Assembly: GCA_016209015.1 (NCBI GenBank)
Contig: JACQWY010000019.1
Coordinates: forward strand, 124,001-188,000
From: Gammaproteobacteria bacterium
GTDB lineage: Bacteria > Pseudomonadota > Gammaproteobacteria > Ga0077536
Direction: 5' to 3'
Length of the DNA: 64,000 bases
The notes under the pieces are model-generated. The model saw nothing but the letters and a program-made list of their open reading frames with translations. It was not told where the DNA came from and made no database searches. Shown here piece by piece: positions 1 through 64,000 of the stretch. Both the position numbers and the translations under genes were made by a program. Position 1 is the stretch's first letter. Each line of letters begins with the position of its first letter.

Positions 1-638
1 AGCACGGACGCCGCTCGTTCGGGAGTCGTGATGTCGCCGTTCGCGATCACGGGGATCGCGACGGCGCGCTTCACTTCGGCAATCGTGTCGTATTCGGCCT
101 CGCCCGCGAAGGCGCAGGCACGCGTGCGGCCGTGCACGGCGAGCGCGACGATGCCGCACGCTTCGGCGAGCTTCGCGATCGCGACCGCATTGCGATGCGC
201 GCGATCCCAGCCGGTGCGAATCTTTAGCGTGACGGGCACGTCGACGGCGGCGACGACGGCTTCGAGGATGCGGGCGACGAGCGGCTCGTCGCGCAGCAGC
301 GCCGAGCCCGCGGCCTTGTTGCAGACCTTCTTCGCGGGACAGCCCATGTTGATGTCGACCAGCTCCGCGCCGAGCTCGACGGAGTGGCGCGCGGCGGCGG
401 CGAGTGCCGCGGGCTCGGCGCCTGCGATCTGCACGATGCGCGGCGAAGCTTCGCCCTCGAAGTCGAGACGGCGACGCGTCTTGCCGGTCGAGCGCAGGCG
501 TTCGTTCGCGGTGGTCATCTCGGAAGCGGCGAACGCCGCGCCTTCGCGGCGGCAGATCGCGCGGAACACGCGATCGCTCACGCCGGCCATAGGCGCAAGG
601 ATCACGGGACGATCGTGATGGTGTGGGCCCAGCTGCAT
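1..638 (-). CDS. dusB: tRNA-dihydrouridine synthase B, C-terminus cut by window edge
   Basis: FMN-dependent reduction of specific uridines in tRNA to dihydrouridine. The 212 visible residues begin with an ATG at 638 preceded by AGAAGAG, and the C-terminal part lies beyond base 1. Family motifs are in order: the FMN-binding start ILAPMAGVSD (residues 13-22), the active-site NMGCP with the conserved Cys at 100, a KIRTGW segment with Lys139, AVHGRT at 167-172 and ANGDI at 199-203. The NMGCPAKKV form fits DusB. It follows prmA and the DUF3426 gene on the same strand; in many gammaproteobacteria dusB is followed by fis, which would lie outside this window. Confidence 0.93.
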   Translation of the reverse strand, partial: MQLGPHHHDRPVILAPMAGVSDRVFRAICRREGAAFAASEMTTANERLRSTGKTRRRLDFEGEASPRIVQIAGAEPAALAAAARHSVELGAELVDINMGCPAKKVCNKAAGSALLRDEPLVARILEAVVAAVDVPVTLKIRTGWDRAHRNAVAIAKLAEACGIVALAVHGRTRACAFAGEAEYDTIAEVKRAVAIPVIANGDITTPERAASV

Positions 639-882
639 CTCTTCTAGTTTTTCTCGAACCGTCGTTTACGAACAAACCGGAAATCGCACCGCGCCCGGTG
701 TCACACCCGGACGATTGCACCTGACGCTCGCGCGGAAAATCCGATTTGACTACTCGCCGCTCTACATGGCGGCGTGGGGCTCGGGGCGACTCCTGGACGG
801 CAGTGAAGGCCCCGTGTGGGCGAGGATGATAGCCACATTCAACGAGCGGTGAAAGCGCTCCGCATGACGCCCCACAGGGGGG

Positions 883-1908
883 TCACAGAAACGTGAATTC
901 GAAGCTGTCGGCGGCGTTACCGGCGCCGGCGATTTCGAGGACGACATACACCGAGCCACCGGCCGGCAGCCCCGACGCGATGTCGATGCTCTGGTCGAGA
1001 TATTCCTTCGGCGCGAAGCGGCGAATGCCGACGACACTGCCCGTGCGGTCGTAAATACCGAGTTGGATCACCGGGTAAGCCGCAGGTCTTGAACCGTTGT
1101 TGTGCAAGGTCGCGTTGACGAGCAACGTGCCCGCGTACTGCGGATGATCGCGCACGTCGCGCGCGAGCAACTCGATCGTACCGGTCGCGAGCGGCACGCG
1201 CAGATCACAACCGAGATGCGCACACAACCGCTCCGCCCAGGGTTGGAGCGCGGGCCAGCGTTCGAACAGCGGCGCGCGATACGTGTAGCCGACCTTCGCC
1301 GCGAGCGCGAGCAGCAAGGCGAGTGCCAACGACGCCCATAACCAGCGCGCGCGTGACCGACCTTGTCCGGACAACGCGGCGATTTCCTCGCGCAGGATCT
1401 CGGGCACGGCTTCGTCGTCGTCGCTGCGTCCGACGATCGGTGACGCGACGAGGGGTGCCTCTTCGACGACCGCTGCGACGGGCGCGTCGAACAGGATCGC
1501 GTGCTCGCTCTCGGGCATCAGCGGCGCATTCGCCGCGGCGATCTCGGCCTGCACTTCGCGGAACAGCGGCGGCATGTCGATCGCGACGGCTTCGAGCGCG
1601 GCTTCGCTGCCGAGTTGCGGCCCGGGCGCGGGCGGCGGTTCGTCGAAGACGTCGGGCACGGTCGTCGCGGCCGCGATCTCGATGTCGTGTGCGGGCAGTT
1701 CGACGACGACGGGAGCCGCGACTTCAGGTTTGGGGGATGTCGCGATCGCCGCTTCGACGTTCGCTTGCGGTGCAGGCTCGTCGACGAGCCGCTGCAGCAC
1801 GTTGAACACGTAATCGCATGCACCGCAGGCGACGAAGCCGCGGGCCGCGCGCAGGTGTTCGGCTTTCAAGCGGAACACCGCCGCACATTGGGGACATTGA
1901 GTCAGCAC
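883..1908 (-). CDS. MJ0042-type zinc-ribbon / DUF3426 membrane protein
   Basis: Protein of unknown function with 341 residues and a GTG start. An N-terminal zinc ribbon has Cys5, Cys8, Cys28 and Cys31 (CPQC...CGAC), the MJ0042 type. A long acidic and Ala/Val-rich linker follows, then one membrane helix at about residues 187-207, then a C-terminal DUF3426 domain that should lie outside the cytoplasm. Such proteins are regularly found next to prmA and dusB, and here the gene starts 9 bases after prmA stops. The function is not established; linkage to prmA and dusB suggests a role near translation or the envelope, but this is only context. Confidence 0.85.
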   Translation of the reverse strand: MLTQCPQCAAVFRLKAEHLRAARGFVACGACDYVFNVLQRLVDEPAPQANVEAAIATSPKPEVAAPVVVELPAHDIEIAAATTVPDVFDEPPPAPGPQLGSEAALEAVAIDMPPLFREVQAEIAAANAPLMPESEHAILFDAPVAAVVEEAPLVASPIVGRSDDDEAVPEILREEIAALSGQGRSRARWLWASLALALLLALAAKVGYTYRAPLFERWPALQPWAERLCAHLGCDLRVPLATGTIELLARDVRDHPQYAGTLLVNATLHNNGSRPAAYPVIQLGIYDRTGSVVGIRRFAPKEYLDQSIDIASGLPAGGSVYVVLEIAGAGNAADSFEFTFL

Positions 1909-1917
1909 GGGGTGGCG

Positions 1918-2808
1918 TCACCCGGCCAGATGGCCGGCGATGAACGCCCATCCTCCTCGGGTTTGCGTCGAGTCCATGGTAAACGGCGCAGTGTAGGCGG
2001 CCAAGATCGTCGCGGCCTGCGCTTCGAGCAGACCCGACACGCCGAGTGCACCGCCGGGCACGAGCCGGGCACGAAATTCCTCGCGCAGCGCGAGCAGCGG
2101 ATTCTGGAGCAGGTTCGCGACGAGCACGTCGTAGCGTTCACCCGGCGCCAAGGCGTCGGGATGCAGCACGCGGAGCGCCGGGCAGCCGTTCAGCGCCGCG
2201 TTCTCGCGCGTCACACGCAGTGCATCCTCGTCGATGTCGACGGCGACGACTTCGCGCGCGCCGCATTTCAATGCCGCGATCGCGAGGATGCCGGAGCCGC
2301 AGCCGTAATCGAGCACGCGTCTGCCGGCGAGGAAGCCCTCGCGCGCGAGCCAGTCGAGGCACAGTCCCGTCGTTGGATGCGTGCCGGTGCCGAAGGCCAT
2401 GCCGGGATCGAGGCGCACCACGGCACGCGCACCGGGCAGCGGTTCGCGCCAGGTGGGACAGACGCAGAGCCCGGCGCCGAACATCACGGGTTCGAACTGC
2501 GCCATCCAGCGCGTGTGCCAGGGTTCGTCGGCGAGGGCATCCGCGGCGAAGATCGGACATTCGAGACCGGCGCGCGCAACGGCCGCGGCGACCGCGTTGC
2601 GGTCCGCGGCCGCGTCGAACAAACCCGTGATGCGGCAGCGCGGCCAGAGCCGCGGCTCGTTCGAGCCGGGCTGATCGAAGATCGGGACGTCGTCCTCGGC
2701 TTCGCAGGACACCGCGAGCGCGCCGGCGGCTTCGAGCACCGCTTCGAGCAGCTCGACGTCGCGGTCCGGGACGAGGAAGCTCAGGTTCAGCCAGGGTGGC
2801 GTGCTCAT
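1918..2808 (-). CDS. prmA: Ribosomal protein L11 methyltransferase
   Basis: Cytoplasmic SAM-dependent enzyme that trimethylates amino groups of ribosomal protein L11. At 296 residues it has the usual family length. The N-terminal substrate-recognition part begins with TPPWLNLSF. The methyltransferase core shows motif I as DYGCGSGILAIA and an acidic loop AVDIDEDAL. The pre-core segment GMAFGTGTHPTT is characteristic of PrmA. It lies 16 bases downstream of accC on the same strand, the usual accBC-prmA arrangement of gammaproteobacteria. Confidence 0.96.
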   Translation of the reverse strand: MSTPPWLNLSFLVPDRDVELLEAVLEAAGALAVSCEAEDDVPIFDQPGSNEPRLWPRCRITGLFDAAADRNAVAAAVARAGLECPIFAADALADEPWHTRWMAQFEPVMFGAGLCVCPTWREPLPGARAVVRLDPGMAFGTGTHPTTGLCLDWLAREGFLAGRRVLDYGCGSGILAIAALKCGAREVVAVDIDEDALRVTRENAALNGCPALRVLHPDALAPGERYDVLVANLLQNPLLALREEFRARLVPGGALGVSGLLEAQAATILAAYTAPFTMDSTQTRGGWAFIAGHLAG

Positions 2809-2824
2809 CGCGCCGTCTCCCGGC

Positions 2825-4168
2825 TCATTCCAGCGACAGCTTCCGCTCGAGGTAGTGAATGTCGGTGCCGCCCACGGCGAAGGCCGCGTCGTTGATGAGC
2901 TCGCGATGCAGCGGCACGTTCGTATCTATGCCTTCGACGAGGATCTCGTTCAGCGCGGTGGCCATGCGCGCGAGCGCGATGGGGCGCGTGCCGCCGTGCG
3001 CGATGAGCTTGGCGACGAGCGAATCGTAGTACGGCGGCACGGTGTAGCCGTCGTAGAGATGCGAGTCCATGCGGATGCCGGGGCCCCCGGGGACGTGGAA
3101 CATGGTGATCTTGCCGGGCGAAGGGCGGAACGTCCGCGCCTCTTCGGCGTTGATGCGGCATTCGATCGCATGACCGCGCATCACGATGTCGTCCTGCGTG
3201 ACCGAGAGCTTCTCGCCGGCCGCGACGAGGAGCTGCTCGCGCACGATGTCGATGCCGGTTACGAGCTCGGTGACCGGATGCTCGACCTGCAGGCGCGTGT
3301 TCATCTCGATGAAGTAGAACTGGCCGTTCTCGTAGAGGAACTCGAACGTGCCGGCGCCGCGATAACCGATCGCCTGACAGGCTTCGACGCAGCGCCGGCC
3401 CATGCGCTCGCGCGTCTCGGCGTCGATGCCGGGCGCGGGGCTCTCCTCGATGATCTTCTGGTGGCGGCGCTGCATGGAGCAGTCGCGCTCGCCGAGATGC
3501 ACGCAGTTGCCGTAGTGGTCGGCGAGCACCTGGAATTCGATGTGGCGCGGGTGCTCCAGGAATTTTTCCATGTACACGGCGTCGTTGTTGAACGCCGCGA
3601 GCGCTTCCTGCTTCGTCAGCACGATGGCCGTCTTCAACGAGGCCTCGCCGTGCACGACGCGCATGCCGCGGCCGCCGCCGCCGCCGGACGCTTTGATGAT
3701 GATCGGATAGCCGATCTCGCGCGCCATGCGCACGTTCTCCGCCATGTCCTCACCGAGCGGCTTGCCCGAGCCCGGCACGCAGGGGATGCCGGCCTCCTGC
3801 ATCGCCTTGATGGCCGAGAGCTTGTCGCCCATGAGACGGATGGTCTCGGCTCGCGGCCCGATGAAGATGAAGCCGCTCTTCTCGACGCGCTCCGCGAAGT
3901 CCGCGTTCTCCGAGAGGAAGCCGTAGCCCGGATGGATGGCGACGGCATCCGTCACTTCCGCGGCCGACAGCACGGCCGGGATGTTGAGATAGCTCTGCGC
4001 CGCGGGCGGCGGGCCGATGCACACGGATTCGTCGGCGAGGCGCACATGCATGAGATCGACGTCGACCGTCGAGTGCACGGCGACCGTCTTGATGCCGAGC
4101 TCGTGGCAGGCGCGCAGGATGCGCAGGGCGATCTCGCCGCGATTGGCGATGACGACTTTGTCGAGCAT
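2825..4168 (-). CDS. accC: Acetyl-CoA carboxylase, biotin carboxylase subunit
   Basis: ATP-dependent carboxylation of biotin carried on AccB, the first half-reaction of acetyl-CoA carboxylase in fatty-acid synthesis. The 447 residues match the family length. An N-terminal domain begins [17 protein letters not shown]; the ATP-grasp centre has the glycine-rich loop [12 protein letters not shown]; the catalytic region includes [16 protein letters not shown]. It lies 9 bases after accB, and the two are almost certainly cotranscribed. Confidence 0.98.
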
Positions 4169-4177
4169 GGCGCGGCG

Positions 4178-4633
4178 TCAGTCGATGACGAAGAGCGGCT
4201 GACCGAATTCGACGGGCTGCGCGTTGTCGCAGAGGATCTTGCGCAAGGTGCCGGCGCGATCGGACTCGATCGGATTCATGATCTTCATCGCCTCGATGAT
4301 GCAGAGCGTGTCCCCGACCTTGATCTGCTGGCCGACGCGCACGAACGGCCCGCTGTCCGGCGAGGGTGAGGAGTAGTAGGTGCCCACCATCGGCGAGGTG
4401 ACGACGTGGCCGGATTCCGCGGGCACCTCGGCGACGTGTGCGGGGGCGGCATGCGGCGCGGGCGCCGCGGCGGGCGCGTGGTGCACGGCGACCGGCGCGT
4501 GGCTCAGCACCGTCTGCACCTGGCCGCCGAGACGGCTGATGCGCACGGATTCCTCGCCTTCCTTGATTTCGATTTCGGCGATGCCCGATTCCTCGAGCAG
4601 CTCGATGAGTTTTTTTACTTTTCTGATGTCCAT
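4178..4633 (-). CDS. accB: Biotin carboxyl carrier protein of acetyl-CoA carboxylase
   Basis: Carries the biotin arm between the AccC and AccAD active sites. 151 residues: an N-terminal helical start ([17 protein letters not shown]), an Ala/Pro-rich flexible linker at about residues 45-75, and the biotinyl domain with the canonical EAMKIM motif whose lysine is biotinylated. The domain keeps the [14 protein letters not shown] thumb segment typical of bacterial AccB. It follows aroQ by 24 bases, giving the widespread aroQ-accB-accC order. The biotin operon lies elsewhere in this window (34.8-38.5 kb). Confidence 0.98.
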
Positions 4634-4657
4634 GCTGTTCCCCCTGGCGGCCGGGCC

Positions 4658-5101
4658 TCAGGCCCCGGCGAGCACGCGGCAGGCCGCGGCGAGCGCCAAT
4701 TCATAACCTTGGACCCCGAGGCCGACGATGACCCCGCGGGCGATGTCCGAAAAATAGGAATGGTGCCGGAACGGCTCGCGGGCGTGCACGTTCGACAGAT
4801 GCACCTCGATGAACGGGATGGCCACCCCGAGCAGGGCGTCGCGCAGCGCAATGCTGGTGTGTGTGAATGCGCCGGGATTGATGAGGATGAAGGCCACCTG
4901 TTCCTTCCGGGCAGCGTGGATGCGATCGATGAGCGCGTGCTCGGCATTGCTCTGGAACGCGACGAGCTCGTGGCCGGCGGTGCTGGCCGCGGCGCTGAGC
5001 ATGGCCTCGATCTCGGGGAGCGTGGTGTGGCCGTATTTGTCGGGCTCGCGCTCACCGAGGAGATTGAGGTTCGGTCCGTTCAGGAGAAGGATGCGCGCCA
5101 T
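4658..5101 (-). CDS. aroQ: 3-dehydroquinate dehydratase, type II
   Basis: Third step of the shikimate pathway, dehydrating 3-dehydroquinate to 3-dehydroshikimate. The chosen ATG at 5101 gives 147 residues starting [16 protein letters not shown], the conserved type II start; an upstream in-frame ATG at 5140 would add 13 unconserved residues. The active-site loop GEREPDKYG and the downstream [15 protein letters not shown] segment with the catalytic histidine are present. It heads the aroQ-accB-accC run. Confidence 0.97.
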
Positions 5102-5223
5102 GGCGACCGATCGGCCTCTGCACTCTGGAAGGGCGCGCAACGTAGCACAATTTCCCGGGAGTTGCGAGGCAGATGCCGGGGGATAGCACCGTGATCAGGG
5201 GCGTTGCCGGAGATCCGCGGAGT

Positions 5224-5823
5224 TCAGAGCAAGGGCTGCAGGACGCCCTCGAGATCCGCCGCGGCCCATTCGCCCGGGTGGGTCTTGACGACCTTGCCGG
5301 TCTTGTCGACGACGGCCGTGAACGGGATCGCGCCGACGACGTTGCCGAGCACGCGCAGCAGCTCGACCGCCGGATCGTCGCCGATGAGGAGCGGATACGT
5401 GATGCCGTGGCTCTGGGCGAACGTCTTCACGCTCTCGGCGTCGTCGAGCGCGAGGCCGACGAACTGCACGCCCTGCGCCTCGTATTTCTTCTGCAGCTCG
5501 ACGAACGCCGGCATCTCCTTGATGCAGGGCGTGCACCAGGTCGCCCAGAAATTGATGACGAGCGTGCGGCCTGCCCAGTGGGACAGCGCCTGCTGGTCCG
5601 TGCCATTCGGTGCCGCGAACGTCCAGGCCGCGAGGTCGATTTGGGACGCCGCCACCGGGTGCGGGACCTGCGGCGGGGCGGCCGGTTTCGGCGCGGGCGT
5701 GGCGGCCGCGGGCGGCGGAGCCTTCGGCGCGTTCTTGTCGTGGGCCGGATTCAGTGCATAGCCGAGCACGCCGGCGATGACCGGGAACATGACTGCCCAG
5801 ATCAACATGCGCTTCTGGTTCAT
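5224..5823 (-). CDS. TlpA-like membrane-anchored thioredoxin
   Basis: Periplasmic thiol-disulfide protein of 199 residues. An N-terminal signal anchor (residues 6-23) is followed by an Ala/Pro-rich linker to about residue 58 and a TlpA/ResA-type thioredoxin domain with active site WCTPC (Cys97, Cys100). Its ATG overlaps the dsbD stop as ATGA, so the two are translationally coupled. The natural reading is that DsbD supplies electrons to it, but the final substrate (for example apocytochrome c or another oxidised protein) cannot be told. Confidence 0.9.
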   Translation of the reverse strand: MNQKRMLIWAVMFPVIAGVLGYALNPAHDKNAPKAPPPAAATPAPKPAAPPQVPHPVAASQIDLAAWTFAAPNGTDQQALSHWAGRTLVINFWATWCTPCIKEMPAFVELQKKYEAQGVQFVGLALDDAESVKTFAQSHGITYPLLIGDDPAVELLRVLGNVVGAIPFTAVVDKTGKVVKTHPGEWAAADLEGVLQPLL

Positions 5824-7709
5824 GTGCCGAACGCCGCCCTCACGCGGGCCGCGAATTCCTGCGGCCCCTTGTAACCCTCGAGCCGCTGGCCGCGGCGCTC
5901 GCGGCCGCTCGGATCGAAGAACAGTACCGCCGGCGGCCCCTGCAGCTCGAAGCGCTTGAGGAGCGCCGTGTCCGCGGCGTCCGAGTCCGTCACGTCCGCG
6001 CGCAGCAGGACGGCGTGGCGCAGCGCCGCCTGGACTTCGGGATGGCTGAAGGTATCGCGCTCCAGCTCTTTGCAGGAGACACACCAGTCGGCGTAGAAAT
6101 CGAGCAGCACCGGCCGGCCGTTCTGCTGCGCGGTGGCGAGCGCGGCCGCGAGACCGTCGTTCCCCTTCACCGGCGCGAACGGCATCTCGGCGGGACCGCG
6201 CTCGCGGGCGGCGGCGGTGAGCGGCTTGAGCGGCGCGAACGGATCCTCGGCACCGGCCGCGGCACCGACGATGAGGATGACGCCGTAGCACAGCAGTGCG
6301 AGGCCGATGCCCTTCCAGAAACGCTGCCAGCCGGACGCCGCATCCTGCAGCGGCTCGAGCGCGCCGAGGTAGATCGCCGAGCCGATGAGCAGCAGGGCCC
6401 ACAGCGACAACGTCGCGGGCCCCGGCAGGAGCCGGCTCAGGAAGGAGATCGCGACGCCGAGGAACACGACGCCGAACGTCTGCTTCACCGTCTCCATCCA
6501 GATCCCGGCGCGCGGCAACAGATGGCCCGCGGAGAAACCGACGGCGAGCAGCGGCGCGCCCATGCCGAGACCGAGCACGAACAGCGCGAGGCCGCCGACG
6601 AGCGGGCTGCCCTGGCGGCCGAGGTAGAGCAGCGCGCCGGCGAGCGGCGGCGCGACGCAGGGTCCGACGATGATTGCGGAGAGCGCGCCCATGATCGCGA
6701 CACCCGCGAAATTGCCGCCCTCGCGCCGGCGGCTCAAGCCATCGAGCTTCGTCTGCCAGGACGGGGGTAGTTGCAGTTGATAGAAGCCGAACATGGACAG
6801 CGCGAGCAGCACGAAGACGACGCTGAACGTGACGAGCACGGCCGGATGCTGGAAGGCGGCCTGCAGGTTGTGTCCGAAGAGCCCGGCCACGAGACCGACG
6901 ACGGCGTAGGTGGAGGCCATCGCGACGACGTAGACGAGCGTCAGCACGACGCTCCGCGCCGGCGTGACTGGCTGCTTCTGGCCGACGATGAGGCCGGAGA
7001 GGATCGGCACCATCGGGAACACGCACGGCGTCATCGCGAGCAGCAGGCCGAAGCCGAAGAAGAGCGCGATCACGCCGGCGAGCGGCAGATGATCGAGCTT
7101 CGCGGCGAGATCGTCCGTTTCCGAGCGTTCGGGCGGTGCGGCGGGCGGTGCGGCGGGCGTCGGGGCGGGCGCGGCAACGGGCGGTGCCGGCGGCGCGACT
7201 TCGGCGGCGTTCGCGTCCGGGGCGAGGACGGATGCCGCGAGCTTCACGATTTTCTTGATCGGCGGATAGCAGATGCCTTTCTCCGCGCAGCCCTGGTAGA
7301 CGACGCGCACGCTCACCGGCTCCGGACCGGCCGGCGCGGTCACCGGCAGCCGCGCACGCTGGTGGCCGTGATAGATCTGCACGATCCCGAACTCGGGATC
7401 GTCCTTGGTCTCGCTCGGCGGCAGCTCGGGCGTGCCGAGCGCGAGGCCGGTGCTCAGCGGCTCGAACTTGATCTTGTCGCGATAGAGGTAGTAGCCGGGC
7501 GCGATGTCCCAGTCGAGCTGCAGCCCGCCGTTGGGGGCGCGATCGTAGGAAAAGACGAACGCCTGGTCGGGGGGCAGGAATTCCTGCTCGGCCGCGGCCG
7601 GCTTGCCGCCGAGCTTCGTGAGGGCATCCAGGAGCCCGTCCCCGGCCCAGGCGGCCGCGACGAACAGCAGGGCGACGAGCCCGATCAGGCCGTGACGTCG
7701 GCGAGCCAT
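5820..7709 (-). CDS. dsbD: Thiol:disulfide interchange protein DsbD
   Basis: Inner-membrane reductase that passes electrons from cytoplasmic thioredoxin to periplasmic thiol proteins. 629 residues in the full three-domain layout: signal peptide; N-terminal periplasmic immunoglobulin-like domain with the CAEKGIC pair; Pro/Ala-rich linker; central eight-helix membrane domain including the TPCVFPM cysteine motif and the partner GPCVAPP; and a C-terminal thioredoxin domain with WCVSC (Cys543 and Cys546). Its start overlaps the end of cutA by 25 bases and its end overlaps the tlpA-like gene by 4. Confidence 0.97.
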   Translation of the reverse strand: MARRRHGLIGLVALLFVAAAWAGDGLLDALTKLGGKPAAAEQEFLPPDQAFVFSYDRAPNGGLQLDWDIAPGYYLYRDKIKFEPLSTGLALGTPELPPSETKDDPEFGIVQIYHGHQRARLPVTAPAGPEPVSVRVVYQGCAEKGICYPPIKKIVKLAASVLAPDANAAEVAPPAPPVAAPAPTPAAPPAAPPERSETDDLAAKLDHLPLAGVIALFFGFGLLLAMTPCVFPMVPILSGLIVGQKQPVTPARSVVLTLVYVVAMASTYAVVGLVAGLFGHNLQAAFQHPAVLVTFSVVFVLLALSMFGFYQLQLPPSWQTKLDGLSRRREGGNFAGVAIMGALSAIIVGPCVAPPLAGALLYLGRQGSPLVGGLALFVLGLGMGAPLLAVGFSAGHLLPRAGIWMETVKQTFGVVFLGVAISFLSRLLPGPATLSLWALLLIGSAIYLGALEPLQDAASGWQRFWKGIGLALLCYGVILIVGAAAGAEDPFAPLKPLTAAARERGPAEMPFAPVKGNDGLAAALATAQQNGRPVLLDFYADWCVSCKELERDTFSHPEVQAALRHAVLLRADVTDSDAADTALLKRFELQGPPAVLFFDPSGRERRGQRLEGYKGPQEFAARVRAAFGT

Positions 7710-8002
7710 TGCAGGTAGGCAGGTGATCCCATGGCCACAGGGACCGCGATCACTTCGGGGAGTTCATACGGATGGCGCGCGCGGAGCACGGCTTCGAGCT
7801 CGGCGTAGCGGGCGCGCGTGGTCTTCGCGACGAGCAGCACCTCGGTGTCTTCGTGAATCGCCTCCTGCCAGCGGTAGACCGAGGTCAGGCCCGGCACCAC
7901 GTTCACGCAGGCCGCGGCGTGCGCCTCGACGGCCGCCCGCGCGAGCTCGAGCGCGGTTTCGCGGCTCGGGCACGTGCAGAAGACGACGAGAGGCTCGGAC
8001 AA
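7685..8002 (-). CDS. cutA: Divalent-cation tolerance protein CutA
   Basis: Small cytoplasmic trimeric protein of the CutA family, 105 residues. It shows the conserved CTCPS start region, the ACVNVVPGLTSVYRWQ core and the PYELPEVIAVPV segment. The start is a TTG at 8002 with an AGGA about 10 bases upstream. The molecular role is still debated (metal tolerance in the original E. coli description). It is the first gene of the minus-strand cutA-dsbD run and diverges from fxsA. Confidence 0.95.
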   Translation of the reverse strand: MSEPLVVFCTCPSRETALELARAAVEAHAAACVNVVPGLTSVYRWQEAIHEDTEVLLVAKTTRARYAELEAVLRARHPYELPEVIAVPVAMGSPAYLQWLADVTA

Positions 8003-8044
8003 GGGACGATCCTGCTGGCTTGCGCGGTGACGGTGCAGGGCGCA

Positions 8045-8074
8045 TTGTAATCCGAGAGCCCGACACCATATAGA
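8045..8074 (+). promoter_or_regulatory. Possible fxsA promoter, nearly leaderless
   Basis: TTGTAA (8045-8050), an 18-base spacer and TATAGA (8069-8074) resemble a sigma-70 promoter. Start of transcription would fall almost on the GTG of fxsA at 8080, implying a very short or absent leader. Inferred from consensus only. Confidence 0.35.
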
Positions 8075-8079
8075 TCGAC

Positions 8080-8532
8080 GTGTACTTCCTGCTGATCCTC
8101 GCGCTGCTCATCTCCCTCCCGCTCGCGGAGATCTACTGCATCATCCAGGTCGGGCGCGTCCTCGGCGCCCTGCCGACGATCCTGCTCCTCGTCGTGATCT
8201 CGCTCGCCGGCACGGCGCTGCTGCGCTGGCAGGGCATCGCGACCGTACGTCGGGTACAGCTCATGTTGTCCCAGGGCCGGCTGCCGGCAGTCGAGGTGAT
8301 CGAAGGGTTGCTGCTCGTGCTCGCGGCGGTACTCATGATCACGCCGGGCTTTCTCACCGACGTCGCAGGCCTCCTGCTCGTGCTGCCGCCGCTGCGCGGC
8401 CTCGCTGCGGCGCTGATCCTGCGCCAGGCGTTGAAGCACGGACGCTTTGCGGTGCACGGCGTCGACACCACGATCATCGAAGGCGAATTCAGGCGCGATG
8501 ATCAGCCGAGGTTGCCGCCGGATCGGCGCTGA
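8080..8532 (+). CDS. fxsA: FxsA family membrane protein
   Basis: Small cytoplasmic-membrane protein of 150 residues with a GTG start. The FxsA domain covers residues 1-125: helix 1 (LILALLISLPLAEIYCI), then LLLVVISLAGTALLRWQG, then a third pair around LLLVLAAVLMITPGFLTD, which carries the family signature PGF.TD. The E. coli protein is known for suppressing F-exclusion of phage T7; its housekeeping role is unclear. In Pseudomonas fxsA precedes groES-groEL, but here the accessory VOC/TetR cluster follows instead. Confidence 0.92.
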   Translation: MYFLLILALLISLPLAEIYCIIQVGRVLGALPTILLLVVISLAGTALLRWQGIATVRRVQLMLSQGRLPAVEVIEGLLLVLAAVLMITPGFLTDVAGLLLVLPPLRGLAAALILRQALKHGRFAVHGVDTTIIEGEFRRDDQPRLPPDRR

Positions 8533-8631
8533 CGGTCGCTCGTGGGTGCGGGGTGAAATAAGTGGTGCTGTCCGTAGCACGGGATCGCTCCGGATATCCC
8601 CGGGCTTCGCGCCTGAATCAGCGTAAGCGAA

Positions 8632-8657
8632 GACGCTCTGAACTCGTTCAGAGCGTC
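8632..8657. repeat. Perfect hairpin related to the 21.75-kb element
   Basis: A 12-bp perfect stem GACGCTCTGAAC/GTTCAGAGCGTC with a 2-base loop. The core CTCTGAAC...GTTCAGAG is the same motif that ends the element at 21751-21910, and the adjacent decamer GCGTAAGCGA (8621-8630) recurs inside that element on the other strand. It lies between the convergent ends of fxsA and the VOC gene, so it may act as a transcription barrier, though neither side has a clear T-tract. Confidence 0.6.
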
Positions 8658-8663
8658 CTTCAG

Positions 8664-9242
8664 TCATCCCTGCGCGAACAGTGTCATGGCATGGGGCTGC
8701 GGCGGACCCTGGAGTGCCCACGCGCGGGTCTTCAGGGTGTCGTCATCGACGCCCGCGGCGCGCGCCTCGACCATGGCTGCCGGATCGAACACCACGCCTA
8801 TCGGATCTGCGGCGAACTCCGGTCCGCGCATATAGGCGTCGGCCTCTGCCGCGGACGCGAAGTTGTCGACCTGCAGTTCGACGAAATAGCCGTCCGGGTC
8901 ACGGTAGTACATCGAAGTCGTCACGCCATGCTGTAGCGGGACCCGCGGTTTGATGCCGCGGCCGTCGAGCATCACGTAGCGCTCGAGGAGGTCGCCGAGG
9001 TCCGCGAAGGTAAACGCGGTGTGCATGAGCCCGGTACTGTCAGGTGGTGGTTCGACAAAGGACTGACCGGGGGGAGGGGCGAGCAGGGCGATGCGGTGGT
9101 GTTCCTCGTCGAAGGTGATGAAGCACAGGCCGGAATTCTCGTAGACCACGTGCGCATCGAGCACGGTGCAGTACCAATCGCGCATCTCGGCCAGTCGGTT
9201 GGTCTTGAAGACGAAGTGGGCGAGCTTCGGCGTGGCTTTCAT
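8664..9242 (-). CDS. VOC-superfamily protein, extradiol dioxygenase/glyoxalase-like
   Basis: Single-module vicinal-oxygen-chelate protein of 192 residues. The start at 9242 is supported by AGGAGGG ahead of the ATG and gives MKATPKLAHFVF; an upstream ATG would add 17 unconserved residues. A His near residue 8 (AHFVF), a second His in GLMHTAF and a Glu in YFVELQVD match the His-His-Glu metal triad. The tail with ADPIGVVFDP resembles short BphC-like proteins. Full type I extradiol dioxygenases have two modules, so ring cleavage is possible but not certain. It diverges from the TetR gene and is probably controlled by it. Confidence 0.8.
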   Translation of the reverse strand: MKATPKLAHFVFKTNRLAEMRDWYCTVLDAHVVYENSGLCFITFDEEHHRIALLAPPPGQSFVEPPPDSTGLMHTAFTFADLGDLLERYVMLDGRGIKPRVPLQHGVTTSMYYRDPDGYFVELQVDNFASAAEADAYMRGPEFAADPIGVVFDPAAMVEARAAGVDDDTLKTRAWALQGPPQPHAMTLFAQG

Positions 9243-9296
9243 CGGGCATGCCCTCCTGCGGCACTTGCGGAACGCTTCGGCGAACGTATACATTTA

Positions 9297-9311
9297 TTGA
9301 CTATTAGTCAA
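9297..9311. promoter_or_regulatory. Perfect palindrome, likely TetR-family operator
   Basis: TTGACTA-T-TAGTCAA is a 7+1+7 perfect palindrome in the divergent region between the VOC gene and the TetR gene. Read on the minus strand it overlaps a TTGACT -35-like hexamer with TATACG 15 bases downstream, facing the VOC gene. Copies of CGAACGTA lie on both sides. Position and symmetry suggest an operator for the adjacent regulator; binding is inferred. Confidence 0.65.
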
Positions 9312-9383
9312 CGAACGTAGGGGCCAGCGTGTGCGCACTCTTCTTGGGGGCACGTATCGCACGGGCCGAGCACAACGCCACGC

Positions 9384-10052
9384 ATGACACGCAGCGCCGA
9401 ACAGCCCCGCACCCGTCGGCAGGTCCAGGCCGAGACCACCGCCGCGCGCGTACTGGCTGCGGCCGCCGAGCTGTTCGCCGGGCGTCCGTACGACGCCGTG
9501 TCGATGGCGGCCATCGCCGATGCCGCGGGTTGCGCGCATGGATTGCCCTTCCACTATTTCGGCAGCAAGCGTGGCCTGTACCTTGCCGCCATGGACAACG
9601 CCGCGCGTGAGCTGGCCGATGCGCACGCCGCCGCGGGCGCGGCTGCGCCGCGCGACGAAGTGCGCGCGATGCTGGCCGCGCATTTCGACTTCATGGTCCG
9701 ACGGCCGACACTCGCGGTCGCCCTGCTGCGCGGCGGGATCGGCGCTGATCCCGATGCCTGGGCGATCTTCGACATCGTCCGGCGGCAGTTCCTTGCGCGA
9801 GTCTGCGGCCTGTTGCAGCTCGATGCCGAGGCGAGCGTGCTGATGTTCATGCTCAGAGCATTGAGCGGCGCAATCGACGAATCGACGCTGCAAATGCTGG
9901 AAGCGCCGCATGTCGTCGCAGTCGAAGTGCTGGTCGACGCGCTCCTGCATATGCTCGCGGCGGCTATCGAGGTCGCGGCCACGCTCGATCGAGGCCTCGC
10001 TGTGACCCGCGCTCTGGCCCTACTGGAAGGCAACGCGAAGGAGACACGATGA
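9384..10052 (+). CDS. TetR/AcrR-family transcriptional regulator
   Basis: 222 residues. The N-terminal helix-turn-helix is clear: ARVLAAAAELFAGRPYDAVSMAAIADAAG followed by a recognition helix and the family-typical FHYFGSKRGLYLAAM (about residues 20-72). The remaining helical domain is the ligand pocket and has no obvious family assignment. It diverges from the VOC gene across a perfect palindrome, and its stop overlaps the FAD hydroxylase start as ATGA. It is therefore probably the local repressor of the catabolic cluster and autoregulated. Confidence 0.9.
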   Translation: MTRSAEQPRTRRQVQAETTAARVLAAAAELFAGRPYDAVSMAAIADAAGCAHGLPFHYFGSKRGLYLAAMDNAARELADAHAAAGAAAPRDEVRAMLAAHFDFMVRRPTLAVALLRGGIGADPDAWAIFDIVRRQFLARVCGLLQLDAEASVLMFMLRALSGAIDESTLQMLEAPHVVAVEVLVDALLHMLAAAIEVAATLDRGLAVTRALALLEGNAKETR

Positions 10053-11680
10053 ACGCGCAATCCGCTCTCGAAACACCCGTGCTCATCGCTGGCGGCGGGC
10101 CGGTCGGCATGACCTTGGCGCTCGAATTGGCACGCCTGGGTGTGGCTTGCACCCTGATCGAGCAGAGCGAGCACACGACGTGCTACCCGAAGATGGATCT
10201 CACGAACGTGCGCTCGATGGAGCTCTATCGACGTCTGGGTCTGGCCGAACGGCTGCGCGACGTCGGCGTGCCGCGCGAAAACCCGTTCGACATTTTGTGG
10301 ATGACTTCGCTGAGCGGCTACGAGCTGCACCGCTTTCGCTATCCATCCTCGGCAGAGTTCGCCGCGGCGGCCCGCCTGCGCAACGACGGCAACCAGCCCT
10401 GCGAAGCCCCCTTGCGCGTGAGCCAGGTCATCATCGAGCCGCTACTCAAGGCCGCGGTCGAAGCCGAGCCTCTCATCGACGCGCGCTTCCACGTGCGCTT
10501 CGAGCGCGTCCTCGACCAGGATCGCGACGGCGTCGATATCGAGGCGCGGGATTTGCGAACCGACGAACTGTTCAGGATCCGTGCCGCCTATGTGGCCGGT
10601 TGCGACGGTGGCGGCAGCCGCGTCCGCGAATCGCTCGGCATCGCACTCGAAGGTGATTTCGCGGTCGCGAGCGCCTACATGATCCACTTTCGCAGCCGCG
10701 AGTCGGAGTTCTTGCAACGCTGGGGCAAGACCTGGCATTCGCAATCGGCGCCGGGCACCTTGATCCACCAGGACGACGACGAAATTTACACCCTGCAGGC
10801 CTGGATCATGCCCGGACAGGATCCGACGACCTGGAATCCCCGGGAGGTGCTGGAGCGCTGGGCGGGACGAACGTTCGAATACGAGATCCTGCTGCACAAT
10901 CCCTGGAGTGCGCACATGGTCGTCGCCGAGCGTTACGTCGCGGGACGCGTGGCGCTCGCCGGCGACGCGGCGCACCAGTTCATGCCGACCGGCGGCTATG
11001 GCATGAATTCCGGCGTCTGCGACGCCATCGGCCTGGCCTGGATGCTTGCGGCCCTGGTCCAGGGATGGGGCGGACCACACTTGCTGGATGCCCATGACGC
11101 AGAACGGCGCCCGACCGCGTACTGGCATCGCAATGCCTCGCGGCGCCACCTTGGCGTGCGAATGCAGATCGCCGAGATTTTCGCCACGGCCGGCGACCTC
11201 GATGGCCACGAACCCGAGGCGTTCGCGCGGCGTGCCGCGGCCGGGGCCCGTATCGCGGCGGCCGGCAACGCCGAGAATGAATCCTGGTGCGTCGAACTCG
11301 GTTTCCGCTATGACCGGTCGCCCATCGTCGCCAGCGAAGGCGCTGCGCCCGACATCGATCCGCTCACCTATACCGCGTCGACATGGCCCGGCGCCCGCTT
11401 GCCGCACGTGTTCCTCGACGAGGGCGTGAGCATTCACGATCGACTGGGAGCTGGCTTCACCCTGGTCGTCATCGACGGCGACGTCGACACCCTCGCATTC
11501 GAGCAGGCGGCGGCTCGACGTCGCATGCCTTTCGCCGTGCTGCGACTCCAGCGCCCCGACCTCTTGGCCATTTACGCGCGCCGACTCCTCCTCGTGCGGC
11601 CCGATCAGCACATCGCCTGGCGCGGCAACGAACCGCCGCGGGACGCGGCGGGCTTGCTGGCGCAGGTCTGCGGCGGATGA
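10049..11680 (+). CDS. Group A FAD-dependent aromatic hydroxylase
   Basis: 543-residue flavoprotein monooxygenase of the MhpA/phenol-hydroxylase kind. The N-terminal Rossmann motif is GGGPVG (15-20); a conserved GCDGGGSRVRE follows; the second FAD motif is GDAAHQFMPTGGYGMNSG (from residue 305). A C-terminal thioredoxin-like segment ends with LVRPDQHIAWRG, typical of these enzymes. It uses NAD(P)H and O2 to hydroxylate an aromatic or polyketide ring; the substrate is unknown. It is translationally coupled to the TetR gene. More CTG and TTG leucine codons than flanking genes hint at a separate origin for the cluster. Confidence 0.88.
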   Translation: MNAQSALETPVLIAGGGPVGMTLALELARLGVACTLIEQSEHTTCYPKMDLTNVRSMELYRRLGLAERLRDVGVPRENPFDILWMTSLSGYELHRFRYPSSAEFAAAARLRNDGNQPCEAPLRVSQVIIEPLLKAAVEAEPLIDARFHVRFERVLDQDRDGVDIEARDLRTDELFRIRAAYVAGCDGGGSRVRESLGIALEGDFAVASAYMIHFRSRESEFLQRWGKTWHSQSAPGTLIHQDDDEIYTLQAWIMPGQDPTTWNPREVLERWAGRTFEYEILLHNPWSAHMVVAERYVAGRVALAGDAAHQFMPTGGYGMNSGVCDAIGLAWMLAALVQGWGGPHLLDAHDAERRPTAYWHRNASRRHLGVRMQIAEIFATAGDLDGHEPEAFARRAAAGARIAAAGNAENESWCVELGFRYDRSPIVASEGAAPDIDPLTYTASTWPGARLPHVFLDEGVSIHDRLGAGFTLVVIDGDVDTLAFEQAAARRRMPFAVLRLQRPDLLAIYARRLLLVRPDQHIAWRGNEPPRDAAGLLAQVCGG

Positions 11681-11743
11681 GCGCTCCCCCCTCTCGCACG
11701 CCCGGACGCAACCGGGCTGCCGTGTAAGCAAGGAGACACGATA

Positions 11744-12910
11744 GTGAATGCCGCAATCGACGAGCGTACACGCCAACGTGAGACGCTGCTGGCGTCCGTA
11801 GAACGCATCAAGCCCGTCCTCGAAGCGGGGGGCGCCGAGAGTGAGACCTTGCGTACACTGCCCGCGGATGCGGTCGCGGCGCTGCGGGACGAGGGTCTGT
11901 TCGCGCTCAAGGTCCCGGCGGTTCTCGGCGGCACCGAGGCGGATCCCGTGACGCAGATGCACGTCTACGAAGCCGTGGCGCGCATCGATCCCGCGGCCGG
12001 GTGGACCTGCTTCATCGGCTGCGGCGCGATGGTGATGACCGCCTACCTGTCTGATGCCTGTATCGAACGGATGTGGGCGGGTGGACGCATTCCGACCGCT
12101 GCGGCGGTCGTCATGCCGGGACGGGCCACGCGCGAGGCAGGTGGCTATCGCATCGATGGCCGCTGGTCCTGGGGCAGCGGCATCAATCACGCCGAGTGGG
12201 TCGGTGTGCACGTGCTGGTGGAGAACGACGGTGCGCCGCCGGACTCCCTGCTGGCCATGCTGCCGGCCGCGCATGTGGAAATCCTCGACAACTGGCACGT
12301 CGCCGGCCTCAAGGGCACGGGCAGTTACGACTTCGCCATCCGCGATCGCTTTGTCCCCGAAAGCCATGCATTCGATCTGCGGGCCATGCGCCCGCTACGC
12401 GGCGGCCCGTCGTTTCGAATGGGCATCCCGGCTCTGATCGCCAACGAGTTCGGCGGCTTCGCCGCGGGTGTGGGGCGCCGCGCGCTGGACGAAATCACGC
12501 AGCAGGCACTCCTCAAGTCGCGCGGCTACGCGGGCAAAGCGACCTTGGCAGACCGCCCCACCTTTCATTGCTGGCTCGGCGAGGCGGATTTCAGACTGCG
12601 CGCGGCCCGAACGCTGTTGTTCGACGCTTACGAACAAGCCTGGCAGCGCCTGTGCGCCGGCGTGTCCATCGGCGCGGCCGAACAAATCGAACTGCGCGCC
12701 ATCGTTGCGCACATGGTGCGCGTGGCAACGCAGGTTGCGAGCGAAGCGTATCGCTACGGTGGTGGCGGCGCCGCGCGACTCGACAATATGCTGCAGCGCT
12801 GCGCGCGCGATCTGGAAGTCGCGAGCGTCCACTTGTTCGCCAGTGATGCGATTTTCGAACAACACGGTCGCAGTCTGCTGGGCGCCACTGATCTCAATCC
12901 CATGGTGTGA
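11744..12910 (+). CDS. Acyl-CoA-dehydrogenase-fold flavin monooxygenase (HsaA/HPAH-like)
   Basis: 388 residues with a GTG start behind AGGAG. The fold is that of acyl-CoA dehydrogenases, but the sequence fits the two-component hydroxylases (HsaA, C2-HPAH): N-terminal helical domain, beta domain with GGYRIDGRWSWGSGINHAEWVGV, the loop WHVAGLKGTGSYDF, and a C-terminal helical bundle ending DLNPMV. Such enzymes take reduced flavin from a separate reductase, and none is seen nearby. Together with the FAD hydroxylase and VOC protein it suggests stepwise hydroxylation and cleavage of an aromatic or steroid-derived ring. An ordinary acyl-CoA dehydrogenase is less likely. Confidence 0.82.
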   Translation: MNAAIDERTRQRETLLASVERIKPVLEAGGAESETLRTLPADAVAALRDEGLFALKVPAVLGGTEADPVTQMHVYEAVARIDPAAGWTCFIGCGAMVMTAYLSDACIERMWAGGRIPTAAAVVMPGRATREAGGYRIDGRWSWGSGINHAEWVGVHVLVENDGAPPDSLLAMLPAAHVEILDNWHVAGLKGTGSYDFAIRDRFVPESHAFDLRAMRPLRGGPSFRMGIPALIANEFGGFAAGVGRRALDEITQQALLKSRGYAGKATLADRPTFHCWLGEADFRLRAARTLLFDAYEQAWQRLCAGVSIGAAEQIELRAIVAHMVRVATQVASEAYRYGGGGAARLDNMLQRCARDLEVASVHLFASDAIFEQHGRSLLGATDLNPMV

Positions 12911-12990
12911 GAAGCGGGCGCGGCGATCGTCGAAGGCTCCTGCGACACACCGGCTGAGCGGGCAGCCTGCTCGAAAATCCGGACGAGAAG

Positions 12991-14133
12991 TTACAGCCCC
13001 ACCAGCCTTGCCGCCGCCTTCTGCAAGGTCTCGTCCTCCTTGCAGAAGCAGAAGCGCACGTAGCGCGCGGCGGGCGGCGTCTCGTAGAACACCGACACCG
13101 GGATCGCGGCGACGCCCACTTCGCGCGTGAGCCAGGCCGCGAACTCGCGGTCGGGGAGCTCCGAGATCGCGCTGTAGTCGACGAGCTGGAAGTAGGTGCC
13201 GGCCGAGGGCTCGAACACGAAGCGCGAGTCCGCGATCGCGGCGTTGAAGAGATCACGCTTGCGCTGGTAGAAGTGCGGCAGCTCGGTCAAATGCTCGGGA
13301 TGCGCGTCCATGAAATCCGCGAGGCCCTGCTGGATCGGCTGGATGCCGACGAAGGTCACGAACTGATGCACCTTGCGCATCTCCGTCGTGAGCGCGGCCG
13401 GCGCGACGCAGTAGCCGGTCTTCCAGCCCGTGACGTGATAGGTCTTCCCGAACGAGAAGACGACGTAGGCGCGCGCGCGGAGCGTCGGATGGGCGAGCAC
13501 GGTCGCGTGCTTCGCGCCGTCGTAGATGAGGTGCTCGTAGACTTCGTCGGAGCAGACGATGAGATCGTGCTTCTCGGCGAGCGCAGCGAGCGCGTCGAGA
13601 TCCCCGGCCGTGATCACCGTCCCCGTCGGGTTGTGCGGCGAGTTGATCATGATCATCCGCGTGCGCGGCGTGATCGCTTTCGCGACGCGCTCCCAGTCGA
13701 TGCGATAGGCCGGCGGCTCGAGCGGGATGTGCACGGGCTTCGCGCCCGCGAGCAGCACCGCCGGCTCGTAGCTGTCGTAGGCCGGGTCGAACATGATGAC
13801 TTCGTCGCCCGCCTCTATGACCGCGGTCACCGCGCAGTAGATCGCTTCCGTCGCGCCGGGTGTCACGGTGATCTCGGTGTCCGGATCCGCGCTCACGCCG
13901 TAGCAGTTCTCCAGCTTGCGCGCGATCGCCTCGCGCAGCCGCGGAATGCCGGCCATGGGCGGATACTGGTTGTAGCCGTGGTCGATGTAATGCTTGACGC
14001 GGTCCTTCAACGCGGCGGGACCGTCGTAATCCGGAAAGCCCTGCGAGAGATTGATGGCGCCGTGCTCGGCCGCCATCTGCGACATCACGGTGAAGATCGT
14101 CGTGCCGACGTGCGGGAGTTTGCTCTTGATCAT
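12991..14133 (-). CDS. ybdL: PLP-dependent methionine aminotransferase, YbdL-like
   Basis: Fold type I aminotransferase of 380 residues. It begins SKLPHVGTTIFTVMSQMAAEHGAINLSQGFPD, the start typical of YbdL and kynurenine-aminotransferase relatives. The PLP site shows NSPHNPTG, SDEVYEHL and the Schiff-base lysine in SFGKTYHVTGWKTGY. Likely it transaminates methionine and perhaps aromatic amino acids. It is transcribed away from glnE with 89 bases between the two starts, leaving room for two promoters. Confidence 0.9.
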   Translation of the reverse strand: MIKSKLPHVGTTIFTVMSQMAAEHGAINLSQGFPDYDGPAALKDRVKHYIDHGYNQYPPMAGIPRLREAIARKLENCYGVSADPDTEITVTPGATEAIYCAVTAVIEAGDEVIMFDPAYDSYEPAVLLAGAKPVHIPLEPPAYRIDWERVAKAITPRTRMIMINSPHNPTGTVITAGDLDALAALAEKHDLIVCSDEVYEHLIYDGAKHATVLAHPTLRARAYVVFSFGKTYHVTGWKTGYCVAPAALTTEMRKVHQFVTFVGIQPIQQGLADFMDAHPEHLTELPHFYQRKRDLFNAAIADSRFVFEPSAGTYFQLVDYSAISELPDREFAAWLTREVGVAAIPVSVFYETPPAARYVRFCFCKEDETLQKAAARLVGL

Positions 14134-14222
14134 GGCCCGGCATTATCCGGTAATCGGGCCCGGTACCCAAGACACGGGGCGCCGATTAAGATGCCGACAC
14201 CCCAGCACATCCGCGCGGTGCC

Positions 14223-17120
14223 ATGCCCTTCTCGAGTCCTGATCCCGAGCTCGACCGTCTGCCCGAGCTGCTGCGCGCCCCGACGCGCGTATTGTTCGAA
14301 CGTTTCGCCGCGGCCTGGGCCGCCGCGGGCGGCGCGCGCGGCGTGTGGGAAGCACGACTCGGCGAGCTCGCGCGCGTGTTCGCCGCGAGCCCCTTCGTCG
14401 CCGAGTATGCGATCCGCAATCCCGGCGAATTCACCGCCTGCGTGCTCGAGCCCGTCGCCGAGCCGCGCACGGCGGCCGGCCTCGAAGCGCTCGCCGGCGC
14501 AGCTTGTGTCTCGGCCGGCAGCGAAGCGGCCGCGATGGCCGCGGTGCGCCGGCTGCGCAATCGCGAGATGGTGCGCATCGCCTGGCGCGACATCCTCGGG
14601 CTCGCGGATCTGACGATCGTGATGGCGGAGCTCAGCGCGCTCGCGGACGCCTTCATCCGCGCCGCGCTGGACTATCTCGCCGGCACGCTCCTCGCGCGCT
14701 ACGGCACGCCGCGCGACGAGCAGGGCGTCGAGCAGAAGCTCATCGTGATCGGCATGGGCAAGCTCGGCGGCGGCGAGCTGAACTTCTCGTCCGACATCGA
14801 TCTCATCTTCGTCTTCCGCGCGGCCGGCGAGACGGCCGGCGGCAAGCGCGACATCGCGAACCAGGAATACTTCGACCGCCTCGGCAAGAAGCTGATCGGC
14901 TTCCTCGGTGACACGACGGACGAGGGCTTCGTGTATCGCGTCGACATGCGGCTGCGGCCGTTCGGCGACTCCGGCCCGCTGACGACGAATTTCGCCGCGC
15001 TCGAGCACTATTATCTCGTGCACGGCCGCGACTGGGAGCGCTACGCGCTCATCAAGGGCCGCGCGGTGACGGGCGACGACGCGGATCGCGCCGCGCTCCG
15101 GCAGATCCTCAAACCCTTCGTCTACCGGCGCTATCTCGATTTCGGCGCGCTCGAAGCGGTGCGCGAGATGAAAGCGCTGATCAGCGAAGAGGTCGCGCGC
15201 CAGGATCTGCATCACGACGTGAAGCGCGGCGCGGGCGGCATCCGCGAGATCGAATTCATCGGCCAGACGTTCCAGCTCATCCGCGGCGGGCGCGAACCGC
15301 GCCTGCAGGTGCGGCCGATCCTGCAGATTCTCGCGGCCTGCGCGGATCTGAAGCTGCTCGAGGGCGAGGACGTCGCGGCGCTCGTCGAGTCCTATCACGT
15401 GCTGCGCACCGCCGAGCACCGGCTCCAGGAAGTGCACGACCAACAGACGCACGAGCTGCCGCACGACGAGCTCGGCCGGGCGCGGCTCGCCTACGGTCTC
15501 GGCCAGCCGGACTGGCCGGCCTGCGAGCGTCGCATCGCGGCCGCGCGCGCCGCCGTGCGGCAGCGCTTCGCGATGCTGCTGTTGCCGGTCGGACCGGGCG
15601 GCGAAGCACCGGAGGGCGGCGCGCGCGCCGCCGTCTGGTCCGCGGCACCGGCCGACGCCGACGTCTCGGCGCAGCTCGCTGAGGCCGGCTTCGCGGACGC
15701 GGCGGAATACTCCGACGTGCTCGCCGGGCTCAAGCACCCGCGCTTCCTCGATCGCCTGAGCCGCGAGGCGCGCATCCGCCTCGATCGCCTCATGCCGCTG
15801 CTGCTGCCCGAGCTCGCGGCGCGCGGCGCGAGCGGTGCGACGTTCAAGCGGCTCGGCGGGCTGCTGAAAGCGATCGCGCGCCGCTCGGTGTATCTCGCGC
15901 TGCTCGCGGACAATGCCGGGGCGCGCGGCCGGCTCATCGAGCTCTATGCCGCGAGTCCGTGGATCGCCGCGCAGATCACGCTGCAGCCGATCCTGCTCGA
16001 CGAACTGCTCGATCCGCGTTCGCTGTATTCGCCGCCGGATCGCGCGCTGCTCGCCGCGCAGCTCGATGCCGCGCTCGCGAACACGGACGAGGACGATCTC
16101 GACGCAGTGATGGACGTGCTCCGGAGCTTCAAGGCGCAGCAGGTGCTGCGCGTCGCGGCGAGCGACGTGATGGGGCATTTCCCGATCGCCGAAGTGAGCA
16201 ACCAGCTCTCCTACATCGCGGCCTGCCTGCTCGAGCGCGCGCTCGCGATAGCGCGGGCGGATCTGACGAAGCGTCACGGCCGGCCGATCGTCCAGACCGC
16301 GCGCGGACCGCGCGAAGCGGGCTTCGCGATCGTCGCCTACGGCAAGCTCGGCGGGCTCGAGCTCGGCTACGGCTCGGATCTCGATCTCGTGTTCATCCAC
16401 GACAGCGAGGGCGCGAGCGGTACCACGGACGGTCCGAAGCCACTGTCGAACGACGTGTTCTTCACGCGTCTCGCCCAGCGCATCATCCATCTCATCGCGA
16501 CGCGCACCTCGGCGGGAATCGCCTACGAGCTCGACATGCGCCTGCGCCCGAGCGGCGCCTCGGGGCTGCTCGTGACCTCGCTCGGCTCGTTCGCGGAATA
16601 CCAGCACCACAGCGCCTGGACGTGGGAGCACCAGGCGCTCGTGCGGGCGCGCGGCATCACCGGCACGCCGGGCGTGCTGGAGCGCTTCGAGAAGATCCGC
16701 CGCGAGGTGCTGCGCACGGCACGCGAGCCGACGAAGCTCCGTACCGAAATCCGCGAAATGCGCGAGCGCATGCGCGGCCAGACCGACGGCTCCGACGCCG
16801 CGCGCTACGACGTCAAGCACGGGCTCGGTGGTATCACGGACATTGAATTTATGGTGCAATATGCCGTCCTGCGCTGGGCCGCGCAGCATCCGGCTCTCAC
16901 CACGTACTCGGACAATCTGCGCCAGCTCGAGATCATTGCGAATCTGGAGCTCTACCCGCGCGAGGATTGCCGCACCCTGCACGACGCCTTCTTCGCATAT
17001 CGCGCCGAGGTCCACCGTTGCGCCCTGCAGGAGATCGACGGTCTGGTGCCGGCCGAAGCTTTCGGTGACGAACGCCGCGCCGTCGAGGCGCTGTGGGATC
17101 GCATCATGGTTCAGGGTTGA
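14223..17120 (+). CDS. glnE: Glutamine synthetase adenylyltransferase / adenylyl-removing enzyme
   Basis: Bifunctional regulator of glutamine synthetase, adenylylating or deadenylylating GlnA in response to PII. 965 residues, full length. The two nucleotidyltransferase domains both keep GKLGG.EL...SD.DL: the first at about residue 178 (GKLGGGELNFSSDIDLIF), the second at about 701 (GKLGGLELGYGSDLDLVF). ilvE starts 16 bases downstream, so glnE-ilvE forms one transcription unit, as in Pseudomonas next to the LPS core genes. Confidence 0.97.
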   Translation: MPFSSPDPELDRLPELLRAPTRVLFERFAAAWAAAGGARGVWEARLGELARVFAASPFVAEYAIRNPGEFTACVLEPVAEPRTAAGLEALAGAACVSAGSEAAAMAAVRRLRNREMVRIAWRDILGLADLTIVMAELSALADAFIRAALDYLAGTLLARYGTPRDEQGVEQKLIVIGMGKLGGGELNFSSDIDLIFVFRAAGETAGGKRDIANQEYFDRLGKKLIGFLGDTTDEGFVYRVDMRLRPFGDSGPLTTNFAALEHYYLVHGRDWERYALIKGRAVTGDDADRAALRQILKPFVYRRYLDFGALEAVREMKALISEEVARQDLHHDVKRGAGGIREIEFIGQTFQLIRGGREPRLQVRPILQILAACADLKLLEGEDVAALVESYHVLRTAEHRLQEVHDQQTHELPHDELGRARLAYGLGQPDWPACERRIAAARAAVRQRFAMLLLPVGPGGEAPEGGARAAVWSAAPADADVSAQLAEAGFADAAEYSDVLAGLKHPRFLDRLSREARIRLDRLMPLLLPELAARGASGATFKRLGGLLKAIARRSVYLALLADNAGARGRLIELYAASPWIAAQITLQPILLDELLDPRSLYSPPDRALLAAQLDAALANTDEDDLDAVMDVLRSFKAQQVLRVAASDVMGHFPIAEVSNQLSYIAACLLERALAIARADLTKRHGRPIVQTARGPREAGFAIVAYGKLGGLELGYGSDLDLVFIHDSEGASGTTDGPKPLSNDVFFTRLAQRIIHLIATRTSAGIAYELDMRLRPSGASGLLVTSLGSFAEYQHHSAWTWEHQALVRARGITGTPGVLERFEKIRREVLRTAREPTKLRTEIREMRERMRGQTDGSDAARYDVKHGLGGITDIEFMVQYAVLRWAAQHPALTTYSDNLRQLEIIANLELYPREDCRTLHDAFFAYRAEVHRCALQEIDGLVPAEAFGDERRAVEALWDRIMVQG

Positions 17121-17136
17121 AATCGAGGAGAGAGAT

Positions 17137-18060
17137 ATGAGCTACGCCGATCGTGACGGCGTGATCTGGGCGGACGGCAAACTCGTGCCGTGGCGCGAGG
17201 CGAACACGCATCTTCTGACCCATTCGCTGCATTACGGCGTCGGCGCCTTCGAAGGCATCCGCGCCTACAAGACCGACCAGGGCACGGCGATCTTCCGCCT
17301 CGACGATCACGTCAGGCGTCTGTTCGATACCTGCCGCATCCTCGGCATGAAGATGACGTTCGACGAACCGACGGTGCGCGACGCCTGCGTCGCGGCCGTG
17401 CGCGAGAACAAGCTCGAGACGGCGTATCTGCGGCCGCTCGCCTATTACGGCTCCGAAGGCATGGGCCTGCACGCGAGCACGCTGTCCGTGCACGTCGTCG
17501 TCGCGGCCTGGTACTGGGGCGCGTATCTCGGCGGCGACGCGCTCGAGAAGGGCATCCGCATCAAGACCTCCTCGTTCACGCGCCATCACGTCAACAGCGT
17601 GCTGTCGAAGGCGAAGGCGACCGGCAACTACATCAATTCGATCATGGCGCTCCAGGAAGTGGCGAAGGACGGCTACGACGAGGCCCTGCTGCTCGATCAC
17701 GAGGGCATGGTCGCGGAAGGCAGCGGCGAGAACATCTTCATGGTCCGTCGCGGCACGCTCTACACGCCCGAGCCGACCTGCGCGCTCGAGGGCATCACCC
17801 GCGACACCGTCATGCAGCTCGCCCGCGAGTTCGGCATTCCCGTCGTCGAGAAGCGCTTCGCGCGCGACGAGATCTACATCGCCGAGGAATGCTTCTTCAC
17901 GGGCACCGCGGCCGAGGTCACGCCGATCCGCGAGCTCGACAATCGTCCGATCGGCCCGGGTCTGCCGGGCCCGGTCACGAAGAAGCTGCAGAACGCCTAC
18001 CTCGACCTCGTGCAGGGCAAGCGCGCCGCGCCCGAGGGCTGGCTGACCCTGGTCGGCTGA
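17137..18060 (+). CDS. ilvE: Branched-chain amino acid aminotransferase
   Basis: Fold type IV PLP enzyme for the last step of valine, leucine and isoleucine synthesis. 307 residues from the ATG at 17137, preceded by GAGGAGAGAG. Motifs: DGVIWADGKLVPW, the family hallmark HSLHYGVGAFEGIRAY, the PLP lysine in SKAKATGNYINSI, and EGSGENIF. The C-terminus shows ECFFTGTAAEVTPI. It follows glnE and leads into the LPS-core-type genes. Confidence 0.97.
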   Translation: MSYADRDGVIWADGKLVPWREANTHLLTHSLHYGVGAFEGIRAYKTDQGTAIFRLDDHVRRLFDTCRILGMKMTFDEPTVRDACVAAVRENKLETAYLRPLAYYGSEGMGLHASTLSVHVVVAAWYWGAYLGGDALEKGIRIKTSSFTRHHVNSVLSKAKATGNYINSIMALQEVAKDGYDEALLLDHEGMVAEGSGENIFMVRRGTLYTPEPTCALEGITRDTVMQLAREFGIPVVEKRFARDEIYIAEECFFTGTAAEVTPIRELDNRPIGPGLPGPVTKKLQNAYLDLVQGKRAAPEGWLTLVG

Positions 18061-18091
18061 GCCGGCCCGCGCCGTGGGGAGGCGCATCACC

Positions 18092-19003
18092 GTGTGGCGG
18101 TTCCGCGACGGCAAGGCCGGCCACGAACGCCAAACGGCCGGTCTCGTGCAGGCGCTCGGCCGCCTGCGCGCAACGGAGGTCCACGACCTGCCCGTCGCCG
18201 CGATCCGCCACGCCGCATGGGCCTGGCTCGGCGGCCGCTGCGAGGCGGGACGCGATCTTCCCGATCCCGACGTGATCGTCGGCGCCGGCCGTGGCTGCGA
18301 ATTCCCGTTGCTCGCCGCGCGCCGCGCGCGCGGTGGACGCTCCATTTATCTCATGCAACCGCGCCTCCCGTGCGGCTTCTTCGATCTCTGCTTCGTTCCG
18401 CATCACGATGCGCCGCGGGCGGGCCCGCATTGCGAGCCCACGGAAGGCGTGCTGAACGACGTGGAGCCCGCACCGGGACCGCGCGGCACGACGACGCTCG
18501 TGCTCGTCGGCGGACCCTCGCGCCATCACGCCTGGGACGAGGACGCGATCCTGAAACAGCTCGGCTCGATTGTCTTCGGGAGCCGCGAGCGCGAGCTGCT
18601 CATCACGGATTCGCGCCGCACGCCGGCCTCGACGCGCAGCGCGCTCGCGAGCTTCGTCAGGCCCGGGGTGCGCTACGTGCCGTTCGCCGGCACCGGACCG
18701 GAATGGCTGCGCGCGCAACTCGCCGTGGTCCGTGCGGCATGGGTGACGGCCGACAGCGCGTCGATGATCTTCGAGGCGCTCACGGCCGGGATCCCGGTCG
18801 GCGTGATCGCGGTGGCCGCGCAGCGCGACGATCGCATCAGCCGCCTCGCGCCCGCGCTCGCCGCGGCGGGGCGCGTCACGACGCTCGACGGCTGGCTCGC
18901 GAGCGGCCGGCTCGCAGCGGCCGGGCCACCGCTCGCCGAAGCCGCACGTGCCGCCGCGCTCGTCGTCGCGCGATGGTTTTCCGACTATGATGCCGCGCCA
19001 TGA
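18092..19003 (+). CDS. ELM1-family putative glycosyltransferase-like protein
   Basis: About 303 residues of the family named after the plant mitochondrial fission protein ELM1, common in proteobacteria near LPS genes. The GTG at 18092 sits 8 bases after GGGGAGG and gives a start WRFRDGKAGHERQT, where the family begins; an earlier GTG at 18074 adds six residues but lacks a ribosome site. Visible features are DVIVGAGRGCEFPLL, a central LVLVGGPSRHH and a C-terminal VTADSASMIFEALTAGIPVGV that resembles the donor-binding region of GT-B enzymes. The biochemical role is unproven; position between ilvE and two core glycosyltransferases argues for LPS assembly. Confidence 0.8.
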   Translation: MWRFRDGKAGHERQTAGLVQALGRLRATEVHDLPVAAIRHAAWAWLGGRCEAGRDLPDPDVIVGAGRGCEFPLLAARRARGGRSIYLMQPRLPCGFFDLCFVPHHDAPRAGPHCEPTEGVLNDVEPAPGPRGTTTLVLVGGPSRHHAWDEDAILKQLGSIVFGSRERELLITDSRRTPASTRSALASFVRPGVRYVPFAGTGPEWLRAQLAVVRAAWVTADSASMIFEALTAGIPVGVIAVAAQRDDRISRLAPALAAAGRVTTLDGWLASGRLAAAGPPLAEAARAAALVVARWFSDYDAAP

Positions 19004-19028
19004 CTCGCCGCCCCGCACCCGCTCGCCC

Positions 19029-20144
19029 ATGCCGCTGACGGTGATGCAGCTCCTGCCGGAGCTCAATGTCGGCGGCGTCGAGCGGGGGACGGTCGAGATC
19101 GCCCAGGCGCTCGTCGCGGCGGGCCATCGGGCGCTCGTCGTCTCGGCCGGCGGCCGCATGGTCGCGGAGCTCGAGCGCGCCGGCGCACGACACTTCATGC
19201 TGCCGATCGGCCGCAAGCGCGTGTCCACGCTCTTCCTCGCACGCAAGCTGCGCGAGCTGCTGATCGCCGAAGACGTCGACATCGTGCACGGCCGCTCGCG
19301 CGTGCCGGCGTGGATCGGTCATCTCGCACTGAAAGGCATGGACCCCGCGCAGCGTCCGCACTGGGTGACGACGGTCCACGGCCCCTACACGGTGAACCGC
19401 TACAGCCGCATCATGGCGAGCGGCGAGCGTGTGATCGCGATTTCGGAATTCATCCGCGACTACATCGTGCGCAATTATCCGGACACGCCGGCCGGGCGGG
19501 TGACGGTCATTCCACGCGGCGTCGATACCGCGGCCTACCCGCATGGTTATCGCCCGCCTGCGGCCTGGCTCGCGCAATGGAAGGCCGAACAGCGCCAGCT
19601 CGGCGACACACGGATCCTCACCCTGCCCGCCCGGCTCACGCGCTGGAAAGGCCAGCAGGAATTCATCGATCTCGTCGGCAAGCTGCACGCGACGGGCGTG
19701 GCCGTGCACGGTCTCATCGTCGGCGGTCCGCATCCGCGCAAGATGGAATTCGAAAGCGAGCTCCGCGCGCGCGTCGCGGAAGCGGGGCTGAACGGCGCGA
19801 TCACCTTCCTCGGCGCGCGCACGGATCTGCGCGAGATCCTCGCCATCTCCGACATCGCGTTCTCGCTCACGCGCGAGCCCGAGGCCTTCGGACGCACCAC
19901 CCTCGAGGCGCTGAGCCTCGGCACGCCCGTCGTCGGTTTCAATCACGGCGGGACGGGGGAAATCCTGCGCGCGAGCTTTCCCGCGGGCCTCGTGCCGACC
20001 GGGGACGTCGCGGCCGCGGTCGAACGTACGCGCGCGCTGCTCGAATCGCCGGTCGACGTGCCGGCCGGTCATCCGTTCACGCTCGCGCGCATGCAGGCCG
20101 CGACGCTCGATCTCTACGCCGCGCTCGCCGCGACGACCACGTAA
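19029..20144 (+). CDS. Glycosyltransferase family 4, LPS-core type
   Basis: GT-B glycosyltransferase of 371 residues from the ATG at 19029 (MPLTVMQLLPELNVGG); ATGs further upstream overlap the previous gene. The N-terminal domain has GGVERGTVEIAQAL. The C-terminal GT1/GT4 domain shows LPARLTRWKGQQEF and the nucleotide-sugar motif EPEAFGRTTLEALSLGTPVVG. It probably adds a sugar to the LPS inner core in the cytoplasm, in a position like waaG in the Pseudomonas glnE-ilvE-waa locus. The exact sugar cannot be inferred. Confidence 0.87.
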   Translation: MPLTVMQLLPELNVGGVERGTVEIAQALVAAGHRALVVSAGGRMVAELERAGARHFMLPIGRKRVSTLFLARKLRELLIAEDVDIVHGRSRVPAWIGHLALKGMDPAQRPHWVTTVHGPYTVNRYSRIMASGERVIAISEFIRDYIVRNYPDTPAGRVTVIPRGVDTAAYPHGYRPPAAWLAQWKAEQRQLGDTRILTLPARLTRWKGQQEFIDLVGKLHATGVAVHGLIVGGPHPRKMEFESELRARVAEAGLNGAITFLGARTDLREILAISDIAFSLTREPEAFGRTTLEALSLGTPVVGFNHGGTGEILRASFPAGLVPTGDVAAAVERTRALLESPVDVPAGHPFTLARMQAATLDLYAALAATTT

Positions 20145-20160
20145 TCCGGACCTGCTTCGC

Positions 20161-21123
20161 ATGAGAGTGCTGATCATCAAGCTCGGTGCCCTCGGCGATG
20201 TCGTGATGGCGACCGCGCTCGTGCAGGCCATCCAGCGCGCGCATCCGCACGACGAGCTCTGGCTGCTCACGACGCCGCATTACGAACCGCTGTTCGCGCC
20301 CTGGCCCGGGCTCGCGACGATCGCGTTTCCGCGGACCGGCTGGCGCGGCACGGTCGCGCGCCTGCGCTGGGTGCGCGCGCAGCGTTTCGAGCGCGTCTAC
20401 GATCTGCAGGGCAACGATCGCACGGGTGTGCTGTGCGCACTGTCGGGAATTCCCGAGCGCGTCGGCAATCACGCGCGCTACCCCTATACGCATCATCCCG
20501 CCGAGGGCTGGCGCGGTCAGTGCCACATCTTCGAACGCATGAACGCCGTGCTCGCGAGCGCCGGCGTGCCCGCGGCACCGCCGCGACCCGTGCTGCCGGC
20601 GGGTGAGGCCGATCGTGCCGCCGTCGCGGAATTCATGGCGGCGCACGGACTCGCGGCCCGCCGGTTCGCGCTGTTGCACGCCGGCGCGAGCGCCCTGCGG
20701 CAGGACAAGGTGTGGCCGCATTTCGGCGAGCTCGGCACGCGGCTCGAGAAGCACGGCGTGCGCGCGGTCTGGCTCGGTGCGAGCGGTGATCGCGTGCGCA
20801 ATGCCCAGCTCGCGGCGGGCGGCGGCATCGACGCGACGGAGGCGTTCACGATCGTGCAGCTCGCCGAAATTGCGCGTCACGCGCGCTGCGCCGTGACGAA
20901 CGATTCCGGTCCGATGCACGTGATTTCGGCGGCGGAGATCCCGCTCTTCGGACTGTTCGGTCCGAGCAACTGGCGACGCAATCACGCGCTCGGCCAGGCG
21001 CATCGCGTGCTCGCGTGCGTGGATTACGATCCGGCGTTCAGGGGACAGCCCGCCGGCGATTGTCTCGGCCGGATCCCGGTCGCCGCGGTGTGGGCGCGGC
21101 TCGAACAGGAAGGCCTGGTGTGA
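20161..21123 (+). CDS. Glycosyltransferase family 9 (heptosyltransferase-like)
   Basis: 320 residues. The N-terminal start MRVLIIKLGALGDVVMATALVQAI is the ADP-heptose:LPS heptosyltransferase signature. The C-terminal domain has HAGASALRQDKVWPHF and the conserved VTNDSGPMHVISAAEIPLFGLFGPSNW. Likely transfers a heptose or related sugar to the LPS inner core. It starts 16 bases after the preceding GT4. I do not assign WaaC or WaaF because the acceptor cannot be told from sequence by eye. Confidence 0.88.
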   Translation: MRVLIIKLGALGDVVMATALVQAIQRAHPHDELWLLTTPHYEPLFAPWPGLATIAFPRTGWRGTVARLRWVRAQRFERVYDLQGNDRTGVLCALSGIPERVGNHARYPYTHHPAEGWRGQCHIFERMNAVLASAGVPAAPPRPVLPAGEADRAAVAEFMAAHGLAARRFALLHAGASALRQDKVWPHFGELGTRLEKHGVRAVWLGASGDRVRNAQLAAGGGIDATEAFTIVQLAEIARHARCAVTNDSGPMHVISAAEIPLFGLFGPSNWRRNHALGQAHRVLACVDYDPAFRGQPAGDCLGRIPVAAVWARLEQEGLV

Positions 21124-21136
21124 GCGGGGTGCGACG

Positions 21137-21754
21137 ATGAAGATCATCCATTTCTTCGATTACAAGAGCCCGTATGCCTATCTCGCGCAGGAGGCGGCGT
21201 ATGCGCTCGCGGGCGACTACGGCATCGACGTCGAGTGGCAACCCTATACGCTCGACATCCCGGCGTACCTCGGCGCGGCCGCGCTCGATGCCGAGGGCCG
21301 CGACACGGTGCAGACGCGCAACGCGCATCAGTGGCGGCGGGTGAAATACTCGTACCTGGATTGCAGGCGCGAAGCGAATCGTCGCGGACTCGTCGTACGC
21401 GGGCCGCGCAAGATCTTCGACAGCTCGATCGCGCACATCGGATTCCTCTATGCACGCGAGCACGGCGCGTGGCGCCGTTATCACGATCACGTGTTCGAAG
21501 CGTTCTGGAAACGCGAGCTCGACATCGAGACTCCGGCGGTCATCGCGGCCGAGCTCGAGCGCGCGGGTGTTCCGGCAGCGGGCTTCACGGCCTGGCTCGC
21601 CGGCGACGGTCGCGCCGTGCACGATCGACTGCGCCGCGAGGCGGACGAGGCCGGCGTGTTCGGCGTGCCGAGCTGGCTCGTCGACGGGGAGCTGTTCTGG
21701 GGTGCGGAACGCCTCGAGCGCGTGCGCGAGCTCGTCGAACGCGCGAGAACCTAG
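21137..21754 (+). CDS. DsbA-fold HCCA isomerase / GST-kappa-like protein
   Basis: 205 residues, thioredoxin-fold with helical insertion. The start KIIHFFDYKSPYAYLA carries the SPY.YL motif of 2-hydroxychromene-2-carboxylate isomerases and kappa GSTs in place of a CxxC; GVFGVPSWLVDGELFWGAERL is the cis-proline loop and C-terminal helix. Probably a glutathione-dependent isomerase or transferase, substrate unknown. Its TAG stop (21752-21754) lies in the CTAG that begins the MITE-like element, so the element abuts but does not cut the gene. Confidence 0.85.
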   Translation: MKIIHFFDYKSPYAYLAQEAAYALAGDYGIDVEWQPYTLDIPAYLGAAALDAEGRDTVQTRNAHQWRRVKYSYLDCRREANRRGLVVRGPRKIFDSSIAHIGFLYAREHGAWRRYHDHVFEAFWKRELDIETPAVIAAELERAGVPAAGFTAWLAGDGRAVHDRLRREADEAGVFGVPSWLVDGELFWGAERLERVRELVERART

Positions 21755-21910
21755 GGAAGCTCTGAATAAGTCCATCCTGGACTTTTCAGAGCGCGGCCGG
21801 CAAGAAGCGTGGTTCTTGCCGGCCTCCCGTGAACAATCGCTTACGCCACTGTTCACGGCGGCACATCCCTGTGCCGCAGGAAGCTCTGAACTAATTCAGA
21901 GCTTCCCTAG
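21751..21910. mobile_element. 160-bp MITE-like palindromic element with CTAG ends
   Basis: Bounded by perfect 16-bp inverted repeats CTAGGGAAGCTCTGAA (21751-21766 and 21895-21910). It is built as five successive hairpins. (1) 21759-21792: GCTCTGAA/TTCAGAGC plus AAGTCCA/TGGACTT. (2) 21795-21824: a 12-bp stem GGCCGGCAAGAA/TTCTTGCCGGCC. (3) 21829-21857: CGTGAACA/TGTTCACG. (4) 21858-21877: GCGGCACA/TGTGCCGC. (5) 21879-21906: a 12-bp stem around CTAA. It has no coding capacity. The outer CTAG may be a 4-bp target duplication, as favoured by some IS5-type transposases, making it a non-autonomous element; this origin is inferred. Confidence 0.8.
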
Positions 21911-22083
21911 AGCCGGCGCGGCGCCGGCACGCGGCAACCGCGCGTCACGCGGCGCAGGAATTTGACGGTCACGAGCTCGGCCTCGATCGGCACGCGGTCT
22001 TCGGCCGCCGCCGCGCTCGCTGCTTCGACCACGACGACCGTCCGCGTCCCGTCGAGCAGATAGACGATCTCGTATTCGCTCAT
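21907..22083 (-). CDS. 58-residue small protein, unknown function
   Basis: Starts at an ATG overlapping the stop of the upstream glycosyltransferase gene as ATGA, which supports translation by coupling. The sequence begins MSEYEIVYLLDGTRTVVVVEA, has an Ala-rich acidic middle, and ends in a basic tail (FLRRVTRGCRVPAPRRL). There is no membrane segment and I recognise no domain. Its TAG stop (21907-21909) lies in the CTAG at the right end of the MITE-like element, mirroring the gene on the other side. Confidence 0.6.
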   Translation of the reverse strand: MSEYEIVYLLDGTRTVVVVEAASAAAAEDRVPIEAELVTVKFLRRVTRGCRVPAPRRL

Positions 22084-23108
22084 CGGCGGACGAGCTCGGC
22101 GTAGAGCGCTTCGTAACGCGCGACGACTGCTCCGGCGCTGTAGCGCTCCCGGAAGCGGTCGAGCGCGACCGCGGCACGCGCGCGCGCGGCGCCCGGAGCC
22201 GCAAGCGTCGAGGCGATCGCGGCCGCGAGTGCGTCGACGTCGCCGATCGGTACGAGCAAAGCCGTCGCCGCGTCGAGAATCTCGCGCGGACCGGCGGTCA
22301 TCGTGCTGACGAGGGGCACACCGAGCGCCATCGCCTCGAGCACGACGATGCCGAACGGTTCGTCGTGCGAGGGCAGGACGAAGAGATCCGCGCCGTCCAG
22401 CACGCTGCGGACGTCATCGACCCAGCCCATGAATTCCACACGCGAGGCGATGCCGAGCGACTCGGCGAGCGCGCGCAGAGCCGCTTCCTCCGGCCCGCTG
22501 CCGGCGAGGCGCAGGCGCAGCGGCTCATCAAGCCGCGCGATCGCACGCAGCAGCACGTCGAAGCCCTTCTTCGCGACGAAGCGTCCGGCGGCGGCGAGGA
22601 TCGGCGGATCGTTCGCAGGGACCGGCGGGGATGCGACGGCCTCGATCGCGGAGAAGTTCGGGATCAAGGCGAGACGGACCTCCGCGATGCCGTGCGTGCG
22701 CAGGTAATCGAATTGGTCGCGCGTCGTCGGCACGAGGCGATCGAGTGCGGTGTAGTACTTCAGGTCGACGTAGTTGTGAGTCTTCGCGAGCACCGGCAGA
22801 CCGAGTCCGCGCGCGGCCGCGCCGCCGAGGTGGGCGGCACGCGCGAGATGACACTGCACGACGTCCGGCGCGAACGCGGCGAGCGCCCGCCCGATGGCGC
22901 GACGCGCAAGAGGATCCCAACTCCCGAGCACGCGCACTTCGCCGCGCGTGAGGTGCGCGTGCGCCGTGAGCAGGCGGGCGGCGACGCCGCGCGGCTCGAG
23001 TATCGCGAGCACCTCGTGTCCGCGCGCCGCGAGGCGCATGCAGAGATCGACGAAGGAGCGCTCGGCACCGCCGAAGCCCTTCGCGAGCATGATCTGCGCG
23101 ATCCTCAT
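22080..23108 (-). CDS. Glycosyltransferase family 4
   Basis: GT-B glycosyltransferase, 342 residues from the ATG at 23108 (MRIAQIMLAKGFGGAERSFVDLC); the reading frame stays open upstream, but that region belongs to the preceding gene. The C-terminal domain has AAGRFVAKKGFDVLLRAI and the sugar-nucleotide motif HDEPFGIVVLEAMALGVPLVS. It overlaps the GT9 gene upstream as ATGA and the 58-residue gene downstream likewise, a tightly coupled three-gene unit. Likely role in LPS core or another surface glycan. Confidence 0.87.
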   Translation of the reverse strand: MRIAQIMLAKGFGGAERSFVDLCMRLAARGHEVLAILEPRGVAARLLTAHAHLTRGEVRVLGSWDPLARRAIGRALAAFAPDVVQCHLARAAHLGGAAARGLGLPVLAKTHNYVDLKYYTALDRLVPTTRDQFDYLRTHGIAEVRLALIPNFSAIEAVASPPVPANDPPILAAAGRFVAKKGFDVLLRAIARLDEPLRLRLAGSGPEEAALRALAESLGIASRVEFMGWVDDVRSVLDGADLFVLPSHDEPFGIVVLEAMALGVPLVSTMTAGPREILDAATALLVPIGDVDALAAAIASTLAAPGAARARAAVALDRFRERYSAGAVVARYEALYAELVRR

Positions 23109-24028
23109 GCGCTTGGCGGCAGCGCGGCGAGATGGGCGCGGACGTCCTGCGCGACGTGGACCGGGTCGAGGCGCTCGAGGTCGAGCTCCGGTGCGAGCGC
23201 GACCATGGCCTGCGGTCCCCAGGGACGATAGCGCTCGGGATCGCCCGGACCGAACAGCGTGACGGTCGGCGTGCCGACCGCGGCCGCCATGTGACCGAGA
23301 CCGGAATCGTTGCCGACGAAGGCCGTGCAACGCGCGAGCACCGCGGCCGCGGCGGGCAGGCTCGTGCGGCCGCAGAGATCGCGGCACGGCAGCGTGCATG
23401 TCGAAGCGAATGCCGCGGCGAGGCTCGCGTCACCGGGACCACCGAGCAGCACGACCGCATCGAATTCGGAGGCGAGCAGCGCGCTCAGTCGAATGAAATG
23501 CGCGAGCGGCCAGATCTTGCCCCGCCAGTTCGCGCCCGGACCGAGCGCGATCCAGCGCGAGCCGTGGAGACCTTCGAGCGCCTCGTCGGCAGCCCGCTGC
23601 TCGGCCTCGGCATACCACACGGCGGGCATAGGGATCGCGGTGTCCGGCGGCAGGATCCTCTGCGCGACCGCGAAATGCTGCTCGACGGAGTGCGTGCCGC
23701 GGCCCTTGCATTGCCAGCGGGCGCAGCGCCGTCGCGCACGCACGAGCCAGGGCAGAAAGTCCGTGCGCAGATCGACGGCGAATTCGTAGCGGTGGCGGCG
23801 CAGCGTATGCGCGAGCTTCAGCATGCCGGGAGCGCCCGCGGCCTTGTCGCGATGATGCAGCTCACCGAGGAAGGGACAGGCGAGCAGGAGCGCGCTCGAG
23901 CGGCGATCCGCGACGATGTCGAAAACGTGGTCGGGATACGCCGCGTGCAGCGCCGCGAGCGCCGGTGTCGTCATCACGAGATCGCCGATGTTGCTCAACG
24001 TCACGAACAAGGCGCGCGGCGGATTCAT
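23105..24028 (-). CDS. Glycosyltransferase family 9 (heptosyltransferase-like)
   Basis: 307 residues. It opens PRALFVTLSNIGDLVMTTPALAAL, the GT9 N-terminal motif. The C-terminal half has GPGANWRGKIWPLAHF, then FVGNDSGLGHMAAAVGTPTVTLFGPGDPERYRPWG, the conserved donor-side signature. Probably an LPS inner-core heptosyltransferase paralogous to the one at 20161-21123. First gene of the minus-strand GT9-GT4-small ORF unit, 69 bases downstream of mnmE's stop. Confidence 0.88.
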   Translation of the reverse strand: MNPPRALFVTLSNIGDLVMTTPALAALHAAYPDHVFDIVADRRSSALLLACPFLGELHHRDKAAGAPGMLKLAHTLRRHRYEFAVDLRTDFLPWLVRARRRCARWQCKGRGTHSVEQHFAVAQRILPPDTAIPMPAVWYAEAEQRAADEALEGLHGSRWIALGPGANWRGKIWPLAHFIRLSALLASEFDAVVLLGGPGDASLAAAFASTCTLPCRDLCGRTSLPAAAAVLARCTAFVGNDSGLGHMAAAVGTPTVTLFGPGDPERYRPWGPQAMVALAPELDLERLDPVHVAQDVRAHLAALPPSA

Positions 24029-24097
24029 GACTCGATGGGAATGGCGTTCACGGTCGCGGATTCTAGCTCACCGTGCCGCGCGGGTGGCCATCGCCGC

Positions 24098-25444
24098 TTA
24101 TTTGCCGAGACAGAAGCGCGAAAAGATGTCGTCGAGCAGATCTTCCGTCGTGAGGCGGCCGGTCATCTCCTCGAGCGCCTGCTGCGCGAGACGCAGCCGC
24201 TCGGCGACGAGCTCCGGACAGCGCGGGATCTCGGCGTGCGTCGCTGCGGCGAGCGCCGCATCCGCCGTTTCCAGGGCGGCCACGTGGCGGGTGCGCGCGA
24301 GATAGGGGCTGTCGCTCGCGGCAGAGAGACCGATCGCCTCGACAATGACCTCGCGCAACAGATCGAGGCCCTCGCCGGTGGCCGCGGAGAGACGGACTTC
24401 GATGCCGGTAGCGGTGCGCAGCACGGCGGGCGCGGCGCGATCGAGGTCGATTTTGTTGTGCACGCGGATGACGGTCGGCGAGGCTGCGCCGGGCGGCATC
24501 AGGTCCGTCAGGACCTCATGCGCGGTTGCGCTGTCGACGACGTGGAGGATCAACTCCGCCGCGGCGGCGGCACGCTGCGCGCGCACGACGCCTTCGCGTT
24601 CTATGGCGCCGCCGGCCTCGCGGATCCCGGCCGTGTCGTGCAGGCGCAGCGGCACGCCGTGCACGGCGAGGTCGATGCTCAGGACGTCTCGCGTCGTGCC
24701 GGGCTCATCGCTGACGATGGCCTTCTCGTCGCGCGCGAGCGCGTTCAGCAGCGTGGACTTGCCGACATTCGGACGGCCGACGATCGCGGCATCGGCCCCC
24801 TCGTTCAGGCGCGCGCCGTGACGGGCGCCGCGGAGCAGGCGCGCGATGTCGATACGCAACGCGGCGATGCGCGCGGCGAGCGTCGCGGCGTCGGCGGCGT
24901 CCAGATCCTCGTCGGCGAAATCGATCGTCGCCTCGACTTCGGCGCGGACTGCCCGCAGGCCGGCTGTGATCGCGTCGAGCTCGCGCGAGAAGCCGCCGCG
25001 CAACGCGGCGAGCGCACTGCGAGCGGCACGTTCCGAGCCGCTCGCCACGAGATCGGCCAGCGATTCAGCCTGGAGGAGATCGAGCTTGCCGTTGAGGAAT
25101 GCGCGCTGCGTGAATTCACCGGGGCGTGCAGGCCGCGCGCCGGCGTCGAGGGTCGCTTTCAGGATCGCGCCGAGTACGACCGGATTGCCGTGGCCCTGGA
25201 GCTCGACGACGTCTTCGCCGGTGAACGAAGCGGGCCCCGGAAAGTACAGCACGAGCCCCTGGTCGAGCGCTTCACCCGCGGTATCGCGGAATATCCTGAG
25301 AGCGGCTTCACGCGCTTTCGGCAGAGGGCCGGCGAGCTGGCCGGCGATGCGCGCCGCGTGGGGACCGGAGATGCGAACCACACCGAGCGCGCTCGCGCCG
25401 GGCGCGGTGGCGATGGCGGCGATCGTGTCGCTGCGGCGCTTCAC
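24098..25444 (-). CDS. mnmE: tRNA modification GTPase MnmE
   Basis: Works with MnmG to add the carboxymethylaminomethyl or aminomethyl group to wobble U34 of certain tRNAs. 448 residues, GTG start. N-terminal formyl-THF-binding domain (TIAAIATAPG..GVVRISG), helical domain, inserted G domain with GRPNVGKSTLLN, DEPGTTRD, DTAG and NKID, and the C-terminal catalytic FCLGK motif. It follows yidC by 26 bases in the classical rpmH-rnpA-yidC-mnmE order. Confidence 0.98.
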   Translation of the reverse strand: MKRRSDTIAAIATAPGASALGVVRISGPHAARIAGQLAGPLPKAREAALRIFRDTAGEALDQGLVLYFPGPASFTGEDVVELQGHGNPVVLGAILKATLDAGARPARPGEFTQRAFLNGKLDLLQAESLADLVASGSERAARSALAALRGGFSRELDAITAGLRAVRAEVEATIDFADEDLDAADAATLAARIAALRIDIARLLRGARHGARLNEGADAAIVGRPNVGKSTLLNALARDEKAIVSDEPGTTRDVLSIDLAVHGVPLRLHDTAGIREAGGAIEREGVVRAQRAAAAAELILHVVDSATAHEVLTDLMPPGAASPTVIRVHNKIDLDRAAPAVLRTATGIEVRLSAATGEGLDLLREVIVEAIGLSAASDSPYLARTRHVAALETADAALAAATHAEIPRCPELVAERLRLAQQALEEMTGRLTTEDLLDDIFSRFCLGK

Positions 25445-25470
25445 CGGCTCATCGCGACCGGCATTCGCGC

Positions 25471-27117
25471 TCAGTGCGCGTGGGCTCCATGCGCCTGCTC
25501 GATGCTACGCGTGATGTACCACTGCTGGGCGATCGAGAGCACGTTGTTCACGACCCAGTACAACACGAGGCCGGACGGGAAGAATGCGAAGAACACCGTG
25601 AACGCGAAGGGCAGGACCTGCATGACCTTGGCCTGCACCGGATCGACCGGTGCGGGATTCATCTTCTGTTGGAAGAACATGCTGACGCCCATGATCAGCG
25701 GCAGCACGAACAGCGGATCTTTCGTCGAGAGATCGTGAATCCAGAACATGAAGTTCGCCTGGCGCAATTCCACGCTCTCGAGCAGCACCCAGTACAGGGA
25801 GATGAATACCGGGACCTGGATGAGGATCGGCAGGCAGCCGCCGAGCGGATTGATCTTCTCTTCCTTGTAGAGATCCATCATCGCCTGGTTCAGGCGGGCG
25901 CGGTCGTCGCCATAACGTTCGCGAATCGCGAGGAGTCGCGGCTGCACGCGGCGCATCTTCGCCATCGATCGATAGCCGGCTGCAGAGAGCGGGTAAAACA
26001 TGCCTTTGACGAAAACTGTCAGCAGGATGATCGCCCAGCCCCAGTTGCCGATGATGCCGTGGATGTGGGTCAGGCCCCAGAACAGGAGCTTGGCGATGAA
26101 CCAGAGGATGCCGTAATCGATGGTGAGCTCGAGGCCCGGCGCGATCTGGCCGAGTGAATCCTGGAGTTTCGGGCCCGCGTAGAGTCGTGTCTCGACGACC
26201 TGTTCGGCGCCGGGCGCGACCGTGAACGCCGGGCCGTAATAGCCGACGGCAAAATGCGTGCTATCGATCGCCGAGGAATAATAGTGGTTCGCGTCGGTCG
26301 CGGGCGGAATCAGGGCCGAGACGAAGTAGTGTTCCTGAACGGCGATCCAGCCGCCTTTCGCCTGCACCTTCAGAGGTTCCTTCTGCAACGCGGAGAATTC
26401 GAATTTCTTGTAGCTCTTTTCGGGCGTCGAGAGCGCCGCGCCGGTGAACGTCTTCACGATTCGGCTCTGGCCGGGATCGGGCATGCGCTGGAGCTGCTCG
26501 TATTCGTTCGCACGCCAGGCCTCTGCGCTCGCATTCTTGACGCGATAGCGGATGTTCACTTCGTAGCTGCCGCGCTTGAACACGAATTCCTTCGTGACGG
26601 CGACTCCCGCCGGGGAAGTCCAGGTCAGCGGGACGACGAGCTCCGGCGTGTTGGCGTCGAGCTTGTATTCGGTCGCGGCGCTGGTGAACGCGGCGTGATG
26701 ATCGGGACTTTCCCTTTCCGCTTTCAAACCGCCCTGGGCGATGAAGAAGCGCGTCGAATCGGCTGCCATCAACTGGAACGGAACGTCGGGCGTTTTGGGA
26801 TCGATCGGATAGGCGAGCAGGGCTGCGCGATCGATGACGGCGCCGCGAAGATTGATCTCGAGCGCGAGCAGATCGGTGCGGACGTGTACCGCGTTTCGCG
26901 ATTCGGCGTGCTGCGCGGAATCGGCCGGCGTCGTCGCGGGAACAGGTGAGGCGTTGACCGAAGGCAGGTCGTTCTTCTCGGACTTCGCGGTCGTGGGGGC
27001 GGCCGCGGTCGTCGGGGTGGGAGCGGGCTTCGGGCCGTAGTCCTTCTGCCATGCGTCCCAGATCATGTACGAGATGAAGCTCAGGACGATGAAGAGTATG
27101 AGGCGCGTGTTATCCAT
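25471..27117 (-). CDS. yidC: Membrane protein insertase YidC
   Basis: Inserts proteins into the inner membrane alone or with SecYEG. 548 residues: an N-terminal membrane anchor (about 5-20), a Thr/Ala-rich linker, the large periplasmic beta domain (about 70-340) and the C-terminal five-helix core, including the cytoplasmic loop YRSMAKMRRVQPRLLAIRERYGDD and IQVPVFISLYWVLLES. Only 17 bases separate it from rnpA, so yidD, normally between them, is absent. Confidence 0.98.
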   Translation of the reverse strand: MDNTRLILFIVLSFISYMIWDAWQKDYGPKPAPTPTTAAAPTTAKSEKNDLPSVNASPVPATTPADSAQHAESRNAVHVRTDLLALEINLRGAVIDRAALLAYPIDPKTPDVPFQLMAADSTRFFIAQGGLKAERESPDHHAAFTSAATEYKLDANTPELVVPLTWTSPAGVAVTKEFVFKRGSYEVNIRYRVKNASAEAWRANEYEQLQRMPDPGQSRIVKTFTGAALSTPEKSYKKFEFSALQKEPLKVQAKGGWIAVQEHYFVSALIPPATDANHYYSSAIDSTHFAVGYYGPAFTVAPGAEQVVETRLYAGPKLQDSLGQIAPGLELTIDYGILWFIAKLLFWGLTHIHGIIGNWGWAIILLTVFVKGMFYPLSAAGYRSMAKMRRVQPRLLAIRERYGDDRARLNQAMMDLYKEEKINPLGGCLPILIQVPVFISLYWVLLESVELRQANFMFWIHDLSTKDPLFVLPLIMGVSMFFQQKMNPAPVDPVQAKVMQVLPFAFTVFFAFFPSGLVLYWVVNNVLSIAQQWYITRSIEQAHGAHAH

Positions 27118-27134
27118 GAGGGAGCGATGCCTAG

Positions 27135-27500
27135 TTAGTCTTGGAGCCGGCGGCGAGAGGACGTGCCGAACAACCTGGACAAGGAGCTCGAGAGGCGCGC
27201 GTTGGTTTGTTCTTGCGCAGCACCTCTCACCTGCACGACGAAATCGACCTCTGGAAGGCGCTGCGCGATGCGCCGGAAGCTTTCACGAATGAGCCGCTTG
27301 ATGCGGTTGCGCGCTGCCGCATTCCGGACGGCCTTGCGGCTGACGGCGATTCCGAGGCGCGGATGCGAGAGTTCGTTCGGTCGCCGATACACGGCGAAGT
27401 AAGAATCCCCGGTGCGGTTGCCGCTGCGAAAAGTCAGGTCGAATGACGACGAATCCAGAAGCCGATGAGTGCGCGGAAACGTCTCGTTTCCGCGCTGCAA
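27135..27500 (-). CDS. rnpA: Ribonuclease P protein component
   Basis: Protein subunit of RNase P, needed for 5' maturation of tRNA. 121 residues from a TTG at 27500, 8 bases after the rpmH stop; no ATG in the frame gives a complete protein. The fold markers are FPRTHRLLDSSSF at the start, RLGIAVSRKAVRNAAARNRIKRLIRESFR (the RNR motif region) in the middle and DFVVQVRG. The C-terminus is Ser/Arg-rich. Confidence 0.96.
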   Translation of the reverse strand: MQRGNETFPRTHRLLDSSSFDLTFRSGNRTGDSYFAVYRRPNELSHPRLGIAVSRKAVRNAAARNRIKRLIRESFRRIAQRLPEVDFVVQVRGAAQEQTNARLSSSLSRLFGTSSRRRLQD

Positions 27501-27508
27501 CGGCGCAA

Positions 27509-27646
27509 TCAGGTCGGTGTCAGCCGGGCCCGGCCCTTCGCCCGCCGGGCCTTGATCACGAGGCGGCCACCGCGCGTGCGCATTCTGGCGCGGAACCCAT
27601 GGGTCCGGGCGCGTTTCAGTCGACTGGGTTGGAAAGTTCTTTTCAT
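27509..27646 (-). CDS. rpmH: 50S ribosomal protein L34
   Basis: 45 residues, typical L34 ([20 protein letters not shown]... RLTPT), strongly basic. ATG at 27646. First gene of the rpmH-rnpA-yidC-mnmE run leading left from the origin. A good promoter lies 62 bases upstream (27708-27736). Confidence 0.97.
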
Positions 27647-27707
27647 GGCTGGCTCGCGAGATTTGTTCAGTTATTCAGGGCGTTTAGTACGTTATGAGAA
27701 CCAGAAA

Positions 27708-27736
27708 TTCTAAGTTCCCTGCGGAGATGCTGTCAA
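27708..27736 (-). promoter_or_regulatory. Sigma-70-type promoter for rpmH-rnpA
   Basis: Read on the minus strand: TTGACA (27731-27736), a 17-base spacer and TTAGAA (27708-27713). Consensus -35, optimal spacing and position before rpmH make this one of the clearest promoters in the window. It diverges from the dnaA control region. Confidence 0.75.
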
Positions 27737-27767
27737 TTCCGAAAACCGCCCGGAGGTGCGGGCGGAC

Positions 27768-27796
27768 TGTGGATAACTCGATGGATGGGGTATAAA
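27768..27796 (+). promoter_or_regulatory. dnaA promoter overlapping a perfect DnaA box
   Basis: TGTGGATAA at 27768-27776 is a perfect DnaA box (TTATCCACA) on the minus strand. Its first six bases are exactly 17 bases upstream of TATAAA (27791-27796), a good -10 for dnaA. DnaA binding here would cover the -35 region, the arrangement expected for autoregulation. The box is seen directly; the promoter role is inferred. Confidence 0.65.
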
Positions 27797-27848
27797 CTTC
27801 GGCCGCAATCGACAATTAAAATGCCCAATGCAAGGAGGGGGAGACCAC

Positions 27849-29201
27849 GTGGGTTCCTCGATCTGGCAGCAGTGCCTCAAGCGTCTCGAAGAAGAACTGA
27901 CTCCCCAGCAATACAACACGTGGATCAGGCCCTTACAAGCGGTTGAGACTTCGGGGAATCTCGAGCTGCTCGCCCCGAACCGCTTCGTTCTGGACTGGAT
28001 CAGGGACAAATACAGCGCCCGCATCGAAGGGCTGGTCGAAGAGCACGCGAAGAACGGGGACATGAAGCTCTCGCTCACGGTCGGGAGCGGATTGGCAATG
28101 CTTCCCGCGACGGAGACACCCGCGGAACTCTCCGCGCGCACCACGAAGCGAAGCGAAGCGCCGGCGGCGCGGACCGGCAGCAGCAAGAGCCTCAAGGCGG
28201 AGTTCACGTTCGACAACTTCGTCGAAGGCAAATCCAATCAGCTCGCGCGAGCCGCTTCGATTCAAGTAGCTGAAAACGCCGGGAAAGCTTACAACCCGCT
28301 ATTCATCTGCGGGGGTGTTGGGCTCGGCAAGACGCATCTCATGCACGCGGTTGGTAACTTCATTTTCACCAGCAAACCGAATGCGCGTGTCGTCTACCTG
28401 CACTCCGAGCGCTTCGTGGCGGATATGGTGAAGGCCCTCCAGCACAACGCGATCAACGAATTCAAGAGGTTTTACCGCACCGTAGACGCGTTGCTGATCG
28501 ACGACATTCAGTTCTTCGCAGGCAAAGAGCGTTCCCAGGAGGAATTCTTTCACACCTTCAATGCGTTACTGGAGGGTCAGCAGCAAATCGTGCTGACCTG
28601 CGACCGTTACCCGAAAGAAGTATCCGGCGTGGAGGAACGCCTGAAGTCGCGATTCGGTTGGGGGCTCACGGTAGCGATCGAGCCGCCGGAGCTGGAAACC
28701 CGTGTTGCCATCCTCATGAGCAAAGCGCAGCGCGGCAACATCGAGCTGCCGCCGGAAGTGGCGTTCTTCATCGGCAAGCGCTTCCGCTCGAACGTACGCG
28801 AGCTCGAAGGCGCGCTGCATCGCGTGAGCGCGAACGCTCATTTCTCGGGGAAACCCATCACGCTCGAATTCGCAAAAGAAGCGCTCAAGGACTTGCTGGC
28901 CCTCCAGGACAAGATGGTCAGCGTGGAGAACATTCAGAAGACCGTCGCCGAGTACTACAAGATTCGTGTCTCCGATCTGTTGTCCAAGCGGCGTAACCGC
29001 TCGATCGCCCGACCGCGGCAGGTGGCGATGGCGCTCGCGAAGGAATTCACGAATCACAGCCTTCCGGAGATCGGAGACGCTTTCGGTGGGCGGGATCATA
29101 CGACGGTGATTCACGCGTGTCGGAAAGTCGCCGAGCTGCGGCGGACAGAAGTTCGGATCAACGAGGACTTCGTGAATCTCGAAAGGATCTTGACAAGCTA
29201 G
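27849..29201 (+). CDS. dnaA: Chromosomal replication initiator DnaA
   Basis: Initiator ATPase that binds DnaA boxes and melts the origin. The GTG at 27849 is chosen because AAGGAGGGGG lies about 10 bases upstream; an ATG at 27828 precedes that ribosome site. This gives 450 residues starting [28 protein letters not shown] (domain I). A variable linker follows, then the AAA+ domain with Walker [10 protein letters not shown] (155-163) and DDIQFFAGK, and domain IV with the DnaA signature around [15 protein letters not shown]. It heads dnaA-dnaN-recF-gyrB. Confidence 0.98.
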
Positions 29202-29283
29202 GGGTCGAACGTGGAACAAGCTGTGGACAAAAGAGGCCCGCAGTGGAACGGGTTAGTTATCCACAGAGCCCAGGCCGGGTTGC

Positions 29284-29310
29284 AGCGGCTTTGCCGCTCA
29301 GTTTGTTTTG
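29284..29310 (+). terminator. Possible dnaA terminator
   Basis: A short stem AGCGGC/GCCGCT with a TTT loop (29284-29298) is followed by T-rich sequence (CAGTTTGTTTTG). It resembles a weak intrinsic terminator between dnaA and the dnaN promoter. Confidence 0.4.
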
Positions 29311-29336
29311 CTTTATGTATTTGATAATCCTAATAT
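29308..29336 (+). promoter_or_regulatory. Probable dnaN promoter
   Basis: TTGCTT (29308-29313), a 17-base spacer and TAATAT (29331-29336) form a good sigma-70-type promoter 60 bases before dnaN. It lies in the AT-rich part of the putative origin. Confidence 0.6.
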
Positions 29337-29396
29337 AACTAGAGTTGCCCACAGGAATGTGCAGGACTAATTACAATCACAAATCGGTATATATAA

Positions 29397-30497
29397 ATGA
29401 AGATAGTATTACCGCGAGAGCAGTTGTTGCCGGCCATCCAGGCCGTGACGAACGTGGTCGAACGTCGTCAGACTCTGCCGGTGCTCGCCAACGTTCTGAT
29501 CAGCACGGAGAAAGAAGTTGCGACGCTGACGGCGACGGATATGGAAGTAGAGCTCGTGGTAGAACTACAGATTCCCAAAGCGGCTGACGGTGCCATCACG
29601 GTGCCGGCCCGGAAGGTGTTCGATATCTGCCGCGCACTACCTCCCGAAGCGACGATTTCTCTGGAGGTTTCCGGGAACAAAGCAAAAGTGCAGTCCGGGA
29701 AGAGCCGATTCACGCTCGCTACGCTTCCTGCGACGGAATTCCCGAGCATCGGGGCTTTCCAGCCGTTGTTCGAAGCGGATCTGGACGCACGCATTTTGCT
29801 CGATCTCATTCAGAGCACTCAGTTCGCGATGGCGCATCAGGACGTCCGCTACTACCTGAACGGCCTTCTGTTCGAATTCAACGACACGGGCATCCGTACA
29901 GTCGCTACCGACGGTCACCGGCTCGCCTTGTGCGATAGGGAGATAGCGCTCGACACCGGTGGGCAGCGCCAGATCATCGTTCCGCGGAAAGGGGTCATCG
30001 AAATCGAGCGTTTGCTGAATCATACCGATGGAACGGTGAAGCTTTCGGTTGGGACGAACCACCTGAAGGTGACTGCTCCGACACAATCCCTGACGACGAA
30101 GCTCGTGGACGGGCGTTTCCCGGACTATGAACGTGTGATCCCCAAGGAAGGCAAGATGCATGTCCTCGCTGATCGGGAAGCCACGAAGGCGGGCCTCAGT
30201 CGGACCTCCATTCTCTCGAATGACAAATTCCGGGGTGTGAGGCTCGTCCTTACCGGGGATACGCTCAAGGCCAGCGCACATAACCCGGAGCAGGAGGAAG
30301 CAGAGGAAGAGATCGAGGTGCAGTACAACGGAGATGACGTAGAGATCGGATTCAACGTTTCCTATCTCCTCGACGTGCTCGGAATCCTCAAATCGGAAAA
30401 GGTACGCATCGAACTGAGCGACGCGAACAGCAGTTGCCTGGTCAAGGATCCGGATGACGAGCGCGCTCGCTACGTGATCATGCCAATGAGGCTCTAG
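29397..30497 (+). CDS. dnaN: DNA polymerase III sliding clamp (beta subunit)
   Basis: Ring-shaped processivity clamp of the replicative polymerase. 366 residues, the family length, with the three-fold repeated clamp domain: MKIVLPREQLLPAIQAVTNVVERRQTLPVLANVLI at the start and the conserved C-terminal VIMPMRL. The ATG at 29397 follows an AT-rich leader with no clear Shine-Dalgarno. The gene is visibly less GC-rich than most of the window. Confidence 0.98.
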   Translation: MKIVLPREQLLPAIQAVTNVVERRQTLPVLANVLISTEKEVATLTATDMEVELVVELQIPKAADGAITVPARKVFDICRALPPEATISLEVSGNKAKVQSGKSRFTLATLPATEFPSIGAFQPLFEADLDARILLDLIQSTQFAMAHQDVRYYLNGLLFEFNDTGIRTVATDGHRLALCDREIALDTGGQRQIIVPRKGVIEIERLLNHTDGTVKLSVGTNHLKVTAPTQSLTTKLVDGRFPDYERVIPKEGKMHVLADREATKAGLSRTSILSNDKFRGVRLVLTGDTLKASAHNPEQEEAEEEIEVQYNGDDVEIGFNVSYLLDVLGILKSEKVRIELSDANSSCLVKDPDDERARYVIMPMRL

Positions 30498-30543
30498 TGT
30501 TGCGGTCGTGCTTTTTGGCGGCCAGGAATAGGCCGCCCCGTTC

Positions 30544-34042
<3,499 letters not shown>

Positions 34043-34049
34043 GTCGCCA

Positions 34050-34078
34050 GGGCCTGACTGCCGCGTTCGGTCAGGCCC
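34050..34078. terminator. Hairpin between convergent gyrB and comF
   Basis: A 9-bp stem GGGCCTGAC/GTCAGGCCC with an 11-base loop, right after gyrB and overlapping the comF stop. There is no T-tract, so intrinsic termination is uncertain; it could protect or separate the two 3' ends. Confidence 0.35.
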
Positions 34079-34763
34079 GCGCACACGCCCAGAACGAGAC
34101 GCGCGCTGCACCGGCCGCCCGCAAACTCATCGCCAGCGACGAGGCAGTCGCCCCGGTCGTCACGACGTCGTCCATGATGACGACGCTCGCGCCCTCGATC
34201 CGCCCCTGTACCCGGAACGCGTTTCGGACGTTCCGCCGCCGTATGCTCGCCGGCAGACCGACTTGCGGAAGATCCCCGCTCCGTCTGTCCACGAGGCGCT
34301 CCGCGATTTCCAGCCCGCGGACCCGGGCGATAGGGCGGCAGAGTTCATGCGCCTGGTTGAAACCTCGCTGACGCAATCGTTCCGGAGCGAGCGGCACGGG
34401 CACGAGCAGGTCCGCGTCTCGATCCGGAACGTCGGCGAATTCTGCTATAAGCGCGCCCAAAATCCGCAATACGCCGATATCGTGCCGATATTTTCCCTGG
34501 TGTATGAGACCGGAAACCGGATAGGCGTAAGCAAAACACGCCCATACCGCGTCCAGGCCCGCAATCGGCTTCATCCAAGGACCCGCGCGCGGCAGATCCG
34601 CGCGGCATCCCGGGCAGAGCGGGCCGGCACCATGCACGTCGGCGCATAGCCGGCAACGCCGGGGAACCCTGTCCGCACACACCCGAAGAAGGTCAAGAAC
34701 TGACCGGTTGTCAACTTTTAGACCTTCCAATAGAGTTGACAGACGTGTGTGCGACCCACTCAC
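34071..34763 (-). CDS. comF: ComF-family phosphoribosyltransferase-like protein
   Basis: Homologue of ComF/GntX, involved in DNA uptake or its use in competent bacteria. The GTG at 34763 is favoured by AAGGAGGT 5 bases upstream; a TTG at 34808 is also in frame. The protein then has 230 residues. A zinc-ribbon (Cys37, Cys40, Cys50, Cys53) comes after VLDLLRV, and the C-terminal PRPP-binding motif [13 protein letters not shown] lies at about 194-206. It diverges from bioB, and its first codons contain the inverted repeat proposed as the biotin operator. Confidence 0.85.
34708..34742. promoter_or_regulatory. Inverted repeat before bioB, probable BirA operator with promoter
   Basis: TGTCAACT (34709-34716) and AGTTGACA (34734-34741) are perfect inverted repeats 17 bases apart. 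With the outer bases the half-sites read TTGTCAACT and AGTTGACAG, close to the BirA half-site TTGTAAACC, though the spacing is about 2 bases longer than in E. coli. TTGTCA, 17 bases and TAGAGT (34731-34736) could be the bioB promoter within it, matching the operator-over-promoter arrangement of bio operons. BirA control is inferred. Confidence 0.5.
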
Positions 34764-34811
34764 ACCGACCTCCTTGTCAGTCCAGCCACGAGCGAGAAAG
34801 TGAGCCAAACG

Positions 34812-35795
34812 ATGTTATCGAGTGCCGCAAGTGCCGAGCAATCAACCCTGCGTCACGACTGGTCGACGCAGGAAGTCGTCACGTTGTTGAACCTGCCTTT
34901 TGCCGAGCTCATGTACCGCGCCCAGTCCGTGCACCGCGCGTACTTCAATCCCGTCTCGATCCAGCTCAGCACGCTGCTCAACATCAAGAGCGGGGGATGT
35001 TCCGAAGATTGTGCGTACTGCCCACAGAGTGCGCGCTACGACACCGGCGTCACTTCCGAGAGCGTCCTCGACGTGGACACCGTGCTCACGGCCGCGAAGC
35101 AGGCGAAGGCGGGTGGTGCGACGCGCTTCTGCATGGGTGCCGCGTGGCGCTCGCCCAAAGATCGTGACCTCGACAAGGTCGTGCCCCTGATCAACGCGGT
35201 GAAGGACCTCGGCATGGAGACCTGTGTGACGCTCGGCATGCTGCAGCCCGCGCAGGCCAGGCGTCTGAAAAGTGCGGGCCTCGATTACTACAATCACAAT
35301 CTCGACACATCGCCCGAGTACTACGGCGAGATCATCACCACGCGGACTTATCAGGACCGTCTGGACACGCTGTCCGCGGTTCGCGAGGCCGGCATCAACG
35401 TATGCTGCGGCGGGATCGTCGGCATGGGGGAGACGCTCACCGATCGCGCGAACCTGCTCGTGAGTCTCGCGAACCTCCCCAGTCACCCGGAGAGCGTGCC
35501 GATCAATCTACTCGTGCGCGTCGAAGGCACACCCCTGGAAGACGCCGCACCGACCGACGTCTTCGACCTGATTCGCACGATCGCAGTCGCGCGCATCATG
35601 ATGCCCGCGTCGTTCGTGCGGCTCTCGGCCGGGCGCCGCGAAATGACGGAAGAAGCCCAAGCCTGGTGCTTCTTCGCCGGCGCGAATTCCATCTTCTACG
35701 GCGAAGAGCTGTTGACGACGCCGAACCCGCTCGCCACCGCGGATCGCGCGCTGTTCGCGAAACTCGGCATGGCGCCGACCGGGGTCGCCGGTTGA
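34812..35795 (+). CDS. bioB: Biotin synthase
   Basis: Radical-SAM enzyme that inserts sulfur into dethiobiotin. 327 residues from the ATG at 34812. The [4Fe-4S] motif is CSEDCAYC (Cys63, Cys67, Cys70), and the downstream segments [24 protein letters not shown] and GGIVGMGE are typical. The stop overlaps the bioF start by one base (TGATG). First gene of bioB-bioF-bioC-bioD. Confidence 0.98.
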
Positions 35796-36951
35796 TGCCC
35801 GACGGCTTCGCCGCGCGATTGGCCGCGCTCTCCGGCGCGGGCCGTCTGCGAACCCTGGAAGCGCTCCACGGCGCACAGGGTCCCGAGATCGATCTCGACG
35901 GCGAAGCACTGGTGAATTTCTGCAGCAATGATTATCTCGGCCTCGCGAATCACCCGCGTGTGCGGGACGCGATGAAAGCCGGCGTCGAGCGCTACGGTGC
36001 GGGCGCGGGAGCTTCCGCGTTGCTCTCGGGCCGGAGCGCAGCTCATGTCGAGCTCGAAGCCGCGCTCGCCGCCGCGGTCGGACGCGAGCGCGCGCTGCTG
36101 TTCTCGTCCGGCTATCTCGCCAATCTCGGCGTGCTCGCGGCGCTCGTCGGCCGCCACGATCGCGTCTTCCACGACCGCTTGAATCACGCTTCACTCATAG
36201 ACGGCGTGAAGCTGTCGGGCGCCGTGCATCACCGCTATCCGCATGCCGATGCACACGCGCTCGCTGCGGCGCTCGGCACCGCGCCCGCGACGGCCGAGAA
36301 ATGGGTCGTCACGGACGGTGTGTTCAGCATGGACGGCGACGTGGCACCGCTCGCCGCAGTCGCCGCCGTCTGCAAGGATGCGGGCGCCACGCTCGTGTGC
36401 GACGACGCGCACGGCTTCGGCGTACTCGGTGCCGGGCGCGGCACGGCCGCGCATTGCGGACTGGGCGCTGCCGATGTCCCGCTGATCGTCGTCACGTTCG
36501 GCAAAGCGCTCGGCACGGCAGGCGCTGCGATCGCGGGTCCCGCGGAGATCATCGAATATCTCGTGCAGAGCGCTCGAACGTTCATCTACGACACCGCCCC
36601 GCCGCCCGCGCTCGCCACGGCCACTCACGAGGCGCTGACGCTCGCGCTGGACGACGCCTCATTGCGCACGCGCCTGGCCTCGAACATCGCGCATTTCCGC
36701 GCCGGCCTCGGAGCACGTGGTCTGCCGGACTCCACGAGTACGACGCCGATCCAGCCCGTGATGCTGGGCTCCGATCATCGCGCGCTCGCCGCGGCCTCGA
36801 GCCTCCGCGCGCGCGGACTCTACGTGCGTGCCGTACGACCACCGACCGTTCCCGAAGGCACGGCACGTCTGCGCATCTGTCTCAGCGCCGCGCACGACAC
36901 CGCTCAGATCGATCTTCTGCTCGATGGTCTTGCCGCGTTCCGGGAGGCTGC

Positions 36952-36955
<4 letters not shown>
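35795..36955 (+). CDS. bioF: 8-amino-7-oxononanoate synthase
   Basis: PLP-dependent condensation of pimeloyl thioester with alanine, the first ring-forming part of biotin synthesis. 386 residues from the ATG overlapping the bioB stop. Motifs: NFCSNDYLGLANHP, the glycine-rich GAGAGASALLSGRS, DDAHGFGVLG and the Schiff-base lysine at 237 in TFGKALGT. It overlaps bioC as ATGA, so translation is coupled. Confidence 0.97.
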
Positions 36956-38500
<1,545 letters not shown>

Positions 38501-38661
38501 CCGCGTGGCCCCCTACTCTCGCGCCGGCCGCAGGCCGGAACGGTTAGAATGTCGCCCGGCGCGGGGCTCGGCGCGCTCGATCGACGGCACGGACTGCCGG
38601 GAGGGGCACATTCGCCGCGGATTCCCTCGGGGAGCCGCGGCTGCGTGATGGGCAGAGGCTG

Positions 38662-39429
38662 ATGAGGACGGTATTTCAGAATCCAGGTTGTCGCGCGGCG
38701 CTCGCCGGACTCGTCGTGCCGTATACCGCCTATGCCGATAGTCCGGCCCCGCCGTCCGATACGAGCGGTCTCCACCTCCACCTCATGTGGACGTGCATCG
38801 CCGTCGGCGTGATCGTCTTCGCGTTCATCTTCTACTCGGTCGTCGAGTTCCGACGCTCCCACACCGTGCTCAAAGCGCCCTGGCATGCGACGACGACGCG
38901 CGAGATGCTGTGGACCGCGATCCCGTTCATCATGCTGGTGGTACTCGTCACGCCGGCGACGCGTGCGTTGATCGCCGCGCACGATGCACAGAAGGATCCG
39001 ATGACCATCGAGGTCAGCGCCGCGCCCGTCGAGTGGCGCTTCCCCGCCCTGCACGCTTCGGGTACGCCGGTGACGCTGCCGCTCGAGGAGCTCGCGACGA
39101 GCGCCGACGGCCGGCCCGAGATCGTGCTGCCGAGCCACCGCCGGATTCATCTGCGCTTCGCCGCCGGACGCGCGACGTGGTCGATCCCGGACGCAGGCTT
39201 CCGTCACGAGCCGCCCGGCGGTGCGGCGGCGGATTCCTGGCTCTACCTGCCGAAATCCGGCGTCTACGAGGCCTCGTGCAGCGGGAATTGCGCGGCTACG
39301 GCCGGCGCGCCGCTGCATCTGCGTGTGCGCGCCGTGCCGCAGGGCATTTACGAGGAATGGTTGCAGCATGCAGCGCGTGACGGGGCGCCGGCGCCCGTCG
39401 GTATGCCGGCCGCGCCCCGGGCGCGATGA
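38662..39429 (+). CDS. Cytochrome c oxidase subunit II-like protein with degenerate CuA site
   Basis: 255 residues with the subunit II layout: N-terminal signal-like region, two membrane helices (about 40-62 and 83-103), then a periplasmic cupredoxin-like domain. The usual copper loop CSE-CG--H--M is here CSGNC (Cys206, Cys210) followed by AATAGAPLH: both cysteines stay, but the bridging Glu, the His and the Met positions are changed. The earlier D--HS motif reads ATWSIP, so that His is missing too. A binuclear CuA centre is therefore unlikely. It precedes ctaA and ctaB, with no subunit I or III gene nearby. It may have a redox or assembly role. Confidence 0.75.
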   Translation: MRTVFQNPGCRAALAGLVVPYTAYADSPAPPSDTSGLHLHLMWTCIAVGVIVFAFIFYSVVEFRRSHTVLKAPWHATTTREMLWTAIPFIMLVVLVTPATRALIAAHDAQKDPMTIEVSAAPVEWRFPALHASGTPVTLPLEELATSADGRPEIVLPSHRRIHLRFAAGRATWSIPDAGFRHEPPGGAAADSWLYLPKSGVYEASCSGNCAATAGAPLHLRVRAVPQGIYEEWLQHAARDGAPAPVGMPAAPRAR

Positions 39430-39472
39430 ATCACCGAATCGTCCCGAACCAACCGGCAGTCTCCGTCACGCC

Positions 39473-40495
39473 ATGAGCACGCTGTATCGACGCCTGAGTT
39501 ACCTGGTCCCGATCCTCGCCCTGATCGTGATGGTGAAAGGCGCTTACGTGCGTCTCTCCGACGCGGGCCTCGGGTGTCCGGACTGGCCGGGCTGCTACGG
39601 CAAGCTCGTCGCACCTCAGTCCGCCGCGCAGCTCCCGGCCGAGGCGCATCCGCTCGTGCAGAAGCGTCCCGTCGAATCCGGCAAGGCGTGGCGCGAGATG
39701 ATCCACCGCTACCTCGCCTCCGGCCTCGGCTTCCTCATCCTCGGCCTCTGCGCGAGCGCCTGGCGAGACCGGCGCGCCCCGGAGCAGCCTCTGCTCGCGC
39801 CCGCGCTCCTCGTGCCGCTCGTCGTGTTCCAGGGGCTGCTCGGCATGTGGACCGTGACCCTGCTCCTCAAGCCCTTCATCGTCACGGCGCACCTGATCGG
39901 CGGGATGTCGATCCTCGCGCTCGCGACCTGGAACCTGCAGGCCGTGCGGGATGCGGGCCGCGGGCCCGGAACGGCGCATCCCGGCCTCGCCGCAGCGGCC
40001 GGCATCGCGCTCGTCTGCCTCGCGGTCCAGATCTTTCTCGGCGGCTGGACGAGCACGAACTACGCCGCGCTCGCCTGCACCGATTTCCCGACCTGCCAGG
40101 GAAGCTTCCTGCCGCCCGCCGATTTCGAGGACGCTTTCGTGCTCTGGCGCGGACTCGGTATCAACTACGAGTTCGGAGTGCTCGATACGCCCGCGCGCAC
40201 CGCGATCCACCTCGTCCATCGCTACGGTGCGCTCGTCACTGCGCTCGTGGTGCTGTCCGTGCTGGCCTACGCGCTCGCGGCCGGGGACGCGCGGTGCCGG
40301 CGCGCGGCATGGTGTATACTCGCCCTCCTTGCGTTGCAGCTCACCCTCGGTATTGCGAATGTGCTACGCGGTCTGCCCCTGCCGGTCGCCGTGGCTCATA
40401 ACGGAGGTGCAGGCCTCCTGCTGGCGGGGCTCGTGAGTCTGTTGTATTTCGCCCGCCACGAAAAAGGTCCACGAAGAGGCTCGCCCGCCCGATGA
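39473..40495 (+). CDS. ctaA: Heme A synthase (CtaA/Cox15)
   Basis: Membrane enzyme that oxidises heme O to heme A for aa3 oxidases. The ATG at 39473 gives 340 residues with about eight helices. The first loop holds LSDAGLGCPDWPGC (Cys35, Cys41), then heme-ligand histidines in EMIHRYLASG and AHLIGG, a second cysteine pair ACTDFPTC (Cys202, Cys208) and a second-half HLVHRYGA. Two internally repeated halves are evident. Its stop overlaps the ctaB start as ATGA. Confidence 0.95.
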   Translation: MSTLYRRLSYLVPILALIVMVKGAYVRLSDAGLGCPDWPGCYGKLVAPQSAAQLPAEAHPLVQKRPVESGKAWREMIHRYLASGLGFLILGLCASAWRDRRAPEQPLLAPALLVPLVVFQGLLGMWTVTLLLKPFIVTAHLIGGMSILALATWNLQAVRDAGRGPGTAHPGLAAAAGIALVCLAVQIFLGGWTSTNYAALACTDFPTCQGSFLPPADFEDAFVLWRGLGINYEFGVLDTPARTAIHLVHRYGALVTALVVLSVLAYALAAGDARCRRAAWCILALLALQLTLGIANVLRGLPLPVAVAHNGGAGLLLAGLVSLLYFARHEKGPRRGSPAR

Positions 40496-41403
40496 ACACC
40501 ACCACGTTGCTCGCCAGTCTGGCACCGGCATGGCGCGACTATCTCGCGCTCTGCAAACCGCGGGTCGTCTCGCTGATCGTCTTCACCGCCTTGATAGGCA
40601 TGCTGCTCGCGACGCCCGAGCTGCCGCCGCTAGCGACCATCGTCATCGCCACCCTCGGCATCGCGCTCGCGGCGAGCTCCGCGGCGGCGATCAATCAGGT
40701 CGCCGAGCACCGCATCGACGCGATCATGGCCCGTACCCGCCATCGTCCGCTGCCGCAAGGCGAGGTCCGCACGACGCACGCGCTCGTGTTCGCGCTCGTC
40801 CTCGGCGTGCTGTCCATGTATCTGCTCGTCGCGTTCGTCAACGCGCTCACCGCGATCCTCACGTTCGTCTCGCTGATCGGCTATGCCGTCGTCTATACGA
40901 TGTTCCTCAAGCACGCGACGCCCCAGAACATCGTCATCGGCGGCGCGGCCGGCGCGGCACCGCCGGTGCTCGGCTGGACGGCGATTACCGGCCAGCTCGA
41001 TCCCCATGCGCTGCTGCTCTTCCTCATCATCTTCGCCTGGACGCCGCCGCACTTCTGGGCGCTCGCGATCTACCGGCGCAACGACTACGCGAAAGCGGAA
41101 ATCCCGATGCTGCCGATCACCCACGGCGTCGATTTCACGCGCAAGCACGTCCTGCTCTACACCGTGCTCCTGACCGCGGTCACCGTGATGCCCTACGCGG
41201 CGTTCATGTGCGGCCCGATCTACCTCGTGGGCGCGCTCCTGCTCGACGCCGGCTTCCTCTACTACGCGATCCGGATGCAGTTCGACCATCGCGACAAACT
41301 CGCTTTCGCCGCGTTCAAGTACTCGATCGTCTACCTGACGCTCCTGTTCGTGGTGCTGTTCGTCGATCACTACGCACCGGCCGTGCGGGACCTCGTCTAC
41401 TGA
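40492..41403 (+). CDS. ctaB: Protoheme IX farnesyltransferase (heme O synthase)
   Basis: UbiA-superfamily prenyltransferase that converts heme B to heme O; also called CyoE. 303 residues with about nine membrane helices. The first Asp-rich motif region is NQVAEHRIDAIMARTRHRPLP, then VVYTMFLKHATPQNIVIGGAAGA PPVLGW and the second acidic loop in IYRRNDYAKAEIPMLPI. Translationally coupled to ctaA; together they supply heme A. Confidence 0.96.
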   Translation: MNTTTLLASLAPAWRDYLALCKPRVVSLIVFTALIGMLLATPELPPLATIVIATLGIALAASSAAAINQVAEHRIDAIMARTRHRPLPQGEVRTTHALVFALVLGVLSMYLLVAFVNALTAILTFVSLIGYAVVYTMFLKHATPQNIVIGGAAGAAPPVLGWTAITGQLDPHALLLFLIIFAWTPPHFWALAIYRRNDYAKAEIPMLPITHGVDFTRKHVLLYTVLLTAVTVMPYAAFMCGPIYLVGALLLDAGFLYYAIRMQFDHRDKLAFAAFKYSIVYLTLLFVVLFVDHYAPAVRDLVY

Positions 41404-41407
41404 TCGC

Positions 41408-42136
41408 ATGAACGACGCCCGGGACATCGGCCCCGACACTCCGCTCCTCCCCCGCTGGCTCTGGCTCTGGCTGCCGCCGGTGATGGCGCTGATCATCTTT
41501 CCGGTGAAAATCCTCTCGCCCGGCGCGTACGCGCAGTGGATCGACGGTGAACAGGGGCTCATCGAGCTCGCGACTCCCGTCGCCGCATTCCTCGCGTTCT
41601 GCTTCGGGTTCCATTTCCTGCGCAGCGCGTTCCCGAAAATTCCGCTCGCGCGGGTGTGGGTGTTGATGGTCGCGCTCGGCGGCTTCTACTTCGCAGGTGA
41701 AGAGCTGTCGTGGGGACAGCAGCTCGCGCACTGGAACACGCCGGAAGCAATCGACAAGCTGAACGATCAGCATGAGACGAATCTCCACAACATGAGCAGT
41801 TGGTTCGATCAGAAACCGCGGCTGCTGCTCGAGCTGTGGGCCTTCTTCGGCGGGATCGTGGTGCCGCTGATGCGCTTGAGCGGACGGCGGATCGGTCTCG
41901 ATCCGAACAAGCTCTGGTTCTGGTTCTGGCCGACGGTGGAGTGTCTGCCGACGGCAATCCTCGCCTTCCTCATCCGCTTCCCGGAGCGTTACAAGCACCT
42001 CGCGCACATCAAGGTGCTGCCGGTGGAGATCCGGTGGAGCGAACCCCAGGAATATTACTTCGCGCTGTTGATGCTGATCTTCGTGCTCGCGGCGCGCCAG
42101 CGCGCGAAAGCGCTGGCGGCCGCGAATCCGGTGTGA
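41408..42136 (+). CDS. Uncharacterised multi-helix membrane protein
   Basis: 242 residues, four bases after ctaB. About six membrane helices: near 17-37, 50-72, 80-98, 140-157, 168-186 and 212-230. A striking polar motif GEELSWGQQ (97-105) follows helix 3, then NDQHETNLHN (about 119-128). The paired Glu, Trp, Gln and His residues at a membrane edge look functional. I have seen the GEE.SWGQ motif in uncharacterised bacterial membrane proteins but know no assigned function. It could be a separate gene or an accessory of heme A or oxidase assembly given its place. Confidence 0.75.
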   Translation: MNDARDIGPDTPLLPRWLWLWLPPVMALIIFPVKILSPGAYAQWIDGEQGLIELATPVAAFLAFCFGFHFLRSAFPKIPLARVWVLMVALGGFYFAGEELSWGQQLAHWNTPEAIDKLNDQHETNLHNMSSWFDQKPRLLLELWAFFGGIVVPLMRLSGRRIGLDPNKLWFWFWPTVECLPTAILAFLIRFPERYKHLAHIKVLPVEIRWSEPQEYYFALLMLIFVLAARQRAKALAAANPV

Positions 42137-42145
42137 CGCGACGCC

Positions 42146-43018
42146 TCAGGACGCCGTGAGCTGTGGGAACTCGTGACCGGCGAGCGTGCGCTTGAGCGTA
42201 TCGAACGCATTCGCTTCGATCTGCCTGATGCGTTCGGCGGAGACCTTGTAGCGCTCGGCGAGCGCCTGCAGCGTCTGCTTCGGCTCGGTCAGCCAACGGC
42301 TCGCGATGATGTCGCGGCTGCGTGCGTCGAGATGCTCGAGGGCCGCGGCGAGCCGCTCCGTGCCGTGCTGTTGCTGTTCGGCAGCCTCGAGCTGATGCAC
42401 CGGCTCGAAGCGCGTATCCGCGAGATACGCCGCCGGCGCGATGTCCTCGTCGCCTTCCTCGAAGCCGCCGTCGAATGCCTGATCGTGAGCGTTCATACGC
42501 TCTTCCATCAGCAGCACTTCGGACGGCGTCACGCCGAGATCCTCGGCCACGGCCGCGACTTCCTGCCCGTTCATCCAGCCCAGGCGCTTCTTCGCGCTGC
42601 GCAGATTGAAGAACAGCTTGCGCTGGGCCTTCGTCGTGGCGACTTTCACGATGCGCCAGTTGCGCAGGATGAACTCGTGGATCTCCGCGCGGATCCAATG
42701 CACCGCGAACGACACGAGGCGCACGCCGACGGCCGGATCGAAGCGCTTCACGGCTTTCATCAGACCGATGTTGCCTTCCTGGATGAGGTCGCCGTGGGCG
42801 AGTCCATAGCCGGCATAGCCGCGGGCCACGCGCACGACGAAGCGCAGATGGGAGACGACGAGCTGGCGGGCGGCGTCGAGATCGTTCTCCTCGCGGTAGC
42901 GGATGGCGAGCTCTCGCTCCTCCTCCGCACTCAGCATCGGGACGCGGTTGACCGCCTCGACGTAGGCCTCGAGGGAGCCGCTCGGCATCAGGATCGTGTG
43001 ATTGGAACCGGTAAGCAT
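42146..43018 (-). CDS. rpoH: Heat-shock sigma factor RpoH (sigma-32)
   Basis: Alternative sigma factor for heat-shock genes. 290 residues from the ATG at 43018; another ATG at 43030 touches AAGGAGG directly, which is too close for use. Region 2 includes [21 protein letters not shown] and [32 protein letters not shown]. The RpoH box QRKLFFNLR is intact, and region 4 holds [24 protein letters not shown] perfect CIRCE element lies just upstream, so HrcA should repress it. Confidence 0.97.
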
Positions 43019-43055
43019 GGGCTTGGGCATCCTCCTTCTCTGTTCTGAGCGAATG

Positions 43056-43082
43056 TTAGCACTCGGGCGATTAGAGTGCTAA
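43056..43082. promoter_or_regulatory. CIRCE element (HrcA operator) upstream of rpoH
   Basis: TTAGCACTC (43056-43064), 9 bases, GAGTGCTAA (43074-43082) matches the CIRCE consensus without a mismatch. It sits 26-52 bases upstream of the first possible rpoH ATG, the position expected for a repressor site near the transcription start. HrcA itself is not in the window. Confidence 0.92.
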
Positions 43083-43106
43083 CGGGCGGGACGGTTCCCG
43101 TCCGGC

Positions 43107-44066
43107 TCAGCGGGCGGATGGCTCCATTTCACGCAGATGGAGGCTCACCGCCAGCCAGCCGCCGAGCCATCCCAGGGTCAGTGAGAGGCCTAGGAGCGCC
43201 GCACCCGGCCCGGGACCGAGGCCGATCGCGCCCGGGGCGAGGCCATAGAGACCGGCGAGATCCCCGAGCGGCCCGGCAAGCCGGCCGAAGAGGAGCGCGA
43301 GGATGAGCAGTGCGGTCAGTCCGCTGCCGAGCCCGAACGCGGCGCCGAGATACAGAAACGGGCGTCTGACATAGGCATCGGTCGCGCCGCACAGCTTCGC
43401 GACCTCGATTTCGTCGCGCTGCCGCTCGATGCCGACCCGGATCGCGTTGCCGGCGATGAGCACGACGCCGAGGCCGAGCAGCGCACCGAGGCCCGAAACG
43501 CCCCTGCCGAGCAGCGCCGAGAAGGCCTCGAGCCGTGCGATCCAGATCAGGTCGTAATGCGTCTCCGCGACCTCGGCCGCGCCGCGCAGGCCGCTCAGCA
43601 GCGACTCGCGCTCGGCCGGGCTCCCGCGGCGGAGCGTCAGGGTGACGACGTGCGGCAGCGGGTTGTCCGGCAGCGCATCGAGCACCGCGCCGAGGCCGGA
43701 GCCCGCCTTGAACTCCGCGAGCGCCGCCGCGCGATCGACGAATACCGCCTCGGCGACTCTCGGGTCGGCGCGCAGGCGCGCCGCGAGCGCCGCCCCCTCC
43801 GGCGCCGCTACCGTGCCGCGCAGGAAGAGCGTCGCCTGCGGCGCGAGATTGAGCCGCGCCGCGGCGCTCACCGTGCCGTCGTAGATCACGTAGAGCCCGG
43901 CCGGCAGCGCGAGCGCGATACCGATCACGAGCACGGTGAGCAGGGCGTTGACAGCATCCCGCCGGAAATAATGCGCGCAGGTTCGCCAGGCGCCGCCATG
44001 CTGTCGCGCCCACGCGGCGAGCCGCGACGGTCGGGCACTGCGCGTCGCGGCCGGCGTGCCGTCCAT
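43107..44066 (-). CDS. ftsX: Cell-division protein FtsX
   Basis: Membrane subunit of the FtsEX complex that controls septal peptidoglycan hydrolases. ATG at 44066 overlaps the ftsE stop by one base; 319 residues. N-terminal cytoplasmic segment, first helix (ALLTVLVIGIALALPAGLY), extracytoplasmic loop of about 120 residues, then three helices in the C-terminal half, with the conserved RQRDEIEVAKLCGATDAYVRRPFLYLG segment. Order ftsY-ftsE-ftsX-rpoH is classical for gammaproteobacteria. Confidence 0.95.
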   Translation of the reverse strand: MDGTPAATRSARPSRLAAWARQHGGAWRTCAHYFRRDAVNALLTVLVIGIALALPAGLYVIYDGTVSAAARLNLAPQATLFLRGTVAAPEGAALAARLRADPRVAEAVFVDRAAALAEFKAGSGLGAVLDALPDNPLPHVVTLTLRRGSPAERESLLSGLRGAAEVAETHYDLIWIARLEAFSALLGRGVSGLGALLGLGVVLIAGNAIRVGIERQRDEIEVAKLCGATDAYVRRPFLYLGAAFGLGSGLTALLILALLFGRLAGPLGDLAGLYGLAPGAIGLGPGPGAALLGLSLTLGWLGGWLAVSLHLREMEPSAR

Positions 44067-44725
44067 CAGGCCCCGGCCTCCACGCGGCCGGCATGGAGCG
44101 TGACGCGCCGGTGCGGGACCTGCTCCAGCAGCGCGAGATCGTGCGTCGCGATGAGCACGGTGACGCCGATGGCATTGAATTGCGCGAAGAGCTGCAGGAT
44201 GTCGCGCCCGAGCGCCGGGTCGAGATTTCCGGTCGGTTCGTCCGCGAGCAGCACTTTCGGCCGGTTGACGACGGCCCGGGCGATACCGACCCGCTGCTGT
44301 TCGCCGCTCGACAGCGTGCGCGGGGCAGCGCGCTCCTTGTGCAGCAGCCCGACTTTGTCGAGCGCCGCGCGCACGCGCCGCGCTGTCTCGGCCGCCGGAT
44401 GACCGGCGACGACGAGCGGCAGGGCGACGTTGTCGAATACCGTGCGGTCCATCAGCAGCCGATGGTCCTGGAAGATGAATCCGATCTGCCGCCGGTGCTC
44501 GGGAACGCCCCGCCTGCCGAGCCGCCCGAGGTCCCGCCCGTCGACCACGAGGCGGCCGCGCGTCGCGCGTTCGACGAGCGCGACGAGCTTGAGCAGGCTG
44601 CTCTTGCCCGCGCCGGAATGACCGGTGAGAAAGACGAATTCGCCGGGTGCGACGTGGAGCGTGATGTCGCTCAGGGCGTCGAAGCCGCCCGCGTACGTTT
44701 TGGAGACGTTGTCGAAACGGATCAC
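44066..44725 (-). CDS. ftsE: Cell-division ATP-binding protein FtsE
   Basis: ATPase of the FtsEX complex. 219 residues with a GTG start overlapping the ftsY stop by 4 bases. Walker A is GHSGAGKSSLLKL, signature LSSGEQQRVGIARAV, Walker B VLLADEPTGNLD, and a switch His in IATHDLALL. Starts IRFDNVSKTYAGG. Confidence 0.97.
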   Translation of the reverse strand: MIRFDNVSKTYAGGFDALSDITLHVAPGEFVFLTGHSGAGKSSLLKLVALVERATRGRLVVDGRDLGRLGRRGVPEHRRQIGFIFQDHRLLMDRTVFDNVALPLVVAGHPAAETARRVRAALDKVGLLHKERAAPRTLSSGEQQRVGIARAVVNRPKVLLADEPTGNLDPALGRDILQLFAQFNAIGVTVLIATHDLALLEQVPHRRVTLHAGRVEAGA

Positions 44726-45645
44726 GCCGCCGGAACATCCCCGCCCGGCTCGCCGAGCAGCGCGTCGACGAAACCCGCCGCCTCGAAGACCTGCAGGTCC
44801 TCGTACTGCTCGCCGACGCCGATGAAGCGGATCGGCAGCTTCATGGCTTGCGCGATCGCGAAGACGATGCCCCCTTTCGCGGTGCCGTCGAGCTTCGTCA
44901 GCACGAGCGAGTCGAGCTTGCTCGTTTCGTCGAACATTTTCGCCTGCGTGAGCGAATTCTGGCCGAGCGTCGCGTCGAGCACGAGCATCGTCTCGTGTGG
45001 CGCGGCCGCGTTCTGCTTGCCGATCACGCGCCGGATCTTGCCGAGCTCGTTCATCAGTCCGCCCTGGGTGTGCAGCCGTCCGGCCGTGTCCGCGAGCAGC
45101 ACGTCGATGCCGCGCGCCTGCGCGGCACTGTAGGCATCGAAGATCACGGAGGCCGAATCGGCACCCGGACCCTGCGCTATCACGGGGATGTCGAGTCGTT
45201 CGCCCCAGGTCTTCAATTGATCCACCGCCGCCGCGCGGAACGTATCGCCCGCGGCGAACATCACTTTCCTGCCCTCGGCGCGCAAGTGCCGGCCGATTTT
45301 CGCGATCGTGGTGGTCTTGCCGACGCCGTTCACGCCGACGACGAGGATCACGTACGGGCCATCGGTCGCGGGCGGAATGGCGAGGGGCTGCTCGCAGGGC
45401 CGGAGTGCCTCGAGCATCACGTCGCGCAGCGTGTCGACGAGCGGCGCGCCCTTGCCCGCGCGCTGCTTCACGGCCGCCATCATGCGCTCGGTCGCGTCGA
45501 CGCCCGCGTCGGCGAGCAGCAGCGCCGTCTCGAGCGTTTCGAGCGAGGAGGCATCGATCGGCTCGCGCCGGAAGATGAGTTTGCCGAGCCGGTTGAGCAG
45601 GCTGTCGCGCGTGCGCGCGATGCCTTCTTTGAGTCGTTTGAACAT
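44722..45645 (-). CDS. ftsY: Signal recognition particle receptor FtsY
   Basis: GTPase that docks SRP-ribosome complexes at the membrane. 307 residues: a short N region beginning MFKRLKEGIARTRDSLLNRLGKLIF, then the NG domain with GVNGVGKTTTIAKIGRHL, DTFRAAAVDQL, DTAGRLHTQ, and TKLDGTAKGG. It lacks the long acidic A domain seen in E. coli FtsY. Diverges from the M16 peptidase pair. Confidence 0.97.
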   Translation of the reverse strand: MFKRLKEGIARTRDSLLNRLGKLIFRREPIDASSLETLETALLLADAGVDATERMMAAVKQRAGKGAPLVDTLRDVMLEALRPCEQPLAIPPATDGPYVILVVGVNGVGKTTTIAKIGRHLRAEGRKVMFAAGDTFRAAAVDQLKTWGERLDIPVIAQGPGADSASVIFDAYSAAQARGIDVLLADTAGRLHTQGGLMNELGKIRRVIGKQNAAAPHETMLVLDATLGQNSLTQAKMFDETSKLDSLVLTKLDGTAKGGIVFAIAQAMKLPIRFIGVGEQYEDLQVFEAAGFVDALLGEPGGDVPAA

Positions 45646-45746
45646 GAGCGCCGAGGGCCGCTTCCTACGCTTCGCAGCGTTTCCAGGTGGAGAGATTGCG
45701 ATATGCTAACACTCCCTCGCACGCGGGCGGCACAGGAACCGGCGCG

Positions 45747-47162
45747 ATGGCCCGACATTCCGCCGCGCCCGCCCACGATCCACGGAGACCCGACTTGCAC
45801 GCGTTAGCCCGCATCCGCCAGTGCCTGCTCATCCTCTGCCTGCCGCTCGCCGCCGCGGCCGCCGAGCCCGCGCAGGAATTCACGCTCCCGAACGGCCTGA
45901 AGCTCATCGTCCAGGAAGACCACCGCGCGCCGGTGGCGGTCGTGCAGGTCTGGTACAAGATCGGTTCGAGCTACGAGCACGACGGTACGACGGGTCTCTC
46001 GCACGCACTCGAGCACATGATGTTCAAGGGCACGAAGCACCATCCGCCCGGCGAGTTCTCGCGCATCGTCGCCGCGCGCGGCGGCAAGGAGAACGCGTTC
46101 ACGACGACCGACTACACGGCCTACTTCGAGCAGTGGGCGGCGAGCAACGTCGAGCTCAGCTTCGATCTCGAGGCGGATCGCATGCGGAATCTCACTTTCG
46201 ACGAACAGGATTTCGCGAAGGAGATGAAGGTCATCATGGAGGAGCGCCACATGCGCACGGACGACAACCCGCAGGCGCTCGCCTCGGAGGTCGTCGATGC
46301 GGTGGCCTTCCTGACGAGCCCGTATCGACATCCCGTGATCGGCTGGCAGTCCGATCTCGAGAGCATGCGTCTCGAGGATCTCCGGGCGTGGTACGCGCGC
46401 TGGTATGCGCCGAACAATGCGATCGTGGTCGTCGTCGGCGACGTCGAGCCGGCGAAAGTCCACGCGCTCGCGCAGAAGCACTTCGGTCCGCTCGCGAAAC
46501 AGCTCATTCCACCGACGAAGCCACGCACCGAGCCCGAGCAGCGCGGCATGAAGCGCCTCACGTTCAAGAGCGAGAGCGCGACGCTGCCCTATCTCATGAT
46601 GGCCTACAAGGCGCCGGTGCTCGTCGAGGCCCTCGCGAAGCGGACGAATGCCGAGCCGTGGGAGATCTACGCGCTCGACGTGCTGTCGGAAACGCTCGAC
46701 GGCGATCAGAGCTCGCGGCTCACCCGCAACCTCGTGCGCGGCCGGCAGATCGCCGCGCAGGTGGAATCGTCTTACGCCCCCGCTTCGCGCCTCGAGAGCC
46801 TGTTCAGCTTCGCCGCGGTGCCGACCCCCGGCCACACGCTGGAGGAGCTGGAGAAAGCGATCGGCGCGGAGATCGCAGCCCTGCAGAGTGCGCCGCCGAC
46901 ACCCGAGGAGCTCGCGCGCATCAAGACGCGCGTCGTCGCCGACGAGGTCTTCCAACAGGACTCGGTCTTCTACCAGGCGATGGTCATCGGTTCGCTCGAG
47001 GCGGTCGGTCTCGACTGGCGCATCAAGGACGACTACGTCGAACGCATCAAGGCCGTCACCCCCGAGCAGGTGCAGGCCGTCGCCAGGAAATATCTGACGG
47101 AGGATCGTCTCACCGTCGCCCATCTGCTGCCGGTCGCGAAAGGAGACGCCGATGCGCATTGA
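45747..47162 (+). CDS. M16-family zinc peptidase, catalytic subunit
   Basis: Inverzincin metallopeptidase. With the ATG at 45747 the protein has 471 residues; a TTG at 45795 behind GGAG gives a cleaner signal peptide (HALARIRQCLLILCLPLAAAAAEP), so the true start may be there. The zinc motif HALEH is at 86-90 in ATG numbering, followed by the ENAFTTTDYTAYFE strand and the second Glu in an ELSFDLEADR helix. Likely periplasmic. The next gene encodes the paired non-catalytic subunit and overlaps by 11 bases. Confidence 0.9.
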   Translation: MARHSAAPAHDPRRPDLHALARIRQCLLILCLPLAAAAAEPAQEFTLPNGLKLIVQEDHRAPVAVVQVWYKIGSSYEHDGTTGLSHALEHMMFKGTKHHPPGEFSRIVAARGGKENAFTTTDYTAYFEQWAASNVELSFDLEADRMRNLTFDEQDFAKEMKVIMEERHMRTDDNPQALASEVVDAVAFLTSPYRHPVIGWQSDLESMRLEDLRAWYARWYAPNNAIVVVVGDVEPAKVHALAQKHFGPLAKQLIPPTKPRTEPEQRGMKRLTFKSESATLPYLMMAYKAPVLVEALAKRTNAEPWEIYALDVLSETLDGDQSSRLTRNLVRGRQIAAQVESSYAPASRLESLFSFAAVPTPGHTLEELEKAIGAEIAALQSAPPTPEELARIKTRVVADEVFQQDSVFYQAMVIGSLEAVGLDWRIKDDYVERIKAVTPEQVQAVARKYLTEDRLTVAHLLPVAKGDADAH

Positions 47163-48462
47163 ACGCCTCCTCGCGGCGACCCTGTTCGTCGTCGCCCAGG
47201 CCGTGCTCGCCACGCCGAAGATCGAACATTGGACGACCCCTGCGGGCGCCCAGGTCTATTTCGTCGCCGCCGCGGAGATCCCCATGCTCGACGTGCGCGT
47301 CGTGTTCAATGCCGGCAGCGCGTGCGACGGCGCGAAGCCCGGCCTCGCGAGCTTCACCGCAGGCCTGATGCACGAAGGCGCAGGCGAGCTCGACACGAAC
47401 GCTTTCCACGATGCGCTCGGTGCGACGGGCGCGAGCCTCGGCACCGGCGCGATGCGCGACATGGCCTGGGTATCGCTCCGCACGCTGAGCGATCCGGCGT
47501 CCGCCGATCCCGCGCTCGCGCTCATGCAATCGACGATCCGCAATCCGCGCTTCGACGCCGCGGCCTTGGAGCGCTTGCGCGAACAGGCGCTCATCGGTCT
47601 GAAGAGCGAGAAGGAATCGCCGGATGCGATGGCCGAGCGCACGTTCTTCGCGGCGCTCTACGGTGACCATCCCTACGGCTCGCCGACGGCGGGGACGGAG
47701 GACAGCGTGAAAGCCTTCACGCGCGCGGACGTCATCGCGTTTCACCAGCGCTACTACGTCGCCGCGAACGCGACCGTCGCGATCGTCGGCGCGACGGATC
47801 GCGCGGGTGCCGAGCGCATCGCGGCGGCCGTGCTGCGCGACGTGCCGGCCGGTGAGCCCGCCGCCCCCCTGCCGCCCGTCGCCCCGCTCGCCGCGGCGCG
47901 CGAGGCGCACGTCGAATTCCCGGCGACGCAGAGCCACGTGTGGATCGGCCAGACCGGCCTCAAGCGGGGCGACCCGGATTATTTCGCCCTGATCGTCGGC
48001 AACCACGTGCTCGGCGGCAACGGCCTCGTGTCGATACTCGCCGACGAGATCCGGGAGAAGCGCGGACTCTCCTACAGTGCCCAGAGCCAGTTCGAGCCGC
48101 TCGCCGAAGCGGGTCCCTTCCTCGCCAGCCTGCAGACGAAGGCCTCGCAGGAGGCCGAAGCGCTGAAAGTCCTGCGCGCGACGCTCGCGAAGTTCGTCGC
48201 CGAGGGGCCGTCCGAGAAAGCGCTCGCGGCCGCGAAGCAGAATCTCGTCGGCGGCTTCCCGCTGCGTCTCGACGGCAACGGCAAGATCATCGAATACCTC
48301 GCGATGATCGGCTTCTATCACCTGCCGCTCGACTATCTCGATACGTTCACGGAACGTGTCGCGAAGATCACGGTCGACGACGTCCGCGACGCTTTTCGCC
48401 GCCGCGTCGATCCCGCGCGCATGGTGACGGTCACGGTCGGCAAGCAGTCCGGCACGCGCTGA
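47152..48462 (+). CDS. M16-family peptidase-like protein, non-catalytic partner
   Basis: 436 residues with a signal peptide (residues 1-20). The M16 fold is clear, but the HxxEH zinc motif is absent; the equivalent helix reads ASFTAGLMHEGAG. The C-terminal half keeps the NHVLGGNGLVSILADEIREKRGLSYS signature that shapes the substrate cavity. It should pair with the catalytic subunit upstream as in other two-gene M16B peptidases of proteobacteria. The order ftsY-(divergent)-M16-M16-rsmD-coaD is conserved in gammaproteobacteria. Confidence 0.9.
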   Translation: MRIERLLAATLFVVAQAVLATPKIEHWTTPAGAQVYFVAAAEIPMLDVRVVFNAGSACDGAKPGLASFTAGLMHEGAGELDTNAFHDALGATGASLGTGAMRDMAWVSLRTLSDPASADPALALMQSTIRNPRFDAAALERLREQALIGLKSEKESPDAMAERTFFAALYGDHPYGSPTAGTEDSVKAFTRADVIAFHQRYYVAANATVAIVGATDRAGAERIAAAVLRDVPAGEPAAPLPPVAPLAAAREAHVEFPATQSHVWIGQTGLKRGDPDYFALIVGNHVLGGNGLVSILADEIREKRGLSYSAQSQFEPLAEAGPFLASLQTKASQEAEALKVLRATLAKFVAEGPSEKALAAAKQNLVGGFPLRLDGNGKIIEYLAMIGFYHLPLDYLDTFTERVAKITVDDVRDAFRRRVDPARMVTVTVGKQSGTR

Positions 48463-48467
48463 GCGGC

Positions 48468-49666
<1,199 letters not shown>

Positions 49667-49682
49667 CGGGCGGGCACGCGCC

Positions 49683-49943
49683 ATGGCGTTGATGATCACC
49701 GGGGAGTGCGTGAACTGCGACGTGTGCGCGCCCGAGTGTCCGAACCAGGCGATCCACGAAGGTCCCGAGCACTACGACATCGATCCCGCACGCTGCACGG
49801 AGTGCGTCGGACATTTCGACGCGCCGCAGTGCGTCCAGGTCTGTCCGGTCGCGTGCATCCCGCAGAATCCCGCGCATCCCGAGAGCCGTGCAGCGCTGCT
49901 CGTGAAATTCGCGCGACTGACGAACGCCGCGCAGACCGCATGA
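49683..49943 (+). CDS. fdx: YfhL-type 2[4Fe-4S] ferredoxin
   Basis: 86 residues. The first cluster motif CVNCDVCAPECP and a second CTECVGHFDAPQCVQVCP, with extra residues between the cysteines, mark the Allochromatium/YfhL ferredoxin group. It ends in a short helical tail. Its usual place directly after coaD is kept. The stop overlaps the following ggt start as ATGA. Confidence 0.95.
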   Translation: MALMITGECVNCDVCAPECPNQAIHEGPEHYDIDPARCTECVGHFDAPQCVQVCPVACIPQNPAHPESRAALLVKFARLTNAAQTA

Positions 49944-51661
49944 CGAAAACCGACGGCGCCCTCGTCCTCGCTTTCGCGCTCGCCGTCGCCACGCCGGCGC
50001 CGGCGGCCGAGCACGTGCCGGCCGAGGCCGCGATCGCGGCCGCCCATCCGGCGGCGACCGCGGCCGGACGCGTGATCCTCGACCGTGGCGGCAATGCCTT
50101 CGACGCGGCGGTCGCCGTCGCCGCGGCGCTCGCAGTCGCCGAGCCCTACTCCTCCGGACTCGGCGGCGGCGGGTTCCTGCTGCTGCATCGCGCCCGCGAC
50201 GGCAAGGACGTCGTGATCGATGCGCGCGAGAAAGCGCCGCAAGCCGCGAGCCGCGACATGTACCTCGACGCGAAGGGCGAGTTCGTGGCGACGCGCTCGC
50301 TGAACGGTGCGCTCGCCGCGGCGATCCCGGGCCTGCCCGCCGGACTCGTGCTGCTGTCCCGCCATTACGGCCGCCTGCCGCTCGCCGACTCGCTCGCACC
50401 CGCGATCGAGCTCGCCGAGCAAGGCTTCGCGGTCACGAAGCACTACCAGATGATGGCGGGCTTCCGGGCCGGCGTGCTGAAGGCCGACGCCGAGGCCGGA
50501 CGTCTCTTCCTGCACGAGGGCGCGGCGCCCGAGGCCGGCACGACGATCGTCCAACGCGACCTCGGCGCGACCTTGCGCAAGCTCGCGGCGTCCGGCCAGG
50601 CCGGGTTCTATGCAGGGCCGGTCGCGAAGAAGCTCGTGGACGGCGTGCGCGCCGCCGGCGGGATCTGGACGCTCGAGGACCTGCAGGCCTACCGTGCCGT
50701 CGAGCGTGTGCCGTTGGCAGGCACTTACCACGGTATCCGCATCGTCTCCGCGCCACCGCCCTCGTCCGGCGGCGTCGTGCTCCTCGAGGCCTTGAACATC
50801 CTCGAACCCTACGCTGTCGAGCACCTCGACGCGGCCGGGCGGCGTCATGTCGTGATCGAGGCGATGCGCCGCGCCTACCGCGATCGCGCGGCCTATCTCG
50901 GCGATCCGGATTTCGTGGAGGTCCCGGTCGGGAAGCTCACCGCCAAACCCTATGCCGCCGAGCTCGCGAAGAGCATCGACGAGGAGCACGCCACGCCGAG
51001 CAGCGCGTTGCCGGCGGTCGGCGCGGCTTCGCCGCAGGGGCCGCACACGACGCACTTCTCCGTGCTCGACACGGAGGGCAATCGCGTCGCCGCGACCTTG
51101 AGCATCAACTACCCCTTCGGCGCGGCCGTCGTGCCGCCCGGCACGGGCGTGCTGTTGAACGACGAGATGGACGACTTCTCGGCGCGGCCCGCGACGCCGA
51201 ACGGCTACGGCCTCGTCGGCGACGAGGCGAATGCGATCGCCCCGGGTAAGCGCCCACTCTCGAGCATGACCCCGACATTCCTGGAGGCTCCCGATCGAAT
51301 CGGCGTCCTCGGCACGCCCGGCGGCAGCCGTATCGTCTCCATGGTGCTGCTCGGCGCGCTCGAGTTCGCGGCGGGCAAGCCGCCCGCGGACTGGGTCGGC
51401 GCGCCGCGCTATCACCATCAATACCTGCCGGACGAAGTGCAGTTCGAACAAGGCGGTCTCGACGAGGCGGCGCAAGCGGACCTGAAGCGCCGCGGCCACG
51501 CGCTGAAGCCCGTCGACCGCCGCTACGGCAATATGCAGGCGATACTCTGGTCGCTGACGAATGGCGAGGTCAGCGCGGCGTCCGATCCGCGCGGCGAAGG
51601 CGAGTCAGTCGTCTGGAAGCCGCACCTAGCCTCGAAGCGGCTGAAACGCGCCGCGCCCTGA
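49940..51661 (+). CDS. ggt: Gamma-glutamyltransferase
   Basis: Ntn hydrolase that cleaves glutathione and transfers its gamma-glutamyl group in the periplasm. 573 residues with a signal peptide (1-23). The catalytic threonine that becomes the N-terminus of the small subunit after self-cleavage is in GPHTTHFSV (Thr370). SGLGGGGFLLLHRA near the start and GGSRIVSMVLLGALE near the end are conserved, as is LLNDEMDDFS. Translationally coupled to the ferredoxin gene, though a functional link is not obvious. Confidence 0.95.
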   Translation: MTKTDGALVLAFALAVATPAPAAEHVPAEAAIAAAHPAATAAGRVILDRGGNAFDAAVAVAAALAVAEPYSSGLGGGGFLLLHRARDGKDVVIDAREKAPQAASRDMYLDAKGEFVATRSLNGALAAAIPGLPAGLVLLSRHYGRLPLADSLAPAIELAEQGFAVTKHYQMMAGFRAGVLKADAEAGRLFLHEGAAPEAGTTIVQRDLGATLRKLAASGQAGFYAGPVAKKLVDGVRAAGGIWTLEDLQAYRAVERVPLAGTYHGIRIVSAPPPSSGGVVLLEALNILEPYAVEHLDAAGRRHVVIEAMRRAYRDRAAYLGDPDFVEVPVGKLTAKPYAAELAKSIDEEHATPSSALPAVGAASPQGPHTTHFSVLDTEGNRVAATLSINYPFGAAVVPPGTGVLLNDEMDDFSARPATPNGYGLVGDEANAIAPGKRPLSSMTPTFLEAPDRIGVLGTPGGSRIVSMVLLGALEFAAGKPPADWVGAPRYHHQYLPDEVQFEQGGLDEAAQADLKRRGHALKPVDRRYGNMQAILWSLTNGEVSAASDPRGEGESVVWKPHLASKRLKRAAP

Positions 51662-51668
51662 GCGCCGC

Positions 51669-52484
51669 TCAGCGCTGGCAGCGCGGGCAGAAATAGCTCG
51701 AGCGCTGGCCAATTACCAGATGTCTGATCTCGCCGCGCCCGCAGTCGCAGGGCGCGCCGGCGCGGTCGTAGACGCGCAGCTTGTTCCTGAAGTATCCCGG
51801 CTTGCCGTCGTCGCGCGTGAAATCGCGCAGCGTCGTACCGCCGTGGCCGATGGCCTCCTCCAGCACTTCGCGCACGACGTTCACGAGCTTCGCATAGCGC
51901 GCGCCGCTCACGCGATTCGCGGCGCGCAGCGGATGGAGGCCCGCGCGGTGCAGCGCTTCGCTCGCGTAGATGTTGCCGACGCCGACGACGACGTGCGCGT
52001 CCATGAGAAAGATCTTCACCGCCGCGCTGCGCCGCGCCGCCTGGGCGTGCAGGTATTCGGCCGTGAACGCCGTGTCCCAGGGCTCCGGACCGAGTGTCGC
52101 GAGCAGCGGATGCGCTTCGGCGACGTCGGTCGTCCACAGCATCAGGCCGAAGCGCCGCGGATCGCGCAGGCGCATGAGACGCGCGCCGTCGAATTCCAAA
52201 TCGACGTGGTCGTGCGGCTGCGGCGCCGTGCCGACGGGCAGCACGCGCAGACTGCCGGACATGCCGAGGTGGACGATCAACGTGCCGCCCGGGAACCGGA
52301 ACAGCAGATACTTCGCGCGCCGCGCGACGTCCTCGAGACGCTGGCCCTGCAGGATGCGGGTGAGATCCGCCGGCACGGGTCGGCGCAGCCGCGCATCGCG
52401 CACCGTGACGCCGGTGATCACACCGCCCGAGAGCAGCGGCGCGAGGCCGCGGCGCGTGGTCTCGACTTCGGGCAACTCAGGCAC
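51669..52484 (-). CDS. mutM: Formamidopyrimidine-DNA glycosylase
   Basis: Base-excision repair enzyme for 8-oxoguanine. 271 residues with a GTG start; mature N-terminus PELPEVETTRRG, with Pro2 and Glu3 as catalytic residues. The H2TH region follows (GVGNIYASEALHRAGLHP). The C-terminal zinc finger differs: the usual CxxC first pair reads CDC, with 17 rather than 16 residues to the second pair (CPRC), so the second cysteine is moved by one position. It converges on ggt. Confidence 0.95.
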   Translation of the reverse strand: MPELPEVETTRRGLAPLLSGGVITGVTVRDARLRRPVPADLTRILQGQRLEDVARRAKYLLFRFPGGTLIVHLGMSGSLRVLPVGTAPQPHDHVDLEFDGARLMRLRDPRRFGLMLWTTDVAEAHPLLATLGPEPWDTAFTAEYLHAQAARRSAAVKIFLMDAHVVVGVGNIYASEALHRAGLHPLRAANRVSGARYAKLVNVVREVLEEAIGHGGTTLRDFTRDDGKPGYFRNKLRVYDRAGAPCDCGRGEIRHLVIGQRSSYFCPRCQR

Positions 52485-53832
52485 GACGGCGCCGCCACCA
52501 GAGCAGGACGCCGTTCGCGAGGAAGGCGAGCGGCAGCACGAACAGGAAGCCGAGACCGATGACCCACATGTGCCAGGGCTTCAGATTCAACGCGACGTCG
52601 GGCGCGACGCGGGTCTCGATCGTGATCAGCGCATCGACCGCGGCGAGCCATTCCGCGCAGCGCATGCCGAGCTCGAGATTGCCCTGGTTGCCGAGGAAGG
52701 CATTCGAGATGAAATCCCCGTCCCCGAGCACGACGACGCGCTGCTCGCGTGCGGCGCGATCCTGCGCCGCCGGCAGCTCGTGCGTGAGCGCGATGCCGAG
52801 CGCGAGCGGCCCCGGCAGATCGACGCCGTCATCGTAGGCGACGTTGCCGTTCATCTCACCCGTCTCGCTCCAGGCCTGCCGGCCCGTCGCGAACAGGCGC
52901 GTCGCCGTCCAGCGCTCGTGCGGACGCTCCTGCAACGCGGTCGCATACGGGAAGATCGTCAGCGCCTTGAAGCCCTGCGTGAGCGGATGTTCGCGATACG
53001 TGCTCACGATCGCCAGCGCCGGATTCGACACGCCGAGCGACTGGGTGGCCGGATCGACAATCGTGCCGCCGACGCGCGCGACGCCGATCGCGTCCGCGAG
53101 CGGCTTCAGGTCTGCGGGCTCGTCCGGCTCGCGCAGCCACAGCAGGTTGCCGCCGCGTGCGAGATAGTCCTTGATGAGCGTGATCTCGCCCGGCAGATAC
53201 GCCTGCTGCGGACTCGCGACGACGAGCACGGCCGTGTTGTCCGGAATGACGGGACGCGTCGCGAGATCGAGCTCGAGACTGCGCAGACCGCGCTTGCGCA
53301 GCGCATCGGCCCAGCTCGTCACGTCGAAATTCGCGCCGCGTTGCGGACTGCGCTCGCCGTGCCCGGTCACGAAAGCGAGCCAGCGCTCGCCCTTGCCCGC
53401 GAGGCGCACGAGGGCATTCGTGAAATCCTGCTCCGTGAAACGCACGAGCCGCTCGCTGCGCTCACCCGCGGCGAGCACGAGCTCGCCCTCGCGCAGCCCG
53501 AGCCGGCGCACGCGCTCCGGCTCCTTCGCGGGATCCGTCACCACGAAACGCAGATCGGGCTTCACCTCCTGATAGCGCGCGACGAGCGCGGCGACGATGC
53601 GCCGCTGCGGCGCAGTGTCCGGGACGTAGAGCGTCGCCGTCACGGGTTCCTTCAGCGCGGCGAGCGCGGCGTGGCTCGCGGCGGCGAGCGTGTGACGGGA
53701 GGCCGCGCTCACGTCGCGCACGCGGTGGTGTTCCGCGCTCTGCCAGGCGAGGACGCCCCCGGCCAGCACGATGCCGAGCGCGCGCAGCCAGTGACGCCGG
53801 CGCGCCGTGGCGAGCTCGAATTCAGAACGCAC
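52477..53832 (-). CDS. GldG-like ABC transporter auxiliary protein
   Basis: 451 residues with a GTG start. One N-terminal membrane helix (about 14-30), a large extracytoplasmic region of the ABC_transp_aux/GldG type, with LYVPDTAPQRRIVAALVARYQEVKPDLRFVV and a later FVTGHGERSP, and one or two helices near the C-terminus (about 418-442). It overlaps the permease gene by 11 bases and mutM by 8. In Bacteroidetes GldG works with GldA and GldF in gliding; outside that group such sets are common and their substrate is unknown. Confidence 0.85.
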   Translation of the reverse strand: MRSEFELATARRRHWLRALGIVLAGGVLAWQSAEHHRVRDVSAASRHTLAAASHAALAALKEPVTATLYVPDTAPQRRIVAALVARYQEVKPDLRFVVTDPAKEPERVRRLGLREGELVLAAGERSERLVRFTEQDFTNALVRLAGKGERWLAFVTGHGERSPQRGANFDVTSWADALRKRGLRSLELDLATRPVIPDNTAVLVVASPQQAYLPGEITLIKDYLARGGNLLWLREPDEPADLKPLADAIGVARVGGTIVDPATQSLGVSNPALAIVSTYREHPLTQGFKALTIFPYATALQERPHERWTATRLFATGRQAWSETGEMNGNVAYDDGVDLPGPLALGIALTHELPAAQDRAAREQRVVVLGDGDFISNAFLGNQGNLELGMRCAEWLAAVDALITIETRVAPDVALNLKPWHMWVIGLGFLFVLPLAFLANGVLLWWRRRRA

Positions 53833-54571
53833 GGCGATCGCCGTCCAGGCGCCAGATCGCGAGCAGCAGCATGCCGAGCGTCAGGAGCAGAAAATATTCG
53901 ATGTCCGCCGTGTCGAGCAGTCCCTGCGAGAGACGTTGGAAGTGATCGGGCATCGACAGCCAGGCGAGGAGCCCCGCGGTCTTGCCTTGTCCGCTCTGCC
54001 AGTCGACCATCCAGATCAGCAGCAGGAAGCCGAACGTGCCGGTCGCCGCCAGCGCGGGCTGCGAAGTGAGTGAGGAGAACAGGAGTCCGACCGCGAGCGT
54101 CGCCATCACGAGCAGCGCGAGGCCGAGCAGCGCCGCGCCGAGCGTGCCGTAATCGAGCGCGGTGCCCCAGGCGAGCGTCGCGGCCATGAGCGCGTTCAGG
54201 AGCCACACGATCGCGCCGAGCGCGAGCAGGCCGAAAAATTTTCCGAGCACGATCTCCGTCGCCGAAACGGGCGCGCTCAGATAGAGCTTGAGCGCGCCAC
54301 TGCGCCGCTCGCCGCTGAGTGCGTGCATCGTCAGCACCGGCGCGAGCAGCACCATCACCATCGCCGTCACGCCGAACGTCGGCAGACATACCGCCTGCGT
54401 GATGCCGGGCGGATTCGCGAGCGCGCGCAGACGCGGCTGCTCCTCCATGAAGATGTCGAGCAGGGCGAGGAACTGCCAGGACACGATGATCTGCGTCGCC
54501 GCGAGCACGACCCAGGCGAGCGGCGCGCGGAACAGCGCCTGTGCCTCGCGACGCGCGATCGTGCCGATCAT
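53822..54571 (-). CDS. ABC-2-type transporter permease (GldF-like)
   Basis: 249 residues with six predicted membrane helices. It opens with a short cytoplasmic amphipathic segment (IARREAQALFRAPLAW) and carries LSGERRSGALKLYLSAPVSATEIVLGKFFG, the coupling region typical of ABC-2 permeases. Flanked by its ATPase and the GldG-like protein with overlapping ends, so the three make one transporter. Confidence 0.9.
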   Translation of the reverse strand: MIGTIARREAQALFRAPLAWVVLAATQIIVSWQFLALLDIFMEEQPRLRALANPPGITQAVCLPTFGVTAMVMVLLAPVLTMHALSGERRSGALKLYLSAPVSATEIVLGKFFGLLALGAIVWLLNALMAATLAWGTALDYGTLGAALLGLALLVMATLAVGLLFSSLTSQPALAATGTFGFLLLIWMVDWQSGQGKTAGLLAWLSMPDHFQRLSQGLLDTADIEYFLLLTLGMLLLAIWRLDGDRRAF

Positions 54572-55503
54572 GCGGCGTCGGCCGTGGCGTCCGGCGTGTC
54601 GTCCCGGCAGGTCAGCGCGAGGAACGTGCGCTCGAGCGCATTCTCGTCGTGCTCGAGCGCGACGAGGCCCCAGTCGCGCGCCGCGGCGGCAATGCGCTCC
54701 GCAGTCGCATCGGCGTCCGCGACGCGCAGCGCAAACGTGCCGGCTCCGAGATCCTCGCAGTCGAGCACGCCCTCGAGTGCGGCGATGATCGCCCTCCCCG
54801 GCGCGCGCCGCAGACGGATGCGGAGCACCGGATCGACGCTCGCGAGCGGCTGATCGCAGACGATGCGGCCGCGATGCAGGATCGCGACGCGATCGCAGAC
54901 CGCGCGGACCTCGGAGAGGATGTGCGTGGAAAAAATCACCGAATGATCGCGGCCGAGCTCGCGGACCAGCGTGCGTACTTCCGCGAGCTGCACGGGATCG
55001 AGGCCGCTCGTCGGCTCGTCGAGGATGAGCAGTGCAGGCTTGTGCAGGATCGCCTGCGCGATACCGAGGCGCTGGCGATAGCCTTTCGAGAGATTGCGGA
55101 TGAGCCTGCCGCCGACGTCTTCGAGGCGGCAGCGCCGCTTCGCTTCGCGCACGCCGTCCGCCACCGCGGCGGATGCGAGGCCATGGAGGCGCGCGCAGAA
55201 CGTGAGGTATTCGTCGACGCTCGCATCGGGATGCAGCGGCGGCACTTCGGGCAGGAAGCCGAGCTGGCGTTTCGCCGCGCGGGGATCTTCGATGACGTCG
55301 TGACCGCAGATCGCGACGCGCCCCGCGTCGGGCGGCATCACGCCGGCGAAGATCTGCAAGGCAGTGGACTTGCCGGCACCGTTCAGACCGAGCAGGCCGA
55401 GCACTTCACCACGGCGCAGCGTCAGCTCGATCCCACACAAGGCGGGATGCGGTCCGTAGGCGCGGGAGATGCCCTGTGCGGTGAGGAGGATGTCGTCCGC
55501 CAT
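54568..55503 (-). CDS. ABC transporter ATP-binding protein (GldA-like)
   Basis: 311 residues. Walker A LNGAGKSTALQIFAG, signature LSKGYRQRLGIAQAIL, Walker B LLILDEPTSGLD and switch His in FSTHILSEV. A C-terminal extension of about 90 residues (RLRRAPGRAI...) is typical of ABC-2 ATPases such as GldA and CcmA types. First gene of the minus-strand operon, diverging from the hydantoinase-like gene 78 bases away. Confidence 0.9.
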   Translation of the reverse strand: MADDILLTAQGISRAYGPHPALCGIELTLRRGEVLGLLGLNGAGKSTALQIFAGVMPPDAGRVAICGHDVIEDPRAAKRQLGFLPEVPPLHPDASVDEYLTFCARLHGLASAAVADGVREAKRRCRLEDVGGRLIRNLSKGYRQRLGIAQAILHKPALLILDEPTSGLDPVQLAEVRTLVRELGRDHSVIFSTHILSEVRAVCDRVAILHRGRIVCDQPLASVDPVLRIRLRRAPGRAIIAALEGVLDCEDLGAGTFALRVADADATAERIAAAARDWGLVALEHDENALERTFLALTCRDDTPDATADAA

Positions 55504-55581
55504 GGGGCCGGTATTATTCGCGAGCGACGGGGCTTCTGCAACGCGGCTCCGCGCGGCGGAACGGCCTGTTAAGCTTGCGCC

Positions 55582-57552
55582 ATGGAACGCTTACTCGGCG
55601 TCGATACCGGCGGCACTTTCACCGACTTCTTTCTCGTCGAGCCCGACGGCAGCGTCCGCGTGCACAAGGAGCTCTCCACGCCCGCGCGCCCCGAAGAGGC
55701 GATCCTCGCGGGCGTCGCGGCGCTCGGTCTGCGCGGCGCCTCGTTCAAGCTCGTTCACGGCTCGACGGTCGCGACGAACGCCGTGCTCGAAGGCAAGGGC
55801 GCGCGCACGGCGTTCGTGACGAACCGCGGCTTGCGCGATCTGCTGACGATAGGCCGCCAGGCGCGGCCCGAGCTCTATGCGCTGCAACCGCAGCCCGTCG
55901 CGCCGCCCGTGCCGCGCGAGCTGTGTCTCGAGACCGGCGGCAGGCTCGGTGCGGATGCCTCGGTCGTCGAGGATTTGAGCGCAGCGGATCTCGAGGTGCT
56001 CGTCGCGGCGATCCGCGCGCTCGCGCCGGAGGCCGTCGCGGTGACGCTGCTGTTCTCCTTCCTCGACGATCGTTTCGAGCGCGCGATCGCCGCGGCCCTG
56101 CCGGCCGACCTGTTCGTGTCGATCTCTTCCGAAGTGCTCGCCGAATACCGCGAATACGAGCGCGGCATCGCGACCTGGTTGAACGCCTACGTCGGCCCGC
56201 GCGTGCAGGGTTATCTCGCGCGGCTCGTGCAGCAGCTCGACGGCGTGAGCCTGCGCGTCATGCAGAGCTCGGGTCTGAGCTGCGATCCCGGATTCGCCGG
56301 CCGGCGCGCCGTGAATCTCCTGCTGTCGGGGCCCGCGGGCGGCCTCGCCGGTGCACGTCTCGTCGCGGCCGCGGCCGGCCGCCCGAAAATCCTCACGTTC
56401 GACATGGGCGGCACGTCCACCGATGTCGCGTTGCTTGCCGGCGAGCCCCAGTTGACGAGCGAAGGCCGTATCGGGCGCTATCCGGTCGGGGTGCCGATGG
56501 TCGACATGCACACGATCGGCGCGGGTGGCGGCTCGATCGCGCGCATCGATGCCGGCGGCGTCCTGCACGTCGGACCGGAATCCGCGGGCGCGCAGCCGGG
56601 CCCTGCCTGCTACGGCCAGGGCGGCACGCTGGCGACCGTCACGGACGCGAACCTCGTGCTCGGCCGCCTGCCGCGCGAGCTCCTGCTCGGCGAACGTCTC
56701 GCGCTCGACACGGCGGCCGCCGAACGCGCCGTGGGAGACCTCGCGGCAGCGCTCGGTCTCGATCTCGCGACGACCGCGCAAGGCATCGTCGACGTCGCGA
56801 ACGAGCACATGCAGCAGGCGCTGCGCGTGATCTCGGTGGAGCGCGGCATCGATCCGCGCGATCACACGCTCGTCTCGTTCGGCGGCGCCGGCGGTCTGCA
56901 CGTGTGCGCGCTGGCGGAGGCTTTGCAGATGCGCGAAGCGCTCGTGCCGGCACGGGCCGGCGTGCTCTCCGCGCTCGGCATGCTCGCGGCGGCACCCGGC
57001 CGTCAGCGCTCGCGCAGCATCCGGCGGCCGTTCACGGCGCTCGCCGAATCCGAGGTCGCCGCCTGGCTGGACGAGCTCGCGGCCGCCGGACACGCGGAGC
57101 TCGTCGCCGAAGGCCTCGCGGCGCAGGACATCACCGCGCAGGCGAGTGTCGACGTGTGCTACCAGGGCCAGTCGTTCACCTTGAACCTGCCGTGGCAGTC
57201 GAAGGCGGAAGTCGAGACGGCATTCCACGCGGCGCACGCACGGCGTTACGGCCATCGCCTCGACCTCGGGCTCGTGCTCGTGAACGTGCGCGTCGCTCTG
57301 CGCGCCACGCCGGCCTTCGTCGCGCTGCCGGAAGAAGCGGCACAGCGGCCGGCCGAACCCGTCGGCACGGGCCGCGTGCACGGCATCGCCGACGCGGTGC
57401 CGGTGTGGCGGCGCGAGCGGCTGCCGCGCGGTGTCGGGCTTCCCGGCCCGCTCGTCGTCGTCGATGCGCTGAACTCGACCTGGGTCGCGCCGGGTTGGAC
57501 GCTCACCGCGGATCGCCACGCGAACTGCCTCCTCACACGCACCGCACGCTGA
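55582..57552 (+). CDS. Hydantoinase/5-oxoprolinase subunit A-like protein
   Basis: 656 residues of the HyuA family (ATP-dependent opening of hydantoin or 5-oxoproline rings). The N-terminal domain starts LGVDTGGTFTDFFLV, an actin-like ATPase phosphate-1 motif. The central domain has LSGPAGGLAGARLVAAAAG and FDMGGTSTDVALL, and a later glycine-rich GAGGGSIARIDAGG. The usual partner HyuB is not adjacent, so this is an orphan A subunit. Substrate unknown. Confidence 0.88.
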   Translation: MERLLGVDTGGTFTDFFLVEPDGSVRVHKELSTPARPEEAILAGVAALGLRGASFKLVHGSTVATNAVLEGKGARTAFVTNRGLRDLLTIGRQARPELYALQPQPVAPPVPRELCLETGGRLGADASVVEDLSAADLEVLVAAIRALAPEAVAVTLLFSFLDDRFERAIAAALPADLFVSISSEVLAEYREYERGIATWLNAYVGPRVQGYLARLVQQLDGVSLRVMQSSGLSCDPGFAGRRAVNLLLSGPAGGLAGARLVAAAAGRPKILTFDMGGTSTDVALLAGEPQLTSEGRIGRYPVGVPMVDMHTIGAGGGSIARIDAGGVLHVGPESAGAQPGPACYGQGGTLATVTDANLVLGRLPRELLLGERLALDTAAAERAVGDLAAALGLDLATTAQGIVDVANEHMQQALRVISVERGIDPRDHTLVSFGGAGGLHVCALAEALQMREALVPARAGVLSALGMLAAAPGRQRSRSIRRPFTALAESEVAAWLDELAAAGHAELVAEGLAAQDITAQASVDVCYQGQSFTLNLPWQSKAEVETAFHAAHARRYGHRLDLGLVLVNVRVALRATPAFVALPEEAAQRPAEPVGTGRVHGIADAVPVWRRERLPRGVGLPGPLVVVDALNSTWVAPGWTLTADRHANCLLTRTAR

Positions 57553-57649
57553 GCGCGAGGCCGACGCACGGCGTCGGCGCCGGACGACTGGCGCGGCCGT
57601 CGCGGGGGCGGGATGATGGGCGCACGCGCTTTCCGGGGAGGTTCGCATC

Positions 57650-58825
57650 ATGTGGTACGACGGCTTGTGTCCTTTGCCGTGGTGGGGTGTCGCGCTCGTC
57701 GCGCTCGGTTTCACGCACCTGACCTGTGTCGCGGTCACGGTCTATCTCCATCGCCACCAGGCGCATCGCGCGCTTGCCCTGCACCCGCTGCTCGCGCATG
57801 CGTTCCGCGCTTGGCTCTGGCTCACGACGGGCATGCGCACGCGCGAGTGGATCGCGGTGCATCGCCGCCATCACGCCCGTGTCGAGACCCCCGAGGATCC
57901 GCATTCACCGTGGGCGTTCGGCATACGTCGCGTGCTGTTCGAGGGCGCCGAGCTCTATCAGGCCGCCGCGCGCGACCCGGAGCTCGTCGCGCGCTACGGC
58001 CAGGGTGCGCCGGACGATTTCCTCGAATGCAGCGTCTATCGCCACGATCGGACGGGCGTCGGCCTCATGCTCGTCGCCGACGTCGTGCTGTTCGGGCCCG
58101 AAGGGCTCGCGCTGTGGGCGGTGCAGATGATCTGGATTCCGGTGTTCGCCGCGGGCATCATCAACGGGCTCGCGCACTGGCGCGGCTATCGCAATTTCGA
58201 CACCGCGGACGCGTCCACGAACCTCACGCCCTGGGGCATCCTCATCGCGGGCGAGGAGCTGCACAACAATCACCATGCGTACGCGGGCTCGGCGCGCTTC
58301 TCGGCGAAGCCCTGGGAGTTCGACATCGGCTGGGCCTACATCCGCCTCTTCGCGCTGTGCCGGCTCGCGCGCATCCGCAAGCTCGCGCCGTGCCTGTGCA
58401 TCGCCGCGCCGAAGCCCGCGCTCGACGGCGAGACGTTGCGCGCGCTCGTGCGCGGCCGCCTGCACGTGATGTCCGACTATGCCGAACGCGTCGTGCGCCG
58501 CGTGCATCGGGAAGAGACGCGCAAGGCGGATGCGGCGACGCGCCGCGATCTGAAGGCGGTGCGGCGGGTGCTGCTCAGGGCCGATCGCCGTGTCGACGAA
58601 GGCGCACGGGAGCGCCTCGCCGCCGTGCTCGGCGACTGTGCCCCGCTCGCCGTCGTCCACCACTTCCAGGAGCGGCTGCGCGGCATCTTCGCGGAACGCG
58701 CCGCGACGCAGGAGCGATTGCTCGCGCTGTTCCAGGAGTGGTGCCGCCAGGCGGAGCAGACGGGTGTCGCGGCGCTCGCAGACTTCGCGCGCCGGCTGCG
58801 CGGCTATTCCCTCACGGGACCGTGA
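57650..58825 (+). CDS. desA: DesA-like membrane fatty-acid desaturase
   Basis: Diiron desaturase, 391 residues, with GGGGAGG before the ATG. The three histidine boxes are HRHQAH (34-39), HRRHH (71-75) and HNNHH (205-209). Membrane helices lie near 11-32, 47-62 and around 135-160. A C-terminal helical tail of about 150 charged residues (from about 240) extends beyond the desaturase core. This matches the length of Pseudomonas DesA, which makes delta-9 double bonds in membrane lipids. Specificity is inferred. Confidence 0.88.
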   Translation: MWYDGLCPLPWWGVALVALGFTHLTCVAVTVYLHRHQAHRALALHPLLAHAFRAWLWLTTGMRTREWIAVHRRHHARVETPEDPHSPWAFGIRRVLFEGAELYQAAARDPELVARYGQGAPDDFLECSVYRHDRTGVGLMLVADVVLFGPEGLALWAVQMIWIPVFAAGIINGLAHWRGYRNFDTADASTNLTPWGILIAGEELHNNHHAYAGSARFSAKPWEFDIGWAYIRLFALCRLARIRKLAPCLCIAAPKPALDGETLRALVRGRLHVMSDYAERVVRRVHREETRKADAATRRDLKAVRRVLLRADRRVDEGARERLAAVLGDCAPLAVVHHFQERLRGIFAERAATQERLLALFQEWCRQAEQTGVAALADFARRLRGYSLTGP

Positions 58826-58847
58826 ATCAGGCGCGCGCGGGGGCGGC

Positions 58848-58874
58848 AAAAGACGAGGCCCGCAGCAGCGGGCC
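58848..58874 (-). terminator. Intrinsic terminator of rpmB-rpmG
   Basis: On the minus strand a stem GGCCCGC/GCGGGCC with a 4-base loop (58857-58874) is followed by TCGTCTTTT. It lies 28 bases after the rpmG stop and faces the end of the desaturase gene. Confidence 0.65.
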
Positions 58875-58901
58875 CCGTGGGTGACAACCAGGCGTATTGG
58901 G

Positions 58902-59057
58902 TTACTTGATCTTCGATTCGTTGTACGGGACGTGCTTGCGCACGACCGGGTCGTACTTCTTGCGCTCCATCTTCTCCGGATTGTTGCGCTTGTTCTTCGT
59001 CGTCGTGTAGTAGTGGCCCGTGCCGGCACTCGAGACGAGCTTGATTTTCTCTTGCAT
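58902..59057 (-). CDS. rpmG: 50S ribosomal protein L33
   Basis: 51 residues, starts [20 protein letters not shown] and ends in a basic [11 protein letters not shown] tail. The zinc-binding cysteines found in some L33 forms are absent, so it is the cysteine-free type. Follows rpmB by 12 bases on the minus strand. Confidence 0.97.
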
Positions 59058-59069
59058 GGCGGGCTCTCC

Positions 59070-59306
59070 TTAAACCTTCTCGCCGCGCGCGCGGATGTCC
59101 GCGAGCACCGAGTCGATACCGACCTTGTCGATGATCCGCAGACCGCGGGTGCTGACGCGCAGCGACACGAAGCGCTGTTCGCTCTCCACCCAGATGCGGC
59201 GGTAATGCAGATTCGGCAGGTAGCGGCGGCGGGTCTTGTTGTTCGCGTGCGAGACGTTATTGCCGGATACCGGCCCTTTGCCGGTCACTTGACATACTCG
59301 GGACAT
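59070..59306 (-). CDS. rpmB: 50S ribosomal protein L28
   Basis: 78 residues, typical length, beginning [28 protein letters not shown] single Cys at position 5 and no CxxC pair. First gene of rpmB-rpmG; radC lies upstream on the same strand 85 bases away. Confidence 0.97.
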
Positions 59307-59391
59307 GATTGCTTGCCGTGAGGTCGATTGCTAGGGCGCGGGATCTTAACGGCTTTTCCCCGCCGCGCCAAGCCGCGTCGCCGGGCGGTGC

Positions 59392-60066
59392 TCACAGCAG
59401 CCCCCGATCGGCGAACGAGACGACCTCGTCGTCCCCGGCGACGATATGGTCGACGACCCGGACGTCGACGAGGCCGAGGGCATCCCTCAGCCGGCGGGTG
59501 AGCAGCCGGTCGGCCTCGCTCGGCTCGGCGACGCCCGAGGGATGGTTGTGGGCCAGGATCACCGCTGCGGCGTTCAGCTCCAGCACGCGCTTCACGACTT
59601 CACGGGGGTGCACGGTCGCGGCATCGATCGTCCCGAAGAAGATCGGCTCGAAGGCGATGATGCGGTGGCGGGTGTCGAGGAAGAGGCAGCCGAAGACTTC
59701 GCGGCGCAGGGGCTTGAACTGGGCGAGCAGGTAGCGTTTCGCCGCCCCGGGGTTGTCGACGACGTCGAGCCGGTCCAGCGTCGTGCGCAGATAGCGCCGC
59801 CCGAGCTCGAGCGCGGCCTTGAACTCCGCGTAACGGGCGGCCCCGAGGCCAGGCAGCGCCTCGAATCCCGCCCGGTCGAGGTCGAGCAGCCCGCGCAGGC
59901 CACCGGTCTTCGACAGCAACTGACGCGCGAGCTGGACGGCATCGAGGCCGGCCCGGCCGGTGCGCAGCAGTATCGCCACGAGCTCGGCGTCGGCGAGCCC
60001 CGCCGGGCCTCCCGCGAGCAGACGCTCGCGCGGCCGCTCTCCTTGCGGCCAATCCTTCATGCTCAT
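59392..60066 (-). CDS. radC: RadC-family JAMM/MPN protein
   Basis: 224 residues from the ATG at 60066 (AAGGAT upstream). N-terminal helix-hairpin-helix-like region (LLAGGPAGLADAELVAILLRTG, LPGLGAARYAEFKAALELG) and a C-terminal JAMM metallo-domain with HNHPSGVAEPSEAD. The name comes from an old radiation-sensitivity assignment; the cellular role is unresolved. It diverges from coaBC, as in Pseudomonas. Confidence 0.93.
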   Translation of the reverse strand: MSMKDWPQGERPRERLLAGGPAGLADAELVAILLRTGRAGLDAVQLARQLLSKTGGLRGLLDLDRAGFEALPGLGAARYAEFKAALELGRRYLRTTLDRLDVVDNPGAAKRYLLAQFKPLRREVFGCLFLDTRHRIIAFEPIFFGTIDAATVHPREVVKRVLELNAAAVILAHNHPSGVAEPSEADRLLTRRLRDALGLVDVRVVDHIVAGDDEVVSFADRGLL

Positions 60067-60170
60067 ATCAACATCCTTGTATAAGCGTTTTATCACGGGC
60101 GGGTTTGCCCGGTACACGGTGCTCCGCCTTGGGGTAAGATCCCGCCCCCCAGCTTTCATTGTGCGGGATC

Positions 60171-61370
60171 ATGAGCACCTCGAACAAACGCCTCCTCGTG
60201 GTCGTCACCGGTGGCATCGCGGCGTACAAGGCGCCCGAGATCGTCCGCCGGGCGCGCAGCCGGGGCGCCGAGGTCCGCGTCGTCATGACGCCCGCCGCGT
60301 GCGAGTTCATCACGCCGCTCACGCTCCAGGCCGTGTCCGGCAATCCCGTCCATACCGAGCTCTTCGACGCGGCCGCCGAGGCGGCGATGGGCCACATCGA
60401 GCTCGCACGCTGGGCGGACGAGGTACTCGTCGCGCCGGCGAGCGCGGATTTCCTCGCCCGCCTCGCGCATGGCCTCGCCGGCGACCTCGCGAGCACGCTG
60501 TGTCTCGCCACGGCGGCGCCGCTCACGGTCGCGCCCGCCATGAACCGCCTGATGTGGGACAACGCCGCGACCCGGGCGAACGTCGCGTTGCTCGCCGCGC
60601 GCGGTGTGCGCATGATCGGCCCCGAGGCCGGCGAGCAGGCCTGCGGCGAGGTCGGGCCCGGTCGAATGAGCGAACCCGAGGCGATCGTCGGTGCCCTGTT
60701 CGATGCGCTGCCCGCGGGCGGGCTCGTGGGGCTGCGGGTTCTCATCACCGCCGGGCCGACCCAGGAGCCGATCGACCCCGTCCGGTTCATCACGAACCGC
60801 AGCTCCGGCAAGATGGGCTACGCGGTCGCAACCGCCGCGGCCGCCGCCGGTGCGCGGGTCACGCTCGTCAGTGGCCCGACCGCGCTCGCCGCGCCGGCCG
60901 GCGTCGACGTGCGCCGGGTGACGACCGCGGCCGAGATGTACGAGGCGGTGATGGCCGAGGTCGCGGCGCACGACATCTTCATCGCCTCGGCCGCCGTGGC
61001 CGACTATCGTCCCGAGGCGCCGGCGACGCAGAAGATGAAGAAGGCGGGTGCGGCGCTTACGCTGACTCTCGCGCCTACACAAGATATACTCCGCGCGGTC
61101 GCAGCACGCGAAGTACCGCCTTTCACGGTCGGCTTCGCGGCCGAAACAGAGCACGTGCTGGAAAATGCGCGCAGCAAGCTGACAGGGAAGTCCCTCGACA
61201 TGATTGCTGCCAACGAAGTCGGTGCCGGGATGGGTTTCGACAGCGACGAAAACGAGTTGCACGTGATCTGGCAAGATGGGGACACATTGCTTGGCCGGGC
61301 TTCCAAGAACAGCATCGCGCGACGACTCGTCGAACTCATCGCGGCGCGGTATCGCGCGGTTCGCGGCTGA
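60171..61370 (+). CDS. coaBC: Phosphopantothenoylcysteine decarboxylase / synthetase
   Basis: Bifunctional coenzyme A synthesis enzyme. The ATG at 60171 (MSTSNKRLLVVVTGGIAAYK) gives 399 residues; an upstream TTG adds four. The N-terminal CoaC flavodoxin-like domain has GHIELARWAD with the catalytic His, PAMNRLMW and a Cys-containing loop (QACGEVGPGRM). The CoaB domain starts at about residue 190 with ITAGPTQEPIDPVRFITNRSSGKMG. coaD, a later step, is also in this window. Confidence 0.97.
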   Translation: MSTSNKRLLVVVTGGIAAYKAPEIVRRARSRGAEVRVVMTPAACEFITPLTLQAVSGNPVHTELFDAAAEAAMGHIELARWADEVLVAPASADFLARLAHGLAGDLASTLCLATAAPLTVAPAMNRLMWDNAATRANVALLAARGVRMIGPEAGEQACGEVGPGRMSEPEAIVGALFDALPAGGLVGLRVLITAGPTQEPIDPVRFITNRSSGKMGYAVATAAAAAGARVTLVSGPTALAAPAGVDVRRVTTAAEMYEAVMAEVAAHDIFIASAAVADYRPEAPATQKMKKAGAALTLTLAPTQDILRAVAAREVPPFTVGFAAETEHVLENARSKLTGKSLDMIAANEVGAGMGFDSDENELHVIWQDGDTLLGRASKNSIARRLVELIAARYRAVRG

Positions 61371-61454
61371 GGCCGGGATGATCGTTCGGCTGCTGCTTCC
61401 CCACCGGCCGGTCCCGGGGGCCGGCGCCCTGATTCTGATGCGATCGGACTGCTG

Positions 61455-63938
61455 ATGCGCAAACCATCGTTGAATTTCCCGACGGGATTCCGGCCCGACC
61501 GGCGCCACGTCATGCTCGTCCTCGGCGTCGTCGCGCTGCTGCTCGTATTGAGCGGCGGCTATGGCCTGTACACCCGTTACGTCGATCAGCGCGAGAAGGC
61601 GGCGGAAGCCGCGGAGCAGGCGAAGGCCGACGCGCTGGCGCAAGACCTCGGCTCCGTCCTCGCCGTCAATCGCAAGCTGCTGCTCGAGCTCGCCGCCGAC
61701 CCGAAGGTGCTCGCCGCGCTGAGCGGCGCCGACGACGAGGTCCGCAAGGTGCTCGCCGCCGAGGCCCAGGGGAAATTCGCGAATGCGCTCATCCTGCGCC
61801 TCGTGCCCCGCGGCGCGTCCCAGCCCGATTCGTCGTCCACGCCGCCGCTCACCTACGCATCCGTCGAGCTGATGCACCAGAACGCGGCCGGCACGAAACC
61901 GATCGCCGCCGAGCTGAACCTGGGCGGCACGCCGCAGGAGCACATCGTCCTCATCCAGCGCGTGCCGGCACAGGGCGAGCTCGTCGGTTTCCTGCACCTG
62001 AGCCTGCAGGTGAACACGGTTCGCGACGCGCTGAAGAAGTTCGCGCCACCGGACATGGTGGCCGAGATCCAGCAGGCCGTCTCCAAAGGACCGCCCGTCA
62101 TCGTCGCGCGCGCCGGCGGCACGCCGAAAGCCGGCGTCGCGATGAAGTCCGCGCCCGTGCCCGGCACGGCCTGGGCCGTCGCCATCCGGGAGAGCGGCGT
62201 CGAGGAAGGCCCCGCGCTGGAGCTGCCGCCGATGCTCGCGCCGGCCGCGGGGCTCATCGCGCTGCTCGCGCTCGCCGGACTCGCCTACTCGAAACGCCTT
62301 GGCGGCCATGCCGGAACGACGAAGGCCGGCCGCGTGGAGGAAGGCGCGACGGAATTCCAGGGTGCGATCAAGTCCATCCTCTCGGGCGACTATCCGGGCC
62401 TCGAGCGCCTGCTGCCGGGCAGCGATGGCGCCGCCGTGGATACCTCCCCGATCTCGCTCGGCCTCGCGGGCGACGACGTGACGACCTTGCCGGCGCCGGC
62501 CGACGACGAGCCGTCCGCGCTGCCCGTGACGCCCGGCGTCGCGCCCGAGCCGAGCGTCGGCGGCGTCCCGTCCGTGATCTTCCGCTCTTACGACATCCGC
62601 GGCCTCGTCGGCAAGCAGCTCACCGAAGAGGGGGCGCGTAAAATCGGCCGCGCCTTCGGATCGGAAGCGGCTGCCGTGGGCCAGCAGACCGTCATCGTCG
62701 CCCGTGACGGCCGAAGCTCGAGCCTCGCGCTGCAGGCCGCGCTCGTCGCCGGCCTGCGCGAAGCGGGTCGCGACGTCGTCGACATCGGCCTGACGCCGAC
62801 GCCCGTGCTCTATTTCGCCACGAACTACCTCGACACGCGCACTGGCGTGATGGTCACCGGCAGCCACAACCCGGCCGAGTACAACGGCCTGAAAATGGTG
62901 CTCGACGGCCGCACGATCTCCGGCGAGGCGATCCAGGCCATCCGCCGGCGCATCGAGACCGACGATTACACGAGCGGCGCCGGCTCGCTCGAACAGCTCG
63001 AGATCGTCCCGGACTACATCCGGCGCATCAGCGAGGAAATCCCGGTGTCGCTCGGCGATTCGCTCAAGGTCGTCGTCGACTGCGGCAACGGCGTGCCCGG
63101 CATCGTCGCGCCCCACATCCTGCGTGCGATCGGTCACGACGTGATCGAGCTCTACTGCGAGGTCGACGGCGATTTCCCGAATCACCATCCCGATCCGAGT
63201 CAGCCCGAGAACCTCGAAGACCTGATCACGATCGTCAAGCACGAGCAGGCGGATCTCGGTCTCGCCTTCGACGGCGACGGCGACCGGCTCGGCGTCGTCG
63301 ACCGCAACGGCACGATCATCTGGCCGGATCGGCAGATGATGCTCTACGCGCAGGACATCCTCGCGCGCAATCCCGGCGCGACGATCATCTACGACGTGAA
63401 GTGCTCGAAGCATCTCGGCCCTTTCATCCGCGAGCACGGCGGCGAGCCCCTGATGTGGAAGACCGGCCATTCGCTCATCAAGGCGAAGATGATCGAGACC
63501 GGCGCGCTGCTCGCCGGCGAGATGAGCGGCCACATCTTCTTCAAGGAGCGGTGGTACGGATTCGACGATGCGCTCTACGGCGCGGCGCGTCTGCTCGAGA
63601 TCCTGGTCAACGCGAACGAGCCGCCGGAAGACGTGTTCGCGCGCCTGCCGGGCGGTGTCGCGACGCCGGAGCTGCGGCTCGACATGCCCGAGCACCGCCA
63701 CGCGGAATTCATGGAACAGATCAAGCAGGCGGCGAAGTTCCCCGATGCCGAGCTGAACGAGATCGACGGCCTGCGGGTCGATCTGCCCCAGGGTTTCGGC
63801 CTGGTCCGTCCTTCGAATACGACGCCCTGCCTCGTGCTGCGTTTCGAAGGCGACGACGACCATGCCCTGGCGGCGGTGAAGGACCGCTTCCGTTCGCTCC
63901 TGCTCGGGATCGACGCCACTCTCCAACTGCCTTTCTGA
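61455..63938 (+). CDS. algC: Membrane-anchored phosphomannomutase/phosphoglucomutase AlgC
   Basis: 827 residues. N-terminal part: membrane helix (about 19-40), an extracytoplasmic region rich in helices (about 41-255), a second helix (about 256-280) and a Pro/Ala-rich linker to about 370. C-terminal part (374 on): a complete hexose-phosphate mutase with TGSHNP (phosphoserine at Ser470), metal loop DGDGDR (606-611), sugar motif GEMSGH and phosphate motif RPSNTTPCLVLRFEG. It supplies mannose-1-P or glucose-1-P for LPS and exopolysaccharide. Pseudomonas algC loci have a related long form. No frame break separates the parts. Confidence 0.93.
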   Translation: MRKPSLNFPTGFRPDRRHVMLVLGVVALLLVLSGGYGLYTRYVDQREKAAEAAEQAKADALAQDLGSVLAVNRKLLLELAADPKVLAALSGADDEVRKVLAAEAQGKFANALILRLVPRGASQPDSSSTPPLTYASVELMHQNAAGTKPIAAELNLGGTPQEHIVLIQRVPAQGELVGFLHLSLQVNTVRDALKKFAPPDMVAEIQQAVSKGPPVIVARAGGTPKAGVAMKSAPVPGTAWAVAIRESGVEEGPALELPPMLAPAAGLIALLALAGLAYSKRLGGHAGTTKAGRVEEGATEFQGAIKSILSGDYPGLERLLPGSDGAAVDTSPISLGLAGDDVTTLPAPADDEPSALPVTPGVAPEPSVGGVPSVIFRSYDIRGLVGKQLTEEGARKIGRAFGSEAAAVGQQTVIVARDGRSSSLALQAALVAGLREAGRDVVDIGLTPTPVLYFATNYLDTRTGVMVTGSHNPAEYNGLKMVLDGRTISGEAIQAIRRRIETDDYTSGAGSLEQLEIVPDYIRRISEEIPVSLGDSLKVVVDCGNGVPGIVAPHILRAIGHDVIELYCEVDGDFPNHHPDPSQPENLEDLITIVKHEQADLGLAFDGDGDRLGVVDRNGTIIWPDRQMMLYAQDILARNPGATIIYDVKCSKHLGPFIREHGGEPLMWKTGHSLIKAKMIETGALLAGEMSGHIFFKERWYGFDDALYGAARLLEILVNANEPPEDVFARLPGGVATPELRLDMPEHRHAEFMEQIKQAAKFPDAELNEIDGLRVDLPQGFGLVRPSNTTPCLVLRFEGDDDHALAAVKDRFRSLLLGIDATLQLPF

Positions 63939-63987
63939 AGGCGCGACGCGTGTCGTCCCGATTCGTGTCGCGCGCGGGAGCCCCATC

Positions 63988-64000
63988 ATGACCCTCGATT
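63988..64000 (+). CDS. Start of next gene, cut by window edge (possibly argB)
   Basis: An ATG at 63988 follows GGGAG and begins MTLD before the window ends. In Pseudomonas argB follows algC, so acetylglutamate kinase is a reasonable guess from synteny only; four residues cannot confirm it. Confidence 0.35.

Follow-up and report, generated by a model that had tools for sequence, protein, structure and literature searches.

A putative IS5-type MITE at the shared stop codons of two convergent genes, and its hairpin-rich repeat family

A 152-bp element lies between two convergent genes in the window, by which we mean the whole 64,000-nucleotide stretch analysed (contig JACQWY010000019.1, positions 124,001 to 188,000, of a Gammaproteobacteria bacterium). 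This element is very probably a non-autonomous IS5-type MITE that inserted at a YTAR target, here a CTAG that was the shared stop of both genes, and a partner transposase would have acted in trans. Underlying this reading are a repeat family with common ends and matched duplications, an orthologous site free of the element, and a scarcity of YTAR in genes.

The element, its flanking genes and the site in relatives

The element consists of five hairpins in succession (Table 1), as the preliminary description of this DNA had stated. That description also gave it perfect inverted ends of 16 bp; the ends are indeed perfect, but they span 17 bp with CTAG and 13 bp of the element itself. As a single strand the element folds with a minimum free energy of −98.2 kcal/mol (plus strand) or −105.1 kcal/mol (minus strand), corresponding to z = −11.7 and −12.0, and none of 200 shuffles reached such low values. 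An Rfam search of the element returned three matches, none of them near its gathering score (the highest reached 22.1 bits where 100 is required). No intrinsic-terminator-like site was found at the element, and neither the plasmid nor the phage collection gave a match at E 1e-5.

Table 1. Features at the insertion site, in window coordinates
Feature	Position	Strand	Basis or remark
Left gene (205 aa) with a DSBA-like thioredoxin domain; ends on the TAG of left CTAG	21137..21754	+	PF01323, E 5.9e-24
Left copy of 4-bp target duplication, CTAG	21751..21754		Sequence; family flank rule
MITE proper (putative), 152 bp	21755..21906		Orientation set as +
Left terminal inverted repeat, 13 bp	21755..21767		End comparison
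Hairpin 1	21768..21784		Fold and alignment
Hairpin 2, strongest covariation (two-sided changes in 11/12 pairs)	21795..21824		Fold and alignment
Hairpin 3, two-sided changes in 7/9 consensus pairs	21828..21857		Fold and alignment
Hairpin 4, sequence well conserved across families	21858..21877		Fold and alignment
Hairpin 5, left-end 12-mer as direct copy, opposite right end	21879..21906		Sequence and fold
Right terminal inverted repeat, 13 bp	21894..21906		End comparison
Right copy of 4-bp target duplication, CTAG	21907..21910		Sequence
Right gene, 58 aa, stop TAG in right CTAG	21907..22083	−	Homologues in sister genus

Genes were called by a custom codon-usage script rather than a standard gene finder, and the loci of other genomes were pooled for its training despite their differing GC. 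At this site it called exactly the left and the right gene and none in between, although some mechanical open reading frames do cross the element. The calls confirmed that each gene stops with TAG inside the CTAG on its own side. The right gene had no Pfam or NCBIfam match. When the element and one CTAG were removed in silico, both genes ended on the same CTAG, again as first described. Both proteins are kept whole because the insertion doubles the four target letters.

The left gene was matched in 35 of 36 genomes of the family, the window's own included, and 30 left-gene loci, among them that of the window, were inspected for a convergent neighbour resembling the right gene. Such a neighbour was present in six genomes of a sister genus (g9; L088 and L094–L098), with E values of 2.5e-10 to 3.5e-7 except for a weaker 0.003 in L094. 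The remaining 23 loci had no right-gene-like neighbour beyond 12- to 19-residue matches (E 0.3–0.4). The element was absent between the two genes in all six sister-genus genomes. Measured from the final base of the left stop, the right stop lay at −3, −3, +1, +4, +4, and +12 bases in these loci. Both stops fell within one YTAR in two of the six, L094 (CTAA) and L095 (TTAG), which is the predicted architecture of the empty site. The single tetranucleotide shared by both stops was recovered as a YTAR in these two sister-genus genomes; the exact empty site was not observed among the 58 genomes searched, which included no second genome of the window's genus.

A repeat family with YTAR duplications that mostly spares genes

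A search with the 160-bp query, in which 40 of 144 candidates were scored, yielded at least 65 matching rows from the window's genome. Of these, 42 measure 80 bp or more and 23 are short (27–36 bp, in the palindromic ends), and most rows were 88–99% identical. With at most two mismatches, the hairpin-4 core pattern matched this genome 37 + 37 = 74 times and the end motif GGAAGCTCTGAANAAGTC 83 + 58 = 141 times, and the reversed control of each matched nowhere. The recurrence of the end motif against a control of zero indicates that the element is not a chance sequence. The exact end 13-mer was found 37 + 18 times (control, 1). Thus what was first described as a MITE-like non-coding element belongs to a multicopy family.

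We read 59 stretches of this genome and then 20 more, taken from among the matches listed and representing part of all copies. Identical 4-bp flanks were present in 27 of the 33 full-length copies read, and 26 of the 27 were YTAR (TTAG 14, TTAA 7, CTAG 3, CTAA 2; the exception was TAAA, 1). The proposed 4-bp target duplication that keeps both proteins is therefore supported, but not a CTAG rule. Copies without CTAG flanks, which the preliminary description had named as evidence against itself, were indeed found, and CTAG-specific targeting was rejected, with CTAG on only three of 27 matched copies. The six full-length copies without identical flanks were L020 (CTAG/TTAG), L052, L065, L059, which has lost its left end, L105, which stands second in a tandem of two units, and the divergent L108. 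Base counts at the 26 target sites revealed no strong consensus outside the four YTAR bases.

The target is used asymmetrically relative to the orientation of the element: read in element orientation, TTAG outnumbered CTAA by 14 to 2 in the own genome, and the counts were 1 and 6 in other genomes. A second dispersed sequence, which contains approximately GCGTAATCGGACGTTC, directly adjoins several copies (right flanks of L019, L025, L035, and L048) and is possibly another repeat supplying a YTAR. Shorter derivatives with interior deletions were also seen (L021, L060, L061, L072), and L021 and L072 retain the flanking tetranucleotide near the break.

Every YTAR reads TAA or TAG on both strands, and the earlier idea of a CTAG landing pad is therefore too narrow. 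CTAG is rare and can hold a double stop, as proposed, but so can every other YTAR. In the window (GC 67.5%) the observed counts, with the element's own sites included, were 12 CTAG, 12 TTAG, 7 CTAA, and 5 TTAA, against 192, 93, 93, and 45 expected from base composition. With the element left out, YTAR density in the window is 4.26 per kb in the stretches that separate called genes (24 sites), compared with 0.154 per kb within genes (9 sites, stops included), a 28-fold difference. Since YTAR is scarce in genes, the target rule makes insertions mostly gene-sparing. By simple logic, moreover, a landing on an in-frame TAR cannot shorten the protein, because that TAR already was a stop and is restored by the duplication. 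The safety of insertion thus comes mainly from the scarcity of YTAR in coding sequence. A palindromic double-stop target about 28 times denser outside genes gives a counted reason how IS5-type elements can fill a GC-rich genome cheaply. The window site is the extreme case, in which a single insertion preserved two overlapping stops.

The 27 matched copies divide into 9 at stop codons, 16 intergenic ones, and 2 within called genes, compared with 20, 124, and 37 of 181 background YTARs drawn from the window and the stretches around copies. The excess on stops has a Fisher value of 0.0048 (one of several contrasts tried and uncorrected). It includes L033 (TAAA), which counts as a stop case only under a one-base tolerance denied to the background; the strict count of YTAR copies only was 8 of 26 versus 20 of 181 (Fisher 0.012). 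The deficit inside genes (2/27 versus 37/181) was not significant (Fisher 0.12). Two copies with fewer than 100 bases on one side, L022 and L036, were scored intergenic. Whether other copies also sit on CTAG stops was a check proposed in the preliminary description; stop codons of any kind account for a third of the matched copies (9/27), and a double stop shared by two genes was scored for the window copy only. Where one end of a copy abuts a stop, gene and element point the same way in 11 copies (L018–L020, L027, L029, L034, L039, L045, L049, L062, L065) and opposite ways in two (L040, L053; binomial 0.022, with the double-stop window copy and L033 excluded).

By the orientation of neighbouring genes, 22 copies of the own genome were classified as 8 convergent, 14 tandem, and 0 divergent, omitting two edge cases and three copies scored inside a gene. 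Among 103 classified background YTARs, 7 were convergent, 68 tandem, and 28 divergent (37 inside genes and 41 unclassified were set apart). The convergent excess (Fisher 0.0008) and the divergent deficit (Fisher 0.0036) are uncorrected for several contrasts. The 90 loci from other genomes contained 49 unique full copies, of which 29 had identical flanks, 19 of them YTAR. Ten of the 90 loci (G008) share an assembly with JACPPA records, and copies were made unique by their flanks, the background not. After six of the 29 near an edge were dropped, 21 of the 23 matched copies lay between genes, 2 on stops, and 0 inside genes, against 1133, 83, and 794 of 2010 background YTARs; two of all full copies, irrespective of flanks, lay inside genes. 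The convergent bias was absent there (1 convergent, 11 tandem, and 6 divergent of 18 classified; 5 unclassified), and a general preference for convergent gene ends was thus rejected. Because other genomes spare gene interiors without a convergent bias, the sparing of interiors looks general, and the 3'-end preference has so far been seen in a single genome.

The IS5 link and the hairpin body

A YTAR target duplication is given for IS5 in the available text of PMC10359306 and PMC5493358, and CTAG accounts for 15 of the 24 targets listed in that of the latter. The PF01609 profile was searched in ten related genomes and gave matches in eight, of which 30 loci were kept. Four of these loci (L126, L128, L133, L147) have ends adjoining YTAR with 1–4 mismatches per 17 bp to the MITE end, similar to it and not identical. 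The same YTAR stands at both ends in three of the four, and L128 has TTAA and TTAG. The transposase is split over two frames in L128 and L147, and the L126 and L133 proteins are IS5-family transposases (NF033581, E 7.3e-101 and 2.7e-103). The agreement with the published IS5 target, and the similar ends beside YTAR at transposase loci of relatives, indicate that the element is an IS5-type MITE. A transposase with like ends, for which the preliminary description had advised a search, was found in relatives and not in the own genome. No PF01609 transposase was detected in the 65-contig draft of the window's genome, no PF05598 transposase either (the control was positive in only 3 of 14 genomes), and the best match of a protein search of the draft for an IS5 transposase had E 0.022. 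Ten of the 76 own-genome rows reach the end of the fetched stretch at a copy, and several of these are contig ends; since the genome is a 65-contig draft with contig ends at copies, the absence of a transposase is not proven. An IS5-family transposase would have acted in trans and either been lost since or be missing from the draft, and the 4-bp duplication would have returned to each gene its own stop.

For the covariation analysis, an alignment was made of 26 chosen copies from eight genomes, a subset of all copies. In it 94.8% of cells pair, and two-sided changes occur in 28 of 47 pairs. The covariation score was 0.400. Shuffling gave 0.146 on average, with none of 500 shuffles reaching the observed value, and sliding the partners gave no more than 0.121; because copies are related, this score is not a probability. 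The stems of hairpins 2 and 3 vary more than the loops and hairpin 4 do. The covariation could stem from selection or from template switching between arms. Since the interior covaries far beyond the ends, the role of the inside of a MITE becomes testable.

We searched 369 genomes sampled from the class for the hairpin-4 pattern and found it in 18, one of them the own genome, which belong to 13 families; the reversed control had no match. It misses divergent members, as G056 carries copies without a pattern match. Among the matches listed, the titled carriers are metagenome genomes whose labels read gammaproteobacterial, Thiotrichales, Pseudomonadales or Proteobacteria, and many are groundwater-derived, going by their names. 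Hairpin 5 opens with the direct copy of the left-end 12-mer. Tandem units about 124 bp apart were identified, among the matches listed, in the own draft (C54, 1–264; C59, 6654–6795) and also in the single-contig G054 (C1, 13931–14533 and 2569141–2569521).

Of 76 own-genome rows of at least 55 bits, 16 end at consensus positions 140–150; in four of these (L029, L046, L067, L105) another unit or a duplication follows, and in the remaining 12 some different sequence. Starts at 12–22 were seen in ten rows, one of them (L053) a duplication, and elsewhere inside the element six rows end and one begins. In the G008 type, 12 of 41 rows end at 140–143 and 8 begin at 10–21. The recurrent truncation points are thus the tips of hairpin 5 (~140–143) and hairpin 1 (~17–22) in two genera. 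Right-truncated own copies include L024, L030, L039, L048, L049, L051, L062, L106, and L110; left-truncated ones include L025, L054, L057, L115, L118, and L120. These truncations may be biological, or they may have arisen because hairpins disturb draft assembly.

Alternative explanations and known systems

It is scarcely credible that the structure is immobile and has long belonged to this gene pair as a structural RNA or a terminator: it folds strongly, but the site is element-free in six of six sister-genus genomes, 74 core matches occur in the genome, the flanks are identical, and no Rfam match comes near its gathering score. Some facts do sit uneasily with an IS5-type MITE, namely the failure to find an own IS5 transposase and, elsewhere, identical flanks in only 29 of 49 copies, YTAR in 19 of those 29, and stops in 2 of 23. 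The missing transposase and the breaks at hairpin tips could be explained by another YTAR-cutting system, such as a transposase that acts on single strands and recognises hairpins; the IS5-like ends would then be a convergence. We consider this very unlikely, since the end sequence and the 4-bp YTAR duplication both fit the IS5-family elements of relatives.

Two further alternatives concern the hairpins. The element might be kept at gene ends as a two-way 3'-end structure (termination, protection of mRNA ends or insulation of convergent genes) with its hairpins under selection, which is compatible with a MITE origin. The own-genome excess of convergent sites (8/22 and none divergent, against 7 and 28 of 103) and the covariation above the shuffled level would fit. 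However, other genomes show 1 of 18 convergent and 6 of 18 divergent, no intrinsic-terminator-like site was found, and selection against promoter insertions predicts the same pattern, so we regard such a role as quite improbable. Quasi-palindrome correction is template switching between the arms of a hairpin. It is possible, though we lean against it, that the covarying hairpins have no function and owe their complementarity to such switching or to recent bursts of a few sources. Bursts have happened, given that most own-genome rows are 88–99% identical, and relatedness survives the shuffle control; yet 28 of 47 pairs show repeated two-sided changes across eight genomes, and the loops and hairpin 4 vary less than the stems of hairpins 2 and 3 do. 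A bolder proposal, which we think unlikely to hold in full, is that an undescribed MITE superfamily, found across many gammaproteobacterial families, works through this five-hairpin body. A folded single-stranded stage would keep the hairpins, the truncations would be traces of hairpin-tip cleavage during copying, and the palindromic YTAR would make the element a near-harmless passenger of GC-rich genomes that settles on stops. A MITE inserted at the shared YTAR stop remains our preferred reading of the window site.

In a literature search on the topic and with the element's sequence strings, no paper was recognised as describing this family, most subscription journals lying outside the search. 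The kind of element is known, and the hairpin-rich family seems undescribed. New here are the covarying hairpins conserved across 13 families, the tandem units, and the truncation hot spots at hairpin tips, which may be artefacts of assembly. ERIC (RU-1) and Correia-type repeats are short, hairpin-forming, multicopy, mostly intergenic and common to related genera, and their target duplication is TA. By description the element resembles them in being short, hairpin-forming, multicopy, mostly intergenic, and present in related genera, and differs in its YTAR duplications. With IS5 and the IS5-family insertion sequences that encode NF033581 transposases in relatives it shares the 4-bp YTAR duplication and similar 17-bp ends, but it is only 152 bp long and geneless, with a five-hairpin interior and no autonomous partner found in its own genome. 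BrickBuilt, an IS5-related MITE of Porphyromonas gingivalis, likewise has IS5-family-like ends, no transposase, and a tandem inner unit, according to the available text of PMC4596501. Its unit is given there as 23 nt and its duplications as varying in length and sequence, whereas the element described here has a unit of ~124 bp and 4-bp duplications that are mostly YTAR.
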